Assembly (NCBI GenBank): GCA_002238725.1 | Contig: MPMX01000006.1 | Location: 1-64,000, forward strand | DNA from: Rhodospirillaceae bacterium bin65 | Lineage (GTDB): Bacteria; Pseudomonadota; Alphaproteobacteria; Bin65 | Direction: 5' to 3' | Length of the DNA: 64,000 nucleotides | Part shown: one piece after another, positions 1 to 64,000 of the stretch | How positions within the stretch are numbered: position 1 is the first letter of the stretch | How the letters are laid out: each line of letters begins with the position of its first letter | Notes under the pieces: model-generated | The model's input: only the letters and a program-made list of their open reading frames with translations | Databases searched by the model: none | What the model was told of the DNA's origin: nothing | Made by a program: the position numbers and the translations under genes

Positions 1-1
1 C

Positions 2-51
2 TGTCAATCGGCATTCAAAGTTGACCCGGAATCGGCGTGCAATATTGACCC
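2..51. repeat. IS21 terminal repeat, istB-side end
   Basis: Two tandem copies of a 21-bp motif lie at 7-27 and 31-51, identical at 17 of 21 positions and 24 bp apart. The outer copy forms the terminal inverted repeat with the other end of the element. Confidence 0.85.
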
Positions 52-202
52 TTCTGGGGGCTGGATGGAGGTTGTCCCGGTAGTCCATAGGGGGGACCCG
101 CGCGGCTTCGCGTAGCGCTTTGCGCGACGCGGAGCGAAGCCGCGTGGGGGGTGCCTGTGGACCCACCGGGTCAACCGGGCCGCAGGCTCGCCCAGCGCCG
201 GG

Positions 203-931
203 TTACGAGCGGTGCTTGAAGCGCCAGCTCTCGTTGCCGGTCTCGACGATCTCGCAATGGTGGGTGAGGCGGTCGAGCAGGGCCGTGGTCATCTTGGGAT
301 CGCCAAAGACGGATGGCCATTCGCCGAAGGCGAGGTTGGTGGTGACGACGATCGAGGTGCGCTCGTAGAGCCGGCTCATGAGGTGGAACAACAGCTGGCC
401 GCCGGCCTGGGCGAAGGGCAGATAGCCGAGTTCGTCGAGGATGACGAAGTCGCGCCGGGTGAGCTGGTCGGCGGTGCGGCCCTGGCGTCCGGAGCGGTGC
501 TCGGCGTCGAGATGGTTGACCAGGTCGACAACATTGTAGCAGCGGCCGCGGGCGCCCTTGCGGATACAGGACCGGGCGACGGCGACGGCGAGATGGGTCT
601 TGCCGGTCCCGGTGCCGCCGACCAGCACGATGTTGCGCTTGCCCTCCAGGAAGCCGCCGCCGGCGAGATCGCGGATCAGGGGCTCGTTGACCGGCGAGGC
701 GGCGAAGTCGAAGTCGGCCAGCTCGTTGGCCGCCGGCAGCTTGGCGCTCGTCATCTGGTACTTGATCGAGCGCGCCGTCTTGTCGGCGATCTCGGCCTGG
801 AGCAGCGCGCCGATAATCTGCTGCACCGGATGGCGCCGCTTGAGGCCGTCGGCGAGGAGCTCGTCATAGGCGGCGCGCATGCCCGACAGCTTGAGCGTCG
901 TCATCATCGACAGCACGTCATGCCGCTCCAT
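203..931 (-). CDS. istB: IS21 helper ATPase IstB
   Basis: This is a 242-residue AAA+ ATPase related to DnaC that assists the IstA transposase by remodelling target DNA. A Walker A motif [11 protein letters not shown] lies near residue 107 and a Walker B region [11 protein letters not shown] near 165; the C-terminus carries a sensor-like DRLTHH segment. The start chosen (MERHDV, 931) gives the usual family length, and a longer upstream reading is only the shadow of istA. The start overlaps the istA stop by 14 bases, so translation is probably coupled. No disruption is visible, so the element looks functional. Confidence 0.95.
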
Positions 932-2432
932 GGCCGGCCTCCCGCAGGCAGTCGTAGCGATGGCAGTCGGCAGTCGGCCGGCAGCGCAGCTGCAGGCTTT
1001 CCGGCGTCGGGATGTCCGGCACCGGCGCCGGCTGGCGCCACCGGGCGAGGATGTTGAGCACCACGTCGGCGCTGCATGCGCCGCTCTCGAGCGCCTCGGC
1101 GCAAGCCGCCTCGACCGCCTCCAGCCCGTCCTCCTGAACCGCCGCGAGAACCTTGACGAACTGCCGGTCGCCGTCGGCACGGCCGGCGACGCGGACCCGC
1201 AGACGGCCCAGCGCGGCGGGCAGATGCCAGTCCCTGAAGGGCGCGCCGTTGCGCAGCGCGCCCGGCTTTCTCTTCAGGATCGGCACATAGTGCCAGGGAT
1301 CGTAGACGACCTGGCCGCGCGCGAAGCTCCGGGGATGCTCGGCGACGATCTCGCCGTCCTGGCGGATGACGATCTTCTCGGCATAGGCGCGCACGTCGAC
1401 CGGCCGGCCGATGGCGCGGGCCGCCACGCTGTACTGGTTGTTGTCGAAGCGCACCAGGCAGGTCTTCGAGACCGCCGCCTCGGCGGCGTGGAAGCCGTCG
1501 AACGGACCGCGGTACGCCATCAGGAAAGGCTGTTCCTCCTCGAAGACCTGCCACACCGTCTTGCCCGGGATCGTCGGATGCGCCCGCCGTTTGGCGTCCC
1601 GGATACAGGCGTCCAGCAGCCACGCGTTGAGCTCGGCGTAGGACCGGCCCCGCGGCCGCGGCACGAACAGGCGGCTGCGCGCGTAGCCCACCTGGTTCTC
1701 GACCTGGCCCTTCTCCCATCCGGCTCCGGGGGTGCAGGCCACCGGCTCGACCAGATGGTGCGAACACATCTCCTGGAAGCGCCGGTTGTAGGCCCGCTCC
1801 TTGCCGACGAAGACCGTGCTCACCGCCGTCTTCATGTTGTCGTAGATGCCCCGCCGGCACACCCCGCCGAAGAACCCGAACCCCCGGTCGTGCGCCTCGA
1901 ACACCATCTCCTGGCCCTCGCGCGGGAACAGCTGGACCAGCAGCATCCGGCTGTGGCACAGCCGCATGTGCGCCGCCTTCACCTTGGTCGTGACGCCCGA
2001 CAGGATCGCGTATTCGTGGCTCCAGTCGAACTGGTAGGCCTCGCCCGGATCGAAGATCAGCGGCACATAGGCCTGTGTCGCCGGCTGCGCCTGGCGCCGG
2101 CGGCGCCAGTCCCGGGCATAGCGGCGCACCGCGTCGTAGCCGCCCTCATAGCCCAGCGCCGCCAGCTCTTCGTAAAGCCGCACGTAGGTCAGCCGGTCCC
2201 GGCGCTGCTTCTTCTCGTCCGCCTCCAGGCGCCGCTCCAGCTCACCGATCCAAAGACCCAGCTTCGGCCGCGGCTGAACCGTGCGGTCGTAGCCGAACGA
2301 CGTCTCGTCGCTCCGCACCGCCTTGCGGATCGTGTTCCGCGCAACCTTCAGATCCCGGACCAGCTTCCGGATCGGCGTGCCCTTGCCCAGATGTTCCCGA
2401 CGGATCCGTGCAATCGTCTCCACAACCAGCAT
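918..2432 (-). CDS. istA: IS21 transposase IstA
   Basis: This is a 504-residue DDE transposase of the IS21 family. The N-terminus is a helix-turn-helix DNA-binding region ([19 protein letters not shown] onward). The catalytic core (rve fold) starts with a first Asp in YQFDWSH near residue 135 and continues through YDNMK near 200 to [12 protein letters not shown] near 240, which supplies the catalytic Glu. A C-terminal Mu-type beta-barrel region follows. It is full length with no frameshift. The reading frame on the opposite strand is open throughout, which creates an artificial fusion with the downstream gene and should not be annotated. Confidence 0.95.
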
Positions 2433-2489
2433 CTCCCCCCACCTCGTACGTCCAAAAACGAGGTGCGTTCAAAAACCACGATATCCGGG

Positions 2490-2549
2490 GGGTCAATTTT
2501 GGACGCCGATCACCCCAGAAAGGGGGTCAATATTCCACGCCGAATGACA
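2490..2549. repeat. IS21 terminal repeat, istA-side end
   Basis: Inverted copies of the same 21-bp motif lie at 2490-2510 and 2524-2544, and the tip TGACA at 2545-2549 mirrors TGTCA at position 2. The tip also supplies an ATG at 2544 in frame with the interrupted downstream gene. Confidence 0.85.
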
Positions 2550-5500
2550 CCTACCGAAGTTACACTGCCTTTTGGCCTCCACATCAATGCCGATTGGCTA
2601 TTGAACATCTCGCGGGGCGATCTCCGGGAAATCGAGGACAATGCTTGGCAACGCGGTATCGTGGAGAGAGTTGCGAACTTGCTGGCAAGCTTCCTCGAAT
2701 GGTCCGCTGACACCTTGTCCGAGCCTCGCGCCGTCAAGGCTGCATTCAAGGTTCTGGCGCCGCCTTTATCTGAAACGGACGGCCTCGAAGCGCTCTTTGC
2801 CGACGAGCGCTGGATGTCGAGATTACGGGGTCAACTTGAGAATGCTGCAGTATTCCCCGTGTGGACCGACGACAGCGATACGCTGGATCGCGCTAAGCCG
2901 GGCGATATCCTCGTTCCGCCCGCGCCGCTCGGGGAGGCATTCAGGAAACAACCGGAGTTGCGGCCGAGCGCTCTCCTTAAAGGGTCCGTGCTCAGGAGTG
3001 ACCTGCTTGGCCTCGACGCTCTCAGGTTTCTTCGCCGAATTGGTCTATTCGCCGAAATGTCGCCGCAAGGTTTGGAGCACGCATGGGAAGGCGGCCTAGA
3101 GGATTGGTGGCGGACACTCCCCGGTGAGAAGGATAAACGCCGTCGCTTCCTTTTCCGCATATGGGCTGCGGTCGCCGAATTGACCTCCGAGAGCGAGTGG
3201 CTTGACATCGATCTTCCCTGCGTCCGCTCGGTCACCGGGCAATGGCTCATCGTGCAGGAAACGGCGTTTCTCAACGAGACGCTACCCGCCAAAAACGAAC
3301 CCGGTGGCCCGGAAACCCTCCAGCTCATGCTGCCGGTCATCCCGGACGCGAACCGGTTGGACAGAAGATGGATTGCCGCCCTTCGCCAACGGAAACGGGA
3401 AGATACCGAATACACGCTTCTATCAAAAGCATGGAATTGGATTGAAGGATATGCCCAAAGCATCGGCCTGCGGGAGATCGTTGAAGATGCAGTGAACGCT
3501 CTGTTGTCATCGTCGAATCCGGACCGGTCGGTACTCGTCCCGTTTGGGTACTGGGCGAAGCACCGTGGTCGCCCTAAACTGCTGACTCATGTGCTCGCGG
3601 AATCGAAGGGAGAATTGCTGGGTTTGCCGGTCGGCGATGCGCTCTTGGCCGATCCTTATATAGAGAGCGGCCAAAGCCGCCGGCTGTTGTTTCCAGAAAT
3701 CCCTGCAATCTCTGCGATCTACTTGAAAGGCGATCCAAAGAACAGTGGCGCTCACGAATGGCGCACGTTCTTTGAGAAGGCCGGTGCCAAGGGGATGCCC
3801 ACAGTCAATACCATTGAAGCCAAAGCGAGTCGATGGTATCGTGCGACGGTCGCCGAATTTTTAGGCCTCAAGATTGGTCCGAGTAACGAATCGAATAATG
3901 ATGGATACACTTTGTTGGACTTTGATATCGAGTTGGACGTTCCAGATCAAGATTCACCCCAAGATTACCGAAACGCATTCGCTAATTGGATTAACGATGG
4001 TTACGGCGTCCTAAAACACAAGGGTCGACGATTGTGTACCTTTCACTACTATAGTGAGCAAAGCATTAAGGGTAACTTCAAGAGCAAATGGGCGGCCAAG
4101 CTATCTGAGCGGGAATGGGTTCCGTGCATAGATGGTCAATTCCGGTGTCCGAAGGACTTGCTTCCTCGGGATGATCCGGCACGAGAAGACGCCCCTGTCG
4201 CGCGGCTGTCGTCCGATCTAGTATCTATGCTAGAGAACGAGGGCGTAGAATTTGGTACGGAGATTCCTGAAGCCACGTCGCTTCGCAAGCTGTCGGCGGT
4301 AGGCTCCCGACTCAATGCAGAGGCGCTTGCACGCCTACTTTCCGAATGCCGAGAACAGATAGAAACGGCTACGGATCGGGATATTTTCGGTCGAGCATTG
4401 CAAACGCTCACTGTGCCGTCGAGCGACGGACCACGTGTCACGCTCGACCGAATCGTTCAGAGGGCTGGAGGGCGCTCCCGCGGTGCGTTGGGAGGTTGGA
4501 TCGTTTCGCTCAATGGTATCGACGAAATACTGAGATTGGAATTGACTCGTTCCGATTTTCCTTTTGAGTTTCCGGAAACGACTACGGGCGACCAAGCGCT
4601 GAACTACATTCACGATATCTGGAGGCGGTCCCGTTCTACACCAGAAGGACTGGCGACCGAGGTTCGCGACGTTCTTCCAACTGCCTATACATACTGCTTG
4701 GAAGATTGCGCCGAAAACGCTTTGCTCTCTAAACGATGGAATGACGCTGTAACGGAGGCGTCGGTTTTCGCCGAACGGGAATGGGTCGTCTTGACCGAAG
4801 CGGACGATATCCGCTTCGACGATATTGAAGACCGGAGGTTTCTCCCAAGTGAGATGCAGGGGAGAACAGTCACGGGCGGACACCTCGGTAATTCCCGATC
4901 CGAACAGCTTCGCACCGTGAGAGCATTAGGACTGCCGCTCCTGTCGTCGTTCATTGAACTGAATTGGCGTCGAGGAGACCGGATTTCTACCAGTACCAGC
5001 GATTGGGATTTCAATTTCGATCTAATTTGCGAACTTCTCCGAAGAGTTCGGGAAAACATTCCCGGTCACGAAGATGGAAATAAAACCGAACTTGGTGTGA
5101 GGCCGGCTTTGGTGCGTGTCGAATGGCTCGCCGTCGATGTTCGCGTCGACAACGGTTCTATAGAACATGTTCCGGTGAACGCCCGAATACACGATGGCGC
5201 TCTCACTGTTGCTGGCCGTCCAGTCCAGTTTAGCGCCGAGGCAGCCAAGGAACTCTTGCGAGAATTTTCATTTGGGCAACGCGGCGAGCTTGCTGCCGAC
5301 CTTACCGGCATGTTGACCGCCATCGACGACGAACAGGATTTCGGCTTGGCTGCGGACAAGTTCCGGCGCTCCCATGCCCCCGAGTTCGAGTTGCCACGGC
5401 CGTTCCTATCCGCTCTGGATAATGGCGAGGCAGCCGGTTCGGGAGGCGGCGGATCGAGCCAAACCGCGGATGCAACAGAAATGATCACGGGACAGGAGGC

Positions 5501-6194
5501 GGGTGCAGGGCCGTCCGCGGATAGAACACTCACTCAATCCGCCGCTGAAATCGGCAGGCCTGATTTATCCGATGATGCCAATGCTCCGGCCGGTCAATCA
5601 TCGAAATCCGAGACCAAGGAGTCGCAAGTAACAGGAGGATCCTACACTAAGGATAGGTCTCTCGCCCGTCAGAATGCCCTTGCGGAGCAATTGAAGAGTG
5701 CGCTGAAAGGTGAGCTCGTTCCGGAGCGCGAAGAAGAAAGTGCAACTGAGGCGGAAGCCAACAATGGAGATTCCATAGGTCGCCTAGGGGATGAAGAATA
5801 TCGGAACGTCGCCGCGCAATATGAGAAGGAGGCCGGGCGCGAGCCACAGATTGGCGATCCCCATCAGTCGGGCTGGGACATTCGCAGCATCGATCCGAAT
5901 ACCGAGAGGGTTCGACTGATCGAAGTGAAAGGGAAGGGGTGCCCGTGGGACGAAGATGAAGTCGTGGAGCTAACTCGGGCGCAGATGCGCACGGCGTTTG
6001 AAGACGGAGACTTGTGGTATCTTTATGTCGTCGAGAGAACGGATGACGGCAGTTTCCGGGTGCTTCCTATTCAGAATCCGGCCAACCTTGCCGCCAAGTG
6101 GATTCTTCCCGGCAAATCTTGGCGCACGATAGCCGACGAACCCAAGCGGATTGCGGGTTCTCCGAATCGATCCAAAACGGATAGCGACAACTAG
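2550..6194 (+). pseudogene. C-terminal fragment of giant sacsin-like ATPase / DUF3883 protein, cut by IS21
   Basis: About 1,214 residues remain of a much larger protein. The segment starts at the IS21 end with LPFGLHINADWLLNISR, which resembles the region that follows the GHKL/HSP90-type ATPase domain in sacsin-like bacterial proteins; that ATPase domain should lie left of the window. A long helical middle part is followed by a low-complexity linker (about 5420-5780). The C-terminal DUF3883-type domain has GWDIRS followed by RLIEVKGKG, compatible with the D...ExK core of PD-(D/E)XK nucleases. Base composition is lower in G+C than the neighbours, which suggests transfer. The ATG inside the IS end (2544) has no ribosome-binding site, so expression of the fragment is doubtful. 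The function (nucleic-acid or defence related) is inferred from the family. Confidence 0.72.
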
Positions 6195-6310
6195 CTTCCC
6201 ACGATTGATCTTCGGGGTCGCGCAAGCCGTTACCGGCTAACGGCGAATGATGCTATAAAGCCGCCCAACTTCCGGCTCTCACCCGCGTTCCGCGCCCGTC
6301 GGGAGGCTGC

Positions 6311-7294
6311 ATGAACGTCACCGCCTATGCCGCATCGGTCGGCCACTCGGTCTGGTTCAGCCACGACCTGGGCGAGACGTGGAACCGCGCCTTCACACCG
6401 ACCGGCGGCATCTACAACGAATCCCGCGCCTGGTGCGTGGCGACCCACCCGGCGCGGCGCGGCGACGTGCTGGCGGGCACCGATCTCGGCGTCTACCGCT
6501 GGACCGTGGCGGGCGACCGCTGGGAGCATCTGCCGTCCCCGATGGACGGGCTGCACATTCTGCAGATCGGCCAGTCGCCCCACGACCCGGATGTCGTCTT
6601 CGCCGGCACGCGCCCGGCGCAGCTCTACCGCTCGGCCGATGGCGGGCGGACCTGGCGGCGCTGCGATGTCGGCAACAGCGTCGAATGCGAATTCATCAAC
6701 ACGCCGCGGGTGACGTCGATCCATTTCGACCCGCGCGATGCCGACACGATCTGGATCACCATCGAGATGGATGGCATCTTCGTCAGCCGCGACGGCGGCG
6801 AGAGCTGGGAGAAATGCATCGAGGGGCTGAAGAGCCCGGACACCCACAATCTCGTCTTCTTCGACGACGAATTGGGAGACGGCCGCACCATCCTGTGCTC
6901 GACCGAGGAAGGCCTGCACCGCAGCCGCGACGAGGGCCGGAGCTGGCAGTTTGTCGAGGTGCCGGATGCGCCCTGGCCCTATTTTCGCTGCATCGCGAAG
7001 CGCACGGACGATTCGGGCGTGGTGTTCCTTTCGGTCGGCGACAAGCCGTCCGGCGAACGGGGCATGCTGTTCCGCAGCCGCGACAGGGGCGAGACCTGGG
7101 CAGTCGTCGACCTGCCGGAGCCGCCGAACACGACGATCTGGTGGATCGCGACCAATCCGGCGGATCCGGACCTGATCTTCTTCTGTACCATCTTCGGCCA
7201 GATCTTCCGCTCGACCGACGGCGGCGAGAACTGGCTCAAATTGCGCCGGGAGCTGGGCGAGCTGCGCATGATCGCCTGGCAGCCGGCAGCGTAG
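6311..7294 (+). CDS. Asp-box (BNR) repeat beta-propeller protein
   Basis: This 327-residue protein is built from repeated sialidase-type Asp boxes of the form S-x-D-x-G-x-[ST]-W. Six are visible: SHDLGETW, SADGGRTW, SRDGGESW, SRDEGRSW, SRDRGETW and STDGGENW. The fold is therefore a six- or seven-bladed propeller, as in sialidases and the photosystem assembly factor YCF48. No catalytic sialidase residues or signal peptide are evident, so glycosidase activity should not be assumed. The ATG at 6311 follows GGGAGG at 6301. It heads a tight four-gene set (6311-9021) with hydrolase and RidA-like genes, so it may act on or bind the same substrate. No specific role can be assigned. Confidence 0.82.
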   Translation: MNVTAYAASVGHSVWFSHDLGETWNRAFTPTGGIYNESRAWCVATHPARRGDVLAGTDLGVYRWTVAGDRWEHLPSPMDGLHILQIGQSPHDPDVVFAGTRPAQLYRSADGGRTWRRCDVGNSVECEFINTPRVTSIHFDPRDADTIWITIEMDGIFVSRDGGESWEKCIEGLKSPDTHNLVFFDDELGDGRTILCSTEEGLHRSRDEGRSWQFVEVPDAPWPYFRCIAKRTDDSGVVFLSVGDKPSGERGMLFRSRDRGETWAVVDLPEPPNTTIWWIATNPADPDLIFFCTIFGQIFRSTDGGENWLKLRRELGELRMIAWQPAA

Positions 7295-7322
7295 AGACAA
7301 CTCGACCCCGGGGAGGGAAGCC

Positions 7323-8024
7323 ATGCCGCACAATCTTGAAATGCCGCAATACGTCATCGACCGCATCATGGCCAAGCGCGGCAAGCTGGAGGTGTTCGAC
7401 CGCTTCGATCCGGCCCGGACCGCGCTGGTCGTCATCGACATGCAGAATTTCTTCGTCGCCGAGGTCGAGACCGCGATCAGCATCGTGCCCAACATCAACC
7501 GGCTGGCCGATGTCGTGCGCGACCGAGGCGGGGTCGTCGCCTGGGTCCTGCTGACGGTGGCCGAGGAGATGGGCGGCGAGAGCCAGTGGCCGATCTATCA
7601 CGACCATTTCTTCACCGAGGCCAAGATGCACGCCCACAAGGACGGCCTGACCGAGGGCAGCGAGGGCCACGCGCTGTATCCCGACCTGGTCGTGAAGAAC
7701 GGCGACATTATCAGCCGCAAGAGCCGCTTCAGCGCCTTCATCCAGGGCGCGTCGGATCTGGACGGACAGCTCCGGGCGCGCGGCATCGAGAACCTGCTGG
7801 TCTGCGGCACGGCGACCAACATGTGCTGCGAATCGAGCGCGCGCGACGCCATGATGATCGGCTATCGCGCGGTCATGGTGCTCGACGGCAACGCGGCCCG
7901 TTTCGACGAGGACCATCTCGCCGGGCTGACCAGCTTCTGGCAGAGCTTCGGCGACGTGCGCACGACCGACGACGTGATCGACAATCTGCTGCACCCGCCC
8001 GCCGAGGCGCAGGCGGCGGAATAG
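7323..8024 (+). CDS. Isochorismatase-family cysteine hydrolase
   Basis: This 233-residue member of the isochorismatase-like hydrolases, which cleave amide, carbamoyl or vinyl-ether bonds, has the full catalytic triad: Asp39 in VVIDMQN, Lys133 in SRKSRFSAF and Cys168 in GTATNMCCESSARDA. The ATG at 7323 follows a GGGGAGGGA ribosome-binding site and lies 28 bases after the propeller gene. Its pairing with a RidA-like gene recalls RutB/RutC of pyrimidine breakdown and related amide-degradation clusters, but the substrate cannot be read from sequence. N-carbamoyl or ureido compounds are reasonable candidates by family. Confidence 0.9.
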   Translation: MPHNLEMPQYVIDRIMAKRGKLEVFDRFDPARTALVVIDMQNFFVAEVETAISIVPNINRLADVVRDRGGVVAWVLLTVAEEMGGESQWPIYHDHFFTEAKMHAHKDGLTEGSEGHALYPDLVVKNGDIISRKSRFSAFIQGASDLDGQLRARGIENLLVCGTATNMCCESSARDAMMIGYRAVMVLDGNAARFDEDHLAGLTSFWQSFGDVRTTDDVIDNLLHPPAEAQAAE

Positions 8025-8050
8025 CCGGCGGGCCGGGAAGGGGCGACGGC

Positions 8051-8428
8051 ATGAGCGACATCCTGCGCATTCCGGGCAACGTGCCGAGCCGCTGCTGGGG
8101 CTCGGCCTACAAGGGCGTCGTCTGGGCGCTCGGCATGTCCGACGATTTTTCGCTGGATTTCGAGGAACAGGCCAAGCGCGCCTTCGCGGCCCTCGACCGC
8201 GGCCTCGCCGCCGCCGGCACCGACAAGACCCGGCTGATCAACGTGCAGGTCTATCTCTACGATATCGGGCGCAAGGGCGCGTTCGACCGCTGGTGGGCCG
8301 ACTGGATCGGCGAGGATCCGCAGCACTGGCCGATGCGCTCCTGCGTCCAGGTCACCTTCGCCGGCAACAACAAGATCGAACTTATCGCCGTCGCCGCCCG
8401 GCCCGATCCGGACGAGAGCGGCGGCTAG
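8051..8428 (+). CDS. RidA family (YjgF/YER057c/UK114) protein
   Basis: This 125-residue RidA-fold protein belongs to a family whose archetype hydrolyses reactive enamine/imine intermediates to ketones and ammonia. The C-terminal signature is present: Arg96 in WPMRSCVQV and Glu110 in NNKIELIAV match the substrate-carboxylate Arg and water-positioning Glu of archetypal RidA. The ATG at 8051 lies 26 bases after the hydrolase stop, in the same transcription direction. In this context it probably detoxifies or processes the product of the upstream hydrolase, like RutC; that is inference. Confidence 0.88.
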   Translation: MSDILRIPGNVPSRCWGSAYKGVVWALGMSDDFSLDFEEQAKRAFAALDRGLAAAGTDKTRLINVQVYLYDIGRKGAFDRWWADWIGEDPQHWPMRSCVQVTFAGNNKIELIAVAARPDPDESGG

Positions 8429-8445
8429 CGCCGGCGACCGGGCGC

Positions 8446-9021
8446 ATGTCCAGCCACTTCGTCTACCGGCCCCACGTCCGCTCCGGCGGCAAGGTTTACA
8501 CGCCGGATCTGGTCATCGAACTGGCCTGGATTTCCTACGGCCAGGGCAAGGTCGTCGCGATCCCGGTCGACCGGCTGACGACGGCCGCCGCGATCCAGCA
8601 GCCCGGCGGCAGCCCGCACGGCATCGCGGCAATTGCCCTGGTCGCCGCCGGCGACGGGCCGCTGCTCACCGTCGCCTCCCTGCATTCGGCAAGTTTTTAC
8701 GCGCCGGCGCTCCTGGCCTGCGCCAAGCCGCTCAGCCGGCAGGCCTGGCGGCTCCGGGATGTCGCGCCGCATCTCAACCGGCTTCGGTTGCGCAGCTGGC
8801 ACCTGACCGGCGACGAGCGCCGCCCGTCGACGGAAGAACCTGCGAACCGCGTCGCTAACTTCGACGCTCTCGACGACCTGCCGCCCGAGCGTGTCCTGTT
8901 GTTCGCCGCCCGCCACGCAGGGCGGCCGCACGGCACGGCGGACGGCTTCGCCGTGGAACTGGAAGACCCGGTGCGCGGCGAGACGCTGAGCCTGAGCTAT
9001 ACCGCCGAAAATATCGAATAA
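8446..9021 (+). CDS. Hypothetical protein, last gene of the hydrolase/RidA set
   Basis: This 191-residue protein is not recognised. It starts MSSHFVYRPHVRSGGKVYTPDLVIELAW at an ATG 17 bases after the RidA-like stop, so it is likely co-transcribed. The sequence is mixed alpha/beta without signal peptide, membrane segment or known catalytic motif; a run IAAIALVAAGDGPLLTVASLH looks like a buried strand pair. Coding is supported by position and natural amino-acid composition, in contrast to the Arg/Gly-rich opposite strand. Confidence 0.65.
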   Translation: MSSHFVYRPHVRSGGKVYTPDLVIELAWISYGQGKVVAIPVDRLTTAAAIQQPGGSPHGIAAIALVAAGDGPLLTVASLHSASFYAPALLACAKPLSRQAWRLRDVAPHLNRLRLRSWHLTGDERRPSTEEPANRVANFDALDDLPPERVLLFAARHAGRPHGTADGFAVELEDPVRGETLSLSYTAENIE

Positions 9022-9045
9022 CACGGCGTAGGTTTGCGCGTCGGA

Positions 9046-10077
9046 CTACCGCCCGGTTCGCCGGAGCGGCGGAAATCGGCCCCGGCGCTCCCGCATCCGC
9101 CGCCGCGCTTCGTTCAGTGCCGCCCCCGCGCCCCAGCCGGTTTCGCCGGACCGCTCCAGCGCCTCCAGGATGGCGATCAGGTTGTCGTCGCGGATGCGCT
9201 CCAGCTCGCGGATCGAGAGTCCGGCGGCCTGCGCGTCGGACTGGCCCGCGATGGTGTCCATGAGCGTATCGTCCAGTTCCGGGACGTCGGTAAGCTTCGA
9301 CCACGGCCAGGCGAGGCAGGGGCCGAACTGTTCGAGGAAATGGCGCATCCCCGCTTCGCCGCCGGCCAGCCGGTAGGTCTGGAACACGCCCATCTGCGCC
9401 CAGCGCAGGCCGAAGCTGTAGCGCATGACGTCGTCGATCTCCTCGACCGTGGCGACGCCGTCACGGACCAGCCACAGCGCCTCGCGCCACAGGGCTTCCT
9501 GCAACCGGTCGCCGATAAAGGCGTCGATCTCCTTGCGCACGACGACCGGCTTCATGCCGAGCGAGGCATAGACTTCCGCGGCGTGTTCGACCGTTGCAGA
9601 GTCGGTGTCCTGCCCGGCGACGATCTCGACCAGGGGCAGCAGGTAGACCGGATTGAACGGATGGCCGACCAGCAGCCGGCCCGGATGTTCAAGGCCGCTT
9701 TGCATGTCGCTCGGCAACAGCCCCGAGGTGGACGAGGCGATGACGGTGCCGGCCGTTGCCGCTGCGTCGGTTTCAGCGAGGACGGCGCGCTTGAGATCGA
9801 GCCGTTCGGGCACGCTTTCCTGGACGAAGCCGGCACCGTCGACCGCGTCGGCGACGCTGCCTGCGAACCGCAGCGCGCCCGGCGCCGGCCGGTCGTCGCC
9901 GAACAGGCGGGCGAACGCGCGTTCGGCGTTTTCGAGCATGGCTTGCAACCTGCCTTCGGCGTTCGGGTCCGGATCGTGGATCGCGACGTCGATCCCGTTC
10001 AGGACGAACCGGGCGGCCCAGCCGCCGCCGATCACCCCGCCGCCGATGCAGGCGGCGCGTTCGATGCCGATTGTCAT
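9046..10077 (-). CDS. L-carnitine dehydrogenase-type 3-hydroxyacyl-CoA dehydrogenase family protein
   Basis: This 343-residue NAD-dependent dehydrogenase belongs to the 3-hydroxyacyl-CoA dehydrogenase superfamily. The Rossmann motif is GGGVIGGGWAARF (residues 10-22) with the acidic residue in IHDPDP following. The substrate region has ASSTSGLLPSDMQ and the family HPFNPVYLLPLVEIV. The size and the partner gene upstream (a DUF849/BKACE enzyme) fit L-carnitine dehydrogenase, which oxidises L-carnitine to 3-dehydrocarnitine. The start MTIGIE was chosen because the reading upstream of it runs into a dispersed repeat. Another 3-hydroxyacid substrate is possible. No fused thioesterase domain is present, unlike some carnitine dehydrogenases. 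Confidence 0.83.
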   Translation of the reverse strand: MTIGIERAACIGGGVIGGGWAARFVLNGIDVAIHDPDPNAEGRLQAMLENAERAFARLFGDDRPAPGALRFAGSVADAVDGAGFVQESVPERLDLKRAVLAETDAAATAGTVIASSTSGLLPSDMQSGLEHPGRLLVGHPFNPVYLLPLVEIVAGQDTDSATVEHAAEVYASLGMKPVVVRKEIDAFIGDRLQEALWREALWLVRDGVATVEEIDDVMRYSFGLRWAQMGVFQTYRLAGGEAGMRHFLEQFGPCLAWPWSKLTDVPELDDTLMDTIAGQSDAQAAGLSIRELERIRDDNLIAILEALERSGETGWGAGAALNEARRRMRERRGRFPPLRRTGR

Positions 10078-10205
10078 GGAACGCTCACTGTCGCGCCCGG
10101 CCCGGTTCTGGAGCTTGTCCATTTCAATTGAATTTGCCGACACGGCGGATTTACGGTCTTCGACGAGCTCAAGGCAGGCCCACCCTCTCCAAATTCCAAC
10201 GAAAT

Positions 10206-10315
10206 GTGCCGCCCCGGACGGAGCGCAGCGGAGAGCCGGGGACCAGGGCCGTGTGGCGCGGTCGTGCCGGGCGACTCTGGTCCCCGGCTCTCCCTCCGGT
10301 CGGCCGGGGCGGCAC
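10206..10315. repeat. 110-bp dispersed palindromic repeat, copy A
   Basis: This copy begins GTGCCGCCCCGG and ends CCGGGGCGGCAC, so its ends pair as a long hairpin. It matches 17446-17555 at nearly all positions and has the same length. The flanking segment TCTCCAAAtTCCAAC is also shared. It occupies the gap between the carnitine-type dehydrogenase and the BKACE gene; the rest of that 343-bp gap holds no gene. Confidence 0.85.
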
Positions 10316-10420
10316 GGAAGGTATTTGGAACAGGATAAAGCCAATCCTCCGGGCGTAGGGGACGCCTTGCCGCCACGTTTCCATCTGCGACCGGTATGCG
10401 CTGACCGAACGGCGCGCCGG

Positions 10421-11323
10421 TCAGCGCTTGCGCAGCGCGAGTTTCTCGCGCACCGCGTCGGGGCCGAGCACCCGCACGCCCATATTCTCGGCGACGCCAA
10501 CCGCCCGCTCCACCAGATCCGCATTGGTCGCGAGCACGCCCCGGTCGAGCCAGAGATTGTCCTCGAGCCCGACCCGGATGTTGCCGCCGGCGAGCAGCGT
10601 CAGCGCGACATAGGGCAACTGGTTGCGGCCGAGCGAGAAGGCCGAGAAGGTCCAGCCATCCGGCAGGTTGTTCACCATCGACATCAGCGTGCCGATATCG
10701 TCCGGCGCGCCCCACGGGATGCCCATGCAAAGCTGCACCATCACCGGATCGTCGATCAGGCCCTGTCCGGCCAGCCACTTGGCGAGCACGAGATGGCCGG
10801 TATCGAAAATCTCGATCTCGGGCCGGACGCCGAGCGCCTGCACGCGCTTCGCCAATTCCGCCAGCATGGCCGGCGTGTTGGTCATGATGTAGTCGCCCTC
10901 GCCGAAATTCATCGTGCCGCAGTCCAGGGTGCAGATCTCCGGCAGCAACTCGGCGACATGGGCCAGCCGTTCTTCGGCGCCCGCCATGTCGGTGCCGGCT
11001 TCGGAGGGCGGCAGCGGCCGATCGGCCGGGCCGAGGGTGAGGTCGCCGCCCATGCCGGCGGTGAGGTTGAGCACGACATCGACGCCGGACGCGCGGACCT
11101 GTTCGACGACCTCGCGATAGAGCGCCGGGTCGCGCGCCGGTGCGCCGGTCTCCGGATCGCGGACATGGACATGGAGGATCGCCGCGCCGGCCCGCGCCGC
11201 CTCGATTCCCGATTCGGCGATCTGCGCCGGCGTGACCGGCACCTTGTCCGACCGGCCGGTCGTATCGCCCGCGCCGGTCAGCGCGCAGGTGATAAAGGCT
11301 TCGCGGCTCGCGCTGAGCGCCAT
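10421..11323 (-). CDS. BKACE (DUF849) beta-keto acid cleavage enzyme, probably 3-dehydrocarnitine cleavage
   Basis: This 300-residue TIM-barrel enzyme belongs to the DUF849 family, which condenses a beta-keto acid with acetyl-CoA and splits it to a new acyl-CoA plus acetoacetate. The Zn-binding HVHVRDPETG motif is near residue 50, and the later ELSIFDTGH-type strand appears as EIEIFDTGHL; VGLEDNLWLDRG near the end is also characteristic. With the adjacent carnitine-type dehydrogenase the expected reaction is 3-dehydrocarnitine plus acetyl-CoA to betainyl-CoA plus acetoacetate. The start MALSAS (11323) was chosen because it matches the family N-terminus FITCALTGAG. No thioesterase or glycine-betaine gene is seen nearby. 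Confidence 0.88.
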   Translation of the reverse strand: MALSASREAFITCALTGAGDTTGRSDKVPVTPAQIAESGIEAARAGAAILHVHVRDPETGAPARDPALYREVVEQVRASGVDVVLNLTAGMGGDLTLGPADRPLPPSEAGTDMAGAEERLAHVAELLPEICTLDCGTMNFGEGDYIMTNTPAMLAELAKRVQALGVRPEIEIFDTGHLVLAKWLAGQGLIDDPVMVQLCMGIPWGAPDDIGTLMSMVNNLPDGWTFSAFSLGRNQLPYVALTLLAGGNIRVGLEDNLWLDRGVLATNADLVERAVGVAENMGVRVLGPDAVREKLALRKR

Positions 11324-11393
11324 GGTCGGGGTCTCCCTGCTGTGGCTGCGGAGCTGTTGGCGGTTTACGCCGCGCCGGTTAACGCCGTGGCGG

Positions 11394-11738
11394 TCATTCT
11401 CCGGTCTCTGGCGGGACCAGCCGTTCGAGGAGCGGAATGAGGCTGGGAACATCGCGCTCTGCCGTTTCCCATACTCGCGCCAAATTGACATTGAAGTATT
11501 CGTGCACGAGTCGATGTCGCATACCGACAATTTCGGCCCACGGAATTTCGGGATGTGCATTCCTGGTGTCCGTGCTGACGCGGGACGCCGCCTCTCCGAT
11601 GGTCTCCACCGCCTTCAGTATCGCCAGTTGCGACTTGCGGTCTCGCGAAAACGTCTCGAAGGTCAATCCATGCGCAAAATGCGCTGCCTCGCGGGAGGCC
11701 AGCAGCATGTCAAGCAGCAGAATATCGTCACGCCGCAT
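11394..11738 (-). CDS. hepT: HepT-like HEPN (DUF86) toxin
   Basis: This 114-residue HEPN-domain ribonuclease toxin has the RX4HXY motif, visible as Arg74-His75-Arg76-Leu77-Val78-His79-Glu80-Tyr81, which is the catalytic and AMPylation site in HepT. The protein is entirely helical in character. Its start MRRDD (11738) overlaps the upstream nucleotidyltransferase gene by 11 bases, the standard mntA-hepT order. The toxin cleaves RNA, in known cases tRNA, and is neutralised when its Tyr is AMPylated by MntA. Confidence 0.9.
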   Translation of the reverse strand: MRRDDILLLDMLLASREAAHFAHGLTFETFSRDRKSQLAILKAVETIGEAASRVSTDTRNAHPEIPWAEIVGMRHRLVHEYFNVNLARVWETAERDVPSLIPLLERLVPPETGE

Positions 11739-12090
11739 GGATCGTCTCGGCCGCCTCCAATATGGCCTTGCGGCGCAGATAATTGCCGCTCTGTTCGATA
11801 CCCGCGCGTTCGACCAGATCAACCTCGCGTCCGAAGATCGCTTCCAGTTCCTGTTCAATCCGAACCATGTCGAACAGGGAATGGCGCGCGCTATCCGCGA
11901 ATGCGATCAGTACGTCGATATCGCTATTAGGCCCGAAATCGTCCCGCAGGACTGAGCCGAACAAAGCCAGCTTCGTCACCTGCCAGCGTTCGCAGAAAGC
12001 CGCAAGCGTTTCCGGCGGCACGCCGATCCGGGCCTGCAACCGCTCCCCGTTCCCGGTCTTCGCAGTTTCCGTTCCGGATAGCTCAGTCAT
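11728..12090 (-). CDS. mntA: MntA-type nucleotidyltransferase antitoxin
   Basis: This 120-residue minimal nucleotidyltransferase carries the exact GSX10DXD motif, Gly45-Ser46 then Asp57-Ile58-Asp59 in GSVLRDDFGPNSDIDV, and a downstream acidic residue in REVDLVERA for metal binding. In MntA-HepT systems this enzyme AMPylates the toxin Tyr. It is the first gene of the two-gene operon. The 87 bp upstream to the next gene show no clear operator. Confidence 0.9.
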   Translation of the reverse strand: MTELSGTETAKTGNGERLQARIGVPPETLAAFCERWQVTKLALFGSVLRDDFGPNSDIDVLIAFADSARHSLFDMVRIEQELEAIFGREVDLVERAGIEQSGNYLRRKAILEAAETIHAA

Positions 12091-12177
12091 CGTCCCGGCC
12101 CCCCGATCCTGCCTCTCTCGCCGCCTAAACGCCCGCTATTCGAACGGTAGCGCGGCGCTCCCGCACGAAGTGGCCCC

Positions 12178-13293
12178 TCACACCACCCAGGTAAAGGGCT
12201 TGCTCAGCATTATCCGGCGTTCCCTGGCGCCGTACCAGCCGGCCGGGCGGTGTTCATCGGTGTGCATGTAGCAGCGGATGCGGACCTCGCGGCTGCCCGG
12301 CGCGAAGGTCAGGACGCGGCTGTGCGGCATGGCGTGGTCCGCTACGAAATGGCGGGTCAGCGCCGCGGCGTTGACGAAGGTCGTGCCGCCGTAGCGGGTC
12401 TCGACATGGGATTTGCCGCCGCGCTCGTCGTCCGGATTGGTATGGGTATGGCCGCCGAACCACAGGTCGACCGCGCCGGGATTGTCTTTCAGGTAGCGCT
12501 CGAACCGTCCCGAATCCGCCGCGCCGCCGACCCAGTAGAGATAGGAGGCGCCGTTCGGCGTGCCCTCGGCGTAATAGCCGTGATAGTCCATCTGCCAGGC
12601 GCCGTCCGGTCCCTTCTTCATGCCCTCCCATTCGCCGCTCGCGACGGTGGTCTCCTTGAGGACGTAGTGGTGGACGGTCACGACGATCCGGTCGCCGCGG
12701 CTGCGCTCGACCATGTCGGCCCACCAGTCAAAAGTCTCCGCCGTCACCACGCCGCCGGGATTGCCGCCGAGCGGCCCCCGGCCGAGCGCCTGCGAGCGCT
12801 CGTTGACATCGCTCATCATCAGGAAACGGATGTTGCCGACGTCGAACCAATAGCGGTCCCAGCGGCCGTGGACCGGGTAGGGATAGCGGCTGCGGTCGAC
12901 GCCCGAGGTCGCCGTATTCTCGCCCATCGGGTCGATCCATGTGCGGAACCAGCTTCCCTCCGGCTCGCTGAAGGGATCGCGGTCGTGGTTGCCGCACACG
13001 CTGTAGATCTGCTCGCGCCGGTGATCGCGCAGCGCGCCGAACTGGCGAACGATCTCGGCGCCCTCCTCGTCGTTCGGCGGGCCGAAGGCGGAGCTGTAGT
13101 CGCCCACGTTGATGCAGAGGTCCCAGTCGAACGGCGGCGCGCGTCCGTCTTCGGCCCTGTCTCCCGCCGCATCGCCGCCGCGTTCCGACTGGCGCAGGGC
13201 GTCGGCGAGGCTCTCCCGCCCGCACGTTTTGTCATGGAAGACATGGGCGCATCCCTGAGCCCACAGATGGAAGGACCGATCCCTTGCGCTCAT
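12178..13293 (-). CDS. Calcineurin-like metallophosphoesterase
   Basis: This 371-residue protein has the metallophosphoesterase motif series: the metal-binding NVGDYSS Asp, CGNHDRD (GNHD), VTVHHY and FGGHTHTN (GHxH). No signal peptide is seen, so it is probably cytoplasmic. Its ATG overlaps the tctA stop by four bases (13290-13293), so it is translationally coupled to a tripartite carboxylate transporter. That suggests it works on the imported compound or a derived phosphate ester; the substrate is unknown. The long opposite-strand reading frame over it is a composition artefact. Confidence 0.88.
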   Translation of the reverse strand: MSARDRSFHLWAQGCAHVFHDKTCGRESLADALRQSERGGDAAGDRAEDGRAPPFDWDLCINVGDYSSAFGPPNDEEGAEIVRQFGALRDHRREQIYSVCGNHDRDPFSEPEGSWFRTWIDPMGENTATSGVDRSRYPYPVHGRWDRYWFDVGNIRFLMMSDVNERSQALGRGPLGGNPGGVVTAETFDWWADMVERSRGDRIVVTVHHYVLKETTVASGEWEGMKKGPDGAWQMDYHGYYAEGTPNGASYLYWVGGAADSGRFERYLKDNPGAVDLWFGGHTHTNPDDERGGKSHVETRYGGTTFVNAAALTRHFVADHAMPHSRVLTFAPGSREVRIRCYMHTDEHRPAGWYGARERRIMLSKPFTWVV

Positions 13294-14786
13294 TCGACAG
13301 GTCTCCTGCGCGGCCGGCGGCCGAACCAGAACGCCGCGCCGGCGCTGACGACCAGCATGGCGATCAGGAAGGGGTGGCCGAGAATGTCCGAGGCGTCCTC
13401 GAACAGGATTACGGTGTGGCGCAGCGAACGCTCCACCATCGGGCCGAGGATGAAGCCCAGGATGAAGGCGATAATCGAGAAATCCAGCTTGCGCATTAGG
13501 TAGCCCAGAACCCCGAACACCATCATCGTCGCCACGGCGAACAGTCCGCCGCCGGCGATGAACGATCCCGTAATGCATAACAATGCCACGGACGGCATGA
13601 CAACGGTGCGCGGCGTGCGCACGGCAAGCGAGAACAGCCGCAGGCCGACGCTGCCGACCAGCAGGTTCATCAGGTTGGCGACGATCAGGCAGCCGAACAT
13701 GCCGTAGACCAGCGCGGCATGGTCCTGGAAGATCAGCGGGCCGGGCGTGATCCCGTGGATCAGGAACGCGCCGGCGAGCAGGGCGGCGGCCACGTTGCCG
13801 GGAATTCCGAGGGTCAGCAGCGGGATCAGGTTGGAGCCGACGACGGCGCTGTTGGCGGCCTCGGTCGCGGCGACGCCTTCCAGCCGGCCCTTGCCGAATT
13901 CCTCCGGGTGCTTCGACGCCTTCATGGCGGCGCCGTAGCCGAGAAAGCCGGCCAGACTGGTGCCCAGGCCGGGAATCGCGCCGATCACGGTGCCGATGAC
14001 GGCGGAGCGGGCGACCGTGCCGCGCACCTGCCGGAAATCGGCGCGGGTGAAGGCGTTGTCCTCCCGCACTTTCGAGAATTCGACCGAAGCTTCGCCGGCG
14101 CCATCTTCCGCCATGAAGGACCGTTCGATCTGCATGATCACCTCGGAGAAGGCAAGCAGGCCGATGGCGACGCCGGCGAAGGACAGCCCGTCCTCCAGTT
14201 CGAGCACGTCGAAGGTGAGCCGCGGGATGGCGGCCTCGGGATCGATGCCGATCAGGCTGAGCAGGACGCCCAGCGCCGCCGCAATCAGCCCCTTGATCAT
14301 CGAGTTGCCGAGCAATGCCGTTACGAAGGTGAAGGCGAAGATCAGCACGCCGAGCAGTTCCGGCGGCCCCATCTTCAGGGCGATGACCGCCAGCGGCGCG
14401 GCGACCAGGATCAGCACGATGTCGCTGAACGTATCGCCGGCGACCGAGGAATAGAGCGCGGTCTTGAGCGCCTTGCCGGCCTTGCCCTGCTGCGCCAACG
14501 GATGGCCGTCGAGCGCCGTCGCCGCCGCTTCGGGCGTGCCCGGCGTGTTGAGCAGGATGGCGGAAATCGAGCCGCCGAACTCGCCGCCCTTGTTGACGCC
14601 GAGCAGGAAGGCGATCGCCGCCAGCGGCGTCATGTAGAAGGTGAGCGGCACCGCGATGGCGATCGCCATCGGGCTGCTCAGCCCCGGAATCGCGCCGACG
14701 GCGATGCCGAGCACGACGCCGAACAGCACGAAACCGAGGGTCAGCGGCGTAAAGGCCTGGGCCAGGCCGGCGAGGACGGCGTCCAT
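13290..14786 (-). CDS. tctA: Tripartite tricarboxylate transporter large permease, TctA family
   Basis: This 498-residue membrane protein of about twelve segments carries the TctA signature GVVLGIAVGAIPGLSSPMA near the N-terminus and its internal repeat GTVIGAIPGLGTSLAGFLGY. It is the main translocation subunit of a secondary, ion-driven solute uptake system fed by a periplasmic TctC protein. The gene lies 4 bases after tctB and overlaps the following metallophosphoesterase gene. The substrate is probably a carboxylate but cannot be specified. Confidence 0.94.
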   Translation of the reverse strand: MDAVLAGLAQAFTPLTLGFVLFGVVLGIAVGAIPGLSSPMAIAIAVPLTFYMTPLAAIAFLLGVNKGGEFGGSISAILLNTPGTPEAAATALDGHPLAQQGKAGKALKTALYSSVAGDTFSDIVLILVAAPLAVIALKMGPPELLGVLIFAFTFVTALLGNSMIKGLIAAALGVLLSLIGIDPEAAIPRLTFDVLELEDGLSFAGVAIGLLAFSEVIMQIERSFMAEDGAGEASVEFSKVREDNAFTRADFRQVRGTVARSAVIGTVIGAIPGLGTSLAGFLGYGAAMKASKHPEEFGKGRLEGVAATEAANSAVVGSNLIPLLTLGIPGNVAAALLAGAFLIHGITPGPLIFQDHAALVYGMFGCLIVANLMNLLVGSVGLRLFSLAVRTPRTVVMPSVALLCITGSFIAGGGLFAVATMMVFGVLGYLMRKLDFSIIAFILGFILGPMVERSLRHTVILFEDASDILGHPFLIAMLVVSAGAAFWFGRRPRRRPVE

Positions 14787-14790
14787 CGCG

Positions 14791-15243
14791 CTACGGCAGC
14801 GGGATGGTGAGGAGTTGCCAGAACACCGCCCACAGGACGAGCGGGGCGGCGCAGGCGACGGCGGCGACGGTCAGGGGCCGGCGAATGCGCATCAGCAGCA
14901 TCGCGCCGACAACTGCGGCGGCCCCGCCGACCAGGTAGCCGGCCCATGCGACGATGGCGATTACTGCCGCAAGCCACGCGGCGACCAGAAAAACGAACCC
15001 GGCATGCCGCCGGGTGAGCGCCGGTTCCCCTTCCGTCGGGTCCCCCGCTGGCCGGCGCAGGAGGCTGCGCACCGCCAGCAGGGCGGCGAGGCCGGTTAGC
15101 AGAATGGCGATAACCTGCGGCATGAAGGCCGGCGCGAGATCGTCCATGCCGGGATCCTCGACCGTCGCCGGAATGAACAGGAACAGCGTCGCCAGCCCGA
15201 AAGCCGCCAGCAGTGCGCCGGCCGCGCCGTCGAGGGCGCGCAC
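14791..15243 (-). CDS. tctB: Tripartite tricarboxylate transporter small permease, TctB family
   Basis: This 150-residue protein has four hydrophobic segments (around residues 5-25, 40-60, 85-110 and 115-145), the usual TctB/DUF1468 arrangement. TctB is the poorly conserved small membrane partner of TctA. The gene sits between tctC (46 bp gap) and tctA (4 bp gap) in the order tctC-tctB-tctA. Confidence 0.9.
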   Translation of the reverse strand: MRALDGAAGALLAAFGLATLFLFIPATVEDPGMDDLAPAFMPQVIAILLTGLAALLAVRSLLRRPAGDPTEGEPALTRRHAGFVFLVAAWLAAVIAIVAWAGYLVGGAAAVVGAMLLMRIRRPLTVAAVACAAPLVLWAVFWQLLTIPLP

Positions 15244-15289
15244 GGGCGCTATCTCCGCAAGGCGGCCGGAACCGCCCGCGCCGCGCCCG

Positions 15290-16264
15290 CTACTTCTTCT
15301 TGAGGCCGGCCTTGACCTTGGCCCAGGCGGCGGCTTCGGCCTGGACTTCCTTCGTCAGGCCTTCTGTGCCCTGGTAGTTCGCCGCCAGCTTGCGGCGGGC
15401 GATGAAGGTCTGGACCGACTCGGAATTGATAGCCGCCTTGAGCGCGCCGTCGAGCTTCGCCTTGACGTCCGCCGGCAGGCCCTTGGGCGCCGCCATGATG
15501 TAGGCGCCGCAGAAGGAGATGTCGTAGCCCATATCCTTGAGCGTCGGCACCTTGTCGGACGGCGCGTTGAGCCTGCGGTCGTCGGTCGCCGCGATCACCC
15601 GCACGTCGCCCTTGCGCAGATAGGGAATGTGGTGGCCGCCGCTCCAGCCGAGGTCGACATGGCCGCCCAGGACCTGCTGGATCACGACCGGCGTGCCCTT
15701 GACGTTGATGACGCGCAGCTTGACGCCGTTCTTCCCGGCCAGATGGCGCAGCAGGAAGGTCGCCGGCGGGGCCGGCGAGGAGGCCGAGAGCGCCTTGCCG
15801 CCCTTGGCCGCGGCGAAGGCGTCCTTCAGCGATGTGTAGGGCGATTTCGCCCCGACGAAGATCACGCACTGGGCCCGGGCGATCGAGGCCAGCAGGGTCG
15901 CGTCGTTCACGCCGTAGCGCTTCTTGCGCGCGAACACGGGGTTGAACGACCAGGTGCTGGTGACGGCGATGCCGATGGTGTAGCCGTCGGGCTTCGCCTT
16001 GGCGAGCGCCGCGGCCAGAACACCGCCGCCGGCGCCGGCCTTGGCGGTCGGCACCACGGGCTGGCCGAGCGTGCCTTCCATATGCTTGGCGATCAGCCGC
16101 CCGACCGTATCGACCCCGCCACCGGCCCGGAAGCCGACGAGCATGGTGATCGGCTTGTCCGGATAGCCGGCCGCCAGGGCCGGCCCGGCGGCCAAGGTTG
16201 CGCCGGTCAGCGCGGCCAGTCCTGCCGCCAGAACCGCCGTCGCGCTTCGATTATTCCGTGTCAT
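15290..16264 (-). CDS. tctC: Tripartite tricarboxylate transporter substrate-binding protein, TctC/BugT family
   Basis: This 324-residue periplasmic solute-binding protein has an N-terminal signal peptide (MTRNNRS, hydrophobic core, cleavage near ALA-AGYPDK). The mature start YPDKPITMLVGFRAGGGVDTVGR is the typical Bug-family beta-strand and phosphate-loop-like turn. The ATG at 16264 is preceded by GGGAGGA at good spacing, supporting this start. It is the first gene of the tctCBA-phosphoesterase operon. The 277 bp upstream to the next gene contain no recognisable regulator. Confidence 0.93.
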   Translation of the reverse strand: MTRNNRSATAVLAAGLAALTGATLAAGPALAAGYPDKPITMLVGFRAGGGVDTVGRLIAKHMEGTLGQPVVPTAKAGAGGGVLAAALAKAKPDGYTIGIAVTSTWSFNPVFARKKRYGVNDATLLASIARAQCVIFVGAKSPYTSLKDAFAAAKGGKALSASSPAPPATFLLRHLAGKNGVKLRVINVKGTPVVIQQVLGGHVDLGWSGGHHIPYLRKGDVRVIAATDDRRLNAPSDKVPTLKDMGYDISFCGAYIMAAPKGLPADVKAKLDGALKAAINSESVQTFIARRKLAANYQGTEGLTKEVQAEAAAWAKVKAGLKKK

Positions 16265-16541
16265 CGTGAAATTTCCTCCCAAAGCGCCGGAGACCGATGC
16301 GGCGCGTCGACCCTTCGTGGCTCCCGGCGCACCGCGACGCCGACGCGTCGTTGCCCCGCGTCGCAATTGCGGACAGTCAAAATTGTGTTCCGACCCGCTC
16401 GCCCTTTCAAGTGGCGAACGGGCCATGGCGCGCGCCCGCGCATCCGCCGATGTCAAGCCGCGCTGCCGGTCGGAGGCCGTTGTCCCGAAGGCCGCCCCGG
16501 TGGCAATCGGGCCACCTGGGCGACGGCGCGCCACCGCCGCC

Positions 16542-17375
16542 CTACCGCCGCGCCTCGGCGACGTCCGTGCCGGAATAGACCGCGCCGATCATCCGTTCCA
16601 TCGCCGCCGCATGGGCGGCCAGGCCGCCTTCATCGAGGTCGGCGCAGGGCCGGGGTTCGAGTTCGAAATTGCCGTGGCGGTCCTCGCCGCGCACCAGCAT
16701 GGCGGAATCGTCGATTTTCACCTGGCGGACGTAGGTCGGGATATAGCGCACCGCGAGGCCGATGCGCCGGTCGGGCGTCGTGTTGGGCTTCGAGCCGTGG
16801 ACCAGCCGGATATGGTGCAACGAGAATTCGCCGGCCTTCAGCGGCACGTCCACGGCCTCGGCCTCGTCGACCGCCATCTCGATCTCCTGGCCGCGGGTCA
16901 GCAGGTTGTCGGCGGCATAGGTGTCGCGGTGGGCGATCTGCTCCAGCTTGTGCGATCCGGGCAGGAACTTCATCGCGCCGCTCTCGACCGGGGCGTCGGT
17001 GAACGCCACCCAGGCGGTAACGACATCGGCCGGGTCGAGGCCCCAGTAGGTCGAATCCTGGTGCCAGGAGACGAAGGCCGGATCGCGGGCCTCCTTGATG
17101 AAGAAATTGGTCGTCCAGCACAGCAGGTCCGGCCCGAGGATATCCTCGACGGCATCGAGGATGCGCGGATGGTGCACGATCTCGTCGGCCCAGCGGAACA
17201 GCAGATGCACCTTGTGGCGCATGTTCGAATGGATCGCGTCGCCGGTCCCCGCCTCGTAGGCTTCCAGCGCGTCGCGGTAGCCGCGCGCCTCTGCGGCGGA
17301 AAAGGCGCGCAACGGAAACAGATAACCGTCGCGCTCGAAGGTAGCGCACTGGGCTTCGGTCAGCATCTTGCCCAT
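16542..17375 (-). CDS. Phytanoyl-CoA dioxygenase (PhyH) family protein
   Basis: This is a 277-residue Fe(II)/2-oxoglutarate-dependent oxygenase. The metal triad is visible as His105-x-Asp107 in SWHQDSTYW and His193 in RLVHGSKPN, followed by Arg203/Arg204 in DRRIGLAVRY for 2-oxoglutarate. The family hydroxylates diverse small substrates, so phytanoyl-CoA should not be assumed. The start MGKML was chosen because upstream codons fall in a dispersed repeat (a truncated copy touches 17391-17415). It lies between the tct operon and mmsA on the same strand, without clear operon linkage to either. Confidence 0.88.
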   Translation of the reverse strand: MGKMLTEAQCATFERDGYLFPLRAFSAAEARGYRDALEAYEAGTGDAIHSNMRHKVHLLFRWADEIVHHPRILDAVEDILGPDLLCWTTNFFIKEARDPAFVSWHQDSTYWGLDPADVVTAWVAFTDAPVESGAMKFLPGSHKLEQIAHRDTYAADNLLTRGQEIEMAVDEAEAVDVPLKAGEFSLHHIRLVHGSKPNTTPDRRIGLAVRYIPTYVRQVKIDDSAMLVRGEDRHGNFELEPRPCADLDEGGLAAHAAAMERMIGAVYSGTDVAEARR

Positions 17376-17445
17376 CGGGGTCTCACCTTCCTGAAATTCC
17401 AAAGAATGTACCGCCCACTTAACTCTCTCCAAACTCCAACAAACT

Positions 17446-17555
17446 GTGCCGCCCCGGACGGAGCGAAGCGGAGATCCGGGGCCCAGTGCCACGAGCATAG
17501 GCCGTGCCAGGCGACTCTGGTCCCCGGCTCTCCCTCCGGTCGGCCGGGGCGGCAC
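17446..17555. repeat. 110-bp dispersed palindromic repeat, copy B
   Basis: This is the second full copy of the element at 10206-10315, with the same terminal hairpin arms and a few internal substitutions. A truncated third copy of its left part (AATTCCAAAGAATGTACCGC) lies at 17393-17415, directly upstream of the PhyH-like gene. Confidence 0.85.
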
Positions 17556-17636
17556 ATTTTGTATTTTGGGGCGATAGGCCATTTGACCCGGGTGGCAATT
17601 CGGCATTTCGGCGAGGAATGCGCGTCCGGCCGGTTT

Positions 17637-17665
17637 GTAGGGGCGGGTTTGAAACCCGCCCCTAC
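17637..17665. repeat. 29-bp perfect palindrome (GTAGGGGCGGG family)
   Basis: GTAGGGGCGGGTTT and its exact complement flank a single central base. Relatives of this element occur inside rpsF at 30804-30836 and 30926-30958. It sits in the repeat mosaic between the PhyH-like gene and mmsA; 17556-17772 otherwise hold no gene. Confidence 0.8.
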
Positions 17666-17734
17666 GGTCCCGACGACCTCGCGGCGTTTGTGCAGCCGGC
17701 TCCGCCCCGAAGTTCCGACAATCGCGCCGGCGCC

Positions 17735-17768
17735 GTATCGAGAGCCTGCCCTGAGCTTGTCGAAGGGG
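17735..17768. repeat. Short dispersed repeat (GTATCGAGAGCCTGCCCTGA type)
   Basis: This segment reappears in inverted orientation at 45228-45259 and as a fragment near 10157 (GACGAGCTCAAGGCAGG). Similar sequence is a common intergenic repeat in alphaproteobacteria. It ends just before the mmsA stop codon. Confidence 0.65.
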
Positions 17769-17772
17769 CCGC

Positions 17773-19281
<1,509 letters not shown>

Positions 19282-19441
19282 CGCGCGATTCTCCCAGTAG
19301 GCCTATGGCGGCAGTCATTGACCGCCAGACAGCACCCCTGTTGCTTAAGTCCGGTTCTATCTCACAGCGCTATGTTTCGGTGCAATGCTCTCTCGAACGC
19401 TTGCGGCACCGCCTTGTCGGCGACGCGACGCATTTCCTTCA

Positions 19442-19470
19442 TTGAAAGCCAAATTTCAAAGATATACAAT
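19442..19470 (+). promoter_or_regulatory. Putative sigma70 promoter of mazEF
   Basis: TTGAAA (19442-19447) and TACAAT (19465-19470) are separated by 17 bp, 28 bp before the mazE start. The AT-rich sequence between -10 and the GGAGG site could hold the MazE operator. Confidence 0.6.
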
Positions 19471-19497
19471 ATAGATACAAGAATCGGAGGTATTTCC

Positions 19498-19737
19498 ATG
19501 GGCGCAAATCTGCATATCCGAAAGTGGGGCAGCAGTCTGGCGGTGCGCATCCCCAAGGCTATCGCCGAACAATGTGAGGTTTCGGAAGGTTCCGCCGTGG
19601 AGATGGATGCCCAGGACGGGCGGATCGTGCTGCGAAAAAAGTCGCACGACCTCGCCGACATGCTGAGCCGGATCACGGCGGACAATCTGCATGCCGAGCA
19701 GGACTTCGGCGAACCCGAGGGTAACGAGCAATGGTAG
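19498..19737 (+). CDS. mazE: MazE-type AbrB-fold antitoxin
   Basis: This 79-residue protein has an N-terminal swapped-hairpin DNA-binding domain: MGANLHIRKWGSSLAVRIPK is the classic SpoVT/AbrB signature, followed by an acidic tail that would wrap the toxin. The ATG at 19498 follows GGAGG at 19486-19490. It overlaps the toxin start by seven bases, which couples translation. MazE normally represses its own promoter together with MazF. Confidence 0.93.
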   Translation: MGANLHIRKWGSSLAVRIPKAIAEQCEVSEGSAVEMDAQDGRIVLRKKSHDLADMLSRITADNLHAEQDFGEPEGNEQW

Positions 19738-20072
19738 CCACGGGATATGTCCCGGATACAGGACATATCGTGTGGCTCCGGTTTTCGCCCCAGGCCGGAC
19801 GCGCGCAGGCGGGACACCGGCCGGCCCTGGTCCTGAGCCCGCAGGGCTACAACGAAAAGACGAACCTGGCGCTGTTCTGCCCGATAACGTCCCGGGTCAA
19901 GGGCTATCCGTTCGAGGTCCGGCTACCCGATTCCGGCGCCGTCAGTGGCGTCATTCTCGCCGATCAGGTCCGGAGCCTGGACTGGCGGGTGCGCGGTGCG
20001 CGCTTCGAAGCCGAGGCGCCGACGCACCTGGTCGCGGAAGTCCGGGATAAGTTGGCTGTCCTGCTCGGATAG
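19731..20072 (+). CDS. mazF: MazF-type endoribonuclease toxin
   Basis: This 113-residue toxin belongs to the MazF/PemK family of sequence-specific mRNA interferases. Family signatures are HIVWLRFSPQAGRAQAGHRPALVLSP near the start (the GHRPALV loop) and NLALFCPITSRVKGYPFEV, then GVILADQVRSLDWR in the core. The length is typical and the frame intact. It is the second gene of the mazEF operon. Confidence 0.93.
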   Translation: MVATGYVPDTGHIVWLRFSPQAGRAQAGHRPALVLSPQGYNEKTNLALFCPITSRVKGYPFEVRLPDSGAVSGVILADQVRSLDWRVRGARFEAEAPTHLVAEVRDKLAVLLG

Positions 20073-20104
20073 GGTCTTACCGGCCGCCGGATCTCACCCG
20101 GCCG

Positions 20105-21751
20105 CTACCCCAGCGGCGCCGGTTCGCCTTCGAAGACGGTGCCCCAGACCGGGATGTCCCTGAGGTCTTCCGGCGGCGTCTCGAAGGGGTCGGCGTCCAG
20201 CACAGTGAAATCGGCCTTCTTGCCGGCGCGGATGCTGCCGATCTCGTGCTCCATTCCGAGGACATAGGCGGCGTCGATGGTGATCGCGCGCATCGCCTGG
20301 TCGATTGTCAGCCGCTCCTCCGGCGCCATGACCGCCCCGCTCTCGCTCAGCCGGTTGACCGCGACCCAGGCCGAGGTCAGCGGCAGGGCCGGCGCCATGG
20401 TGAAATCGGTGTGCAGGGCGAAGGGGATGTTGTGGCGGGCCACGGTGCCCAGCCGCGCGATCTGCGACGCCCGCTCATGGCCGACGCTGTGGCGGTAGTA
20501 GGCGTCGGCCAGTTCGTGGACATAATAGACGTTGGCCGAGACCAGCGCGCCGAGGTCGGCGATCCGGCGCACCTGTTCCGGCGTGGAGACGCCGAAATGC
20601 TCGATGGTGAAGCGGTGGTTCACCCGCGGGCGCTCGAACTGGAGCTTCTCCAGAACGTCCAGCGCCAGCTCCAGGCCCATGTCGCCGGTGCAGTGGACGT
20701 GGATGCGGAAGCCCTCGTTCCAGAAGGCGCGGGCCAGCGCCTCGACCTGCTCCGGCGGCATCAGCCACTCGCCGCGATGGCCGTCGATGAAACCGGGCTC
20801 CTGCAATTGCATCAGCTCGGCGTAAAAACCGCCGTCGGTGAACAGCTTGACGCCGTTGCCGAACTGCAGCCGATGGGTGCCGCGCGCCGCCATGGCCCGG
20901 ACCCGTGCGACTTCGGCCGCTTCGCCGCCCGGTGCGGCGCCCCGCTCGGTCGCCCGGGGGATCATCTGGCAGCGGAAGGGAGTCTCCGGCCGGTCCAGCA
21001 CCTTGAGCAGCGCCGGCCATTCCATCTCCAGGTCGGCCAGCGGCACCGCCATGTCGCCGATGGTGGTGTGGCCGCCGGCATGGACCGCGCGGGCGACCTG
21101 CTCCAGCCCGCCGAGGAAACGCTCCGGGGCGTACAGGTATTCCTTCATCCCGTTGAGGGCGACCGAGAGGCCGGTTTCGTAGAAGCGCCCGGTTTCCGGG
21201 TCGATCTGCTCGTGGCGGGCGAGGTCGTCCCGGTCGAGGCCCATCCAGCCGATGGCGGCATCGTTGACGATGATTTCGTGGAACGAGCGCTGCCAGACGA
21301 AGATCGGCCGGTCCCGCGAGATGCCGTTGAGCGCCTGCCGGTCGACCGCGCCGTGCCAGATCTTGTGATACCCCCAGGTGACCAGCGGCTCGGACGGATC
21401 GGCCATCTGCGCATCGATTTCCGCCAGCCGGGCGAGATAGGCGTTGTGGCCCTTGACCGGCGCGGCCACCCGGCCGGGCAGCTTCCATTCCATCGCCGTA
21501 ATGAAGTGGCAGGGCAGCAGGACCGCCGCCAGCGTGGGATGCAGATGCGGATCGATGAAGCCCGGCATCAGCACACGGTCGCGGAACGTATCGTCGATCC
21601 GGTGCGGGTGGGCATCCAGCCACGGGCGCAGCGTTTCGAGCGTGCCGACCTCGACGATGCGCTCGCCGCGCACCGCTACAGCCGTGGCAACAGGTAGCGA
21701 CGGATTCATGGTGCGAATTGTCCGCGCCGTGTAGACGGTCAGATCGTTCAT
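20105..21751 (-). CDS. YtcJ-like amidohydrolase (amidohydrolase family 3)
   Basis: This 548-residue metal-dependent amidohydrolase has the first metal motif in GFIDPHLHPT (H-x-H) near residue 70, later His ligands in RIHVHCTGDMG and TIEHFG, and the catalytic-Asp region ALHTDFTMAP. The C-terminal composite domain reads IGSIRAGKKADFTVLDADPF. No signal peptide is seen, so it is cytoplasmic. The start MNDLTVYTARTIRTMNP matches the family N-terminal strand. It is divergent from, and 168 bp away from, a complete peptide-type ABC importer, so it may hydrolyse an amide-containing compound taken up by that system; that link is inference. Confidence 0.9.
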   Translation of the reverse strand: MNDLTVYTARTIRTMNPSLPVATAVAVRGERIVEVGTLETLRPWLDAHPHRIDDTFRDRVLMPGFIDPHLHPTLAAVLLPCHFITAMEWKLPGRVAAPVKGHNAYLARLAEIDAQMADPSEPLVTWGYHKIWHGAVDRQALNGISRDRPIFVWQRSFHEIIVNDAAIGWMGLDRDDLARHEQIDPETGRFYETGLSVALNGMKEYLYAPERFLGGLEQVARAVHAGGHTTIGDMAVPLADLEMEWPALLKVLDRPETPFRCQMIPRATERGAAPGGEAAEVARVRAMAARGTHRLQFGNGVKLFTDGGFYAELMQLQEPGFIDGHRGEWLMPPEQVEALARAFWNEGFRIHVHCTGDMGLELALDVLEKLQFERPRVNHRFTIEHFGVSTPEQVRRIADLGALVSANVYYVHELADAYYRHSVGHERASQIARLGTVARHNIPFALHTDFTMAPALPLTSAWVAVNRLSESGAVMAPEERLTIDQAMRAITIDAAYVLGMEHEIGSIRAGKKADFTVLDADPFETPPEDLRDIPVWGTVFEGEPAPLG

Positions 21752-21919
21752 ATGCTGATATCCCGCCGGTCCGTTCCAGGGCGCAACCAAACCCGATTTC
21801 ACGGAATTTGTGCAGGTGCCAAATTGCCGGGCGGAAAATCGGGCCGATGCCGTGCGGGCGGGCCGCACAACTGCCGTGCGGCGGTCCGACGGGCCGCGGC
21901 GCTTCCAGGGAGGAACTCT

Positions 21920-23509
21920 ATGCTCAGAAAATTCGGAATGGCGGCGCTGACCGCGGCGGCGGCGCTTCATGCCGCGCCCGCGATTGCCGCCGACATGCCC
22001 AAGAAGGGTGGCACGCTGGTGATGATCACCAGCCAGGACCCGCGCCACTTCAATCCGGCGGTCCAGTCCGGCATCGCGACCATGGGGCCGGGCGCGCATA
22101 TCTTCGCCAGCCTGGTCCGGGCCGACGCAAAATGGAACATCAAGCCCTATCTGGCGACGAGCTGGACGACCTCGGCGGACGGCAAGTCGGTGACGTTCAA
22201 GCTGCGGAAGAACGCCAAGTTCTCCGACGGCAAGCCGATCACCTCGGCCGACGTCAAGTTTTCCATCGAGATCCAGAAGGCCAACCATCCCTTCAAGACG
22301 TCGCTGGGCGCCGTCACGGGCGTAGAAGCCCCGGACGCCCACACGGTCGTCGTCAGGCTGAAACATCCGCATCCGGCGCTGCTGCTGGCGATGTCGACCT
22401 CGATCGTGCCGATCATTCCGAAGCACGTCTACGGCGACGGCCAGAATCCGAAGACTCATCCGCGCAACTCCAAGAATGTCGTCAGCTCCGGCGCCTACAT
22501 CCTCAAGGAATACAAGCGCGGCCGGCATATCCTGCTGGAGCGCAACCCGAATTACTTCCTCAAGGGCCGGCCCTATATGGACCGGATCGTTTACCGGATC
22601 ATCCGCGACTCCTCGAGCCAGGTCATCGCCATGGAGCGCGGCGAAGGCAACCTGGCGCCCTACATGGCGGAAGTGGCGAGCATCGTCCGCCTGAAGAAGA
22701 GCGACAAGCTGGTCGTGACCGACCAAGGCTATGCCGGTATCGGGCCGGTCACCTGGTTGGCCTTCAACACGAAGGAAGGCCCGACAGCGGATGTCCGTGT
22801 CCGCCGGGCGATCGCCTACGCCATCGACCGCAAGTTCATCACCGAGCAACTGCACCGCGGCGTCTCGACCGCTGCGACCGGCCCGATCGTGCCGGGCTCG
22901 CCGTTCTACACGAAGGAGGTCGAGACCTACGAGCTGGACCTGAAGAAAGCCGAGGCTTTGCTCGACGAGGCCGGCCACAAGAAGAAGGCCGACGGAACCC
23001 GGCTCGAGCTGACCATCGACTACATACCGTTCGGGCCGGACGTGCAGCAGCGCATCGCCGAATATGCCCGGTCGGCGCTCAAGAAGATCGGCATCAAGAT
23101 CACGGTCCGCAATTCGCCGGATTTCCCGACCTGGGCCCGCCGCATCTCGACCTGGCAGTTCCAGATGACGATGGACCTGCCGTTCAACTGGGGCGATCCG
23201 GTGATCGGCGTGCACCGCTCCTATCTGTGCAACAACGTGAAGAAGGTGATCTGGTCGAACACCCAGCAATACTGCAACCGGGAGGTCGACAAGATTCTGG
23301 AGGCCGCCGGCAAGGAGACCGACCAGGCCAAGCGCCGGGCGCTCTACGTCAAGTTCCAGCAGATCCTTGCCCGGGACCTGCCGGTCTACTGGATCGCCGT
23401 GCTACCGTTCCACACGGCTTACGACAAGAATCTCGGCAATCCGCCGCTCACCATCTGGGGCGTGATTTCCTCGATGGACGACATCTATTGGAAGAAACAG
23501 CCGAAATAG
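21920..23509 (+). CDS. ABC transporter substrate-binding protein, peptide/nickel (DppA-like) family
   Basis: This 529-residue periplasmic binding protein (SBP family 5) has a signal peptide (MLRKFG, hydrophobic stretch, cleavage near AIA-ADMPKKGG). The mature start GGTLVMITSQDPRHFNPAVQSG is typical, as are ATSWTTSADGKSVTFKLRKNAKFSDGKPITSADV and a C-terminal lobe ending DIYWKKQPK. The ATG at 21920 follows AGGGAGGA. It is the first gene of a five-gene importer and is separated from the permeases by a strong terminator-like hairpin, a usual way to make the binding protein in excess. Confidence 0.94.
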   Translation: MLRKFGMAALTAAAALHAAPAIAADMPKKGGTLVMITSQDPRHFNPAVQSGIATMGPGAHIFASLVRADAKWNIKPYLATSWTTSADGKSVTFKLRKNAKFSDGKPITSADVKFSIEIQKANHPFKTSLGAVTGVEAPDAHTVVVRLKHPHPALLLAMSTSIVPIIPKHVYGDGQNPKTHPRNSKNVVSSGAYILKEYKRGRHILLERNPNYFLKGRPYMDRIVYRIIRDSSSQVIAMERGEGNLAPYMAEVASIVRLKKSDKLVVTDQGYAGIGPVTWLAFNTKEGPTADVRVRRAIAYAIDRKFITEQLHRGVSTAATGPIVPGSPFYTKEVETYELDLKKAEALLDEAGHKKKADGTRLELTIDYIPFGPDVQQRIAEYARSALKKIGIKITVRNSPDFPTWARRISTWQFQMTMDLPFNWGDPVIGVHRSYLCNNVKKVIWSNTQQYCNREVDKILEAAGKETDQAKRRALYVKFQQILARDLPVYWIAVLPFHTAYDKNLGNPPLTIWGVISSMDDIYWKKQPK

Positions 23510-23547
23510 GACGCTTTCGCCATAGCCGCATCTTGCGGTAAAGCGAC

Positions 23548-23583
23548 GGGCCGGCAGATTTCCGCTGCCGGCCCGGCCTTTTT
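23548..23583 (+). terminator. Rho-independent terminator/attenuator after the binding-protein gene
   Basis: A perfect 10-bp GC stem (GGGCCGGCAG with CTGCCGGCCC) has a 7-base loop and is followed by GGCCTTTTT. It lies between the binding-protein gene and the first permease gene of the same operon, so it probably reduces downstream expression rather than ending the operon fully. Confidence 0.8.
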
Positions 23584-23631
23584 GGCGTAAGGCTGAAAGA
23601 TGCGAAGGTTCACGGTCCCCGGAGGCCGGCG

Positions 23632-24615
23632 GTGAGGCTGCCGGCCGTCATTGCCAAGCGCCTCGTCTATGCACTGGTGCTGTTGTTCGCGGTGCTGGTG
23701 CTGAACTTCACCCTGATCCACCTGGCGCCGGGCGACGTCGCGGAGACCATCGCCGGCGAGGCCGGCGGCGCCTCGCCCGAAATGCTGGCCCAGATCCGCA
23801 AGGACTACGGCCTCGACCTGCCGTTCCTCGAACAGCTCTATCGCTATATCGAAAAGGTCGTCCAGGGCGATTTCGGCTACAGCTTCTATTTCGACCGGCC
23901 GGTCACCTCGGTGATCTTCGAGAATGTCTGGCCGACGCTGTTGCTCGTCGTGTCCTCCCTGTTGATCGCGATCCTGTTTGGCACCTTTCTCGGCGTGTTC
24001 GCGGCGCGCCGGCCGAACGGCCTGCTGAGCCAGGCCATCACGGTCCTGGCCCTGCTCGGCTACGCCCTGCCGGTCTTCTGGACCGGGATCATGCTGGTGA
24101 TCCTGTTCGCCTCCTTCATCCCGCTGTTCCCGACCTCCGGGATGGATGCCGGCCCGCTGGGCGCCTCGGGCTTCGGCTATGTCTGGGAGGTGCTGCACCA
24201 TCTAACGCTGCCGGTCGTCACCCTCTCGACGATCTATCTCGCCTTCTACAGCCGCCTCTCTCGCGCCAGCATGATGGACGTGCTGGGCGCCGACTATATC
24301 CGCACGGCCCGGGCCAAGGGGCTCGGCGAGCGGGTCGTCGTGTTCAAGCATGCGCTGCGCAACGCCGTGCTGCCGGTCGTCACCTTCGCCGGCCTGCAGT
24401 TCGGCGCCCTGTTCTCCGGCGCGGTGCTGGTCGAGGCGGTGTTCAGCTGGCCCGGCCTCGGCACCCTCGCCTTCGATTCGATTTTGCGCCGCGATACGCC
24501 GACCCTGCTCGGCATCCTGTTCTTCTCCGCGCTGATCGTCATCGTCGCCAACCTGCTGACAGACCTGGCATACCGGCTGGTCGATCCGCGCATCAAGAGC
24601 GCGGCCAGGGCATGA
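23632..24615 (+). CDS. ABC transporter permease, DppB-like
   Basis: This 327-residue inner-membrane permease has six segments. The N-terminal helix LVYALVLLFAVLVLNFTLIHLAPGD and the following RKDYGLDLPFLEQLYRYIEKVVQGDFGYSF are the DppB hallmark, and the EAA loop appears as DYIRTARAKGLGERVVVFKHALRNAVLPV. The start is a GTG at 23632 preceded by GGAGG. It overlaps the next permease gene by four bases. Confidence 0.94.
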   Translation: MRLPAVIAKRLVYALVLLFAVLVLNFTLIHLAPGDVAETIAGEAGGASPEMLAQIRKDYGLDLPFLEQLYRYIEKVVQGDFGYSFYFDRPVTSVIFENVWPTLLLVVSSLLIAILFGTFLGVFAARRPNGLLSQAITVLALLGYALPVFWTGIMLVILFASFIPLFPTSGMDAGPLGASGFGYVWEVLHHLTLPVVTLSTIYLAFYSRLSRASMMDVLGADYIRTARAKGLGERVVVFKHALRNAVLPVVTFAGLQFGALFSGAVLVEAVFSWPGLGTLAFDSILRRDTPTLLGILFFSALIVIVANLLTDLAYRLVDPRIKSAARA

Positions 24616-25505
24616 CGGCGCCGACGCCAGCCGTTCCGGCGGAAGAGCCTGTCGTCATCGAGGTCGAACGGCCGTGGCGCGAAGCCTGGCGCATGTTCCG
24701 GCGGAATACGGCGGCTGTCGCCGGCCTCGTGACGCTGAGCCTCATCGTTCTCGTCACCGTGCTCGGCCCCTTCGTCTACCCGGTCGATCCGTTCGCGCCG
24801 ACCGGGCCGCTATTGCTGCCGCCGGGCGAGCAGGGCTTTCTGCTCGGCACCGACCAGCAGGGCCGCGACCTCGTCGTCGGCCTGCTCTACGGCAGCCAGT
24901 CCACCCTGATGGTCGGCGCGGCGGCGGCCGCGATCACCATCACGATCGGCATCCTGTTCGGCGCGCTGGCGGGCTTCTACCGCGGCTGGATCGAAGAGGT
25001 GCTGATGCGCATCACCGAATTCTTCCAGGTGCTGCCGCCGCTGCTGCTCGCCATGGTCGTCGTGCTGCTCTTCTCGCCTTCGATCTACTCCATCTCCATC
25101 GCCATCGGCGTGGTCTCCTGGACCAGCACGGCGCGTCTGGTGCGGGCGGAATTCCTGCGCCTGCGGGAGCTGGATTTCGTCAAGGCCGAGCGCGCCATCG
25201 GCGCCCGCAACGCGCGCATCATCTGGACGATCATACTGCCCAACGCCGCCCCGCCGCTGATCGTCTCGGCGGCGCTCTCGGTCGGTGTCGCGATCCTGTT
25301 CGAGGCCGGGCTCGCCTTCCTGCAGCTCTCCGATCCGAACGTCATGAGCTGGGGCTACCTGATCAGCGTCAACCGCCCGCAGATCCTCGAGGCCTGGTGG
25401 CCGGTCACCTTCCCGGGCCTCGCCATCTTCATCACCGTGCTGTCGGTCAGCCTGATCGGCGACGGCCTGAACGACGCCTTCAACCCGAAGCTGAGGCAGC
25501 GATGA
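24612..25505 (+). CDS. ABC transporter permease, DppC-like
   Basis: This 297-residue second permease has an N-terminal cytoplasmic segment and membrane helix (RNTAAVAGLVTLSLIVLVTVLG), then the DppC landmark FLLGTDQQGRDLVVGLLYGSQ. The EAA loop is DFVKAERAIGARNARIIWTIILPNAAPPL. ATGA overlaps join it to the genes on both sides (24612-24615 and 25502-25505), so translation of the four transporter genes is coupled. Confidence 0.94.
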   Translation: MTAPTPAVPAEEPVVIEVERPWREAWRMFRRNTAAVAGLVTLSLIVLVTVLGPFVYPVDPFAPTGPLLLPPGEQGFLLGTDQQGRDLVVGLLYGSQSTLMVGAAAAAITITIGILFGALAGFYRGWIEEVLMRITEFFQVLPPLLLAMVVVLLFSPSIYSISIAIGVVSWTSTARLVRAEFLRLRELDFVKAERAIGARNARIIWTIILPNAAPPLIVSAALSVGVAILFEAGLAFLQLSDPNVMSWGYLISVNRPQILEAWWPVTFPGLAIFITVLSVSLIGDGLNDAFNPKLRQR

Positions 25506-26500
25506 GCGCGCTGCTCGAAGTCCAGGGCCTGTCGGTCGAGTTCGACCTCAAGGACGGCACGGTCTCCCGGGTCATCGACGGACTGAGCTTCGAACTGGCG
25601 GCCGGCCGGACGCTCGGCATCGTCGGTGAATCCGGCTGCGGCAAGAGCATGACCGCGCTCGCCGTCATGCGGCTGGTGCCGATGCCGCCGGGCCGGATCG
25701 CCGAGGGCGCGATCCGGCTGGCCGGCGAGAACCTGCTCGACGCCACCGAGGCGCGGATGCGCGACGTGCGCGGCAACGACGTCTCGATGATCTTCCAGGA
25801 GCCGATGACCTCGCTGAACCCGGTCTACACGATCGGCGACCAGATCGGCGAAACCGTCCGCCTGCACCAGGGCTTGAGCCGGAGGGAAGCGCACAACCGG
25901 GCCATCGAAATGCTCCGGGCGGTCAGCATTCCTGCGCCGGAAAAACGCGTCGACGAATATCCGCATCAGCTTTCCGGCGGCATGCGCCAGCGCGTAATGA
26001 TCGCCATGGCGCTGGCCTGCCAGCCTCAGGTGCTGATCGCCGACGAGCCTACGACGGCGCTCGACGTCACCGTGCAAGCGCAGATTTTCGATCTGTTGAA
26101 AGAGCTTCAGCAGCAGACCGAGGCCGCCGTCATCCTGATTACACACGACATGGGCGCGATTGCGGAAATGGCCCAACGGGTCGTCGTCATGTATGCCGGC
26201 CGCAAGGTCGAGGAAGCGCCGGTCGACGAGATGCTGACCAATCCGAAGCATCCCTACACCCGCGGCCTGATCGCCTGCGTGCCCCATCTGGAAGCCGATC
26301 CGGGCCCGGAGCGCGGCGCCCTGATGGAGATTCCCGGCGTCGTCCCGTCGGTCGCCGAACTCGGCCGGGGCGGCTGCCCCTTCGCGCCGCGCTGCGCCGA
26401 GGCGATGGACCGCTGCCGCCGGGAAATGCCGCGGGAAACCGGCGTCGGCGAGGATCATACTGCGGCCTGCTGGCTTTATCTGGACGGGGATGCGGCATGA
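25502..26500 (+). CDS. Oligopeptide-type ABC ATPase, DppD-like
   Basis: This 332-residue ATPase has Walker A GESGCGKS (about residue 41), Q-loop IFQEPMTSLNPV, signature LSGGMRQR, Walker B VLIADEPTTALD and switch His THDMG. The C-terminal oligopeptide/dipeptide extension includes a cluster of four cysteines (GGCPFAPRCAEAMDRCRREMP ... AACW), as in Fe-S-containing Dpp/Opp ATPases. The ATG at 25502 overlaps the dppC stop. Confidence 0.94.
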   Translation: MSALLEVQGLSVEFDLKDGTVSRVIDGLSFELAAGRTLGIVGESGCGKSMTALAVMRLVPMPPGRIAEGAIRLAGENLLDATEARMRDVRGNDVSMIFQEPMTSLNPVYTIGDQIGETVRLHQGLSRREAHNRAIEMLRAVSIPAPEKRVDEYPHQLSGGMRQRVMIAMALACQPQVLIADEPTTALDVTVQAQIFDLLKELQQQTEAAVILITHDMGAIAEMAQRVVVMYAGRKVEEAPVDEMLTNPKHPYTRGLIACVPHLEADPGPERGALMEIPGVVPSVAELGRGGCPFAPRCAEAMDRCRREMPRETGVGEDHTAACWLYLDGDAA

Positions 26501-27549
26501 CCGCGCCAGGCTCGCCCGCTCCGGCATCGGCTGCGCCCGCGCCCGACAAGTTGTTGGAAGTCCGCGACCTGAAGGTCCACTTCAACCTGCCGCGCCGCAA
26601 GCCCTTCGCGCCGGCGCCCAAGGTCCATGCGGTGGACGGCGTGACCTTCGATACCGCGCGCGGCGAGACCCTGGGGCTGGTCGGCGAATCCGGCTCCGGC
26701 AAGACCACGACCGCGCTCGCCGTGATGCGGCTCGCCCCGGTGACCGAAGGCAGTATCGCGCTCAACGGCGAGGAGATCGTGCCCTTGACCGGCGAGGCCC
26801 TGCGCCGGCAGCGCCGCCACATGCAGATCATCTTCCAGGATCCGTATTCGTCGCTCAATCCGCGGCTGCGCGCCGGCGAGATCGTCCGCGCGCCGCTCGA
26901 CCAGCTCGATGTCGGCGACCGGGACAGCCGCGACGACCGGGTCGCCGAGCTGTTCCGGCTGGTCGGCCTGCGCCCGGAGCAGCAGGCCCTGTTCCCGCAC
27001 CAGTTTTCCGGCGGCCAGCGCCAGCGTATCGGCGTGGCGCGCGCGCTGGCGACCCAGCCGGACCTGATCGTCTGCGACGAGCCGGTCTCGGCCCTCGACG
27101 TCGCAATCCAGGCGCAGATCCTGAACCTGCTGCGCCGCCTGCAGGAAGAGTTCGGCCTGACCTACCTGTTCATCAGCCACGACCTCGGCGTCGTGCAGTA
27201 TATGTGCGACGACATCGCGGTGATGTATCTCGGGCAGGTCGTCGAGCATGCCGACCGGGTCTCCCTGTTTCGCGAACCGCTTCACCCCTATACGAATGCC
27301 CTGCTGTCGGCGGTGCCGTCGGCCGATCCGGTGCTGCGCGACCGGGCGAGCCGCATCCGGCTCGTCGGCGATCCGCCGAGCCCGATCGATCCGCCGCCCG
27401 GCTGCCGCTTCGCCTCGCGCTGCCCATTCGCCGAGGCGCGCTGCCGGGCCGAGGAGCCGGCCCTGCGCTCGATCGGCGGCCACCGGGTGCGCTGCCATCT
27501 CGTGACCGACGACGGCGTGCCGCCGCACCGGGCCGGGGCTTCGGCATAG
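26497..27549 (+). CDS. Oligopeptide-type ABC ATPase, DppF-like
   Basis: This 350-residue partner ATPase has Walker A GESGSGKT, Q-loop IFQDPYSSLNPRLR, signature FSGGQRQR, Walker B IVCDEPVSALDV and switch His SHDLG. The C-terminal extension contains PPGCRFASRCPFAEARC with the family cysteines. It is the last gene of the operon; 27550-27673 hold no gene. The system imports peptides or related small molecules; the exact ligand is unknown. Confidence 0.94.
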   Translation: MTAPGSPAPASAAPAPDKLLEVRDLKVHFNLPRRKPFAPAPKVHAVDGVTFDTARGETLGLVGESGSGKTTTALAVMRLAPVTEGSIALNGEEIVPLTGEALRRQRRHMQIIFQDPYSSLNPRLRAGEIVRAPLDQLDVGDRDSRDDRVAELFRLVGLRPEQQALFPHQFSGGQRQRIGVARALATQPDLIVCDEPVSALDVAIQAQILNLLRRLQEEFGLTYLFISHDLGVVQYMCDDIAVMYLGQVVEHADRVSLFREPLHPYTNALLSAVPSADPVLRDRASRIRLVGDPPSPIDPPPGCRFASRCPFAEARCRAEEPALRSIGGHRVRCHLVTDDGVPPHRAGASA

Positions 27550-27673
27550 CGCAGGCGGCCTGGCGAATCGCGAGCTTGGGTCCGGCGCCCGATCGTGACC
27601 GGGCCGCATCTTCGCCCGGTCCCGGCTCACGGGACGGGTCGACTTTGCAGTCGCGTTCCGCCCCCGCCTTCGG

Positions 27674-29557
27674 CTATCCCGCGGAAGCGGGTGCCTTTAC
27701 CCGGACGGTCAGGATATCCAGGTCGTGATACTGCTGGTGCTGCACCGAAGACGCGAGATGGCGCAGCAGGCGGAGCGAGATTTCCTGCTCGACCGGAGCG
27801 CCGTCGCCCTGCTCGCCGAGCAGCGCGAGCCGCTCCTGCACATTGCCTTCGCGCGGTGCGACGACGAATTCGAGGACCGCACCGCCCTCGTCCCTGGACG
27901 CGGCCAGCCGGAGGCGCCGGCCCGGCTGGGGCGGATCCCCGACTCGATTCTCTTCCCGACCATCTTCCCGATCATCTTCCCGACCATCTTCCCGACCATC
28001 TTCCCGACCATCTTCCCGACCATCTTCCCGACCATCTTCCCGACCATCTTCCCGACCATCTTCCCGACCATCTTCTGGGCGCAGCAGGGTCAGCAGCGCC
28101 TCCTCGCCGACCGCTTCGAGACGGTCGGACATCGCCTCGTCCCAGCCACTGCGCGAGGCGAAGGCGACGAGGAAGTGGCATATTTCCGGCAGCGCGGCAG
28201 GGTCGAACGCTGCCTCCATCCGGCTGGGGCGCGAACGGGTGAAATCCATGACGAGGGTCATGAGAACGGCCGCAAGGCCGCCGGCGGTAATCCCGTTGTC
28301 GAGAATTCCGCCGGCGAATTCGGCAACGAACTCCGGAAAGATCGCGCCGTTCTGGAAGCCGACCCCGAGCCAGAAGGACACGCCGACGACGATGGCTTTG
28401 CGGGTGTCCATCCCGCCCTGCATCGCCAGTCCGATGCCGACGATGAACAGCATGGCGATCAGGACGATAAGGTACGCGCCGACGACCGGTCCCGGAATCG
28501 CCAGCACGACGGCGAGCGCCTTGGGCAGGAAGGCCAGGGCGAGAAAGATCGCGCCCGTGGCGATGGCCACGGCCCGCGCCGCAACGCCGGTGATCGCGAT
28601 CAGCGGCGCGGCCAGCGAATAGGTCGTGTTGGGGACGGTTCCCGCAACGCCGCACAACAGGTTGCTCAGCCCGTCGACCGTCACCGTGCCCTGCACCGCC
28701 CGGAAGTCCGGCGGGCGCGGGCGGCGCCACGACACGCGCTGCAGCGCGACACTGCTGCTGATCGCCCGGATCGAGCCGATCACCGCAGTCAGCAGGAACG
28801 CAGGCAGAAGCGACCAGAAAACCGGCCCGAAACCGAAATCGAAGCCCGGCACTTCGATGCCCGGTAGCCCGAGCCAGGGCGCCGCGGCGACGCGGCTCAA
28901 ATCGTAGAGGCCGAAGAAGGCGGCAAGCGCCGTGCCTGCGGCGACGCCGACGATCGGCGCCCAGAGACGCATCCCTGCCGTCCCTTTCAGCGAAATGCCG
29001 AGGATGACGAGGATCGTGACGGCGGCGATCAGGGGCGCGGCGTGGGCCGGGCTGCCGTCCGGCGCCTCGTTCAGCATGGGGAACACGATCGGCATCACCG
29101 TCACCGGCACCAGCATGATCACGGTGCCGGAGACCGCCGGCGTCAACACCCTTCGGAACAGGGCGAGCTGCGTCGACAGCAGGAGCTGAAACAGCGCCAC
29201 GATGACAACGAGGGTGGCGAGCATCGCCGGGCCGCCCTCTGCCACCGCGGCGATGCTCACGCCAATGAACGCCGCCGAGCTGCCCATTACGAGCATGTGA
29301 CCGCCGCCGATCCGGCCGAACCGGATGGCCTGGAGCGCAGTGGTGACGCCGCTGATCGCGACCGCGGCGAACACCGCCCACAACAGGGTGGATTCGGCCG
29401 CCCCGGCGATCCGCATCACCGCGGTCGGAATCAGGATCGGGACCGCCACGGTAATAACGGCAAGCTGCAGTCCCAGGCCGGCGGTGAGCGCGGTGGGCGC
29501 GCGCTCGTCCGCCTGGAAGCGGAACTCCGGGCCGCGCGACGGGCCGTTCCCGCTCAT
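27674..29557 (-). CDS. NCS2 (xanthine/uracil) permease with repeat-interrupted cytoplasmic C-terminal domain
   Basis: This 627-residue protein has an NCS2/SLC23 nucleobase permease domain (residues about 20-460) with 12-14 membrane segments; GGHMLVMGSSAAFIGVSIA and SLLPAFLLTAVIGSIRAISS are recognisable core helices. A cytoplasmic tail of about 160 residues follows. Its ends (FLVAFASRSGWDEAMSDRLEAVGEEALLTLL and, after the repeat, RRLRLAASRDEGGAVLEFVVA) resemble the N-box and central strands of RsbW/HATPase-like domains. Ten tandem DGRE units (one is DDRE) interrupt this domain where a loop would lie. The purine or pyrimidine substrate is not resolvable, and the ATPase-like reading is tentative. 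Confidence 0.85.
   Translation of the reverse strand: MSGNGPSRGPEFRFQADERAPTALTAGLGLQLAVITVAVPILIPTAVMRIAGAAESTLLWAVFAAVAISGVTTALQAIRFGRIGGGHMLVMGSSAAFIGVSIAAVAEGGPAMLATLVVIVALFQLLLSTQLALFRRVLTPAVSGTVIMLVPVTVMPIVFPMLNEAPDGSPAHAAPLIAAVTILVILGISLKGTAGMRLWAPIVGVAAGTALAAFFGLYDLSRVAAAPWLGLPGIEVPGFDFGFGPVFWSLLPAFLLTAVIGSIRAISSSVALQRVSWRRPRPPDFRAVQGTVTVDGLSNLLCGVAGTVPNTTYSLAAPLIAITGVAARAVAIATGAIFLALAFLPKALAVVLAIPGPVVGAYLIVLIAMLFIVGIGLAMQGGMDTRKAIVVGVSFWLGVGFQNGAIFPEFVAEFAGGILDNGITAGGLAAVLMTLVMDFTRSRPSRMEAAFDPAALPEICHFLVAFASRSGWDEAMSDRLEAVGEEALLTLLRPEDGREDGREDGREDGREDGREDGREDGREDGREDDREDGREENRVGDPPQPGRRLRLAASRDEGGAVLEFVVAPREGNVQERLALLGEQGDGAPVEQEISLRLLRHLASSVQHQQYHDLDILTVRVKAPASAG
27952..28071. repeat. 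Ten tandem copies of a 12-bp unit inside the NCS2 permease gene
   Basis: The unit CTTCCCGACCAT is repeated ten times (120 bp), with a single C-to-T change in the second copy. Being 12 bp, any gain or loss of units keeps the frame and changes the protein by one DGRE tetrapeptide. The near identity of the copies indicates recent expansion by slippage. Confidence 0.97.
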
Positions 29558-29771
29558 GACTGGAAGCGTCCCCGGCGCGGGCGGCCTTCAGCCGGGTCCG
29601 GCGGTAAATCGGGCGCGCTGCCGATAAATGACTGCGGAAGTGCCATGGAACCGACGTCTCCGCGTCTCCCGGACTTCCGATCGGCGCACGCCGGGAGCAA
29701 ATCCGAGGCGCCGGAACGGTTACCCGTTCTGCGAATCCGGGTGGCTCTCAGGCGCGGAGTGACGCTCCGCC

Positions 29772-30485
29772 TCAGCCGGGCTGTTCGTCGCCCTTGGCAT
29801 CATCGCCCCGGCTCCGGTCGCTCCGGTTCCGTCCACCGCGTCCGCGGCGTGCCGCTTCGGCAGCCGCTTCCGCCTCGGCTTCGGCGGCGCGGGCGGCTTC
29901 CCGTGCGGCGCGGCGCTCCTCGCGGTCCATCATCGTGATGGCGACTTCGTCGTTCATCAAGTCTTCGTCGCCCTCGGCCTGGCCGAGCACCACCGGGTCT
30001 TCCCCGCGGGCGGCGCGCTCGGCCTGCGTCTCCGCCTCTTCAGGCGAGCGGGCGACGTTGACGGTGACAGTCACCGAGACTTCCGGATGGAGCACGACCC
30101 GGACGGGGAAGATGCCGAGCATCTTGATCGGATGTTCGATGACGACCTGACGCCTGTCGACCGTGTAGCCGGTTTCGGTCAGGCCGTCGGCGATGTCGCG
30201 GCCGGAAACCGAGCCGTAGAGCTGGCCCGCCTCGCCGGCGTTGCGGATCGCGGTCACGCCCGCGCCTTCCATCTTTTCGGCGACCGATTCGGCTTCGGCC
30301 TTGAGGGTCAGATTGTCGGTCTCGAGCTGCGTCTTGCGCGCCTCGAACAGGGCGACATTATCCTCGGTCGCGCGCAGCGCCTTCCTTTGCGGCAGCAGAA
30401 AATTGCGCGCAAAGCCCGGCTTGACGGATACGATATCGCCCATCTGACCGAGCTTCTCGATCCGTTCGAGCAGGATCACGTTCAT
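29772..30485 (-). CDS. rplI: 50S ribosomal protein L9 with long C-terminal tail
   Basis: This protein is 237 residues, against the usual 150-200. The N-terminal domain [33 protein letters not shown] is the canonical L9 start, followed by the connecting helix and the C-terminal domain ([23 protein letters not shown] ... [15 protein letters not shown]). A tail of about 60 residues rich in Glu, Ala and Arg ends [22 protein letters not shown] and is probably disordered. It is the last gene of the rpsF-rpsR-rplI operon. The 214 bp to the next gene hold nothing recognisable. Confidence 0.96.
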
Positions 30486-30497
30486 GGCGCGCCCTCC

Positions 30498-30725
30498 CTA
30501 GCTCGTGACGTAGGGGATCAGCGCCAGAAAGCGCGCGCGCTTGATCGCCCGGGATAGTTCGCGCTGCTTCTTGGCAGAAACCGCGGTGATGCGGCTCGGT
30601 ACAATCTTGCCGCGCTCCGACATGAAACGCTGCAGCAGCTTGACATCCATATGGTCGATTTTCGGCGCGTTCGGGCCGGAGAAGGGGCAGCTCTTGCGGC
30701 GGCGGAAAAACGGGCGGCGGGCCAT
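30498..30725 (-). CDS. rpsR: 30S ribosomal protein S18
   Basis: This 75-residue S18 has the family features [35 protein letters not shown] and [22 protein letters not shown] single Cys remains of the Zn-type N-terminal motif. Its start touches the rpsF stop (shared base 30725) and it lies 12 bp before rplI, so all three are one operon. Confidence 0.97.
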
Positions 30726-31465
30726 CAGGTGTCTCCCTCGGTCTTTTCGGCAACTTCGTCGGAGGCGGGTTCGACGGCGTCATCGGCGCCTTTACCGGTG
30801 TCTGTAGGTGAGGGTTTCAAACCCTTCACCGCGGTCTCCTCGGCGGATTCTTCGGCAGCTTTTTCGGCGGGCGCTTCCTCGGCGGCTGATTCAGCGAGTC
30901 CCGCTTCAGCCGCTTTCCCGGCGTCTGATCGGGAGGGCTTCAACCCCTCCCCTACGGATTCTCCGGCCGGTTTCCCGGTGGCCTTTTCGGTGGCCTTTTC
31001 GGGAGCTTTTTCGGCGGCTTTTTCGGGAACAGGTTCGGCCGGAGCCTTATCGCCGGCGTCTCTCTTCTCCGCGGCAGCCGCCCTTTCCGCCCGGCGCTCG
31101 TCGTCGCGCCGGCTGCGCCGCTCGCCGCGGTCGCGCCGTTCCTCGCGCCGCTGCATCATGATAGACGGGCCCTCGTTCAGCTCATCGACCCGCAGGGTGA
31201 GATCGCGCAGCACATCGGCGTTGAGGCGCATCAGGCGCTGCATCTCGTGCACCGCTTTGGCCGGCGCGTCGATGTTCATCAGCACATAATGGGCTTTGCG
31301 GTTTTTCTTGACCCGGTAGGCGAGGTTGCGGAGGCCCCAATATTCCCGCTTTTTCACTTCGCCGCCGCCGCTGGCGATGGTTTCGGCAAAGCTGTCGCTC
31401 AGGGCTTCGACCTGGCTGGCCGCAATGTCCTGGCGCGCGAGATACACGCATTCGTAATAAGGCAA
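30725..31465 (-). CDS. rpsF: 30S ribosomal protein S6 with long tail containing palindromic-repeat-encoded segments
   Basis: The S6 domain is residues 1-~100 ([17 protein letters not shown] ... [23 protein letters not shown]). A tail of about 140 residues then runs from an Arg/Asp/Glu-rich stretch to Ala/Glu/Lys-rich low complexity ([20 protein letters not shown]). Two tail segments, [17 protein letters not shown] and [17 protein letters not shown], are translated from palindromic intergenic-type repeats inserted in frame (30926-30958 and 30804-30836). Typical S6 is about 95-150 residues. The tail is probably disordered. It leads the rpsF-rpsR-rplI operon. Confidence 0.95.
30804..30836. repeat. 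Palindromic repeat inside rpsF coding region, copy 1
   Basis: GTAGGTGAGGGTTTC followed by its imperfect complement matches the intergenic palindrome at 17637-17665. It encodes the [10 protein letters not shown] segment of the S6 tail on the other strand. Confidence 0.8.
30926..30958. repeat. Palindromic repeat inside rpsF coding region, copy 2
   Basis: GGGAGGGCTTCAACCCCTCC with flanking bases is a second copy in the same orientation as copy 1. The 13 bases before it (TTTCCCGGCGTCT) also resemble those before copy 1 (TTTACCGGTGTCT), so the repeated unit may be about 45 bp. Confidence 0.8.
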
Positions 31466-31522
31466 GGCAAACGCTCCCTACGGCTGTTTCGCGACCTGCC
31501 GCTTGGTATTCCGGTCTCGGTG

Positions 31523-31595
31523 CCGGCCCTCTCCCCCACCCGGCCGCCCATTCAAGGATAATCCCGTTGGGTGGCCGGGTGGGGGAGAGGGCCGG
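31523..31595. repeat. Inverted repeat with 23-bp perfect arms in the rpsF leader
   Basis: The arms at 31523-31545 and 31573-31595 are exact complements (CCGGCCCTCTCCCCCACCC onward) separated by 27 bases. The hairpin lies in the predicted 5' leader of rpsF and also upstream of fabD. It lacks a T run on either side, so it is not an ordinary terminator; a dispersed palindromic element is more likely. Confidence 0.85.
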
Positions 31596-31699
31596 TGCAG
31601 CAACCGAATATTTCAAGCTGCACAGGTCTAGCCGGGGTCTCGGGCCGACCCGGATGTTCCGGGCGCCTTCTCCCCGGCAAGGAGATATGGCAAGCGCGG

Positions 31700-31727
31700 A
31701 ATATACGGCGCGGCGGGGCCGGCGCAA
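31700..31727 (-). promoter_or_regulatory. Putative promoter of rpsF-rpsR-rplI
   Basis: On the minus strand TTGCGC (31727-31722) and TATATT (31705-31700) are separated by 16 bp. Transcription from here would give a leader of about 230 nt containing the 23-bp-arm hairpin. Confidence 0.5.
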
Positions 31728-31736
31728 GGGGCCGGC

Positions 31737-31764
31737 TTGACACGCTTATGCCGCACGCTAAGAA
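31737..31764 (+). promoter_or_regulatory. Putative promoter of fabD
   Basis: A consensus -35 TTGACA lies at 31737-31742, with a weak -10 TAAGAA at 31759-31764 (16-bp spacer), 36 bp before the fabD start. It is divergent from the rpsF promoter. Confidence 0.45.
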
Positions 31765-31799
31765 CCGGCATCCCGTTTCAGCGTCCGAAGACTGGGTTC

Positions 31800-32741
31800 A
31801 TGACAGATCGCGTTTTCGTCTTTCCGGGGCAGGGCTCCCAGGCCGTCGGCATGGGCCGGGACCTGGCCGGGGCCTCGACCGTTGCCCGGCTGGTTTTCGA
31901 GGAAGTGGACGATGCGCTGTCGCAGAGCCTGTCCCGGCTGATGTTCGACGGGCCGGGCGAGGAACTGGTCCTGACCGAGAATGCCCAGCCGGCGCTCATG
32001 GCGGTGAGCGTGGCCGTCCTGCGCACGCTGGAGGACGCGGGGCTCGACCTCGCCGCCGGCGCGCGCTTCGTGGCCGGTCATTCGCTGGGCGAATATTCTG
32101 CCCTGTGCGCGGCGGGCGCGTTCTCGCTCGCCGATACCGCCCGGCTGCTCAAGGCGCGCGGCCGGGCGATGCAGGCGGCGGTGCCGGTCGGCGACGGCGC
32201 GATGGCCGCCCTGCTCGGCGCGACCCTGGAGCAGGCCGAAGAGGCGGTGGCCGCGGCGGCGGAAGACGAGGTGTGCGCCATCGCCAACGACAACGCGACC
32301 GGCCAGGTCGTGATTAGCGGCCATGCCGGGGCCATCGACCGGGCGATCGCGGCGGCGCAGGAGATGGGTGTGCGTCGCGCCATGAAACTGCAGGTGAGCG
32401 CCCCGTTCCACTGCGCCCTGATGCAGCCGGCGGCTGACGTCATGGCCGAAGAGCTTGAACGCGCGCCGCCGGGCAATCCCGCCGTACCGCTGATCGCCAA
32501 CGTCACGGCGCAGGCGGTGAGCGACGGCCCGACGATCGGCGGCCTGCTGGTACAACAGGTGACTGGCCTGGTGCGCTGGCGCGAAAGCATGCTGTTCGCC
32601 CGGGACCGGGGCTGCGCCGAACTGGTCGAACTGGGCGCCGGCAAGGTGCTGGCGACCATGGCGCGCCGCATCGACCCGGACCTCACGGGAACGGCGGTGG
32701 GCACGCCGGACGATATCGACAAATTCCTCGCGGCGGCCTGA
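31800..32741 (+). CDS. fabD: Malonyl-CoA:ACP transacylase
   Basis: This 313-residue enzyme moves malonyl groups from CoA to acyl carrier protein at the start of fatty-acid synthesis. The N-terminal VFPGQGSQAVGMG, the nucleophile Ser95 in AGHSLGEYSA and His204 in SAPFHCALM are all present. The start at 31800 was chosen over a more upstream codon because MTDRVFVFPGQGSQ is the family N-terminus. It is followed at 42 bp by fabG; acpP and fabF, which often come next, are replaced here by HicAB. Confidence 0.96.
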   Translation: MTDRVFVFPGQGSQAVGMGRDLAGASTVARLVFEEVDDALSQSLSRLMFDGPGEELVLTENAQPALMAVSVAVLRTLEDAGLDLAAGARFVAGHSLGEYSALCAAGAFSLADTARLLKARGRAMQAAVPVGDGAMAALLGATLEQAEEAVAAAAEDEVCAIANDNATGQVVISGHAGAIDRAIAAAQEMGVRRAMKLQVSAPFHCALMQPAADVMAEELERAPPGNPAVPLIANVTAQAVSDGPTIGGLLVQQVTGLVRWRESMLFARDRGCAELVELGAGKVLATMARRIDPDLTGTAVGTPDDIDKFLAAA

Positions 32742-32783
32742 ACGGCTGCCCGGCGGAAAAAACACGGGAATCGGGACAGCTTC

Positions 32784-33521
32784 ATGTTCGACCTTAGCGG
32801 CAGGAACGCGCTTGTGACCGGCGCTTCGGGCGCCATCGGCGGGGCCATCGCCAGGGCCCTGCACGCCCAGGGCGCTTCGGTCGCCCTGTCCGGCACCCGG
32901 CGCGCGGCGCTGGACGCGCTGGCCGAAGAACTCGGCGAGCGGGTTCATGTCGCGCCGGCTGACCTCGGCGATGCGGAGGAAACCGGGGCGCTGCCCGGCC
33001 GGGTCGAGGAGGCGCTCGGCGATCTGCACATCCTGGTCAACAATGCCGGGCTGACACGGGACATGCTCGCCCTGCGCCTGTCCGACGATCAGTGGCAGAG
33101 CGTGATCGACGTTAATCTGACCTCCGCGTTCCGGCTGAGCCGCGCCGCCCTGCGCGGCATGATGCGGCGGCGCCACGGCCGCATAATCAACATTACGTCG
33201 ATCGTCGGCGTGACCGGCAATCCGGGTCAGGCCAACTACGCCGCTTCCAAGGCCGGCATGATCGGCATGACCAAGAGCATGGCGGCCGAGGTTGCGGCCC
33301 GCGGGGTGACGCTGAACTGCATCGCGCCAGGCTTCGTCCGTTCGCCCATGACCGACGCGCTCAGCGAGCAGCAGCAGGCCGGCCTGCTCGAGCGGATTCC
33401 CGCCGGCCGGATCGGCGAACCCGCCGACGTCGCCGGGGCCGCGGTCTTCCTGGCGAGCGACGAGGCGGCCTACGTCACCGGCCAGACCGTCCACGTCAAC
33501 GGCGGCATGGCGATGATCTGA
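32784..33521 (+). CDS. fabG: 3-oxoacyl-ACP reductase
   Basis: This 245-residue short-chain dehydrogenase has TGASGAIGGAIA (NADPH loop), NNAG at 86-89, and catalytic Ser139, Tyr152 and Lys156 in NITSIVGVTGNPGQANYAASK. The segment IVGVTGNPGQANYAASKAG is the FabG-specific form. It reduces 3-oxoacyl-ACP in fatty-acid elongation and lies directly after fabD. Confidence 0.95.
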   Translation: MFDLSGRNALVTGASGAIGGAIARALHAQGASVALSGTRRAALDALAEELGERVHVAPADLGDAEETGALPGRVEEALGDLHILVNNAGLTRDMLALRLSDDQWQSVIDVNLTSAFRLSRAALRGMMRRRHGRIINITSIVGVTGNPGQANYAASKAGMIGMTKSMAAEVAARGVTLNCIAPGFVRSPMTDALSEQQQAGLLERIPAGRIGEPADVAGAAVFLASDEAAYVTGQTVHVNGGMAMI

Positions 33522-33557
33522 GGGGGCTGCCGCCTCACCGGGTTGCCAAATTTTATC

Positions 33558-33574
33558 CATATATTATCTATATG
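33558..33574. promoter_or_regulatory. Putative HicB operator overlapping the hicA start
   Basis: A perfect inverted repeat CATATA-TTATC-TATATG ends in the hicA ATG itself. The surrounding 33543-33574 region is very AT-rich within GC-rich DNA and has no ribosome-binding site, so hicA may be leaderless or weakly translated. Confidence 0.5.
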
Positions 33575-33754
33575 AAACGCCGCGAAATTCTGAGGAAGTT
33601 AAGCAAGGCGGGATTTGTGCGGGCCGAAGGCGCAAACCATACCCGGATGACCCACCCCGACGGCCGCTGGACCGTGATCGGCCGGCACGCGGAAATCCCG
33701 ACCGGAACGGTGCGCGCCATCGAGCGGCAGACCGGGGTCGAACTGCTTCCCTGA
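33572..33754 (+). CDS. hicA: HicA-type mRNA interferase toxin
   Basis: This 60-residue double-stranded-RNA-binding-fold toxin has KRREILRKLSKAGFVRAEGANHTRMTHPDGR; His23 in GANHTRM is the catalytic residue position of HicA. It ends with the usual PTGTVRAIERQTG. It lies 18 bp before hicB, the normal toxin-first order. Confidence 0.9.
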   Translation: MKRREILRKLSKAGFVRAEGANHTRMTHPDGRWTVIGRHAEIPTGTVRAIERQTGVELLP

Positions 33755-33772
33755 GAGGAGAAAGGACGCGCG

Positions 33773-34156
33773 ATGCCACGCAGGCTTTACCCGGCGATCA
33801 TGCATAGCGACGACGGCAGGACGTTCGGCATCTCGTTCGTCGACTTTCCCGTCCATGCCGGCGGCGACTCGGCCGAGGCGGCGGTCGCCGACGCCGAAAT
33901 CGTGGTCGCCGAGGTCGTCGCCTCCCTCCTGGAATCCGGAACGCCGATTCCGCGCCCAACCGCAATTGCCGATATCCCGGCCGAGGATCGCGACGGCGCC
34001 GCCCTGATCGCCCTGGTCCCGGTACACCTGCCCGGCAGGTCCAGGGTGGTCTCGATCACGCTCGACGAGGACCTGATCGCGCGGATCGATGCCGTCGCGC
34101 CGAACCGCTCCGGCTTTCTGGCCGAAGCGGCGCGCGCCCGCCTGCGCGGCGGATAA
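33773..34156 (+). CDS. hicB: HicB-type antitoxin
   Basis: This 127-residue protein has the N-terminal HicB fold (YPAIMHSDDGRTFGISFVDFPVHAGGDSAEAAVADA), which mimics an inactive RNase H and binds HicA. A C-terminal ribbon-helix-helix part (RVVSITLDEDLIARIDAVAPNRSGFLAEAARARL) serves DNA binding and autorepression. Its ATG follows GAGAGGAGAAAGGA. Confidence 0.93.
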   Translation: MPRRLYPAIMHSDDGRTFGISFVDFPVHAGGDSAEAAVADAEIVVAEVVASLLESGTPIPRPTAIADIPAEDRDGAALIALVPVHLPGRSRVVSITLDEDLIARIDAVAPNRSGFLAEAARARLRGG

Positions 34157-34224
34157 GCCGGAGGTTGCACCGCCACCCCGCCGCCATCGGGACGATGCCG
34201 GCCGCGGACGTATCCATCCGACCC

Positions 34225-35388
34225 CTACTTCCCCATGAAGCGCTCGCGGCGGGAGAGCCACCAGCCGTATTGCTCCGGCCAGGCCTCCCAGCGACCGTCG
34301 GCGCCCAGCGCGTTCGCGGCATGGTGCGGCCAGAACGGGTTGTAGAGCGCCTCCCTTGCAATTGCGATCAAGTCGGCGTCGCCTTCCTTCAATATGGCCT
34401 CGGCGTGGTCCGGCTCGACGATCAGGCCGACCGCCATGGTCGAGACGCCGGCCTCTCGCCTGATCTGCGCCGAGAACGGCACCTGGAAGCCGTATTGCCG
34501 GGGCAGGCGGGTCGCCGTCGCCGGGCCGCCGATGCCGCCGGAGGAACAATCGACGATATCGACGCCGGTTTCTTTCAGTGCGCCGGCGAAGACGACCGAA
34601 TCCCCGATCTCCCAGCCGCCCTCGACCGAATCGACGCTGGAGATGCGGTAGAACAGCGGCTTGGTCTCCGGCCAGGCTGCGCGCACCGCCATTGCGACCG
34701 AAAGCGGAAAGCGCATCCGGCCCGCCCGGTCGCCGCCATAGCCATCGGTTCGATGGTTAGAGATCGGCGACAGGAAGCTGTGCAGCAGGTAGCCGTGGGC
34801 GCCGTGGACCTCGAGCACATCGGCGCCGGCGGCATCGACGCGCCGGGCTGCCGCCACGAAGGCGTCGCGGATCTGCGCGAGGCCGGCCTCGTCGAGTTCC
34901 GCCGGCATCAGCCAGCCGTCCTGCATCGGCAGCGGGCTCGGCGCGACCGGGTCCCACGGGGCTTCGCCGCGTTCGGTGTCGCGCTCGTCCATCGGGCCGT
35001 TGCCGTGCCACGGCCGCTGCATGCTCGCCTTGCGCCCGGCATGGGCGATCTGGACGCCGACCGCCGCGCCCTGGCCCTGCATGAAGCGGATCGCCGGCTT
35101 GAGCGCTTCGGCATGGGCGTCGCTCCAGATGCCGAGATCGCCATAGGTGATCCGGCCGCGCTCCTCGACCGAGGCGGCTTCGGCGAAGACCAGCCCGGCG
35201 CCGCCCATGGAGAAGCTGGAGAGATGGGCGAAATGCCAGTCCTGCGCCAGTCCGTCGACCGCCGAATACTGGCACATCGGCGCGATGACAATGCGGTTGC
35301 GCAGGGTCAGGCCGCGCAGGGCGAACGGCAGGAACAGTAGCGGCGCATCGGCCGCGGTTTCGTTCGAGATTTCGACGGATTCGGGCAT
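34225..35388 (-). CDS. Old Yellow Enzyme family NADH:flavin oxidoreductase (YqjM/NamA-like)
   Basis: This 387-residue FMN-binding TIM-barrel ene-reductase has YqjM-type residues: the FMN-near Cys in PMCQYSAVDG (residue ~39), HAGRK, and HGAHGYLLHSFLSPISNHRTDGYGGD with the NxR/H substrate pair region. It ends with PEQYGWWLSRRERF. Such enzymes reduce activated C=C bonds or nitro groups with NADPH. Its ATG follows the gatB stop with no gap (35388/35389), so it is probably co-transcribed with gatB. The natural substrate is unknown. Confidence 0.93.
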   Translation of the reverse strand: MPESVEISNETAADAPLLFLPFALRGLTLRNRIVIAPMCQYSAVDGLAQDWHFAHLSSFSMGGAGLVFAEAASVEERGRITYGDLGIWSDAHAEALKPAIRFMQGQGAAVGVQIAHAGRKASMQRPWHGNGPMDERDTERGEAPWDPVAPSPLPMQDGWLMPAELDEAGLAQIRDAFVAAARRVDAAGADVLEVHGAHGYLLHSFLSPISNHRTDGYGGDRAGRMRFPLSVAMAVRAAWPETKPLFYRISSVDSVEGGWEIGDSVVFAGALKETGVDIVDCSSGGIGGPATATRLPRQYGFQVPFSAQIRREAGVSTMAVGLIVEPDHAEAILKEGDADLIAIAREALYNPFWPHHAANALGADGRWEAWPEQYGWWLSRRERFMGK

Positions 35389-36849
35389 CTACAGCTTCTT
35401 CTTCAGGATTTCGTTGACGACGGCCGGGTTGGCCTGGCCACGGGTTGCCTTCATGACCTGGCCGACGAACCAGCCGGCGACCCTGGGCTGTTTCTTCGCC
35501 TGGGCGACCTGCTTCGGGTTCTCCGCGATCAGCCGGTCGACGATCTCCTCGATGGCGCCGGTGTCGCTGATCTGTTTCAGGCCCCTGGCCTCGACGATGG
35601 CGTCGGCGTCTTTGCCGGTCTCGAACATGGCGTCGAACACGTCCTTGGCGATGCGGCCGGAAATCGCGCCGCTCTCGATCAGCGCCAGCAGGCCGGACAG
35701 CTTCTCCGCCGTCACCGGGGAGTCTTCCCGGCGCCGGCCCGCCTTGTTCAGGCGGCCGTAAAATTCGTTGATCACCCAGTTGCCGGCGAGCTTCGGATCC
35801 TTGCGGCCCTTCGCCACCGCCTCGAAGAAGTCGGCGTCCTCCCGGTCGGCGACCAGGACCGCGGCGTCGCCGGCGTTCAGGCCGTAGTCCGCCACGAAGC
35901 GTGCCTTTTTCGCGTCCGGCAGTTCCGGCAGGCTCGCCTTGATCTCCTCGACCCAATCCTCGTCCAGCTCCAGCGGCAGCAGGTCCGGGTCGGGGAAATA
36001 GCGATAGTCGTGGGCCTCTTCCTTGGAGCGCATCGCCCGGGTTTCGCCGCGGCCCGGATCGAACAGGCGGGTCTGCTGCTCGATTGTGCCGCCGTCCTCG
36101 AGGATTTCGATCTGGCGGCGTGCCTCGTGTTCGATGGCCTGCTTGATGAAGCGGATCGAGTTGAGGTTCTTGATCTCGCAGCGCGTGCCCAGCAGCTCGC
36201 CGGGCCGGCGCACCGAGACGTTGACGTCGGCGCGCAGGGAGCCCTGCTCCATGTTGCCGTCGCAGGTGCCGAGATAGCGCAGGATCGAGCGCAGCTTGGC
36301 GAGATAGGCGCCGGCCTCGTCGGCCGAGCGCATGTCGGGCTTCGAGACGATCTCCATGAGCGCCACGCCGGCCCGGTTGAGGTCGACGAAGGTGCGCTTC
36401 GGGTCCATGTCGTGGATGGATTTGCCGGCGTCCTGCTCCAGATGCAGCCGCTCGATGCGGACTTCGCGGATTTCGCCGTTTTCCAGATCGACTGTCACCA
36501 CGCCCTCGCCGACAACCGGATCCTTGTATTGGCTGATCTGGTAGCCGGCCGGCAGGTCCGGATAGAAGTAGTTCTTGCGGTCGAACACGCTGCGCAGGTT
36601 GATTTCGGCGTTCAGGCCCAGGCCGGTGCGCACGGCCTGCTCGACGCAGCGCCGGTTGATCACCGGCAGCATGCCGGGAAAGGCGGCGTCGACCAGCGAG
36701 ACCTGGCTGTTCGGTTCGGCGCCGAAGGCGGTCGCCGCGCCGGAAAACAGCTTGGCGTCCGACATGACCTGGGCGTGGACCTCCAGCCCGATCACGGTCT
36801 CCCATGCGTCGTTTTCCGGGGCGCCGGTCCGGCTTTCGATCGGGGTCAT
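35389..36849 (-). CDS. gatB: Asp-tRNA(Asn)/Glu-tRNA(Gln) amidotransferase subunit B
   Basis: This 486-residue GatB is the kinase-like subunit that activates misacylated Glu-tRNA(Gln) or Asp-tRNA(Asn) for amidation. Recognisable parts are [76 protein letters not shown] and [21 protein letters not shown]. The C-terminal YqeY-like tail ends [15 protein letters not shown]. It is full length. gatA and gatC are not in the window. Confidence 0.96.
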
Positions 36850-36903
36850 GCAGCGTTCCGGGTCATTCTCAGGAAACTATCGCGGTCACTTCGGCCGCCC
36901 TTC

Positions 36904-37025
36904 GTTACGCCCCGGATTAATTCCGGGGCTACTCAGGGTGAGGAGAGGGTGTTGCTTGGACGGCGACAGAATTCGAAAATACTCCCTCATCCCGAGTAGG
37001 CGCGTTTGCGCGCCGTATCGAGGGA
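36904..37025. repeat. Cluster of short palindromic intergenic repeats
   Basis: The gap upstream of gatB holds CCCCGGATTAATTCCGGGG (36913-36931, palindromic). Farther on, CTCCCTCATCCCGAG and TATCGAGGGA flank GGCGCGTTTGCGCGCC in another hairpin. The pattern resembles the mosaic at 45228-45317. No gene is seen in 36850-37032. Confidence 0.6.
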
Positions 37026-37032
37026 CCCACTG

Positions 37033-37359
37033 TCACTCAACCTCGCTCATCACCTGTTCGCGGGCTTCCTTTTCGCATTCCTCGAGCTGCCGGCGGATCT
37101 GGTGGTCGCTCTTTTCGACGCTGTTGGCTTCGAAATCGGCCTTGACCTTGCGGATCACGTCTTCCGGGCCGGGCTCTTCCAGATCGGCCTCGACGACCTG
37201 CTTGGCATAGGCGTCGGCATCCGCCCCGGCCAGGCCCAGCAGGTCGGCGGCCCACAGGCCGAGCAGCTTGTTGCGCCGCATCTCGACGCGGAACCGGAGC
37301 TGCTCGTCGTGCTCGAATTTCTTCTCGAATGCCTTTTCGCGGTCGTCGAAAGTCGCCAT
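37033..37359 (-). CDS. F1-ATPase zeta-type inhibitory subunit (DUF1476)
   Basis: This 108-residue four-helix protein of the DUF1476 family is known in Paracoccus denitrificans as the zeta subunit that inhibits F1-ATPase and is restricted to alphaproteobacteria. The start MATFDDREKAFEKKFEHDEQLRFRVEMRRNKLLGLWAA is the family signature and contains the inhibitory N-terminal helix. It stands alone, divergent from the NRDE gene. It supports the assignment of the organism to Alphaproteobacteria. Confidence 0.93.
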   Translation of the reverse strand: MATFDDREKAFEKKFEHDEQLRFRVEMRRNKLLGLWAADLLGLAGADADAYAKQVVEADLEEPGPEDVIRKVKADFEANSVEKSDHQIRRQLEECEKEAREQVMSEVE

Positions 37360-37412
37360 CGTCCGGTCGTCGCCCCTGTCTTGCGGCCGGGACACGTTGC
37401 CGTGGCCCGTGT

Positions 37413-37440
37413 TTGAACTGGTGTCGCGCCGTTATATAAG
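37413..37440 (+). promoter_or_regulatory. Putative promoter of the NRDE-family gene
   Basis: TTGAAC (37413-37418) and TATAAG (37435-37440) with a 16-bp spacer lie 28 bp before the ATG at 37469. Confidence 0.5.
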
Positions 37441-37468
37441 GGCGCGCCCCCAGCAGGTAGCGGATTTT

Positions 37469-38272
37469 ATGTGCACTGTTGTCATCCTGCGTCGGCCCGG
37501 ACATCCGTGGCCGCTGTTGCTCGCCGCCAACCGCGACGAGATGAAGGATCGGCCCTGGCGCCCGCCGGACCGGCACTGGCCGGACCGCCCGGAGGTCGTC
37601 GCCGGGATCGATCTCGAAGCCGGCGGCACCTGGCTCGGCATGAACGACACCGGCGTCGTGGCGGCGATCATGAACCGCACGGCCAGCCTGGGCCCAGCGC
37701 CGGACAAGCGTTCGCGCGGCGAACTGGTGCTCGACGCGCTGGATTCGGCGGACGCGGCCGACGCCGCGGCGCGGCTGCGCCATCTCGACGGCAACGCCTG
37801 GCGCCCCTTCAACCTGGTCGTCGCCGACAACCGCGACGCCTTCTGGCTGCGCAGCCGGGGCGCCGCTGCGGGCGGGCAAGTCGAGAGCTTTCCGCTGCCG
37901 GAAGGCCTGTCGATGCTGACCGCGCGCGAGCGCAACGACCCGGTCTCAAGCCGGATCGAACGCTATCTCGACCGGTTCGGCGTCGCCCAGCCGCCCGACC
38001 CGGCCCCGGACGCCGACGGCGGCGACTGGGCAGAATGGCGCGATCTGATGGCCGATACGGAGCGTAACGCCGACGGCGAACCGGATTCGGCCATGTGCAT
38101 CGATACGGATTTCGGTTACGCCACGACGTCCAGCTCGCTGATCGCGCTGCCGGCGGCCGGACGGCCGGACCCGCCGGTCTGGATGTTCTCGGCCGGGCCG
38201 CCCGCCGCCAGCCCCTATGAGCCCGTCGCCGCGATCGACGGGCCGTCTGCCCCCGCCCGCGCCGCCGGCTGA
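37469..38272 (+). CDS. NRDE family (TANGO2-like) protein
   Basis: This 267-residue protein begins MCTVVILRRPGHPWPLLLAANRDE. The N-terminal Cys after Met and the NRDE tetrapeptide define the family, which has an NTN-hydrolase-like fold. Internal signatures are GGTWLGMNDTGVVAAIMNR, SRGELVLDAL and FNLVVADNRDAFWL. Eukaryotic TANGO2 is linked to heme or lipid handling, but the bacterial role is not known. It stands alone before purC. Confidence 0.88.
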   Translation: MCTVVILRRPGHPWPLLLAANRDEMKDRPWRPPDRHWPDRPEVVAGIDLEAGGTWLGMNDTGVVAAIMNRTASLGPAPDKRSRGELVLDALDSADAADAAARLRHLDGNAWRPFNLVVADNRDAFWLRSRGAAAGGQVESFPLPEGLSMLTARERNDPVSSRIERYLDRFGVAQPPDPAPDADGGDWAEWRDLMADTERNADGEPDSAMCIDTDFGYATTSSSLIALPAAGRPDPPVWMFSAGPPAASPYEPVAAIDGPSAPARAAG

Positions 38273-38430
38273 ATCCCGATCCGTAGCGGTGCGTAAAATT
38301 GTTCTGGCCGATCCGGGTTGCTAAACGCGCCCTGCGGCCAACATTCCGAGGGACCGTGGATGCCGGCCGCCGGAGAGGCTGCGTTATCCAACAGTCCGAT
38401 TTCCAGTATCGTCGGAGGTTCAGGAGCACC

Positions 38431-39198
38431 ATGGCCAGACGCAGACGAATTTACGAAGGCAAGGCCAAGGTCCTGTACGAAGGGCCGGAGCCGGGTACGA
38501 TCGTCCAGTATTTCAAGGACGATGCCAGCGCCTTCAACGCCCAGAAGACGGGTGTGATCAGCGGCAAGGGCGTCCTCAACAACCGCATCTCCGAATATGT
38601 CATGCTGCGGCTGAACGAGATCGGCATTCCGACCCATTTCGTGCGCCGCCTGAACATGCGCGAACAGCTCGTCCACGAAGTCGAGATCATTCCCCTTGAG
38701 GTCGTGGTGCGCAACGTGGCGGCCGGAACGATGTCGCAGCGCCTCGGGATCGAGGAGGGCACGCCCCTGCCGCGCTCCATTGTCGAATTCTACTACAAGA
38801 ACGACGATCTGAGCGATCCGCTGGTCACCGAAGAGCACATCACGGCCTTCGGCTGGGCAACGCCGCAGGATCTGGACGACATGATGGCGCTGGCCCTGCG
38901 CGTAAACGATTTCATGGTCGGCCTGTTCCTCGGAGTCGATATCCGTTTGGTCGATTTCAAGCTGGAGTTCGGCCGCTGGTACGACGACAACGACTATATG
39001 CGCATCCTCCTGGCCGACGAGATCACGCCGGATAGCTGCCGCCTGTGGGACATCAAGACCAACGAGAAACTCGACAAGGACCGCTTCCGCCGGGATATGG
39101 GCAATGTCGAGGAAGCCTATCAGGAAGTGGCGCGGCGCCTCGGCATCCTGCCCGACGCCGGCCCGCAGGATCTGAAGGGCACCAAGAGCATCAACTGA
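38431..39198 (+). CDS. purC: Phosphoribosylaminoimidazole-succinocarboxamide synthase
   Basis: This 255-residue SAICAR synthetase joins aspartate to CAIR with ATP in purine synthesis. It has [13 protein letters not shown] (ATP-binding start), [50 protein letters not shown] and [15 protein letters not shown]. The start at 38431 follows AGGAGC. It precedes purS and purQ in the same direction. Confidence 0.96.
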
Positions 39199-39238
39199 TC
39201 GGGCATCGACCGATGGCAGTGGCTCGATGAGAGCGCCG

Positions 39239-39481
39239 ATGAAGGCGAAGGTCCATGTCACGCTGAAGCCCGGCGTGCTCGATCCCCAGGGCAAGGCGAT
39301 CGCCCACGCGCTGGAAGCGCTCGGTTTCGACGGCGTGGCCGACGTCCGGCAGGGCAAGTATATCGAGATCGACCTGGAGGACGGCAGCGGCGGCGGGGCC
39401 GAGGACCGGGTCAACGAAATGTGCGAAAAGCTGCTGGCCAACACGGTGATCGAGAATTACCGCGTGGAAATCGAATCCTGA
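39239..39481 (+). CDS. purS: Phosphoribosylformylglycinamidine synthase subunit PurS
   Basis: This 80-residue PurS dimerises and links PurL and PurQ in FGAM synthetase. The sequence is MKAKVHVTLKPGVLDPQGKAIAHALEALGF ... VNEMCEKLLANTVIENYRVEI. An ATG 12 bp upstream (39227) would add four residues; 39239 matches the family N-terminus better. Confidence 0.93.
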   Translation: MKAKVHVTLKPGVLDPQGKAIAHALEALGFDGVADVRQGKYIEIDLEDGSGGGAEDRVNEMCEKLLANTVIENYRVEIES

Positions 39482-39556
39482 TCCGGTCGGGCGGAGCAGG
39501 CGCGGCGCGGCCGGGCGCCGGTTCGCCGCGAGGCCGGGCGTGAGGCGCCGGGTGCC

Positions 39557-40246
39557 ATGAAAACAGCCATCGTGGTCTTTCCCGGCACCAACCGGGAGCG
39601 GGATATGGCCGAGGCGCTGGAAATGGCTTCGGGCCGGCCGCCGGCCATGGTCTGGCACCGCGACGGCGACCTGCCCGATGCCGACCTGATCGTCGTCCCG
39701 GGCGGGTTCTCCTATGGCGACTATCTGCGCGCCGGGGCGATGGCGGCCCATTCGCCGGTGCTGCGCAGCGTCGCGGATGCGGCGCGCCGGGGCGTGGCGG
39801 TGCTCGGCGTGTGCAACGGTTTCCAGATCCTGGTCGAAGCCGGCCTGCTGCCCGGCGCCCTGCTGCCCAACGCCTCGCTCAAATTCGTCTGCCGCGATAT
39901 CGGACTGCGCGTCGTCAATAGCGGGACGGCGTTCGCCGCCGCCTACGGGTCCGACCGGACCCTGCGCATGCCGGTCGCCCATCACGACGGCAATTACTTC
40001 GCCGACGACGGCACCCTCGACCGGCTGGAGGACGAGGACCGGGTCGCTTTCCGCTACGCGCCGCTCGGCGGCGAGGCGGCGGACCGTTTCAACCCGAACG
40101 GTTCGGTGCGGAATATCGCCGGCATCTATAACGAGCACGGCAATGTCCTCGGCATGATGCCCCATCCGGAAAACGCCGTCCGCCCCGACCAGGGCAGCAC
40201 GGACGGGCGCGGCCTGTTCTCGGGTCTGGCCGCGGCGCTCGGTTAG
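39557..40246 (+). CDS. purQ: Phosphoribosylformylglycinamidine synthase subunit PurQ (glutaminase)
   Basis: This 229-residue class-I glutamine amidotransferase supplies ammonia to PurL. The nucleophile Cys lies in [13 protein letters not shown] (around residue 89) and the His/Glu pair in GMMPHPENA. The N-terminus is [20 protein letters not shown]. purL, the usual next gene in this arrangement, is not here; a rhomboid gene follows. Confidence 0.96.
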
Positions 40247-40287
40247 CGGCGCCGAACCGATGTCCCGCCGGCAATGACACGCCTGCC

Positions 40288-40911
40288 GTGACCCGCACCC
40301 TGCCCGTCACCCTGACGCTGCTGCTCGCCTGCGTCGGCGTGTTTCTCTACCAGATGAGCCTGTCCGGAGACGATTACGTCCGGTTCCTGGTGCGCTATGC
40401 CCTGATCCCGCGCTTGCTGCTCGGCGAACCGATCGACACGGCCGGCTATAGCCTTTTGCCGGCGCCGCTCACCCTGGTCACCTCGATGTTCGTGCATAGC
40501 GACACCGCGCATCTCGCAGTCAACATGATCGTGCTGATTTCGTTCGGAGCCATTGTCGAACGCGCGCTCGGCAGGTGGCGGCTGGCGGCGATGTACCTGA
40601 TCGCCGGAATCGCCGGCGGCCTGCTCCATGCTGCGATCGAGCCGAACTCCACGATCCCCGTCGTCGGGGCGAGCGGCGCCCTGTCCGGCGTGTTCGCGAC
40701 CGCCTTCCTGCTCGAACCGAAAGGGCGGATTTTCCTGCTGTTCATCCCGATGCCCTACTGGCTCGGCATGATCGTCTTCGTGATTGCTCACGCCGTCTTC
40801 GTCGCTACCGGCTGGGTGCCGGAAATCGCCTGGCTGGCCCATGTCGGCGGCTTGCTCGGCGGCTTTGTCGCGGCGGCGCTGCTCGCGCCGAAGCTGCTGC
40901 GGCCGACGTAG
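40288..40911 (+). CDS. Rhomboid-family intramembrane serine protease
   Basis: This 207-residue protein has six membrane segments. The catalytic Ser129 lies in VVGASGALSG and His185 in WLAHVGGLLGG, the rhomboid dyad; the loop-1 region before HLAVNMIVLISFG matches the HxxxNM motif. It starts at a GTG (40288); the ATG at 40274 is out of frame and closes after five codons. It lies seven bases before a DMT transporter gene, which suggests co-transcription. The substrate is unknown. Confidence 0.9.
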   Translation: MTRTLPVTLTLLLACVGVFLYQMSLSGDDYVRFLVRYALIPRLLLGEPIDTAGYSLLPAPLTLVTSMFVHSDTAHLAVNMIVLISFGAIVERALGRWRLAAMYLIAGIAGGLLHAAIEPNSTIPVVGASGALSGVFATAFLLEPKGRIFLLFIPMPYWLGMIVFVIAHAVFVATGWVPEIAWLAHVGGLLGGFVAAALLAPKLLRPT

Positions 40912-40918
40912 CACCCGC

Positions 40919-41809
40919 ATGATCTCCACGGCCGTTCTGCTGGCGGTGCTCGCCTCCGCCCTGCTGCACGCAACCTGGAACGCCGTGGTCAAGTCGCGCG
41001 CCGACCCGCTGATCGGCATCGCCTGGCTTTCGGCCGGCTCGGGCGTTGCCGCCGGCCTGGCCCTGCCGTTCGTGCCGTTTCCCCCGGCCGTTGCCTGGCC
41101 CTTCATCCTGGCCTCGACTGCGATCCACACCGTCTACAACCTGATGCTGGCGACTGCGTACAGCCACGGCGATTTCAGCCGGGTCTATCCGATCGCCCGC
41201 GGCGCGGCGCCCCTTATGGTGACGCTGGTTTCGCTGGCCTTCCTCAATGAAGAACTCGGCAGCCGGGCCCTCATCGCGATCGGCCTGATCCTGCTGGCGA
41301 TCCTGGGCGTTGCCCACGAACGGCAAACGGGCCGGCAGGCCGGCGTAGGCCCGGCAATCCGCGGTGGAACGGCAGGCGCTGCGGTACGCGACCGATCCCT
41401 GCTCTTCGCGGTGCTGACGGCGGTCGCCATCGCCGGCTACACGATCGCAGACGGTCTCGGCGCCCGGGCCTGGGGCGATCCGATCCCCTATATCCTATGG
41501 CTCTTTTTCGTCGATGCCTGGCCCACCATCCTGATTGTCGCCTGGATGCGCCGCGGCCGTTTCCACCGGACTCCGCGCGGCGATATCGTGCGGCCGGTGA
41601 TTGGCGGACTGCTCTCCATGCTGGCCTACGGCATCGTGATCTGGGCAATGACGCAGGCGCCGGTCGCCATCGTCGCCGCGCTGAGGGAAAGCAGCATCCT
41701 GTTTGCGGCGCTCATCGGCGTATTCGTGCTGAAGGAAAGGCCGGGCCCGGTGCGTATCGGGGCGATCGTACTGCTCGTCGCGGCGGTCGCATTGCTCCGC
41801 CTCTCCTGA
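40919..41809 (+). CDS. EamA/DMT-family transporter
   Basis: This 296-residue membrane protein has about ten helices in two EamA repeats. The first repeat has VLASALLHATWNAVVKSR and VYPIARGAAPLMVTLVSLAFLNEELG; the second has PVAIVAALRESSILFAALIGVFVLKE. The paired Pro/Glu helix ends are typical of drug/metabolite exporters. The substrate is unknown. It overlaps no neighbour and follows the rhomboid gene closely. Confidence 0.88.
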   Translation: MISTAVLLAVLASALLHATWNAVVKSRADPLIGIAWLSAGSGVAAGLALPFVPFPPAVAWPFILASTAIHTVYNLMLATAYSHGDFSRVYPIARGAAPLMVTLVSLAFLNEELGSRALIAIGLILLAILGVAHERQTGRQAGVGPAIRGGTAGAAVRDRSLLFAVLTAVAIAGYTIADGLGARAWGDPIPYILWLFFVDAWPTILIVAWMRRGRFHRTPRGDIVRPVIGGLLSMLAYGIVIWAMTQAPVAIVAALRESSILFAALIGVFVLKERPGPVRIGAIVLLVAAVALLRLS

Positions 41810-41833
41810 GCCGGCGCGCCCTGAAAGAATCGC

Positions 41834-42610
41834 CTACTTCAGGTTCTTCTCGAAGAATGCCGCCGTGCGCGACCAGGCGAGTTTGGAGGCGGCTTCGTCG
41901 AACCGGCCGCCGGACGGGTTGGCGAAGGCGTGATCGGCGTCATACCAGAAGACCTGGAGCGAATCCGTCTTGCCGGCGGCGGCCATCGTTTTCTCGAAGG
42001 CGCCGACCATCTTGGCGTCGATGAACCGGTCCTTCCTGGCGAAATGCCCCATTAACGGACCTTCGAGCTTCTTCAGTTGGTCGACGCTGCGCAAGACGTG
42101 GCCGTAGTAAATGACGGTGGCTTCGACCGGCCGGGCGATCGAGGCGTTGAGCGACCATGCGCCGCCAAAGCACCAGCCGACGGTGCCGGTCTTTCCCGTA
42201 GACCGCGGATGCTTCTTCAGCCAGTCGATCCAGGCGCCGCAGGTCTCGAAGCCGGCTTTCGGGTCTTTCATCGTCGCCCGCATCAGCGCCTGCGCCTCGC
42301 CGGGCGTCTTGCCGACCTTGCCGCCATAGAGGTCGATCGCGAGCGCGACGTAGCCGGCCCGGGCGTAATCGGCGGCGACCGCCTTGATCTGGTCGTTGAG
42401 GCCCCACCATTCGTGGATCAGCACCAGGGCCGGCGCCTTCTGCGCGGCCGGCAGGGCGAGCGCGGCGCTGACGCTGCGGCCGCTCCCGGTCTTTATCGAC
42501 ACGGTGTCGAGCCCGGCGGCGACGGCGGCGGTGATCGAGGCGTCGGCCAGAATGGCGGATAGTGGCAGCGCGGCGGCGCCCTTGAGGACATTGCGGCGGT
42601 GAACGGTCAT
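41834..42610 (-). CDS. Exported dienelactone hydrolase-family protein
   Basis: This 258-residue alpha/beta hydrolase has catalytic Cys147 in GWCFGGAW, Asp194 in ARKDRF and His227 in DADHAFAN, plus Glu67 in IHEWWGLN, which is the full dienelactone hydrolase set. The N-terminus HRRNVLKGAAALPLSAI is a twin-arginine signal peptide, so it is exported folded. It is probably a broad carboxyl-ester hydrolase; dienelactone itself is not implied. It is divergent from the phytase-like esterase gene. Confidence 0.91.
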   Translation of the reverse strand: MTVHRRNVLKGAAALPLSAILADASITAAVAAGLDTVSIKTGSGRSVSAALALPAAQKAPALVLIHEWWGLNDQIKAVAADYARAGYVALAIDLYGGKVGKTPGEAQALMRATMKDPKAGFETCGAWIDWLKKHPRSTGKTGTVGWCFGGAWSLNASIARPVEATVIYYGHVLRSVDQLKKLEGPLMGHFARKDRFIDAKMVGAFEKTMAAAGKTDSLQVFWYDADHAFANPSGGRFDEAASKLAWSRTAAFFEKNLK

Positions 42611-42735
42611 AATAGAACCCCTCCGGTTGCGGCGCGGCGCACCGCCGGGAGCGGCGGTTTGCGGGCGCCGGGTACCCAAGTCCGATACTCAGGCAAGTGT
42701 CGCACGGAATTGCGACAGGACGGAGGCAAATCACC

Positions 42736-43734
42736 GTGAGCCGGCGCGCTTCGGTCCGGCGGGTCCTGCGGGCCGCGCTCGTTATCCCGGCCATCCTGGC
42801 GGCAGCGGTTTCGGCTGCCGCGGCGGCGGACAAGACCGTTGCCCTGACGGTCGAAACCGTCCCGCTCAACCTGGAGAACGAAACGCAGGTCCGGGCCGGC
42901 GCGCTGCTCTATCGCGGCGGTATCGCGGTCCGCTCGCCGGACCCGCGGTTCGGTGGGTTCTCGGGGCTTGCCGTGAGTCGGGACGGCGCGCGCCTGACCG
43001 CCGTGTCCGACCGCGGCGCCTGGCTGCGCGCGCTGATTCGCTACGACGGCGCCGGCCGCCTTGCCGGGCTTGCCGGCGGCCGGATTGGCGCGTTGGCCGG
43101 TCCCGGCGGCAAACCCTTGCGCGGGCTGGATGCCGACGCCGAAGCGCTGACCTTCCTGCCCGACGGTTCGGCCCTGGTGGCGTTCGAGCGCCGGCACCGG
43201 ATTTTGCGCTATCCCGCGGGGCTGCATCCCCTGTCCGGACGGCCGGTCCGCGCGCCCGCGCCTGCCGGCCTTGCCGCGGCACCGTTCAACGGCGGCGCCG
43301 AAGCCCTCGCCCATATCGGCGGCGGCAGTATTCTGCTCCTGACGGAAAAGTTGCCCCGCGGCAGCGGCGCCTACGCCGGCTGGCTCGCACGGAAGGGACG
43401 GTGGCGGCCGATAAACTACGCGCGCACCGGCGGATTCCGGCCGACCGACGCGACGGTGCTGCCGGACGGCGACATCGCCGTGCTGGAGCGGCACTATACG
43501 CCGGCGACCGGAGTTTCGGCGCGCATCGCGCTGCTCGCCCGCGACGCGATCGCACCGGGCAGGACCGTCCGAGGCAGGGAAATCCTGCATCTCAATCCGT
43601 CCATGACGGTCGACAATTTCGAAGGAATCGCGGCCCGGCGCGGCCCGAACGGCCGGACCCTCCTCTACATCCTCAGCGACGACAACTTCAACCCGCTCCA
43701 GCGTACCCTGCTGATGATGTTTGAGATGCCCTAG
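42736..43734 (+). CDS. Esterase-like activity of phytase family protein (secreted propeller)
   Basis: This 332-residue protein has a signal peptide (hydrophobic core ALVIPAILAAAVSAAAAA) and a phytase-like propeller. The motifs FGGFSGLAVSRDGARLTAVSDRGAW, DAEALTFLPDGSALVAFERRHRI and VDNFEGIAARRGPNGRTLLYILSDDNFNPLQRTLLMMFE are diagnostic. The start was set at the GTG at 42736 because GGAGG lies nine bases upstream; a GTG at 42697 lacks one. It is widely found beside rpmB in alphaproteobacteria. The activity is unproven in the family. Confidence 0.85.
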   Translation: MSRRASVRRVLRAALVIPAILAAAVSAAAAADKTVALTVETVPLNLENETQVRAGALLYRGGIAVRSPDPRFGGFSGLAVSRDGARLTAVSDRGAWLRALIRYDGAGRLAGLAGGRIGALAGPGGKPLRGLDADAEALTFLPDGSALVAFERRHRILRYPAGLHPLSGRPVRAPAPAGLAAAPFNGGAEALAHIGGGSILLLTEKLPRGSGAYAGWLARKGRWRPINYARTGGFRPTDATVLPDGDIAVLERHYTPATGVSARIALLARDAIAPGRTVRGREILHLNPSMTVDNFEGIAARRGPNGRTLLYILSDDNFNPLQRTLLMMFEMP

Positions 43735-44027
43735 CCGGCCGCCCCTGCTGCCTTGGCTTTTGCGATCTGCTTCTTCAGGCGGATGGCGTCGTCGGTCAGC
43801 TTCTTGTCGGCGGTGGCGGTGAGATAGGCGTCGAGGCCGCCCTTGTGCTCGATCGTCCGGATGCCGCTGGCCGAGAGCTTCAGCCGCACCATGCGGCCCA
43901 GCGCCTCGCTGTAGAGCGAGGTGTTGTGGACGTTGGGCAGGAAGCGCCGCCGCGTTTTGCGGTGCGAATGGCTGACATTGTTGCCGGCCTGAACGCCCGT
44001 GCCGGTGATGCTGCAGCGCCGCGCCAT
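43731..44027 (-). CDS. rpmB: 50S ribosomal protein L28
   Basis: This 98-residue L28 has MARRCSITGTGVQAGNNVSHSHRKTRRRFLPNVHNTSLYSE and SASGIRTIEHKGGLDAYL. The alphaproteobacterial form carries the extended C-terminal helix seen here (LTDDAIRLKKQIAKAKAA). Its stop overlaps that of the convergent phytase-like gene by four bases. Confidence 0.97.
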   Translation of the reverse strand: MARRCSITGTGVQAGNNVSHSHRKTRRRFLPNVHNTSLYSEALGRMVRLKLSASGIRTIEHKGGLDAYLTATADKKLTDDAIRLKKQIAKAKAAGAAG

Positions 44028-44295
44028 GATCCCGCTCCGTCCGAATCCGCCCCGAATTCCGTAGGAAGGACTGCGGGGCAATCAAGCAAACGCCGGGCTC
44101 CGCCTTCCGGCGGCCCGGCACCGCGCCTACATACGCAGCGGCGCGACGGAAATCAAGCCCGGCGGCGTTGGAAACGGCATGTTGCGATGTCCGGTCCGCT
44201 ATCCCGTTGGGGCCGGCCGGCGCGCGGCTGCACGATTGTCGCCGGGCCGGCAAGGGCGTAGGTTGCCGCCGCATTACCGGAAAGAGGGCGCCGAA

Positions 44296-45186
44296 GTGAC
44301 GGACCCGCGCAATACAGGACGAGTCGGGGCAGAACGAGGCGAGCGCCGGCCGGCAACGGGAACGCCGGGGCCGCGCCTGGGCGCCGCGGGGCTGTGCCTG
44401 CTGGCCGTGGTCGCGAGCGCCGCCGCCGCGCCGTCTGTCTCCGCCGCCGCGGGCGATACTGCGCTTGCCGACCGCCGGATCTCGGTGAAGTGGACGGTCA
44501 CCTGGGGCGGCCTGCCGATCTACAAGGTGCGGTTCTGGACCGACATCGCGAAAGGCCGATATACGGCGGAATTCGACGCGCGCAGCACCGGCGTCGTCGA
44601 AGCCCTGGCCAAGAATCGAACCTTCTGGCGTAGCGCCGGGCGCGTCGACGGCGCTGTCATGGTGCCGGAAAAGATGCACCAGCGTTATCTTATGAAGCGG
44701 GGCGGCTACCGCACCGTCGCGATGGAGTGGACGCCGTCCGGCGACATCGCCACGCGGATCGAACCGCCGGAGCCCAAGAGCAAGCGCAAGATGGTGCCGG
44801 TGGAAATGCAGCGCGGGACCGTCGATCCGCTCACGGCGTTGCTCAACGGCCTGGTCGTGCCGCGCGGCGGGCCGCCCTGCAAATACGAAGCCAACCTGTT
44901 CGAAGGCCGGCGGCGGATCGATATCCGGCTGAGCTTCCACCGCGACGGCAAGGCCCTGCGCGTGAAAGGGCACAAGCTGCCCCGCAAGGCGACCGTCTGC
45001 CTGCTCCACGCCAAGCGGGTCGCCGGCTTCCGCGCCCGCCACCTGAAGGACGTGCCCAAGCTGCACCCGCTCAAGATGTGGGTCGTCCGGCTGGAGAAGG
45101 CCGGCATCTGGCTGCCCGTCGAGATGGCGCTCAAGACGCGCTACGGCATTGCCCGGGCGCGGCTGTCGAAGCTGGAAATCCGGTAG
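44296..45186 (+). CDS. DUF3108 domain-containing exported protein
   Basis: This 296-residue protein begins, with the GTG start chosen at 44296, with a cytoplasmic leader then a hydrophobic segment LGAAGLCLLAVVASAAAAPSVSA that would be a signal peptide or anchor. The body KWTVTWGGLPIYKVRFWTDIAKGRYTAEFDARSTGVVEAL is the DUF3108 signature, and the C-terminus ends EMALKTRYGIARARLSKLEIR. It stands next to rpmB, as commonly seen in alphaproteobacteria. The function is unknown; a periplasmic or outer-membrane-associated beta-rich fold is likely. Confidence 0.83.
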   Translation: MTDPRNTGRVGAERGERRPATGTPGPRLGAAGLCLLAVVASAAAAPSVSAAAGDTALADRRISVKWTVTWGGLPIYKVRFWTDIAKGRYTAEFDARSTGVVEALAKNRTFWRSAGRVDGAVMVPEKMHQRYLMKRGGYRTVAMEWTPSGDIATRIEPPEPKSKRKMVPVEMQRGTVDPLTALLNGLVVPRGGPPCKYEANLFEGRRRIDIRLSFHRDGKALRVKGHKLPRKATVCLLHAKRVAGFRARHLKDVPKLHPLKMWVVRLEKAGIWLPVEMALKTRYGIARARLSKLEIR

Positions 45187-45227
45187 AGCATATCCGCCTT
45201 GGCCTGGACCGCAGCGGAGAGGCGTCC

Positions 45228-45317
45228 CCTTCGACAGGCGCAGGGCAGGCTCTCGATACGTCCCGGATTCAATCCGGGCCCGCTCGGGACGAAGTTAGTA
45301 TTTGCAAATGCAAATAC
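45228..45317. repeat. Mosaic of short palindromic repeats between convergent genes
   Basis: The segment contains an inverted copy of the repeat at 17735-17768 (CCCTTCGACAGGCGCAGGGC), then CCCGGATTCAATCCGGG, then a perfect 20-bp palindrome GTATTTGC-AAAT-GCAAATAC at 45298-45317. No gene is seen in 45187-45404. Confidence 0.65.
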
Positions 45318-45404
45318 CATGGCCTCGTCCTGTGTGGTCCCTGACGTGGCCTATCGAAGGGTGACTCCGGTTGCGTCGACGGTTCCGATAGAAACGGGAT
45401 CGCT

Positions 45405-46139
45405 CTAGAGCGAAATCCCGCCCAGACTGGCGCCGCCGCACACGAACAGGACCTGGCCGGTCGTAAAGCCGGCGGCCGGGTCGGCGAAGAACATGATCGC
45501 GCGGGTCACGTCTTCCGGTTCGCCGAGGCGCCCGACCGGCATGTTATTCGCCAGCCGCTCCTCGCGCTCCGAGCCTTTCGGGATGATGCCCCAGAAATTG
45601 TCGGTCAGGATCGGGCCGGGCGCGACCACGTTGACGGTGATGCCCTCCGGCGCAAGCTCCAGCGCCCAGGTCCGCGCCATGCCGTGGACGCCGGCCTTGG
45701 TGGCGGAATAGGCGCTGCGCGTCGGCACGCCCATCGAGGCGCGCGAGGTCACGAAGACGACGCGGCCGAAGCCGCTTTCGCGCATCTTCGGCAGGACGGC
45801 CTGGGTCAGCAGCAGCGGCGCCGTCAGGTGGATGTGGGTCAGCGTTTCCATGTCCTCCGGCACGACTTCCGGCAGCAGGTTCGGCCGGATCAGCCCGGCG
45901 TTGTGGACGATGTGGGTGACGTCCCGGCTCGCGATTTCCGCGGCGGCGTCGGCTGTCTCCTGTGGATCGAGCAGGTCGGCGCAGACCGACGAAATGTTCG
46001 GATGGTCGATCGGCGCGGGCCGCCGCGCGACGCAGATCACCTTCCACCCGGCCTCCAGCATGTCGCGGCACAGCCGCTCGCCGATGCCGGCGCTGCCGCC
46101 GGTGACGACCGCGGTGTAGCGGCCCGTATCTTCGCTCAT
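45405..46139 (-). CDS. Short-chain dehydrogenase/reductase
   Basis: This 244-residue classical SDR has TGGSAGIGERL (NAD(P) loop), NAG at HIVHNAG, and the catalytic Ser-Tyr-Lys in TSRASMGVPTRSAYSATKAG. It ends with the sheet-closing GQVLFVCGGASLGG. It lies 54 bp downstream of the dioxygenase beta-subunit gene on the same strand, so it is a candidate cis-dihydrodiol dehydrogenase for the dioxygenase product (a BenD-like role). That pairing is inference. Confidence 0.88.
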   Translation of the reverse strand: MSEDTGRYTAVVTGGSAGIGERLCRDMLEAGWKVICVARRPAPIDHPNISSVCADLLDPQETADAAAEIASRDVTHIVHNAGLIRPNLLPEVVPEDMETLTHIHLTAPLLLTQAVLPKMRESGFGRVVFVTSRASMGVPTRSAYSATKAGVHGMARTWALELAPEGITVNVVAPGPILTDNFWGIIPKGSEREERLANNMPVGRLGEPEDVTRAIMFFADPAAGFTTGQVLFVCGGASLGGISL

Positions 46140-46193
46140 CGCGCTCCCGTCCTTCCGTAAGTCCGCGCCGGCGCGCCGGCCGGCGGCGTTTCG

Positions 46194-46700
46194 CTACATG
46201 AATAGCTGGATGTTGCCGAACGGCGCGTCGAGGTTGACCAGATCGACGCGCTTCAGGCGGATTTTCAGCGTTCCGTCCACCAGCATAAGGTCGTGCCGGG
46301 CCCAGCCGTTGAAATAGTCGCGCTCGTCGCCGCGGGTCTCGACATAGTGGAACGGGGTCCAGGTCCGGTAGCTGTTCGCCGCGTCGTCCATCGCCTCGAC
46401 GGACGGCTGCTGCAAGACGTGGACGCAGCGGCTGTTCGGCTTCTGGCTGTAGGTCCGCACGCCGCGCAGCCGGCGGATCCGAACGTCGAGCATGAAGCGG
46501 TCCTCGTACAGCAGCGAAGGCTGCATCACCGGGTCGGCCTGGTCCCATTCCGCGGGAATCCAGTAGCGGCCGTCCTCGGCGAACAGGTCGAGCCAGTCTT
46601 CATAGCGGCATTCGTCGAGCAGACGCGCCTCGGCGTAGACAAAGGCGACGATGTCCTCCGCGGCAACCGGGTTTCCGGCCGCCGATCCCGCCCCGGTCAT
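46194..46700 (-). CDS. Aromatic-ring-hydroxylating dioxygenase beta subunit
   Basis: This 168-residue protein has the NTF2-like fold of ring-hydroxylating dioxygenase small subunits: IVAFVYAEARLLDECRYEDWLDLFAEDGRYWIPAE at the start and FNGWARHDLMLVDGTLKIRLKRVDLVN at the end. It is structural. Its ATG overlaps the alpha-subunit stop by four bases (46697-46700), so the two are made together. Confidence 0.92.
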   Translation of the reverse strand: MTGAGSAAGNPVAAEDIVAFVYAEARLLDECRYEDWLDLFAEDGRYWIPAEWDQADPVMQPSLLYEDRFMLDVRIRRLRGVRTYSQKPNSRCVHVLQQPSVEAMDDAANSYRTWTPFHYVETRGDERDYFNGWARHDLMLVDGTLKIRLKRVDLVNLDAPFGNIQLFM

Positions 46701-48097
46701 CGGGCAACCGGCCGTTCGGCGCCGGCGGCCGCCGCCGGGTTCATGGCTGCCGCCGCCGGGTCCATATCCTGCGTCATGTAGCGGACCCAGGCGTTGAACT
46801 GGTTGCGCATCTGCCGCTCGGATGTGCCGTTCACGACGACCGTGGTGTCGAGTTCCTCGTCCTCCTCGTAGAGGCGCTGGACGTTGACCCATTCGTGGCC
46901 GCTGGCGCGCAGGCCGGTCTGGATGCGCTCGTACATCTCCAGGTCGTCATGGCCGACGATCGAGGTCGGCGCGTTGATCGTGCGGTTGTAGAGCAGGGTG
47001 CGGGCGAACAGCTGGTCCGGCGCGCCGGCGAGGCGGAAGGTCCAGCTCTCGACCAGCGTCTTGTCGGCGGCAAGCGGCTGGAAGACCCGCAGGGTCTGGA
47101 TCGGGCCTTTCACCATGATGTTGGGGAAGTAGACCGTGTTGTGGCGGATTTCGCCGAGGATCGCCTTCGCCCGTGCCTCTCCGTAGGCGTCCACCATCTT
47201 TTCCCAGTAGCCGGGAATTTCCGAATAGTCTGCGTGGATGGAATTGGTGACGCCGGTATGGCCGTGGCCGTTCGGCCAGACCCGGATGCCGAACTCCTCG
47301 TAGAACTTGTAGGTCGAGGTGAAGGGCGCGAGCAGTTCGATGGCCGGGTGCCTGTCGTTGCGGCCGGTCTCCTTCCATACCTTCACGGCGGTGCCGGCGC
47401 TGCTCTCGTGGGCGACCATCGGGTGGCAGGTGTCGGTCTGGTTCTCGACCAGCATCTTCCAGTTGCAGCGGTGCATGTAGCGCAGCGGCGCGCCTTCCAG
47501 GATCAGCCGGCCCTCGGGCGAGCGGTCGACCATGTTGTCGATGGTCGAGAGGCTGTCGCCGAAGAATTCCTCGAAGTCCGGTCCGCCGTCGTTGAGCTTG
47601 ACGAAGATGAAATCGCGATAGACCCGGAAATTCTTCACAGGCGCCAGGCCGCGGCCCATCGGCATGTCTTCGAATCCGGTGCCGTCGTAGCCCTTGCGCA
47701 GGGGCACGGAGAGCAGCGAGCCGTCGGTCCGGAACGCCCAGCCGTGATAGGGGCAGCGGAACATCTTGCCGGCATTGCCGCTGGCTTCGCCGGCGATGCG
47801 CGTGCCCTTATGGGCGCAGCGGTTGTAGTTGACGTAGATCTCGCCGTCGGTGTGCCGGGAGATCAGCAGCGGCTTGCCGCCGATCTCGCAGGTGATGAAG
47901 TCGCCCGGTTCCGGCGCCTGGCTGGCATGGCCGGCATAGACCCAAGTGTTGGCGAACAGGTGCTCCATCTCGAGCTCGAACACCTCGTCGTCGATGTAGA
48001 CGTCGCGGTGAACCTCGCGCGGGCGGACCAGCGCGCGGACGGCGTCGGGATTGTTGCGGTAGCGAGAGTAGGGCGCCTGCATGGCCGGCGGCTCCAT
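46697..48097 (-). CDS. Aromatic-ring-hydroxylating dioxygenase alpha subunit (Rieske)
   Basis: In this 466-residue catalytic subunit the Rieske [2Fe-2S] ligands are Cys94, His96, Cys115 and His118 (CAH ... CPYHGW). The mononuclear iron site is Asp222, His225 and His230 in VENQTDTCHPMVAHES. It would insert O2 into an aromatic or related carboxylic ring to give a cis-diol. The length and the NxxD spacing match benzoate/anthranilate-type enzymes, but the substrate is not certain. No ferredoxin or reductase gene lies within the window, so electrons must come from a partner elsewhere. Confidence 0.93.
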   Translation of the reverse strand: MEPPAMQAPYSRYRNNPDAVRALVRPREVHRDVYIDDEVFELEMEHLFANTWVYAGHASQAPEPGDFITCEIGGKPLLISRHTDGEIYVNYNRCAHKGTRIAGEASGNAGKMFRCPYHGWAFRTDGSLLSVPLRKGYDGTGFEDMPMGRGLAPVKNFRVYRDFIFVKLNDGGPDFEEFFGDSLSTIDNMVDRSPEGRLILEGAPLRYMHRCNWKMLVENQTDTCHPMVAHESSAGTAVKVWKETGRNDRHPAIELLAPFTSTYKFYEEFGIRVWPNGHGHTGVTNSIHADYSEIPGYWEKMVDAYGEARAKAILGEIRHNTVYFPNIMVKGPIQTLRVFQPLAADKTLVESWTFRLAGAPDQLFARTLLYNRTINAPTSIVGHDDLEMYERIQTGLRASGHEWVNVQRLYEEDEELDTTVVVNGTSERQMRNQFNAWVRYMTQDMDPAAAAMNPAAAAGAERPVAR

Positions 48098-48188
48098 GTA
48101 TCCTGCAATGATTGCGGTTCGTTGTCCGGGCCGGATTGTATCGCGCCCGGCGGCGCAACGCCAAGGCGTCGCGACCTGGCCGGTCGAT

Positions 48189-48299
48189 TCAATGGGCGAT
48201 GCGTTTCATGCCGCCGACACTGTCGAAATGGCGGTCGTTTCTCAGGACCGCGATTTTGCGTTGGCGCGCGAGCGCCGTGATCCGGGCATCGCCGGGTAC
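48189..48299 (-). pseudogene. Remnant of a PIN-domain (VapC-like) toxin gene
   Basis: Read on the minus strand to the stop at 48191-48189, the sequence ends GDARITALARQRKIAVLRND followed by RHFDSVGGMKRIAH. This is the C-terminal third of a PIN toxin (the conserved D-x-x-I-A-x-A helix and the vLtnDrHF strand). The acidic N-terminal part cannot be found upstream, and no antitoxin remains. The rest of 48098-48416 holds no other gene. Confidence 0.6.
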
Positions 48300-48416
48300 G
48301 AGTCCCGGGGCCGGGACAAGGCCGCGATCCCCGGCTGACGCACCGCCCGCGACGCAACGGGCGCATGCGCGGCGCGGCCTTTCCGGCGGGCGGGATCGGC
48401 GCTAGTTGGTGCGGCC

Positions 48417-49745
48417 ATGACCGCGCCCGTCACGCCCGCCGCTCCCCCCGCCTCGCCGCCGAGATCGGTCCTGTTCCTCGCCTGGGGCGGCTGGTCGGTC
48501 GCAGCCGGCTTCTTCTTCTACGCCTGGATCCTGCGGGTTGCGCCGTCGATCACGGTCGAGCCGCTGATGCGCGATTTCGCGGTCGGCGGCGCCATCGTCG
48601 GCAACCTCTCCGCGGTCTATTTCTGGGCCTACGCCGCCCTGCAGATTCCGTGCGGCCTCGCGACCGACCGGTGGGGGCCGCGCCGGGTCCTGACGATCTC
48701 GATTCTCGCTGCCGGGCTGGGCAGCGCCGCCATGGGCTTCGCCCCGAACCTTGAGCTCGCCTATGCCGGCCGGGCGCTGATCGGCTTCGGCGCCGCCTTC
48801 GCCTTCGTCGGCAGCATGGTGATCGCCGCCCAGTGGTTTCCGCCCCGGCGATTCGCCTTTTTCAGCGGCGCGGCCCTCGCAGTGGGCCTGGCCGGCGGCG
48901 TGGTCGGACAGGGGCCGCTCGCCGCGGCGGTCGCGGCGCTGGGCTGGCGCGACTATATGATCGCGCTGTCAGGCTGGGCGCTGATCCATGCGCTGCTGGC
49001 CTGGCTGCTGATCCGGGACCGGCCGGCCCTGGCCGATAACGGCGCGGCGGACGCCGCCGCGCCGGCGCAGTTCCCGAAAGAACCGATGGGGCGCGGCCTG
49101 CAGCGCGTCCTGCGCCAGCCGCAGAATTTCCTGATCGCCGGTTACGCTTTCCTGATGTCGGTGCCGATCCTGGCGTTCGGCGGCCTGTGGGGCGTGCCCT
49201 ACACCGCGGCGCGCTTCGGCGTCGACACCACGTCGGCCGGCTTCGCCATGGCGACGATGCTGCTCGGCGTGGCCTGCGGTGGGCCGGTCTGGGGCCTGCT
49301 GAGCGACCGGATGGGACGGCGCAAGCCGGTCCTGCTCGCCGGCGGGCTGCTCGCGCTGGTGGCGATCGCGGCCGCGGTCTACCTGCCGGGCCTGCCCTTC
49401 GCCGCCTTCCAGGTCTGCGTGTTCCTCTCTGGGTTCGGAGGCTCGGCGATGGCGACGGCCTACGCGCTCGGCCGCGAACAGAACGACCCGCGCTCGGCCG
49501 GCACCGCGCTCGGCCTGATCAACATGTGCACGGTGCTGAGCGGGGCCGTGTCCCAGCCCATCGTTGGCCTGCTGCTCGACCTGTCGTGGGGCGGCGAAAC
49601 GGTGAACGGCGCCCGGGTCTACGCGTTGGCGGCCTATAAGGAAGCCTTCCTGCTGCTGCCGGCCTGCTACCTGGCCGGTATCCTGATGTGGCTGGCGCTC
49701 AAGGAATCCCACGGCCGGCCGTTCGTGGCGCCCGACGCGGCCTGA
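48417..49745 (+). CDS. Major facilitator superfamily transporter
   Basis: This 442-residue MFS protein has twelve helices. The loop 2-3 motif appears as CGLATDRWGPRRVLTISIL and its second-half counterpart as GLLSDRMGRRKPVLLAGGL. N-terminal VAAGFFFYAWILRVAPSITVEPLMRDF resembles the anion/oxalate-formate or hexuronate branch. The substrate is unknown. It stands alone, with a toxin remnant upstream and a helicase gene downstream. Confidence 0.9.
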   Translation: MTAPVTPAAPPASPPRSVLFLAWGGWSVAAGFFFYAWILRVAPSITVEPLMRDFAVGGAIVGNLSAVYFWAYAALQIPCGLATDRWGPRRVLTISILAAGLGSAAMGFAPNLELAYAGRALIGFGAAFAFVGSMVIAAQWFPPRRFAFFSGAALAVGLAGGVVGQGPLAAAVAALGWRDYMIALSGWALIHALLAWLLIRDRPALADNGAADAAAPAQFPKEPMGRGLQRVLRQPQNFLIAGYAFLMSVPILAFGGLWGVPYTAARFGVDTTSAGFAMATMLLGVACGGPVWGLLSDRMGRRKPVLLAGGLLALVAIAAAVYLPGLPFAAFQVCVFLSGFGGSAMATAYALGREQNDPRSAGTALGLINMCTVLSGAVSQPIVGLLLDLSWGGETVNGARVYALAAYKEAFLLLPACYLAGILMWLALKESHGRPFVAPDAA

Positions 49746-49834
49746 GGCACGGTCCGCCGTCCTGCCGGTTCCGGCATTCCGGCAGGCCCTCCCGATAGCG
49801 TTCCGGGCCCTGCCGTCCTATAGTCGCCCGGACG

Positions 49835-52249
49835 ATGACCGAGCCGTCCGCCGAACCCCTCCCGCTGTCCCAACGCGCTGCCGTCGCCCCGTCCGCGACG
49901 GCCGATCCGGCGTGGCTGGACGGGCTCAACGAGGCCCAGCGGCAGGCGGTGGAGAAGACCGAGGGTGCGGTCCTCGTCCTTGCCGGCGCCGGTACGGGCA
50001 AGACCCGGGCGCTCACCACGCGGATCGCGCATATCCTCGCGACCCGCCGCGCCATGCCCTGGCAGATCCTCGCCGTGACCTTCACCAACCGGGCGGCGCG
50101 GGAGATGCGCGAGCGGGTCGCCCGGCTGGTCGCGCCCTTGCTCGGGCCGGGCGCGGCGGAAGAGATCTGGCTTGGCACCTTCCACGCGCTCGCCGCGCGC
50201 ATCCTGCGCCGCCATGCCGAACTTGTCGGTCTGAAATCCAACTTCACGATCCTCGATCCGGACGATCAGGTCCGCCTGCTCAAGCAGCAGCTCGAGGCCG
50301 CCGACATCGATGCGAAGCGCTGGCCGCCGCGCGTGCTGCACGCTATGGTCGAGCGCTGGAAGGACAAGGGCCGGGGGCCGGAACAGGTGAGCGCCGCCGA
50401 GGCGGGGGATTTCGCCGGCGGCCGGGCGGTCGAACTCTACGCCGCCTATCAGGACCGACTCCGCACACTCAACGCCGTCGATTTCGGCGATCTGCTGCTG
50501 CACAACCTGACTGTGCTGATGCAGCATGAGGATGTCCTGGCGCGGTACAACAACCGCTTTCGCTACATCCTGGTCGACGAGTATCAGGATACCAACGTGG
50601 CCCAGTATCTCTGGCTGCGGCTGCTTGCGCAAAAGGGCGGCAACATCTGCTGCGTCGGCGACGACGACCAGTCGATCTACCGCTGGCGCGGCGCCGAGAT
50701 CGAGAACATCCTGCGCTTCGAGAAGGATTTTCCCGGCGCGGCGATCATCAGGCTCGAACAGAACTACCGCTCGACCGCGCCGATTCTCGCCGCCGCCGCC
50801 CACCTGATTTCAAAGAATGACAGCCGCCTCGGCAAGACCCTGTGGACCGCGGCCGAGGGCGGCGACAAACTGACGCTCACCGGCGTCTGGGACGGTGAGG
50901 AGGAGGCGCGCGGGATTGCCGACCGCGTGGAAGATTTGCAGCGCAAGGCTCATGCCCTGAACGAAATCGCCATCCTCGTGCGCGCCGGCTTCCAGACCCG
51001 CGAGTTCGAGGAGCGTTTCATCACGCTGGGCATACCCTATCGCGTGATCGGCGGCCCGCGCTTCTACGAGCGGCTGGAAATCCGCGACGCCGTTGCCTGG
51101 CTGCGCATCGTCCATTCGACCGACGACGATCTCGCCTTCGAGCGCATCGTCAACAAGCCGAAGCGGGGACTGGGGAATGTCGCCCTGCGTACGTTGCACG
51201 GGCTGCGCACCGCCCGGGGCATTTCCCTGTTCGACGCCGCCGGAATCGCGGCCGCCTCAACCGAACTCCGGCCCGCGTTGCAATCCCGGGCGCGCCGCTC
51301 GCTCGACGATTTCGTGCAGATGGTTCGGCGCTGGCGCCGGCTGATGGAAACCGCCTCCCATATCGAACTGGCGGAGACCGTACTGGACGAGAGCGGCTAT
51401 ACCGCCATGTGGCAGCAGGACAAGTCGCCCGACGCGCCGGGCCGGCTGGAGAATCTGAAAGAACTGGTCCGCGCGCTGTCGGAATTCGAGAATCTCGGCG
51501 GGTTCCTGGAGCATATCGCGCTGGTCATGGAGGCGACCGAAGCGGCCCAGGGCGACATGGTCAACATCATGACGCTGCATTCCGCCAAGGGCCTGGAATT
51601 CGACACGGTCTTCCTGCCCGGCTGGGAGGAGGGCGTCTTCCCGCACCAGCGGGCGCTCGACGAAAGCGGCGAGGCCGGGCTGGAGGAGGAGCGGCGCCTC
51701 GCCTATGTCGGCCTGACCCGGGCGCGCCGGAATGTCCACATCTCCTTCGCCGCCAACCGGCGCATTCACAACCAGTGGACCGCCAGCCTGCCCAGCCGCT
51801 TCATCGACGAACTGCCGCCCGAGCAGATCGAGGTCGCGACCGAGCAGGGCCTCTATGCCGGCCGGTCCGGCCGGCCGGATGCAACGGCTATCGACGCGAG
51901 TGTTGTCGAGGCCGGCGGCGGCGGCCCTGTAAACCGCGGTTTCGCCGCCGCTGGCTTCGGCGACGGTAGCGCGAGGCCCGCCGGCCCGGGCCGCTTCGAC
52001 GACGGCTGGAACAACACCGCGCCGCTCGCACGAAAGCCCGGCGGGCGGCGCAGCGCGCCCGTCATTGTCGACGGCGAAGCCAACCTGATCCGCAGCGGCG
52101 GCGACAGCCCGTTCAAGCAGGGTGACCCGGTCCGCCACGAAAAATTCGGCAAGGGCGTCGTCAAAAGCGCCGAAGGCGACAAGCTGACGATCATTTTCGA
52201 GAGTGTCGGTGTGAAGAAAGTCGTCAGCCGGTTCGTCGAGCCGGCGTGA
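49835..52249 (+). CDS. uvrD: UvrD/PcrA-type ATP-dependent DNA helicase
   Basis: This 804-residue SF1A 3'-5' helicase has Q-motif LNEAQRQAV, Walker A LAGAGTGKTRAL, motif Ia TFTNRAAREMRERV, motif II LVDEYQDTN, motif III GDDDQSIYRWRGA, motif IV EQNYRST, motif V MTLHSAKGLEFDTVFLPGWEEGVFP and motif VI EEERRLAYVGLTRAR. The C-terminal HEKFGKGVVKSAEGDKLTIIFESVGVKKVV is the Tudor-like domain of PcrA/UvrD that contacts RNA polymerase. It acts in nucleotide-excision and mismatch repair. Confidence 0.94.
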   Translation: MTEPSAEPLPLSQRAAVAPSATADPAWLDGLNEAQRQAVEKTEGAVLVLAGAGTGKTRALTTRIAHILATRRAMPWQILAVTFTNRAAREMRERVARLVAPLLGPGAAEEIWLGTFHALAARILRRHAELVGLKSNFTILDPDDQVRLLKQQLEAADIDAKRWPPRVLHAMVERWKDKGRGPEQVSAAEAGDFAGGRAVELYAAYQDRLRTLNAVDFGDLLLHNLTVLMQHEDVLARYNNRFRYILVDEYQDTNVAQYLWLRLLAQKGGNICCVGDDDQSIYRWRGAEIENILRFEKDFPGAAIIRLEQNYRSTAPILAAAAHLISKNDSRLGKTLWTAAEGGDKLTLTGVWDGEEEARGIADRVEDLQRKAHALNEIAILVRAGFQTREFEERFITLGIPYRVIGGPRFYERLEIRDAVAWLRIVHSTDDDLAFERIVNKPKRGLGNVALRTLHGLRTARGISLFDAAGIAAASTELRPALQSRARRSLDDFVQMVRRWRRLMETASHIELAETVLDESGYTAMWQQDKSPDAPGRLENLKELVRALSEFENLGGFLEHIALVMEATEAAQGDMVNIMTLHSAKGLEFDTVFLPGWEEGVFPHQRALDESGEAGLEEERRLAYVGLTRARRNVHISFAANRRIHNQWTASLPSRFIDELPPEQIEVATEQGLYAGRSGRPDATAIDASVVEAGGGGPVNRGFAAAGFGDGSARPAGPGRFDDGWNNTAPLARKPGGRRSAPVIVDGEANLIRSGGDSPFKQGDPVRHEKFGKGVVKSAEGDKLTIIFESVGVKKVVSRFVEPA

Positions 52250-52274
52250 CGCGCATGGCGGCACTCCACGGCCA

Positions 52275-53261
52275 ATGAAAGCGCCCGCAGCGACCGTCCT
52301 TGCCGTCGCGCTGCTTTCGGCTCATGCGAATGCCGGCAGCGTGGGCTACCGAGAAATCGCAGTCGAAGCCGATGGCGAGCGCATGGCGATGGCGCTCTGG
52401 TATCCGTCCCCAGCGTCTTCCGGGCGGACGCGAATCGGTCATTTCGCCATGGCGGCGACACGAAACGCGCCGCTCGGCACGGGGCGCTACGGCCTTGTCC
52501 TGATTTCGCACGGCACCGGCGGCCATCGTCTGGGCCATCGCGGCACGGCGATCCGGCTGGCGCAGGCCGGCTACATCGTGGCGGCGCCGGAGCACAGCGG
52601 CGACAGCTGGCGCGACGACCGCTACAGCGGCACCGCGGCCAACTGGCGCCGCCGCCCGCGTCACCTGAGCGCGGTACTGAACCGGCTGCTCGGCGATGCC
52701 GAATTCAAGGCGCGCATCGACCCGCGCCGGATCGGCGCCATCGGCCACTCGGCCGGCGGCTACAGCGTGCTGGCGCTGATCGGCGGCCGGGCGGACCCGC
52801 GCCTGCTCGTCCGGCATTGTACCCGCTATCGCGACAGGGACCCGGACTTCTGCGCCTACGGCCGGCAGAACGGGCCTGCCGGCGGGCTGCTGCCCGACCT
52901 CAGCGACCGGCGGGTGCGCGCGGTCGTAGCCGTCGCGCCGGTCGGCGCGCTGTTCGGCATCGGGGCGTTCGCGAGGGTTGCGGCGCCGGCACAGATCCAT
53001 CGCCTCGGCCGCGACCGGGTTCTGCGCCGGCCGTGGCACGCGGACAACATCGTGAGACTGATGGGCGGGAACGCGCGCCTCACCGTGCATCCGGAGGCGC
53101 ATCACTTCGCCTTCATCGCGCCCTTTCCGGCCGCCCTGGCCGTTGAGGTCGGCGCGCCGGCGCGCGATCCGCCGGGATTCGACCGCCGCGCTTTCCTCGA
53201 CCGGATCGACCGGCAGATTCTGGCTTTCCTCGATTCCGTCCTCGCCGCGCAGCAACGCTAA
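52275..53261 (+). CDS. Secreted alpha/beta hydrolase (dienelactone-hydrolase-like)
   Basis: This 328-residue protein has a short signal peptide (MKAPAATVLAVALLSAHANA-G). The nucleophile elbow is GAIGHSAGGYS, and LISHGTGGHRLGH forms the oxyanion strand; a late VHPEAHHFAFI supplies the candidate His. The family covers exported esterases related to platelet-activating-factor acetylhydrolase-like proteins. It lies 25 bp after the helicase gene, though a shared function is unlikely. Its stop is 37 bp before the IS1-like transposon. Confidence 0.86.
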   Translation: MKAPAATVLAVALLSAHANAGSVGYREIAVEADGERMAMALWYPSPASSGRTRIGHFAMAATRNAPLGTGRYGLVLISHGTGGHRLGHRGTAIRLAQAGYIVAAPEHSGDSWRDDRYSGTAANWRRRPRHLSAVLNRLLGDAEFKARIDPRRIGAIGHSAGGYSVLALIGGRADPRLLVRHCTRYRDRDPDFCAYGRQNGPAGGLLPDLSDRRVRAVVAVAPVGALFGIGAFARVAAPAQIHRLGRDRVLRRPWHADNIVRLMGGNARLTVHPEAHHFAFIAPFPAALAVEVGAPARDPPGFDRRAFLDRIDRQILAFLDSVLAAQQR

Positions 53262-53290
53262 TCGGGACCGATTTCCGGCGACGCAACGCC

Positions 53291-53298
53291 ACTGGCGC
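53291..53298. repeat. Target-site duplication, left copy
   Basis: ACTGGCGC abuts the left inverted repeat and is repeated exactly after the right one. Eight bases is the usual IS1-family duplication length. Confidence 0.85.
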
Positions 53299-53319
53299 GG
53301 TAGTGCATCAGTTTGAATT
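53299..53319. repeat. Left terminal inverted repeat of the IS1-like transposon
   Basis: The sequence begins GGTAGTGCATCAG and is a perfect inverted match over 21 bp to 55730-55750. The transposase stop codon (53308-53310) lies inside it. Confidence 0.92.
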
Positions 53320-54186
53320 GCGGTTCTTGTAGGGACCGCGCGGGCCGGGCTTCGGGGTGCGTTCGTCCATGATCCGCACCAAGTCTTCCATGTCCCAGAC
53401 AGTCTTGCTCAGACCGGCTTCCATGGCCGGGGTGACGCGAAGCGTTTTGTGGATACGGATGAAATTGTACCAAACGGTATAGAGCGCAACCATGTGCATG
53501 TGGTTCTCAAATTTCTTAGAGAACGCATTAGTCAGCCGGGTGAACCGGCGCATGTGCATCCGCATGGTCAGGTTCTGGCGTTCAACGTAGGACGTGCTGA
53601 CCGCGGCCGGGTCGGGGTTGCCTTCGATCCGCCGCTTGCGAGCACCAACGCAGGCAGCGGGGCTGTAGCGCTTCTGTGCTTCCGGAGCTTCGCCGTACAG
53701 CTTGATTAGCTGGGCATAGTCCACATCGCCGCCGAACGCGCCCTCAACAGCTTCCAGATACGCCTTGTGGCCATCTGTCATAAGCTGAACCCGGTTCGCC
53801 AGCCGGCTGCGCAGATCGTCCATGAACTCAATCGCATATTCGCTGTTGCGACCTCCTACCAGCCAAGAGACGATCAGCTTGCTGTCACTGTCTAGCGCGG
53901 TCCATGTCCATGTGTCGCCAGCTTCGGACGGCGCGGCCTTCGCTGTCTTGACGTTCTTCTGTTTGGCATAGGTGAACGACCAGATTTCGTCGCACTGGAT
54001 GCGGCTGGCGGTAACACCCTGCACCATTTCGTCATGCAAATCGGCGCAGACCTTGCCGGCATCGATCAACAACTTGGCGACCGTGTTGAAGCTCACATCG
54101 GCCAGCCGCGCGGTTGCCCGCATGGACTGGCCTTCGCAAAGCATTTTGAGGATCAGGGAACGGGCTTTAGGCGGTAGCTTGTTCAT
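53308..54186 (-). CDS. IS1-like DDE transposase
   Basis: This 292-residue transposase has an N-terminal helix-turn-helix (LILKMLCEGQSMRATARLADVSFNTVAKLL). The catalytic residues are the Asp in IQCDEIWSF, the Asp in LMTDGHKAYLEAV and the Glu in SYVERQNLTMRMHMRRF. The C-terminal WYNFIRIHKTLRVTPAM is typical of the long IS1-related transposases of alphaproteobacteria. It starts at ATG 54186; a longer reading from 54225 has no ribosome-binding site. The last three codons are in the left inverted repeat. It looks intact. Confidence 0.92.
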   Translation of the reverse strand: MNKLPPKARSLILKMLCEGQSMRATARLADVSFNTVAKLLIDAGKVCADLHDEMVQGVTASRIQCDEIWSFTYAKQKNVKTAKAAPSEAGDTWTWTALDSDSKLIVSWLVGGRNSEYAIEFMDDLRSRLANRVQLMTDGHKAYLEAVEGAFGGDVDYAQLIKLYGEAPEAQKRYSPAACVGARKRRIEGNPDPAAVSTSYVERQNLTMRMHMRRFTRLTNAFSKKFENHMHMVALYTVWYNFIRIHKTLRVTPAMEAGLSKTVWDMEDLVRIMDERTPKPGPRGPYKNRNSN

Positions 54187-54192
54187 GTCAAT

Positions 54193-54221
54193 AAAATATG
54201 AACAAAAATGCGTAGCGTCAA
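54193..54221 (-). promoter_or_regulatory. Putative transposase promoter (possibly leaderless)
   Basis: On the minus strand TTGACG (54221-54216) and TATTTT (54198-54193) have a 17-bp spacer. The expected transcript start falls on the ATG at 54186, so the message may be leaderless. Confidence 0.4.
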
Positions 54222-54235
54222 GCATTTATTTCGAG

Positions 54236-54263
54236 TTGTATCTTTTTGCTCCCATGATATATT
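54236..54263 (+). promoter_or_regulatory. Putative promoter of the passenger genes
   Basis: TTGTAT (54236-54241) and TATATT (54258-54263) with a 16-bp spacer lie 30 bp before the first passenger ATG, divergent from the transposase promoter. Confidence 0.45.
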
Positions 54264-54293
54264 CAGCACACCCCCGCCCCTGGAGTGCTACTG

Positions 54294-54467
54294 ATGCAGC
54301 ATATGACCCCTGTCGAGATGCTCAATGAGCTGATTCGCTTAGGCTATATTACCCCTGCCGATGACGCTTCGGCAATCTCCATGCCGAGCGCCTACCAAAG
54401 CGTTCCCAATATTACTGTGTCCGACACCGATCCTGCTGTTGAGGATATAGAGAAAAAAAATGCCTAA
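54294..54467 (+). CDS. Small passenger protein upstream of the protease
   Basis: This 57-residue protein starts MQHMTPVEMLNELIRLGYITPADD and has an acidic C-terminus. It is not recognised. The ATG at 54294 is preceded by GGAG at suitable spacing; a GTG at 54285 is an alternative. Its end overlaps the protease start by eight bases, so the two are translationally coupled and the small protein may be a partner or regulator of the protease. Confidence 0.6.
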   Translation: MQHMTPVEMLNELIRLGYITPADDASAISMPSAYQSVPNITVSDTDPAVEDIEKKNA

Positions 54468-55443
54468 CTGGAATGCTTTACTTAAAGAAATCAAGAAAAC
54501 TCAGGCAATGGGTGATAGCAGTGCATTTGATACCGTAAGACGTAAGTATATTGGCCAGCTAAATACGCACACGGAAAGGAATGTAATTGCGTATTATTCT
54601 GGGTTTTTGAGCAAACCCGGCATTAAGGGAATCGACATTACAGATGAAGACAAGAATTGATTTATGTCATGCGTTCACGGAATGGATAGAAACAAAGGGC
54701 TAGACCTCCTTATTCATACACCCGGTGGCGACATCGCCACAACCGAATCCCTAGTGCATTATTTGAGAGAAATGTTCGGCAACAATATAAGAGCAGTGAT
54801 TCCACAGATCGCTATGTCTGCTGGGACAATGATCGCTTGTTCTTGCGATACAATATTGATGGGCAAGCATTCCAACATTGGCCCCGTTGACCCGCAATTC
54901 AATGGAATACCGGCTATCGGCGTTTTAAAAGAAGTTGAGGTTGCCTTTGATGAAATAAAAAAAGACCCCAAAGCTGCCCCGGCATGGAAGCCAATACTCT
55001 CACAATTACCCCCATCATTCCTGCAACAATGTCAGTGGTCTGTTTCGCGGTCGGCTGAGTTCTTAAAAGATTCGCTTAGAAGTGGAATGTTACGCGACCT
55101 TCAGGAACCGGAAAGAGAAGACACGATCAAGAAAATTGCCGAAAGGTTAACGGACCTTGGATATAACAAAACACACAATCGACATATACACTATCAGGAG
55201 TGCATGGATCTTGGGCTAAATGTAGAAATGCTAGAAAATAAAAAAGAGAAAAAACTACAGGATTTAGTTTTGACGGTACACCATTGCTTTATGCACACTC
55301 TAGCCAATACCGCTTCATTTAAGATTATTGAAGACCACCGAGGCAGGGCGACGATTAAACAACAGCAACGCCCTAGAAATTTGCAAGTTCAGATTCCTGC
55401 AAACGCAGGCCCGACAAACACACCTAAAGTCATTGCGACTTAG
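54460..55443 (+). pseudogene. SDH-family ClpP-fold serine protease with one in-frame TGA
   Basis: The frame reads as one 327-codon gene with a single stop, TGA at 54658-54660. The first part ends AYYSGFLSKPGIKGIDITDEDKN and the second continues FMSCVHGMDRNKGLDLLIHTPGGDIATTES, which joins as a normal SDH (serine dehydrogenase proteinase, ClpP/crotonase superfamily) sequence where a Gly codon (GGA) is expected. The oxyanion strand HTPGGD and nucleophile Ser in IAMSAGTMIACS are present, as is the following GKHSNIGPVDPQF. The part after the stop begins at an ATG (54664) but would lack the N-terminal 66 residues. It is probably a recent nonsense mutation or sequencing error; read-through is possible. 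Confidence 0.8.
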
Positions 55444-55669
55444 CAGCCCAGCGCATCTGCGCCGCACGTCGAGCGGCTTCGCTGCGTTCCCTGTCCGTCA
55501 GTTTCTGGGCCCGTGCCCTGCCACCCTTCGCCCCAAGCGCCTTAGCGGCAGGGTTCTTGCCGTCGTCTTCAAACTCTTCCTCTTCCTCGCCGGTCGCGAT
55601 GCGCATGACCTTCACGGCATTGCCGATCACGTCGGCTGGGCGCCTCTGGCCCTGTGGACCTTTGGGCAT
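55430..55669 (-). CDS. Small basic/acidic passenger protein
   Basis: This 79-residue protein starts MPKGPQGQRRPADVIGNAVKVMRIATG, then an acidic run EEEEEFEDD and a basic KALGAKGGRARAQKL helix ending AARRAAQMRW. Similar small proteins are common in alphaproteobacterial mobile DNA, with no proven role; nucleic-acid binding is plausible from the Gly-Gly-Arg-Ala-Arg segment. It converges with the protease gene (14-bp overlap). Its G+C is higher than that of the protease. Confidence 0.65.
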   Translation of the reverse strand: MPKGPQGQRRPADVIGNAVKVMRIATGEEEEEFEDDGKNPAAKALGAKGGRARAQKLTDRERSEAARRAAQMRWAAKSQ

Positions 55670-55729
55670 GGCGAGTCTCCATGTGCTTCCCGCTAAGCAT
55701 AAGGCAAAATGACCCGTGGCGACAGGCCA

Positions 55730-55750
55730 AATTCAAACTGATGCACTACC
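55730..55750. repeat. Right terminal inverted repeat of the IS1-like transposon
   Basis: The sequence ends CTGATGCACTACC, an exact complement of the left repeat, and is followed directly by the second ACTGGCGC. Confidence 0.92.
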
Positions 55751-55758
55751 ACTGGCGC
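55751..55758. repeat. Target-site duplication, right copy
   Basis: ACTGGCGC is the second copy of the duplicated target. It lies about 40 bp before the TPP riboswitch. Confidence 0.85.
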
Positions 55759-55797
55759 ATTGGCCGGCAGGGGTGCTAGTCTTGCGGCATCGAAGTT

Positions 55798-55887
55798 CCG
55801 CCGGGGTGTCGTCCGGCCGCTCAAGCGGCGGCGGGCGTCTGAGATCATACCCGTCGAACCTGACCTGGGTCATGCCAGCGTAGGGAG
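55798..55887 (+). promoter_or_regulatory. TPP (thi-box) riboswitch
   Basis: Conserved thi-box elements occur in order: GGGGTGTCG near the 5' end, CTGAGATCATACCCGTCGAA, and CCTGACCTGGGTCATGCCAG followed by CGTAGGGAG. A variable stem (GGCCGCTCAAGCGGC) lies between the first two. Thiamine pyrophosphate binding would hide the GGGAG that serves as the ribosome-binding site of thiO, so control is probably at translation. It governs thiO-thiS-thiG-thiE. Confidence 0.93.
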
Positions 55888-55894
55888 CCGTCCG

Positions 55895-57076
55895 ATTCAG
55901 ACGCCGCATTCCCGTTCCCGACGCCCGGAGACCGTCGCCGTCATCGGCGCCGGCGTGTGCGGGCTGGGCATCGGCTGGCGGCTGGCCCAGGCCGGCTGCC
56001 GGGTCGACATTTTCGACCGGGGCGCGATCGGCCGGGGCGCCAGCCACGCCGCCGCCGGGATGCTCGCCGCCGGTGTGGAAACCGAGCCCGGCGAACTGGA
56101 CCTGTTGCGGCTCAATCTGCGGAGCCAGCAGGCCTGGCCCGCCTTCGCCGCCGAACTCGAAGCGGCGGGCGGGCAGGATATCGGCTACCGCGACGACGGC
56201 ACCCTGGTCGTCGCGCTGACCCGGGACGACGAGCGCCAGCTCCGCTTTATCCACGACTATCACTGCCGCGCCGGGATCGAGGTCACGCTGATCGGCGGCG
56301 GCGAGGCGCGGCAGCGCGAACCGTATCTCAACCCGCGCATCCCGGCCGCCGTGTGGAGCCCGAACGACCATCAGGTCGACAACCGCGCCCTGACCGTGGC
56401 GCTGGCAGCCGCCGCCGCCTGCGCCGGCGCGCAACTCCTGCCCGACTGCGAGGTCGAGGCCGTCCGCGTCGAAAACGGCCGGGCCGCCGGGGTGGTCGTT
56501 GCGGGCGAGACCGTGGCGGCCGATGCCGTGATCCTCGCCGCCGGCGCCTGGAGCCGGACGGTCGGCGGGCTGGAGCCGTCCGCCGTGCCGCCGGTCCGCC
56601 CGATCAAGGGCCAGATGCTGGCCTTGCAGATGGACCCGGAAGCCCCGCTGCTGCGCCATGTGCTGTGGGCGCCGGGCATCTATCTGGTGCCGCGCCGCGA
56701 CGGCCGCCTGCTGATCGGCGCGACGGTCGAGGAAAAGGGCTTCGACGAGACGATCACCGCGGGCGGTCAGTATGCGCTGCTCGATGCGGCGTGGCGCGCG
56801 CTGCCGGGGATCGAGGAATTGCCGATCGCCGAGACCTGGACCGGCTTCCGCCCCGGCTCGCGCGACGACGCGCCGATCCTCGGGCCCGGCCCGGTCGACG
56901 GCCTGGTCTATGCGACCGGACACCATCGTAACGGCATCCTGCTGACTCCGGTCACGGCCGACCTGGTGAGCCGTTTCGTTCTGACCGGGGAACTGGATCC
57001 GGCGCTGGCGCCCTTCACCCTGGCGCGCTTCGATCCGGCGCTTGCTTCGGGTCCGGCCTCGATGGCGGCGGAGTAG
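55895..57076 (+). CDS. thiO: Glycine oxidase ThiO
   Basis: This is an FAD-dependent enzyme that oxidises glycine to dehydroglycine for the thiazole of thiamine. The dinucleotide motif is VAVIGAGVCGLGIGWRLAQAG, with GRGASHAAAGMLAAG next and a C-terminal TGHHRNGILLTPVTADLV. No ATG, GTG or TTG exists in frame between the riboswitch and the Rossmann strand. The best start is the ATT at 55895, seven bases after GGGAG, giving about 393 residues; this is unusual and tentative. A TTG at 55760 lies upstream of the riboswitch and is rejected. Confidence 0.88.
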   Translation: MQTPHSRSRRPETVAVIGAGVCGLGIGWRLAQAGCRVDIFDRGAIGRGASHAAAGMLAAGVETEPGELDLLRLNLRSQQAWPAFAAELEAAGGQDIGYRDDGTLVVALTRDDERQLRFIHDYHCRAGIEVTLIGGGEARQREPYLNPRIPAAVWSPNDHQVDNRALTVALAAAAACAGAQLLPDCEVEAVRVENGRAAGVVVAGETVAADAVILAAGAWSRTVGGLEPSAVPPVRPIKGQMLALQMDPEAPLLRHVLWAPGIYLVPRRDGRLLIGATVEEKGFDETITAGGQYALLDAAWRALPGIEELPIAETWTGFRPGSRDDAPILGPGPVDGLVYATGHHRNGILLTPVTADLVSRFVLTGELDPALAPFTLARFDPALASGPASMAAE

Positions 57077-57082
57077 CCGGCG

Positions 57083-57286
57083 ATGCGGATCGTTCTGAAC
57101 GGAGAGACGGCGGAGACCGCGGCCGCGACCGTGCGCGCCCTGCTCGACGAACGGGGCATCGATCCCGAAGCGCGCGGCGTCGCCGTTGCGGTGAACGAAG
57201 CCGTGGTGCCACGGCGCGACTGGACGAATCGGGCGCTCGGCGCCGGCGACGCCGTCGAGATCGTCAAACCCTTCCGCGGCGGATAG
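57083..57286 (+). CDS. thiS: Sulfur carrier protein ThiS
   Basis: This 67-residue beta-grasp protein ends in Gly-Gly (VKPFRGG), the site that is adenylated and thiocarboxylated to donate sulfur for thiazole. It lies six bases after thiO and 15 before thiG. Confidence 0.94.
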   Translation: MRIVLNGETAETAAATVRALLDERGIDPEARGVAVAVNEAVVPRRDWTNRALGAGDAVEIVKPFRGG

Positions 57287-58075
<789 letters not shown>

Positions 58076-58089
58076 TTGCAGCCGGCGCC

Positions 58090-58758
58090 ATGCACCCGCC
58101 CACAACCGAACGCAACCCGCTGCCCGATCCGCCGCTGATGATCGTCACCGACCGGCGCCGCGCACGCCGGCCGCTGGAGGAGATCGCCGCCGCCGCGTTC
58201 GCCGCCGGCGCGCGCTGGATCAGCGTCCGGGAGAAGGATCTGCCGCTGGCGGAACAATTCGACCTGGTCCGACGGTTGGCCCGGATCGCGCCCGCCGGTG
58301 CAACGGCCGGCCTGCACGGGACTCCGGCGGCCGAAGCCGCGGGCGCCGCCGCCTGGCACCTGTCCCGGCACGGCGATATCGCAGAAGCGAGACGGCTGGC
58401 CCCGGATATCCGCCTGCTCGGCAAGTCGTGCCACAGTCTCGCCACGGCGGAGGAGGCGGCAGAGGCCGGCGCCGACTACGTCACGCTCAGCCCGATCTTC
58501 GCGACGGACAGCAAGCCCGGCTACGGCCCCGCGCTCGGCCTGGCGATGCTCGAAACTGCGGCGGCGCAAATGCGCCCGGGCGGCTGCCGCCTGCTCGCCC
58601 TGGGCGGCGTGACCGCTGAAACGATCGGCGCCTGCCGTACAGCGGGCGCGGACGGCGCGGCGGTCATGGGCGCGGTCATGGGCGCGCGCGACCCCGGAGC
58701 CGCGGTCGCCGCCCTGATCGCGGCATGGGAGAGTACGGTGTCGGAGGTTAGGGACTAG
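58090..58758 (+). CDS. thiE: Thiamine-phosphate synthase (ThiE/TenI family)
   Basis: This 222-residue TIM-barrel protein has LMIVTDRRRARRPLEEI, WISVREKDLP (pyrophosphate binding), GLHGTPAAEA, LGKSCHSLATAEEAAEAGADYVTLSPIF, CRLLALGGVTAETIGACRTAGADGAAVMGAVM. It joins thiazole and pyrimidine moieties to thiamine phosphate. The usual GLHLG-like pocket is GLHGT here, so a TenI-like (aromatase) role is an alternative. It is the last gene of the thi operon. Confidence 0.88.
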   Translation: MHPPTTERNPLPDPPLMIVTDRRRARRPLEEIAAAAFAAGARWISVREKDLPLAEQFDLVRRLARIAPAGATAGLHGTPAAEAAGAAAWHLSRHGDIAEARRLAPDIRLLGKSCHSLATAEEAAEAGADYVTLSPIFATDSKPGYGPALGLAMLETAAAQMRPGGCRLLALGGVTAETIGACRTAGADGAAVMGAVMGARDPGAAVAALIAAWESTVSEVRD

Positions 58759-58970
58759 CCGCGATAATTCATGAACCAGGCACCGCCGCGTTCCGTTTTT
58801 TGTTATGATTCAGTTGGTTAACGAGAATCTGATACGGGAGCGGGGTGGAGGTGCGGTGACGGGCAATGGCGGTGCGCTGCTGCTGCGCCAGGCGGATCGC
58901 CGCCATCCACCGGACCCGGCGTGCCCTGGCGGTCCTTGCTTCCGAGACTCCCGCACTGATAGGTTGCTGC

Positions 58971-59786
58971 ATGACTCTCGCGGCATCCGGCGACTATTCG
59001 CAAGGCCCACCGCTCGTCCTGGCGCAGGGGGTCAGCGTGCGCTTCGGGCGGCGCACGGTGCTCGATTCAGTGGATATTCAGGTCCGTGCCGGCGAGATCG
59101 TCACCCTGGTCGGCCTCAACGGTGCGGGCAAATCGACCCTGATCCGCGTGATCCTCGGCATCGTTCAGCCGGATAGCGGCAAAGTCACCCGCGCCCCCGG
59201 CCTGCGCATCGGGTATTCGCCCCAGCATATGCGCCGGGATCCGATTCTGCCGATAACGGTTCGGCGTTTCCTGACCCTCGGCGCGCCGGCGCCGCCCGAG
59301 AAGCTGGAAGCGGCGCTGGACGAGGTCGGCGCCGACGCGATCCTCAATTTTCCCCTGGCCGAGATTTCGGGCGGAGAAATGCAGCGGGTGCTGCTCGCCC
59401 GGGCGCTGCTGCGCGAACCCGGCCTGCTCGTTCTCGACGAGCCGCTCTCCGGTGTCGACGTCACCAGCCAGAGCGAACTCTACCGGCTGATCGCGACGAT
59501 CCGGGACCGGCATGGCTGCGGCGTGCTCCTGGTCTCGCACGATCTGCATCTGGTCATGGCGGAGAGCGATACGGTGGTCTGCCTGAACCGCCACATATGC
59601 TGCACCGGTCGGCCGCAGGCGGTGCTGCGCGATCCCGAGTTCATCTCGCTGTTCGGCCCCCACCTGTCCGAAGCGATCGCAATTTATCAGCATAGTCACG
59701 ATCACCGCCACGACGCGCTGGGCGAACCGCTGTCGATCGACGCCGGCGCGCCGGAGGACGCGCCAGCGTCGGGCGGCCCGCTGTAA
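58971..59786 (+). CDS. znuC: Zinc ABC transporter ATPase ZnuC
   Basis: This 271-residue metal-type ABC ATPase has Walker A GLNGAGKST, Q-loop YSPQHMRRDPI, signature ISGGEMQRV, Walker B LLVLDEPLSGVD and switch His SHDLH. The C-terminus is His-rich (YQHSHDHRHD), as in ZnuC. The start at 58971 gives the family length. The 212 bp upstream hold AT-rich stretches (around 58796-58833, TTTTTTGTTATGATTCAG and on) where a Zur site might lie, but no clear palindrome could be confirmed. znuA and zur are not in the window. Confidence 0.93.
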   Translation: MTLAASGDYSQGPPLVLAQGVSVRFGRRTVLDSVDIQVRAGEIVTLVGLNGAGKSTLIRVILGIVQPDSGKVTRAPGLRIGYSPQHMRRDPILPITVRRFLTLGAPAPPEKLEAALDEVGADAILNFPLAEISGGEMQRVLLARALLREPGLLVLDEPLSGVDVTSQSELYRLIATIRDRHGCGVLLVSHDLHLVMAESDTVVCLNRHICCTGRPQAVLRDPEFISLFGPHLSEAIAIYQHSHDHRHDALGEPLSIDAGAPEDAPASGGPL

Positions 59787-60589
59787 TGGAAGATTTCTTT
59801 CTGCGTGCGCTGGGCGGCGGCATCGGGGCGGCGCTTGCCGCCGGCCCGGTCGGCTGTTTCGTGGTCTGGCGGAACCTGGCGTATTTCGGCACCGCGCTCG
59901 CCCATGCGGTGCTCCTCGGCATCGCGCTGGGCTTTCTGCTCGAGGTCGAGCCGATCATTGCGGTATTCGCGATCTGCTTTCTGCTTGCGCTGTGCCTCGT
60001 CCTGCTGGAGCGCCAGAAGCTCATTTCGGTCGATGCCCTTCTCGGGGTGCTGGCCCACGCGGCGTTCGCGCTGGGCATGGTCGTCGTCGCCTTCATGGAA
60101 CGGCTGCGCGTCGACCTCATCGGCTATCTGTTCGGCGATATCCTCGCGATCGGCCCTGTCGATCTGTGGCTGATATTCGGAACCGCCGCCGTCGTCGCGG
60201 CCGCCCTCGCCTGGCAGTGGCGCAACCTGCTCTCGGTGACCGTAAACCAGGATCTGGCGGCGGTAGAGGGCGTGCCGGTGGAGCGGGTGCGCCTGCTCCT
60301 CCTGTTTCTGCTCGCAGCGGTGATCGCCGTCGGCATGAAGATCGTCGGGATGCTTCTCGTCGTGGCGCTGGTGATCATTCCTGCGGCCGCCGCCCGCCGC
60401 ATGGCGGTGACGCCGGAGCAGATGGCGCTTGGATCGACGGCAATCGGTGTCGTTTCGGTCATTGCCGGATTGTACGCGTCCCTGTGGTGGGACATTCCGA
60501 CCGGGCCGGCCATCGTGCTGGTCGCGAGCGCGTTATTCGCCGCAAGCCTGCTCCTTCCCGTACGCGGACAGCCCGTCCGCAAAATGTAG
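59786..60589 (+). CDS. znuB: Zinc ABC transporter permease ZnuB
   Basis: This 267-residue membrane protein of the ABC-3 family has seven to eight helices. AAGPVGCFVVWRNLAYFGTALAHAVLLGIALGF is the family N-terminal signature and GMKIVGMLLVVALVIIPAAAARR the conserved late segment. The ATG shares a base with the znuC stop (TAATG), so the two are translationally coupled. Confidence 0.94.
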   Translation: MEDFFLRALGGGIGAALAAGPVGCFVVWRNLAYFGTALAHAVLLGIALGFLLEVEPIIAVFAICFLLALCLVLLERQKLISVDALLGVLAHAAFALGMVVVAFMERLRVDLIGYLFGDILAIGPVDLWLIFGTAAVVAAALAWQWRNLLSVTVNQDLAAVEGVPVERVRLLLLFLLAAVIAVGMKIVGMLLVVALVIIPAAAARRMAVTPEQMALGSTAIGVVSVIAGLYASLWWDIPTGPAIVLVASALFAASLLLPVRGQPVRKM

Positions 60590-60615
60590 CGGGCAGAGCC
60601 GCGGGCGCAGGCCGC

Positions 60616-62226
60616 TCAGCCTTCCGCCGCGAGATAGTCGTCCACCAGCGCGAATTTACGGATTTTGCCGGAGCCGGTGAGCGGGAAGGCGTCGACCCGG
60701 CGCCAGACCGCCGGAGTCTTCTGGGGCGAGATATGGGCCCGGCAATGGCGGTGCAGTTCCTCCGGGTCGAACTCGCGCCCCGGTTCAAGGCGGACGAAGC
60801 AGGCGACGATCTCGCCCCATTTGTCGTCCGGCAGGCCGACCACGGCGACCTCGGCGACGTCGGGGTGTTCGAGCAGCGCGTTCTCGATCTCGGCCGGGAA
60901 CAGGTTCTCGCCGCCGCGGATGATCATCTCCTTCACCCGCCCGGTGATGCGCAGATAGCCCCGGCGGTCCAGCGTGCCGAGATCGCCGGTATGGAGCCAG
61001 CCGTCGGCGTCGATGGCGTCGGCGGTCGCCGACGGGTTCTCGTGATAGCCGATCATCACGCAATAGCCGCGCACGCAGATCTCGCCGACCTCGCCGACCG
61101 GCAGCAGCCGGTTCTCCCCGTCCACGCTGCGGATCGAGACCTCGGTCTGCGGCATCGGCAGGCCGGCCGTCTCGCAGACGATGTCGAGGGGCTCGCCGGC
61201 ATGATGCTGGGTGATGAGCGGCGCGGATTCGGTCTGGCCGAAGACGGTCTGGAAGGTGCAGCCGAAGCGCTCGATGGCGTTGCGCACCAGTTCGGGCGCG
61301 ACCATGGAGCCGCCGGAGACCGCGACTTCGACCGACGACAGGTCGAATTCCTGTTGGTCCAGGCATTCCATCATGGCGACCAGCATGGTCGGCACGCCGA
61401 GGATCGCGGTGACCTGCTCGCGTTCGATCAGCTGCAGGACGGCGGCGGGATCGAACATCTTGACCAGAAACACCGGGCAACCCGCCTGCAGCGCGCCCAG
61501 GGTAATCATCCCGCAGCCGCTGGTGTGGAACATCGGCATGAAATTCGCCCACACCGAGTCCGGCCCGATGCCGATGCGCTTCGCGTAGAATCGCGCATTG
61601 TTGGTCAGCGCCCGGTGCGAGAGCACCGCCCCCTTCGGAAACCCGGTGGTGCCGGAGGTGTACTGGATTTGCGCCGCGTCACCGGGCGTGACATCGGGCA
61701 ACGCAGCCGGCCTTCCGCCGATGCGGAACAGCGCGTCCGGGTTCTCCAGATCGACGATTTCGCGCACCGCCTCAAGGCCGTTGGCGGCCGTGGCGGCGAT
61801 CTCCGCCATCGGATTGCCGCGGTGGCTCTCGACCGAGAACAGGGCGGAGGCGCCCGACTGTTCCAGGACGTAGCGCAGCTCGGCCGCCTGGTAGGAGGGG
61901 TTGGCCGTCACCAGCACGAGGCCCGCCAGGCCGCAGGCAAACTCCATCAGCACCCATTCCGGCACGTTCGGCGCCCAGACCACGACCCGCTCGCCCGGCG
62001 CGTAGCGCGAGGCCAGCGCCGCCGCCAGGCGTTCGCTGTCCGCCAGCAGTTCCGCGAAGGTCCACTGACGCTGGCGATCGACCGACGGCGGGCCGATCTC
62101 GACCAGCGCCACGGCATCGCCGCGCTGCCGTGCCGCGTCGTGCAGGATGCCGCCGACCGTCGTCTCCAGCACGACGTCGTCGGTCTGGGCGGGGATGTAG
62201 GACTCGGTGAGGTCGAAGCGATACAT
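60616..62226 (-). CDS. AMP-dependent acyl-CoA synthetase
   Basis: This 536-residue adenylate-forming enzyme has P-loop YTSGTTGFPKGAVLSH, the acyl-binding FMPMFHTSGCGMITLGALQAG, FGQTESAPLITQ, GWLHTGDLGTLDRRGYLRITGRVKEMIIRGGENLFP and the catalytic Lys in PLTGSGKIRKFALVDDYL. It is closest in style to FadD-like/medium-chain ligases. The start MYRFDLTESYIPAQ was preferred over a codon 48 bases upstream. It is preceded at 105 bp by a DMT transporter gene on the same strand. Confidence 0.93.
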   Translation of the reverse strand: MYRFDLTESYIPAQTDDVVLETTVGGILHDAARQRGDAVALVEIGPPSVDRQRQWTFAELLADSERLAAALASRYAPGERVVVWAPNVPEWVLMEFACGLAGLVLVTANPSYQAAELRYVLEQSGASALFSVESHRGNPMAEIAATAANGLEAVREIVDLENPDALFRIGGRPAALPDVTPGDAAQIQYTSGTTGFPKGAVLSHRALTNNARFYAKRIGIGPDSVWANFMPMFHTSGCGMITLGALQAGCPVFLVKMFDPAAVLQLIEREQVTAILGVPTMLVAMMECLDQQEFDLSSVEVAVSGGSMVAPELVRNAIERFGCTFQTVFGQTESAPLITQHHAGEPLDIVCETAGLPMPQTEVSIRSVDGENRLLPVGEVGEICVRGYCVMIGYHENPSATADAIDADGWLHTGDLGTLDRRGYLRITGRVKEMIIRGGENLFPAEIENALLEHPDVAEVAVVGLPDDKWGEIVACFVRLEPGREFDPEELHRHCRAHISPQKTPAVWRRVDAFPLTGSGKIRKFALVDDYLAAEG

Positions 62227-62331
62227 GGTCGGATTTTCCGGCAGTTTGACTGAACCCGGTTGTTCGCCCGGCAATTTATCGGAGTCCGGCGGAGCCGTCG
62301 CGATGTTATTGATGCGCGGCGCGCGTTCCGG

Positions 62332-63168
62332 TCAGCGGTTGACCAGCGCGACGCCCAGGACGGCGACGGCCATGCCGGCGAGCGCCAGCGGGCCGAGGGT
62401 CTCGCCGAACAGCAGCCAGGCGAAGAAGGCGACGAACGCCGGCACCAGGTAGAACAGGCTGGCGACCTTGCTGGCCGCGCCGCGCCGGATCATGATCATG
62501 AGGAGCCAGACGGTCACGATCGATAGCACGACCGCGAGCCAGAACAGGGAAATGAGGAATTCCGGGGCGGTGAAATCGACCCGCCAGGTCTCGGTCAGCG
62601 CGGCGCCGGCCGTAACCAGCACGCCGGCGGCGGCATACTGGTAAACGCCGCCGGAGGCCGGATGCACGTCGGCGCAGAAGCGTTTCTGATAGATCGTGCT
62701 CGCCGTGATGCCGAGCAGCGAAAGCGCGGCGAAACCGTAGCCGACAAGGCTGCCCTCGGCCTCCAGGCCGCCGTCCAGACCCATCTTGCGCCACAGGACC
62801 ATGGCGACGCCGGCGAGCCCGAGAACGAGGCCGAGCCACTGGACCGGCCGGACTTGTTCGCCGAGCACCGCGCCGACCGCGGTCGCGGTCAGAACCGGCT
62901 GCAGGCATACGATGAGCGCGGCGACGCCGGCTGGCACCCCTTCGGCAAACGCGATGAAGACGCCGCCGAGATAGAGGCCGTGCAGCAGCGCACCGACGAC
63001 CAGGCTGTGGCCCGCCTCGGTCCGCGACGGCCAGGCCGCGCGCATGACCAGCGCCAGGCCGACCATCAGCGGCAGGACGATGGCGAACCGGACCGCCATG
63101 AAGGTCAGCGGCTCGGCATACGGGATGCCCAGCTTGGTGAAGATGAAGCCGGTCGACCACAGCGGCAC
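62332..63168 (-). CDS. EamA/DMT-family transporter with unclear N-terminus
   Basis: This 278-residue protein, from the first canonical start (GTG 63168), has two EamA repeats and about ten helices. The reading frame continues upstream as PAPADYLLPLAFVPLWSTGFIF, which looks like the true start of helix 1, to a TGA near 63249 without any ATG/GTG/TTG. The original start may have been lost when the repeat block at 63236-63455 arrived. The substrate is unknown. Confidence 0.82.
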   Translation of the reverse strand: MPLWSTGFIFTKLGIPYAEPLTFMAVRFAIVLPLMVGLALVMRAAWPSRTEAGHSLVVGALLHGLYLGGVFIAFAEGVPAGVAALIVCLQPVLTATAVGAVLGEQVRPVQWLGLVLGLAGVAMVLWRKMGLDGGLEAEGSLVGYGFAALSLLGITASTIYQKRFCADVHPASGGVYQYAAAGVLVTAGAALTETWRVDFTAPEFLISLFWLAVVLSIVTVWLLMIMIRRGAASKVASLFYLVPAFVAFFAWLLFGETLGPLALAGMAVAVLGVALVNR

Positions 63169-63235
63169 GAAGGCGAGCGGCAGGAGATAATCGGCGGGGG
63201 CGGGTCTGTCGGCGATGGCGGCGCGCTTTTTTGCG

Positions 63236-63455
63236 GGGGCGTCCTTCGAGATGGCTCAGACGTTCGCCTTCGCCGCCTCAGGATGAAGCCCTTCGAGACG
63301 AGGTTTCGAAACGCGATCCTACCGGATCGCTCCTCAACCTCTCCTCAGGATGAAGCTGAAATTGTGGAACCAACACAACCCTTCATTCTGAGGAGGGCGT
63401 TGAGGAGGCCCGAAGGGCCGCCGCGAAACGCCCGTCTCGAAGGACGGTCTTCGGG
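63236..63455. repeat. Block of short palindromic repeats
   Basis: The block contains repeated elements in both orientations: CCTCAGGATGAAG and CTCCTCAGGATGAAG, their complement CTTCATTCTGAGGAG, and GTCCTTCGAGA with TCTCGAAGGAC. Similar mosaics occur at 36904-37025 and 45228-45317. No gene is seen here. Confidence 0.75.
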
Positions 63456-63464
63456 AGGGGCCGA

Positions 63465-63863
63465 TCAGCTCAGTGTATCCACCAACCCCGCCTCGACGAT
63501 TCGCCGGTCCCGGGTCAGAAGCGTGGCGCCGAGCACGCGGGCGGTGGCGACCAGAATGCGGTCCGCCGGGTCGCGGTGAAAGGAATCCGGCAATAACGCC
63601 AGTTCCGCGGCGACCGGAGGCGAGATGCCGTAGCGCCGAACCAGCGGCGGCGCGACCGCCTTTTCCAGCCAATCCCGCAGGGGAAGCTTCAGGCGGATGC
63701 GCCCCAGGCTGTGCAGTGTCGCTACCTCCCAGAGCGAAATATCGGAGACAAGCAGTGGCGCATCTGCATCGGCAGCTTCAATGGTGTTCCGTTGTTCCGG
63801 CGAGAGGCGACTGCGGTCGCCATGCCACCAAAGCAATATGTGCGTATCGAGAAGGGCATTCAT
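63465..63863 (-). CDS. VapC-type PIN-domain toxin
   Basis: This 132-residue PIN ribonuclease has acidic metal ligands at Asp6 in LLDTHILLWW, Glu47 in SDISLWEVATL, and Asp98 and Asp101 in HRDPADRILVATA. The sequence LGATLLTRDRRIVEAG is the usual C-terminal strand. The start at 63863 overlaps the upstream antitoxin stop (ATGA), the normal antitoxin-toxin coupling. Confidence 0.92.
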   Translation of the reverse strand: MNALLDTHILLWWHGDRSRLSPEQRNTIEAADADAPLLVSDISLWEVATLHSLGRIRLKLPLRDWLEKAVAPPLVRRYGISPPVAAELALLPDSFHRDPADRILVATARVLGATLLTRDRRIVEAGLVDTLS

Positions 63864-64000
63864 TGCTTCAGGCTGTCCCAATCTTCTTCCGGGACCGCCG
63901 GTCCGAGGATATCGCCGGTGACGACGACCGTGCCTTCGAGTTCCGCCTGGGGGTATCCGGAGTCCACCGGACGATGTGGCGAAAGTTCAGCGACCGGCCG
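63860..64000 (-). CDS. Phd/VapB-like antitoxin, C-terminal part (runs off the window)
   Basis: About 46 codons are visible: VAELSPHRPVDSGYPQAELE, then GTVVVTGDILGPAVPEEDWD, ending SLKQ and a TGA that overlaps the toxin start. The VVVTGDI and PEEDW segments are typical of Phd-type antitoxins that pair with PIN toxins. The DNA-binding N-terminus lies beyond position 64000. Confidence 0.7.
   Translation of the reverse strand, partial: RPVAELSPHRPVDSGYPQAELEGTVVVTGDILGPAVPEEDWDSLKQ

Follow-up and report, generated by a model that had tools for sequence, protein, structure and literature searches.

A putative Tiamat-like defense gene apparently cut by an IS21-family element at its ATPase boundary in an alphaproteobacterial genome bin

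Results and discussion

The left end of the 64 000-nucleotide stretch of Rhodospirillaceae bacterium bin65 analyzed here (the window) holds an IS21-family element followed directly by the C-terminal part of a TmtA/sacsin-like protein. The reading we favor, at a probability of roughly 70%, is that an acquired TmtA-like gene located between a GST-like and a BNR-repeat gene was later cut by the IS at its ATPase boundary and is now likely an inactive defense gene. A TmtA-like (Tiamat-like) gene would have been acquired horizontally and inserted between these two chromosomal genes, and an IS21 insertion would then have landed directly upstream of the proline codon in an 'FLPTE' motif. Judging from its relatives, the intact protein probably used an N-terminal Hsp90/sacsin-type GHKL ATPase as a switch or sensor and a C-terminal DUF3883 PD-(D/E)XK domain as a DNA-cutting effector. 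An IS between switch and effector would most likely leave the locus inactive.

Biologically, the locus is ordinary, in that both the defense-type gene and the insertion sequence that interrupts it are of known kinds. Its contribution is a further TmtA-like protein, divergent and accessory, from an alphaproteobacterium, and another case of an insertion sequence disrupting a defense-type gene. The fragment also marks where the ATPase module can be separated from the remainder of the protein in a poorly understood family.

The IS21-family element and its boundaries

The element spans 2548 bp (positions 2–2549, minus strand). It encodes, on the minus strand, an IstA transposase of 504 aa (918–2432; NF033546, E 4.5e-86; PF22483, PF00665) and an IstB helper ATPase (within 203–946; PF01695, E 1.7e-75; NF038214, E 8.7e-79). 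The two lie in overlapping frames, and the likely istB start is an ATG near 934 that overlaps the end of istA. The tips (TGTCAATCGGC and GCCGAATGACA; the right one, read inward, is TGTCATTCGGC) are related terminal repeats that share TGTCA.TCGGC, starting from bases 2 and 2549; near either end the tip repeat occurs a second time, internally. The same two genes, repeated tips, and TGTCA ends characterize the IS21 family.

Related plasmid elements fix the boundaries, since the alignment of a Sphingomonas plasmid IS (74.6% identity) begins at window base 2 and those of other copies reach 2549. The original prediction that an IS21 tip abuts the frame at 2550 and that this element was the agent of truncation thus agrees with the IstA/IstB families, the TGTCA tips, the boundaries shared with other copies, and a cut lying directly after the tip. 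Solitary copies of the right IS tip, 28–29 bp long and with no element body nearby, occur at G000:C38:3834-3861 (L003) and G000:C4:3332-3360 (L004).

Window base 1 is also base 1 of its contig (C26; assembly of 4.29 Mb in 94 contigs), leaving a single base of left flank, a C at position 1, which may be the final base of a target duplication. A contig that begins one base outside the IS tip, together with a tip sequence found once in the bin, is what would be expected if the insertion were polymorphic, with the intact gene present in part of the population and the contig broken where reads disagree. We consider this improbable, as the right junction is assembled unbroken and no alternative contig overlaps the left end. 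It is very improbable that IS21 movement turns defense on and off within the population, through a recent and perhaps reversible insertion, with an intact, divergent Tiamat-like gene in some cells and the IS-split copy in others.

An open frame running in from the IS tip

The frame that runs in from the IS tip (2550–6194, plus strand) comprises 1214 codons plus a stop and represents the C-terminal part, about 80% (three quarters), of a TmtA/sacsin-like protein. It is free of internal stops over all 1214 codons, whereas the other five frames across these positions contain 24–51 stops each. The lack of stops and frameshifts suggests that the IS insertion is recent.

The IS tip (...CCGAATGACA) supplies an in-frame ATG at 2544, directly before codon 2550. 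Such a start, leading into a frame intact over 1214 codons, could in principle allow expression of a free-standing, nuclease-bearing protein. We looked for the start signals of a fragment complete in itself and found no Shine-Dalgarno-like sequence before the ATG at 2544 or the next in-frame starts, and no sigma-70-like site in 2400–6400, where 1.5 would be expected in shuffled sequence. The intact relatives examined, moreover, carry the ATPase, and expression of such a free-standing product is very improbable. In the favored reading, the locus is regarded as most likely an inactive defense gene because of the lost ATPase and because neither a ribosome-binding site nor a promoter-like site was found.

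Position of the cut and the missing ATPase half

The first residues after the cut (2550–2711, plus strand) form the post-GHKL motif PTEVTLPFGLHINADWLLNISRGDL.., which reads 'FLPTE..INADF' in intact relatives. Codon 2550 corresponds in register to the proline of 'FLPTE' and directly follows the IS tip; the end motif of the ATPase in an intact Microvirga protein is FAFLPTEQPAPVPCHINADFFPEQDRK, and the window frame picks up at PTEVTLPFGLHINADWLLNISRGDL. Fragment residues 3–56 match positions 274–325 of an N-terminal profile built from 76 relatives (25 bits, with 200 shuffles reaching 2.4 at most) and positions 296–347 of a profile of full-length relatives. These alignments, which exceed the shuffled controls, bear out the expectation that the frame begins just where the GHKL ATPase should end. 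They imply that about 270–300 residues, i.e. the ATPase, are missing. When aligned globally to intact proteins with MAFFT, the fragment was misplaced, its start falling on the ATPase; the cut position was taken from local and profile alignments instead. A cut at the boundary between the ATPase and the middle region is therefore well supported at the level of sequence comparison.

The left half was searched for in the bin's own genome using the Pfam SACS model, TmtA, a GHKL profile, and the IS tip. Neither the SACS model nor a 15-row profile of GHKL N-termini found a match in the bin, which is 96% complete, whereas the latter profile matched in four control genomes. The own GST gene, traced by way of the congeners, lies on contig C3 (4518 bp), which stops ∼19 codons inside the gene, and C26 starts at window base 1; the left half, if present, would thus be in the assembly gap that separates C3 from C26. 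We infer that the IS inserted into a gene that still had its ATPase half.

An IS-promoted adjacent deletion or rearrangement may instead have taken the ATPase half, and perhaps more, leaving the C-terminal remnant beside unrelated DNA. The absence of any GHKL or SACS match in the 96%-complete bin is in line with such a loss, but is uninformative given that the stretch from C3 to the window is unassembled. The base at position 1 leans slightly and weakly the same way: two related IS copies are flanked by duplications of 7 bp (TGCAGGT) and 8 bp (GTCGACGG), lengths that would predict G or A at base 1, whereas the observed C fits a 5- or 6-bp duplication only. Target duplications of the IS21 family range from 4 to 8 bp, however, and the 5–6 bp lengths would permit a C. 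We regard a deletion as unlikely, and simple insertion into an acquired gene remains our preferred reading.

Relationship to TmtA and the intact relatives

Among named families the nearest is TmtA, from the Tiamat anti-phage system, matched by the PADLOC model PDLC03969 (E 9.8e-31) only over residues 990–1201. A profile of 32 long relatives matched the fragment in three collinear segments (profile positions 296–347, 662–757, and 1248–1533) totaling 103 bits, the best of 100 shuffles reaching −0.4. The second of these (domain 2, 6.1 bits) corresponds to the middle region at 3747–4187 on the plus strand, where collinear similarity to TmtA profile positions 662–757 is weak. Outside both ends, the fragment shows weak similarity to known TmtA proteins.

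The fragment thus shares with TmtA the C-terminal DUF3883 region, a collinear middle, the post-GHKL motif, and an implied length of ∼1500 aa; it differs in its highly diverged middle, in the absence of the ATPase half from the assembled sequence, and in being cut by an IS. The sacsin-like/DUF3883 identity first proposed for 2550–6194 is upheld by this profile search, through PF13020, the TmtA profile, and the relatives' profile, and its assignment to a defense-type family by the TmtA/Tiamat match in PADLOC. By analogy, the intact protein would have had an anti-phage function; the mechanism of Tiamat has been described as unknown (PMC10482375).

Searches with the fragment alone found no relative among genome contigs, viral contigs, or phage records. 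A match in G346 (residues 899–1005) was set aside as chance, since it sits in a GHMP-kinase-like frame, by eye IspE. Four candidates (L021, L022, L023, and L025) were dropped as full-length relatives because they are DUF3883-bearing SNF2-type helicases.

Intact relatives were gathered from whole genomes, plasmids, and species genomes. A Microvirga plasmid protein of 1584 aa (WP_203448294.1) is intact and matches PDLC03969 over its whole length. The relatives scanned with Pfam have a sacsin-type (SACS) ATPase toward the N-terminus and, in most cases, a C-terminal NOV_C; the intact set with this architecture comprises the Microvirga protein and 76 others, mostly from species genomes. The N-terminal sacsin-type GHKL ATPase measures about 270–300 residues and ends in the 'FLPTE...INADF' motif. 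A profile of 15 of these N-termini matched the solved Hsp90-like domain of sacsin (5v47, E 2.2e-26); this domain (PDB 5v44–5v47) is carried N-terminally by the relatives and is absent from the window. Human sacsin, as described in PMC3710099, differs in having no DUF3883.

Some relatives adjoin restriction-modification or toxin-antitoxin genes. Several intact TmtA-like genes are followed by a UvrD-type helicase gene (∼570 aa), with ends overlapping or nearly touching (L043:5645-12207, L059:7974-14511, L047:7944-14436, L066:7965-14454, L051:7965-14442, and L053:12706-14400), and four of the five such helicases scanned have an N-terminal NERD nuclease domain. The two genes may form a unit; no UvrD-type helicase gene is found on the right side of the window copy. 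Intact sacsin-like GHKL proteins of ∼1030 aa also occur in two congeners (L037:2461-8823 in G002 and L038:5720-12411 in G006), at other loci and directly downstream of a large gene that is helicase-like by eye.

The DUF3883 domain

The fragment ends, as anticipated, in a DUF3883 (NOV_C) domain with a D...EVK pattern, a predicted nuclease located at 5808–6047 on the plus strand (PF13020, E 6.8e-11, residues 1089–1168 counted from 2544). The motif residues, D at 5877–5879 and EVK at 5922–5930 on the same strand, fall in invariant columns, and G.D...EVK is conserved without exception across 21 aligned relatives. Modeled with AlphaFold (pLDDT 78; two rows from plasmid records were left out of the modeling input), the domain retrieved archaeal Hjc, RecU, and SPARDA nuclease chains in Foldseek, with E-values no lower than 2.5e-4 and TM-scores of around 0.5. 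The predicted fold and the D...EVK motif resemble those of these PD-(D/E)XK nucleases, with which the domain shares only 10–15% identity. DUF3883 has already been named as a novel REase domain (PMC3710099), and the domain of the fragment is predicted to adopt a PD-(D/E)XK nuclease fold with its motif intact.

Genomic setting

GC content is 0.56 in the fragment stretch (2550–6194) and 0.67 in the rest of the window. The gene is absent at this site from all five congeners compared (G001–G005), where the GST-like gene adjoins the BNR-repeat gene. Synteny with these gene-free congeners starts at base 6282 or 6291, with the GST-like gene upstream in 5/5, which identifies the fragment as an accessory insertion between the two genes; the foreign insert closes with 87 bases (6195–6281) ahead of the core synteny. 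Absence from the five congeners and lower GC support an accessory status of the gene at its site, and both are consistent with the low G+C and acquired origin originally put forward.

The same intergenic site in congener G005 is occupied by a PIN_3 toxin paired with a Phd/YefM antitoxin (L142:5479-6717), and apparent PIN remnants lie upstream of the BNR gene in G001 and G003 (L139 and L140). From these occurrences, the GST–BNR site seems to take up toxin-antitoxin or defense genes repeatedly.

Elsewhere in the window, a HepT-like RNase lies beside a nucleotidyltransferase as a HepT/MntA-type toxin-antitoxin pair (11397–12090, minus strand). A low-GC patch at 53311–55440 contains an IS1-type transposase (53311–54222, minus strand) and a ClpP-like SDH-type serine protease (54664–55437, plus strand).

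Follow-up and report, generated by a model that had tools for sequence, protein, structure and literature searches.

An IS1-type transporter insertion sequence family of Alphaproteobacteria that probably shuttles toxin-antitoxin and defence modules, with an SDH protease pair as a candidate new module

Introduction

Insertion sequences of the IS1 family have short terminal inverted repeats and an 8-9 bp target duplication, and ends starting with GGT together with an 8-bp duplication are typical of IS1. In IS1 itself, insA and insB' are joined by a frameshift, an arrangement that is not found in all subgroups.

Several described mobile elements carry genes unrelated to their own movement. Transporter ISs (tIS) are defined in PMC9330008 as IS derivatives with passenger genes between the IS ends. 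According to PMC7157771, toxin-antitoxin modules have been acquired on several occasions by Tn3-family transposons, in which they are passengers close to the genes for transposition (39 of the 190 elements there), and the cargo of Tn7-like transposons is described in PMC8649781 as enriched in anti-MGE defence and toxin-antitoxin modules. RosmerTA, which has an ImmA antitoxin, has been tested as a defence system (PMC10440598).

The locus described here lies in a 64,000-nucleotide stretch of DNA from Rhodospirillaceae bacterium bin65, hereafter the window. We conclude, with a probability of roughly 0.8, that the segment 53299-55750 is a member of an IS1-type transporter insertion sequence family of Alphaproteobacteria which shuttles toxin-antitoxin and defence modules, and that its SDH protease pair is a candidate new module. 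These elements resemble tIS in that IS ends enclose a transposase and genes unrelated to transposition, but they have one more fixed gene and their cargo is repeatedly of the toxin-antitoxin or defence kind. They share with Tn3-family elements the repeated acquisition of toxin-antitoxin modules as passengers, whereas the Tn3 unit is larger and has an unrelated transposase and a resolvase site; the elements here lack a resolvase, and their whole middle is taken up by cargo. A cargo enriched in defence and toxin-antitoxin genes is likewise shared with Tn7-like transposons, which in contrast use multi-gene targeted machinery and carry large cargo, compared with two fixed genes in 2-4 kb here. Searches of listings and selected passages of the open-licence literature yielded no IS1-type element with such cargo and no small gene-SDH pair.

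Results

The insertion measures 2,452 bp (53299-55750), or 53291-55758 with its target duplications, and has the following features.

53291-53298: left 8-bp target-site duplication, identical to 55751-55758, with one copy at the empty site of relatives
53299-53319, + strand: terminal inverted repeat, 21/21 complementary to 55730-55750, overlapping the 3' end of the transposase gene
53308-54225, - strand: IS1-type DDE transposase (Pfam DDE_Tnp_IS1, 33 bits, cut-off 24.1)
54294-54467, + strand: small gene (57 aa) that partners the protease in the cargo, overlapping the protease start by 8 nt
54460-54660, + strand: SDH-type protease, N-terminal part, 66 codons, ending at an in-frame TGA
54664-55443, + strand: SDH-type ClpP-fold protease, remainder, same frame (Pfam SDH_protease, 72.9 bits, cut-off 31.3)
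55430-55669, - strand: GGRARA gene, 79 aa, second conserved transposon gene, sharing 14 nt with the 3' end of the protease
55730-55750, - strand: terminal inverted repeat on the GGRARA side, 21 nt, 100% complementary to 53299-53319
55751-55758: right 8-bp target-site duplication, the same 8-mer as 53291-53298

The joined flanks align unbroken across the junction in four same-genus genomes. The alignment spans both flanks in L131 (G006) and L132 (G005), and covers 24 bp of the left flank and the entire right flank in L133 (G001) and L134 (G002); at a fifth locus, L135 (G004), it stops short of the junction. The uninterrupted empty site in relatives establishes 53299-55750 as a true insertion. 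The initial annotation had proposed an IS1-like transposon with an AT-rich cargo, and both parts are borne out, by the DDE_Tnp_IS1 match, the perfect 21-bp ends, the 8-bp duplication and the empty site, and by a cargo G+C content of 44% versus 67% for the whole window.

The transposase has 292 residues from a conserved start at 54186. Its Pfam domain, the GGT at the start of the element ends and the 8-bp duplication are shared with IS1, and relatives in plasmid records are annotated as 'IS1 family transposase'. It differs from IS1 in being a single open reading frame (292-305 aa) without the insA/insB' frameshift, in scoring 66.5 bits against the NCBIfam IS1 equivalog, below the cut-off of 100, and in belonging to elements with a second conserved gene and cargo. 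The annotation table of L220 includes a distant IS1 relative. The genome holds three elements of this family including the window copy, whose transposase is 97% and 70% identical to those of the other two. It is noted that a lone family end also lies at C10:5084, with no transposase or labelled cargo near it; together with a weak partner end at a distance of 253 bp it could be a remnant.

The family was surveyed in 91 candidate loci, namely the best 80 of 416 database loci, the window, the two other copies in its genome, four plasmid loci and four loci from relatives. Using the consensus of the terminal inverted repeat, GGTAGTGNNTCANTTTGAA, 50 of the 91 could be bounded on either side by an end of the family with a flanking 8-bp duplication, which is exact in 47 and has one mismatch in three. 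Element size ranges from 1.9 to 4.0 kb across the family, and in some loci the end lies up to ~650 bp beyond the transposase gene. The first putative left end of L036 was a false one, dropped on stricter delimitation. Tsuneonella rigui has the same 2,047-bp element at two sites, and reading across contig ends shows a different 8-bp duplication around either copy; by their sequence these copies represent recent movement. Together with the empty site in the relatives of the window, identical copies with different duplications suggest transposition as one unit. In the delimited sequences, the fixed parts are the 21-bp inverted repeats, the 8-bp duplication, the transposase at one end and GGRARA at the other, normally on the same strand; the two genes enclose about 0.8-2.3 kb of exchangeable cargo.

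GGRARA was initially annotated as part of the protease cargo. This did not hold: the gene is present inside all 50 delimited elements whatever the cargo, so that it belongs to the transposon and is ruled out as a partner of the protease. It lies on the transposase strand in 49 of these elements, L124 being the exception. Among all candidate loci, 79 of 91 have GGRARA; of the 12 without it, nine have <2.3 kb of contig upstream, L017 and L125 are the same contig, and the transposase of L126 is truncated. In the genome of the window GGRARA occurs at only three places, each inside an element. Pairing by eye in 385 alphaproteobacterial genomes gave 32 transposase places, spread over 26 genomes; 29 of these have GGRARA no more than 3 kb away, in 27 cases on the same strand. 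Conversely, there are 39 strong GGRARA places in the 385 genomes, 11 of which lack a strong transposase match. Of seven that were inspected, two (L256 and L261) contain fragments of a transposase and two (L259 and L260) are at contig ends, whereas no transposase was seen near GGRARA in L257, L258 or L262. The other four places are within 1 kb of a contig start. A plasmid search with the GGRARA sequence found only two records, although the GGRARA profile is positive in all four fetched plasmid loci; a low-complexity filter therefore probably hides the gene in that search. GGRARA did not reach the cut-off of any Pfam or NCBIfam family, and its predicted structure (pLDDT 78.9, pTM 0.36) had no PDB match.

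Cargo was compared in 75 nonredundant loci with both transposase and GGRARA, which comprise 19 PD-Lambda-2_B-like, 19 RmrA-like, six STAND/AAA, five SDH, five P63C and 21 others. The protease is thus one of many exchangeable cargoes (5/75), and a protease-specific transposon is ruled out. XRE-ImmA genes of the RosmerTA or PD-Lambda-2 type are the cargo in 38 of the 75, and about half of the passengers resemble known anti-phage toxin-antitoxin systems. At 1e-10, PADLOC models of PD-Lambda-2_B and RmrA matched 13 and 10 of 23 ImmA cargoes, respectively. The likeness to RosmerTA (RmrT/RmrA) and PD-Lambda-2 is limited by the partner genes, which are mostly unmatched, so that it is chiefly the ImmA protein that supports either label. 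When partner proteins from four loci were compared with PADLOC, RmrT was matched in L053 and L070 and not in L025 or L030. The first gene of L014 is HigB-like by Pfam, and neither its first and third genes nor the third gene of L082 matched other PD-Lambda-2 components in PADLOC. Further cargoes include STAND-like ATPases, a methylase-HNH fusion and a DinD-like protein. Nine of the 75 loci matched no labelled cargo; one of them, L045, holds a Gp49/HTH pair, and several are without recognisable function.

The window transposase and its 97% identical counterpart in C25 accompany unrelated cargoes. The three C25 cargo proteins had no PADLOC match at 0.001; the name DUF6941, considered for one of them, is supported by no library match, and the trio is left unnamed. 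On the transposase tree, cargo labels change 37 times, compared with a least possible number of 12 and a shuffle mean of 48.1, and the five SDH rows need five changes. The clustering of cargo exceeds that of all 200 shuffles, mostly due to PD-Lambda-2, and the same cargo class is also found on distant branches. As reconstructed from these sequences, cargo is swapped repeatedly along the tree, though not free of it.

The SDH frame of the window, 54460-55443, is interrupted by a TGA at 54658-54660 (codon 67), giving two open reading frames in one frame. A tblastn alignment with the intact L063 protein continues through the N-terminal part of the window copy, with 51% over residues 1-318. In Pfam, SDH_protease has the order Ser-Asp-His; Ser123, Asp147 and His240 (L063 numbering) are invariant in ten proteins, and in the window these residues lie in the 54664-55443 part. 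The coupling of a 57-residue protein to an SDH protease, as initially annotated, stands on the 8-nt overlap and the Pfam score, but the broken frame had been missed. The in-frame TGA probably leaves this protease copy inactive and the module dead, though the transposon of the window copy looks intact. The L063 protein scores 71.9 bits against the Clp-fold serine proteinase family PF01972 (cut-off 31.3). The cargo proteases differ from the known SDH family in an NCBIfam equivalog score of 86.6 against a cut-off of 250 and in coming with a fast-changing small gene. The SDH proteins tested had no PADLOC match at 0.001. The small partner has a low-confidence predicted structure (pLDDT 60.7) and a phmmer link (E <0.01) to the small gene preceding the SDH gene of viral contig L164.

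An SDH cargo with the small gene is found between the same ends in L063 (Hyphomicrobium) and L103 (an Acidiphilium plasmid), and without an evident small gene in L089 and L054; the small gene is thus beside the SDH gene in three of five SDH-carrying elements. The 385 genomes gave seven SDH matches, of which two more are interrupted besides the window protease. Among 257 viral SDH relatives, 80 were examined. In viral contigs, a small gene abuts or overlaps the SDH gene in 68 of 72 loci (45 of 48 after near-copies are removed), compared with 50 of 142 for other long open reading frames of the same loci; the latter control replaced an earlier, poorly matched one at random positions (372/1429). 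The initial annotation had envisaged the same ends around the same cargo elsewhere, and the pair on its own in other settings; both were found, so that neither the cargo nor the small protein beside an SDH gene is confined to this locus. The dN/dS values, which are rough because several dS values exceed 1, are 0.04-0.19 in seven pairs of the small gene from viral contigs, indicating purifying selection, and 0.04-0.21 in six of seven GGRARA pairs, the seventh being undefined.

Discussion

The transposase would cut or copy the whole unit via its ends, and GGRARA may be an accessory or regulatory transposition protein, perhaps with the part that InsA has in IS1. The cargo, usually an anti-phage module of the toxin-antitoxin type, would repay or addict the host and so keep the element in the population. 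In the window, the cargo is a two-gene module with the small protein translationally coupled to a Ser-Asp-His protease. By analogy with the other cargoes, the small protein would most likely restrain or aim the protease, which would be released on infection or when the pair is lost, and we infer that the pair could act as a defence, toxin or stability module.

How these parts fit together can be read in several ways. A more far-reaching reading, to which we give somewhat under even odds, is a two-gene vehicle of transposase and GGRARA selected to carry interchangeable anti-phage modules, with the SDH protease and small protein as a new protease-based defence or toxin-antitoxin system common to transposons and temperate phages, and the small protein as a fast-evolving inhibitor or sensor. 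The cargo could instead be selfish, the toxin-antitoxin pairs stabilising the transposon by post-segregational or 'take me or die' addiction with phage defence as a by-product. Half of the cargoes are of the toxin-antitoxin type, and PMC7157771 proposes that the pairs of Tn3 transposons act in a 'take me or die' manner. However, the commonest cargoes match models of catalogued anti-phage systems, neither the methylase-HNH fusion nor the STAND-like ATPases count among the classical addiction pairs, and the host has kept the element here despite a broken protease; we regard addiction as rather unlikely.

It is improbable that the SDH protease serves a transposon or phage-like life cycle, processing transposase or phage proteins as one functional set with GGRARA and the small gene. 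The frequency of SDH pairs in viral contigs and a weak similarity of the SDH proteins to head-maturation proteases would suit such a role. Yet only five of 75 loci have an SDH gene, so the transposon does not need it, and in phage records SDH genes occupy differing sites, next to an integrase, within a Mu-like early/lysis region or between structural genes. The varied cargoes, some without assignment, might also be expected if an IS1-type element had caught passing genes once, with no leaning towards defence; the same architecture in 50 delimited elements, the recurrence of cargo classes and their presence on distant branches of the transposase tree make such a chance composite very improbable.

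On the main conclusion of a transporter IS family, the ends, transposase and GGRARA form a small, readily recognised unit. With it, single modules of the RosmerTA-like, PD-Lambda-2-like and other kinds would pass from one alphaproteobacterium to another without an island, prophage or plasmid around them. What the second conserved gene contributes to an IS1-type transposase thereby becomes a testable question. Since the ends mark the cargo exactly, each unassigned cargo of the family is a candidate for a defence or toxin-antitoxin system, first among them the small gene and SDH protease.

The window element and its insertion site

The window element is bordered on both sides by identical 8-mers, which lie immediately outside its terminal arms:

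53299-53319 and 55730-55750, terminal inverted arms, 21 nt each, fully complementary

Its contents are an IS1-type transposase, a 57-aa gene, an SDH-type protease frame and GGRARA, the small gene at the end opposite the transposase. The protease frame is broken by an in-frame TGA at 54658-54660; a stop-free homologue of 318 aa is found in the Hyphomicrobium locus L063. The element is flanked by a gene whose end is at 53261 and by a TPP riboswitch (55792-55903). In four same-genus genomes the joined flanks align across the junction as an empty site, with a left-flank alignment of only 24 bp in two of these. The riboswitch (Rfam RF00059, 59.5 bits) is 34 bp past the right duplication, ahead of thiazole-synthesis-like genes. 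The insertion, directly upstream of it, may have displaced the riboswitch promoter.

Searching the source genome with the whole element and its end revealed two further elements, C25:13962-16880 and C86:54134-57355, with transposases 97% and 70% identical to that of the window, respectively. The C25 copy matches the window DNA at 91% at the transposase end and 78-83% at the GGRARA end, with no match between, and is thus the same vehicle carrying a different cargo: three genes, one with a weak HTH match. The C86 cargo consists of a HigB-like toxin gene, an XRE-ImmA gene (PD-Lambda-2_B match) and a third gene. The genome has three GGRARA genes, one per element. A fourth, lone family end lies at C10:5084-5104, with no transposase or labelled cargo nearby; a weak partner end 253 bp from it may be the trace of a miniature remnant.

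A family with defined ends and a constant extra gene

A transposase-alignment search of genome contigs gave 416 relatives, of which the best 80 were taken. Together with own-genome, plasmid and relative loci, these made 91 candidates, all judged by one rule. Both ends and an 8-bp duplication were present in 50 (47 exact, three with one mismatch), both ends with an unreadable or non-matching duplication in 10, and 31 were without one or both ends. The 50 delimited elements are 1,947-4,013 bp long. Tsuneonella rigui (L038/L040/L041/L042) has two copies identical across 2,047 bp. They occupy different sites, and reading contig ends together reveals a separate 8-bp duplication for each; they are tallied among the 10 both-end loci, not among the 50. 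Two identical copies with different duplications imply recent transposition.

GGRARA lies between the left end and the transposase in all 50 delimited elements, on the transposase strand in 49. It is also present in 10/10 loci with both ends but no matching or readable duplication, and in 19/31 of the remainder. The 12 loci without it comprise nine contigs with <2.3 kb upstream, one contig counted twice (L017, L125) and a truncated transposase (L126). Unlike the usual layout, GGRARA is on the opposite strand to the transposase in L124 (genome G005, same genus) and L264 (G296), both of which have exact 8-bp duplications.

As an independent check, 385 alphaproteobacterial genomes were scanned. 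This located 32 transposase places, spread over 26 genomes; GGRARA turned up in 37 genomes, with 39 strong places (E ≤1.6e-19) and six weaker ones. Only part of the first-look candidates were scored, so these counts are lower bounds. Pairing by eye, with both genes on one contig and at most 3 kb apart, succeeded for 29 of the 32 transposases; GGRARA is on the same strand in 27 and on the opposite strand in G005 and G296. The unpaired ones are G063:C83 (contig end), G313:C49 and G004:C35 (truncated). Conversely, 28 of the 39 strong GGRARA places are close to a strong transposase match.

The GGRARA protein is mostly 73-80 aa, with two subtypes and a mean column identity of 47% (38 rows). Its dN/dS is 0.04-0.21 in six of seven pairs, the seventh being undefined. 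Structure prediction gave three helices at moderate confidence, with no match in the PDB. Because GGRARA is constant across elements, we propose a putative role in transposition or its control. Two P63C cargo proteins (L023:4896-5873 and L024:4792-5919) start with a domain resembling the GGRARA C-terminal half; their genes are on the strand opposite to the element's own GGRARA gene.

Cargo types and exchange

Cargo was typed in 75 nonredundant loci having transposase and GGRARA; counts in these and in the 50 delimited elements are given in that order. XRE-ImmA cargo was PD-Lambda-2_B-like (19; 13) or RmrA-like (19; 13), followed by STAND/AAA (6; 5), SDH (5; 5), P63C (5; 3) and a C25-type trio (4; 3). 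Rarer types were L019 (2 of 75), L028 (2; 1), Bro-N/DinD-like (1; 1), methylase-HNH (1; 1), L046 (1; 1) and L038 (1 of 75); 9 and 4 were unmatched. ImmA classes derive from PADLOC on 23 proteins at 1e-10 (13 PD-Lambda-2_B, 10 RmrA), the remaining loci being classed by tblastn against these 23; other type names are from Pfam. An RmrT match was found in two of four partner proteins tested. For the L039 protein, PADLOC returned a candidate family at 1.9e-82. Neither the SDH proteins from L063, L089 and L054, nor L019, nor the two P63C proteins tested had a PADLOC match at 0.01. Single-gene cargoes of ~180-190 aa in L028 (5176-5757, with a HARE-HTH domain), L068 (5256-5801) and L080 (5302-5871) look coiled-coil by eye.

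On a tree of the 75 transposases, the 13 cargo labels require 37 changes, against a minimum of 12 and a label-shuffle mean of 48.1 (0/200 shuffles at or below 37). Judged from these sequences, cargo is therefore partly inherited, chiefly PD-Lambda-2 (8 changes over 19 rows), yet often exchanged, as for RmrA-like (16/19), SDH (5/5) and the trio (4/4).

The SDH protease and its small gene

SDH elements with both ends and duplication are the window, L063, L103 (Acidiphilium plasmid), L089 and L054, the last with an SDH match of 26.2, below the Pfam cut-off of 31.3; L122, truncated by its contig, retains one end. On a complete chromosome, L256:4692-6426 is a decayed family element with GGRARA, SDH gene pieces and a broken transposase.

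When solved structures were searched by sequence, PH1510-type NfeD proteases and ClpP were found. Ser123, Asp147 and His240 (L063 numbering) are invariant across 10 SDH proteins; their window equivalents all lie downstream of the TGA. Among the 385 genomes, three of seven SDH matches are interrupted: besides the window's, these are two SDH genes outside recognised elements, L118:6974-7876 and L123:5897-6808, likewise with in-frame stops. Perhaps the gene is costly, which would explain the frequent interruption.

A small gene adjoins or overlaps the protease in the window, L063, L103 and L122, and none is evident in L089; L054 was left out of this scoring. From 257 SDH relatives in viral contigs, 80 were taken, 72 with sufficient upstream sequence. 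An ORF of 40-130 aa ends -70 to +30 nt from the SDH start in 68/72 loci (45/48 with near-copies removed), compared with 372/1429 random positions and 50/142 other long ORFs. These small proteins form many families; the window's groups with that of viral contig L164, and L063's with those of L103 and L148. Within one family, dN/dS is 0.04-0.19 (seven pairs, dS >1 in five).

Relation to known elements

No description of this family was found in the open-licence literature searched. The nearest published ideas are transporter ISs (PMC9330008), toxin-antitoxin passengers of Tn3 (PMC7157771) and defence cargo in Tn7-like elements (PMC8649781). The IS1-type transporter elements described here form a well-delimited family, whose members share an additional conserved gene and carry exchangeable cargo that is mostly toxin-antitoxin- or defence-like.
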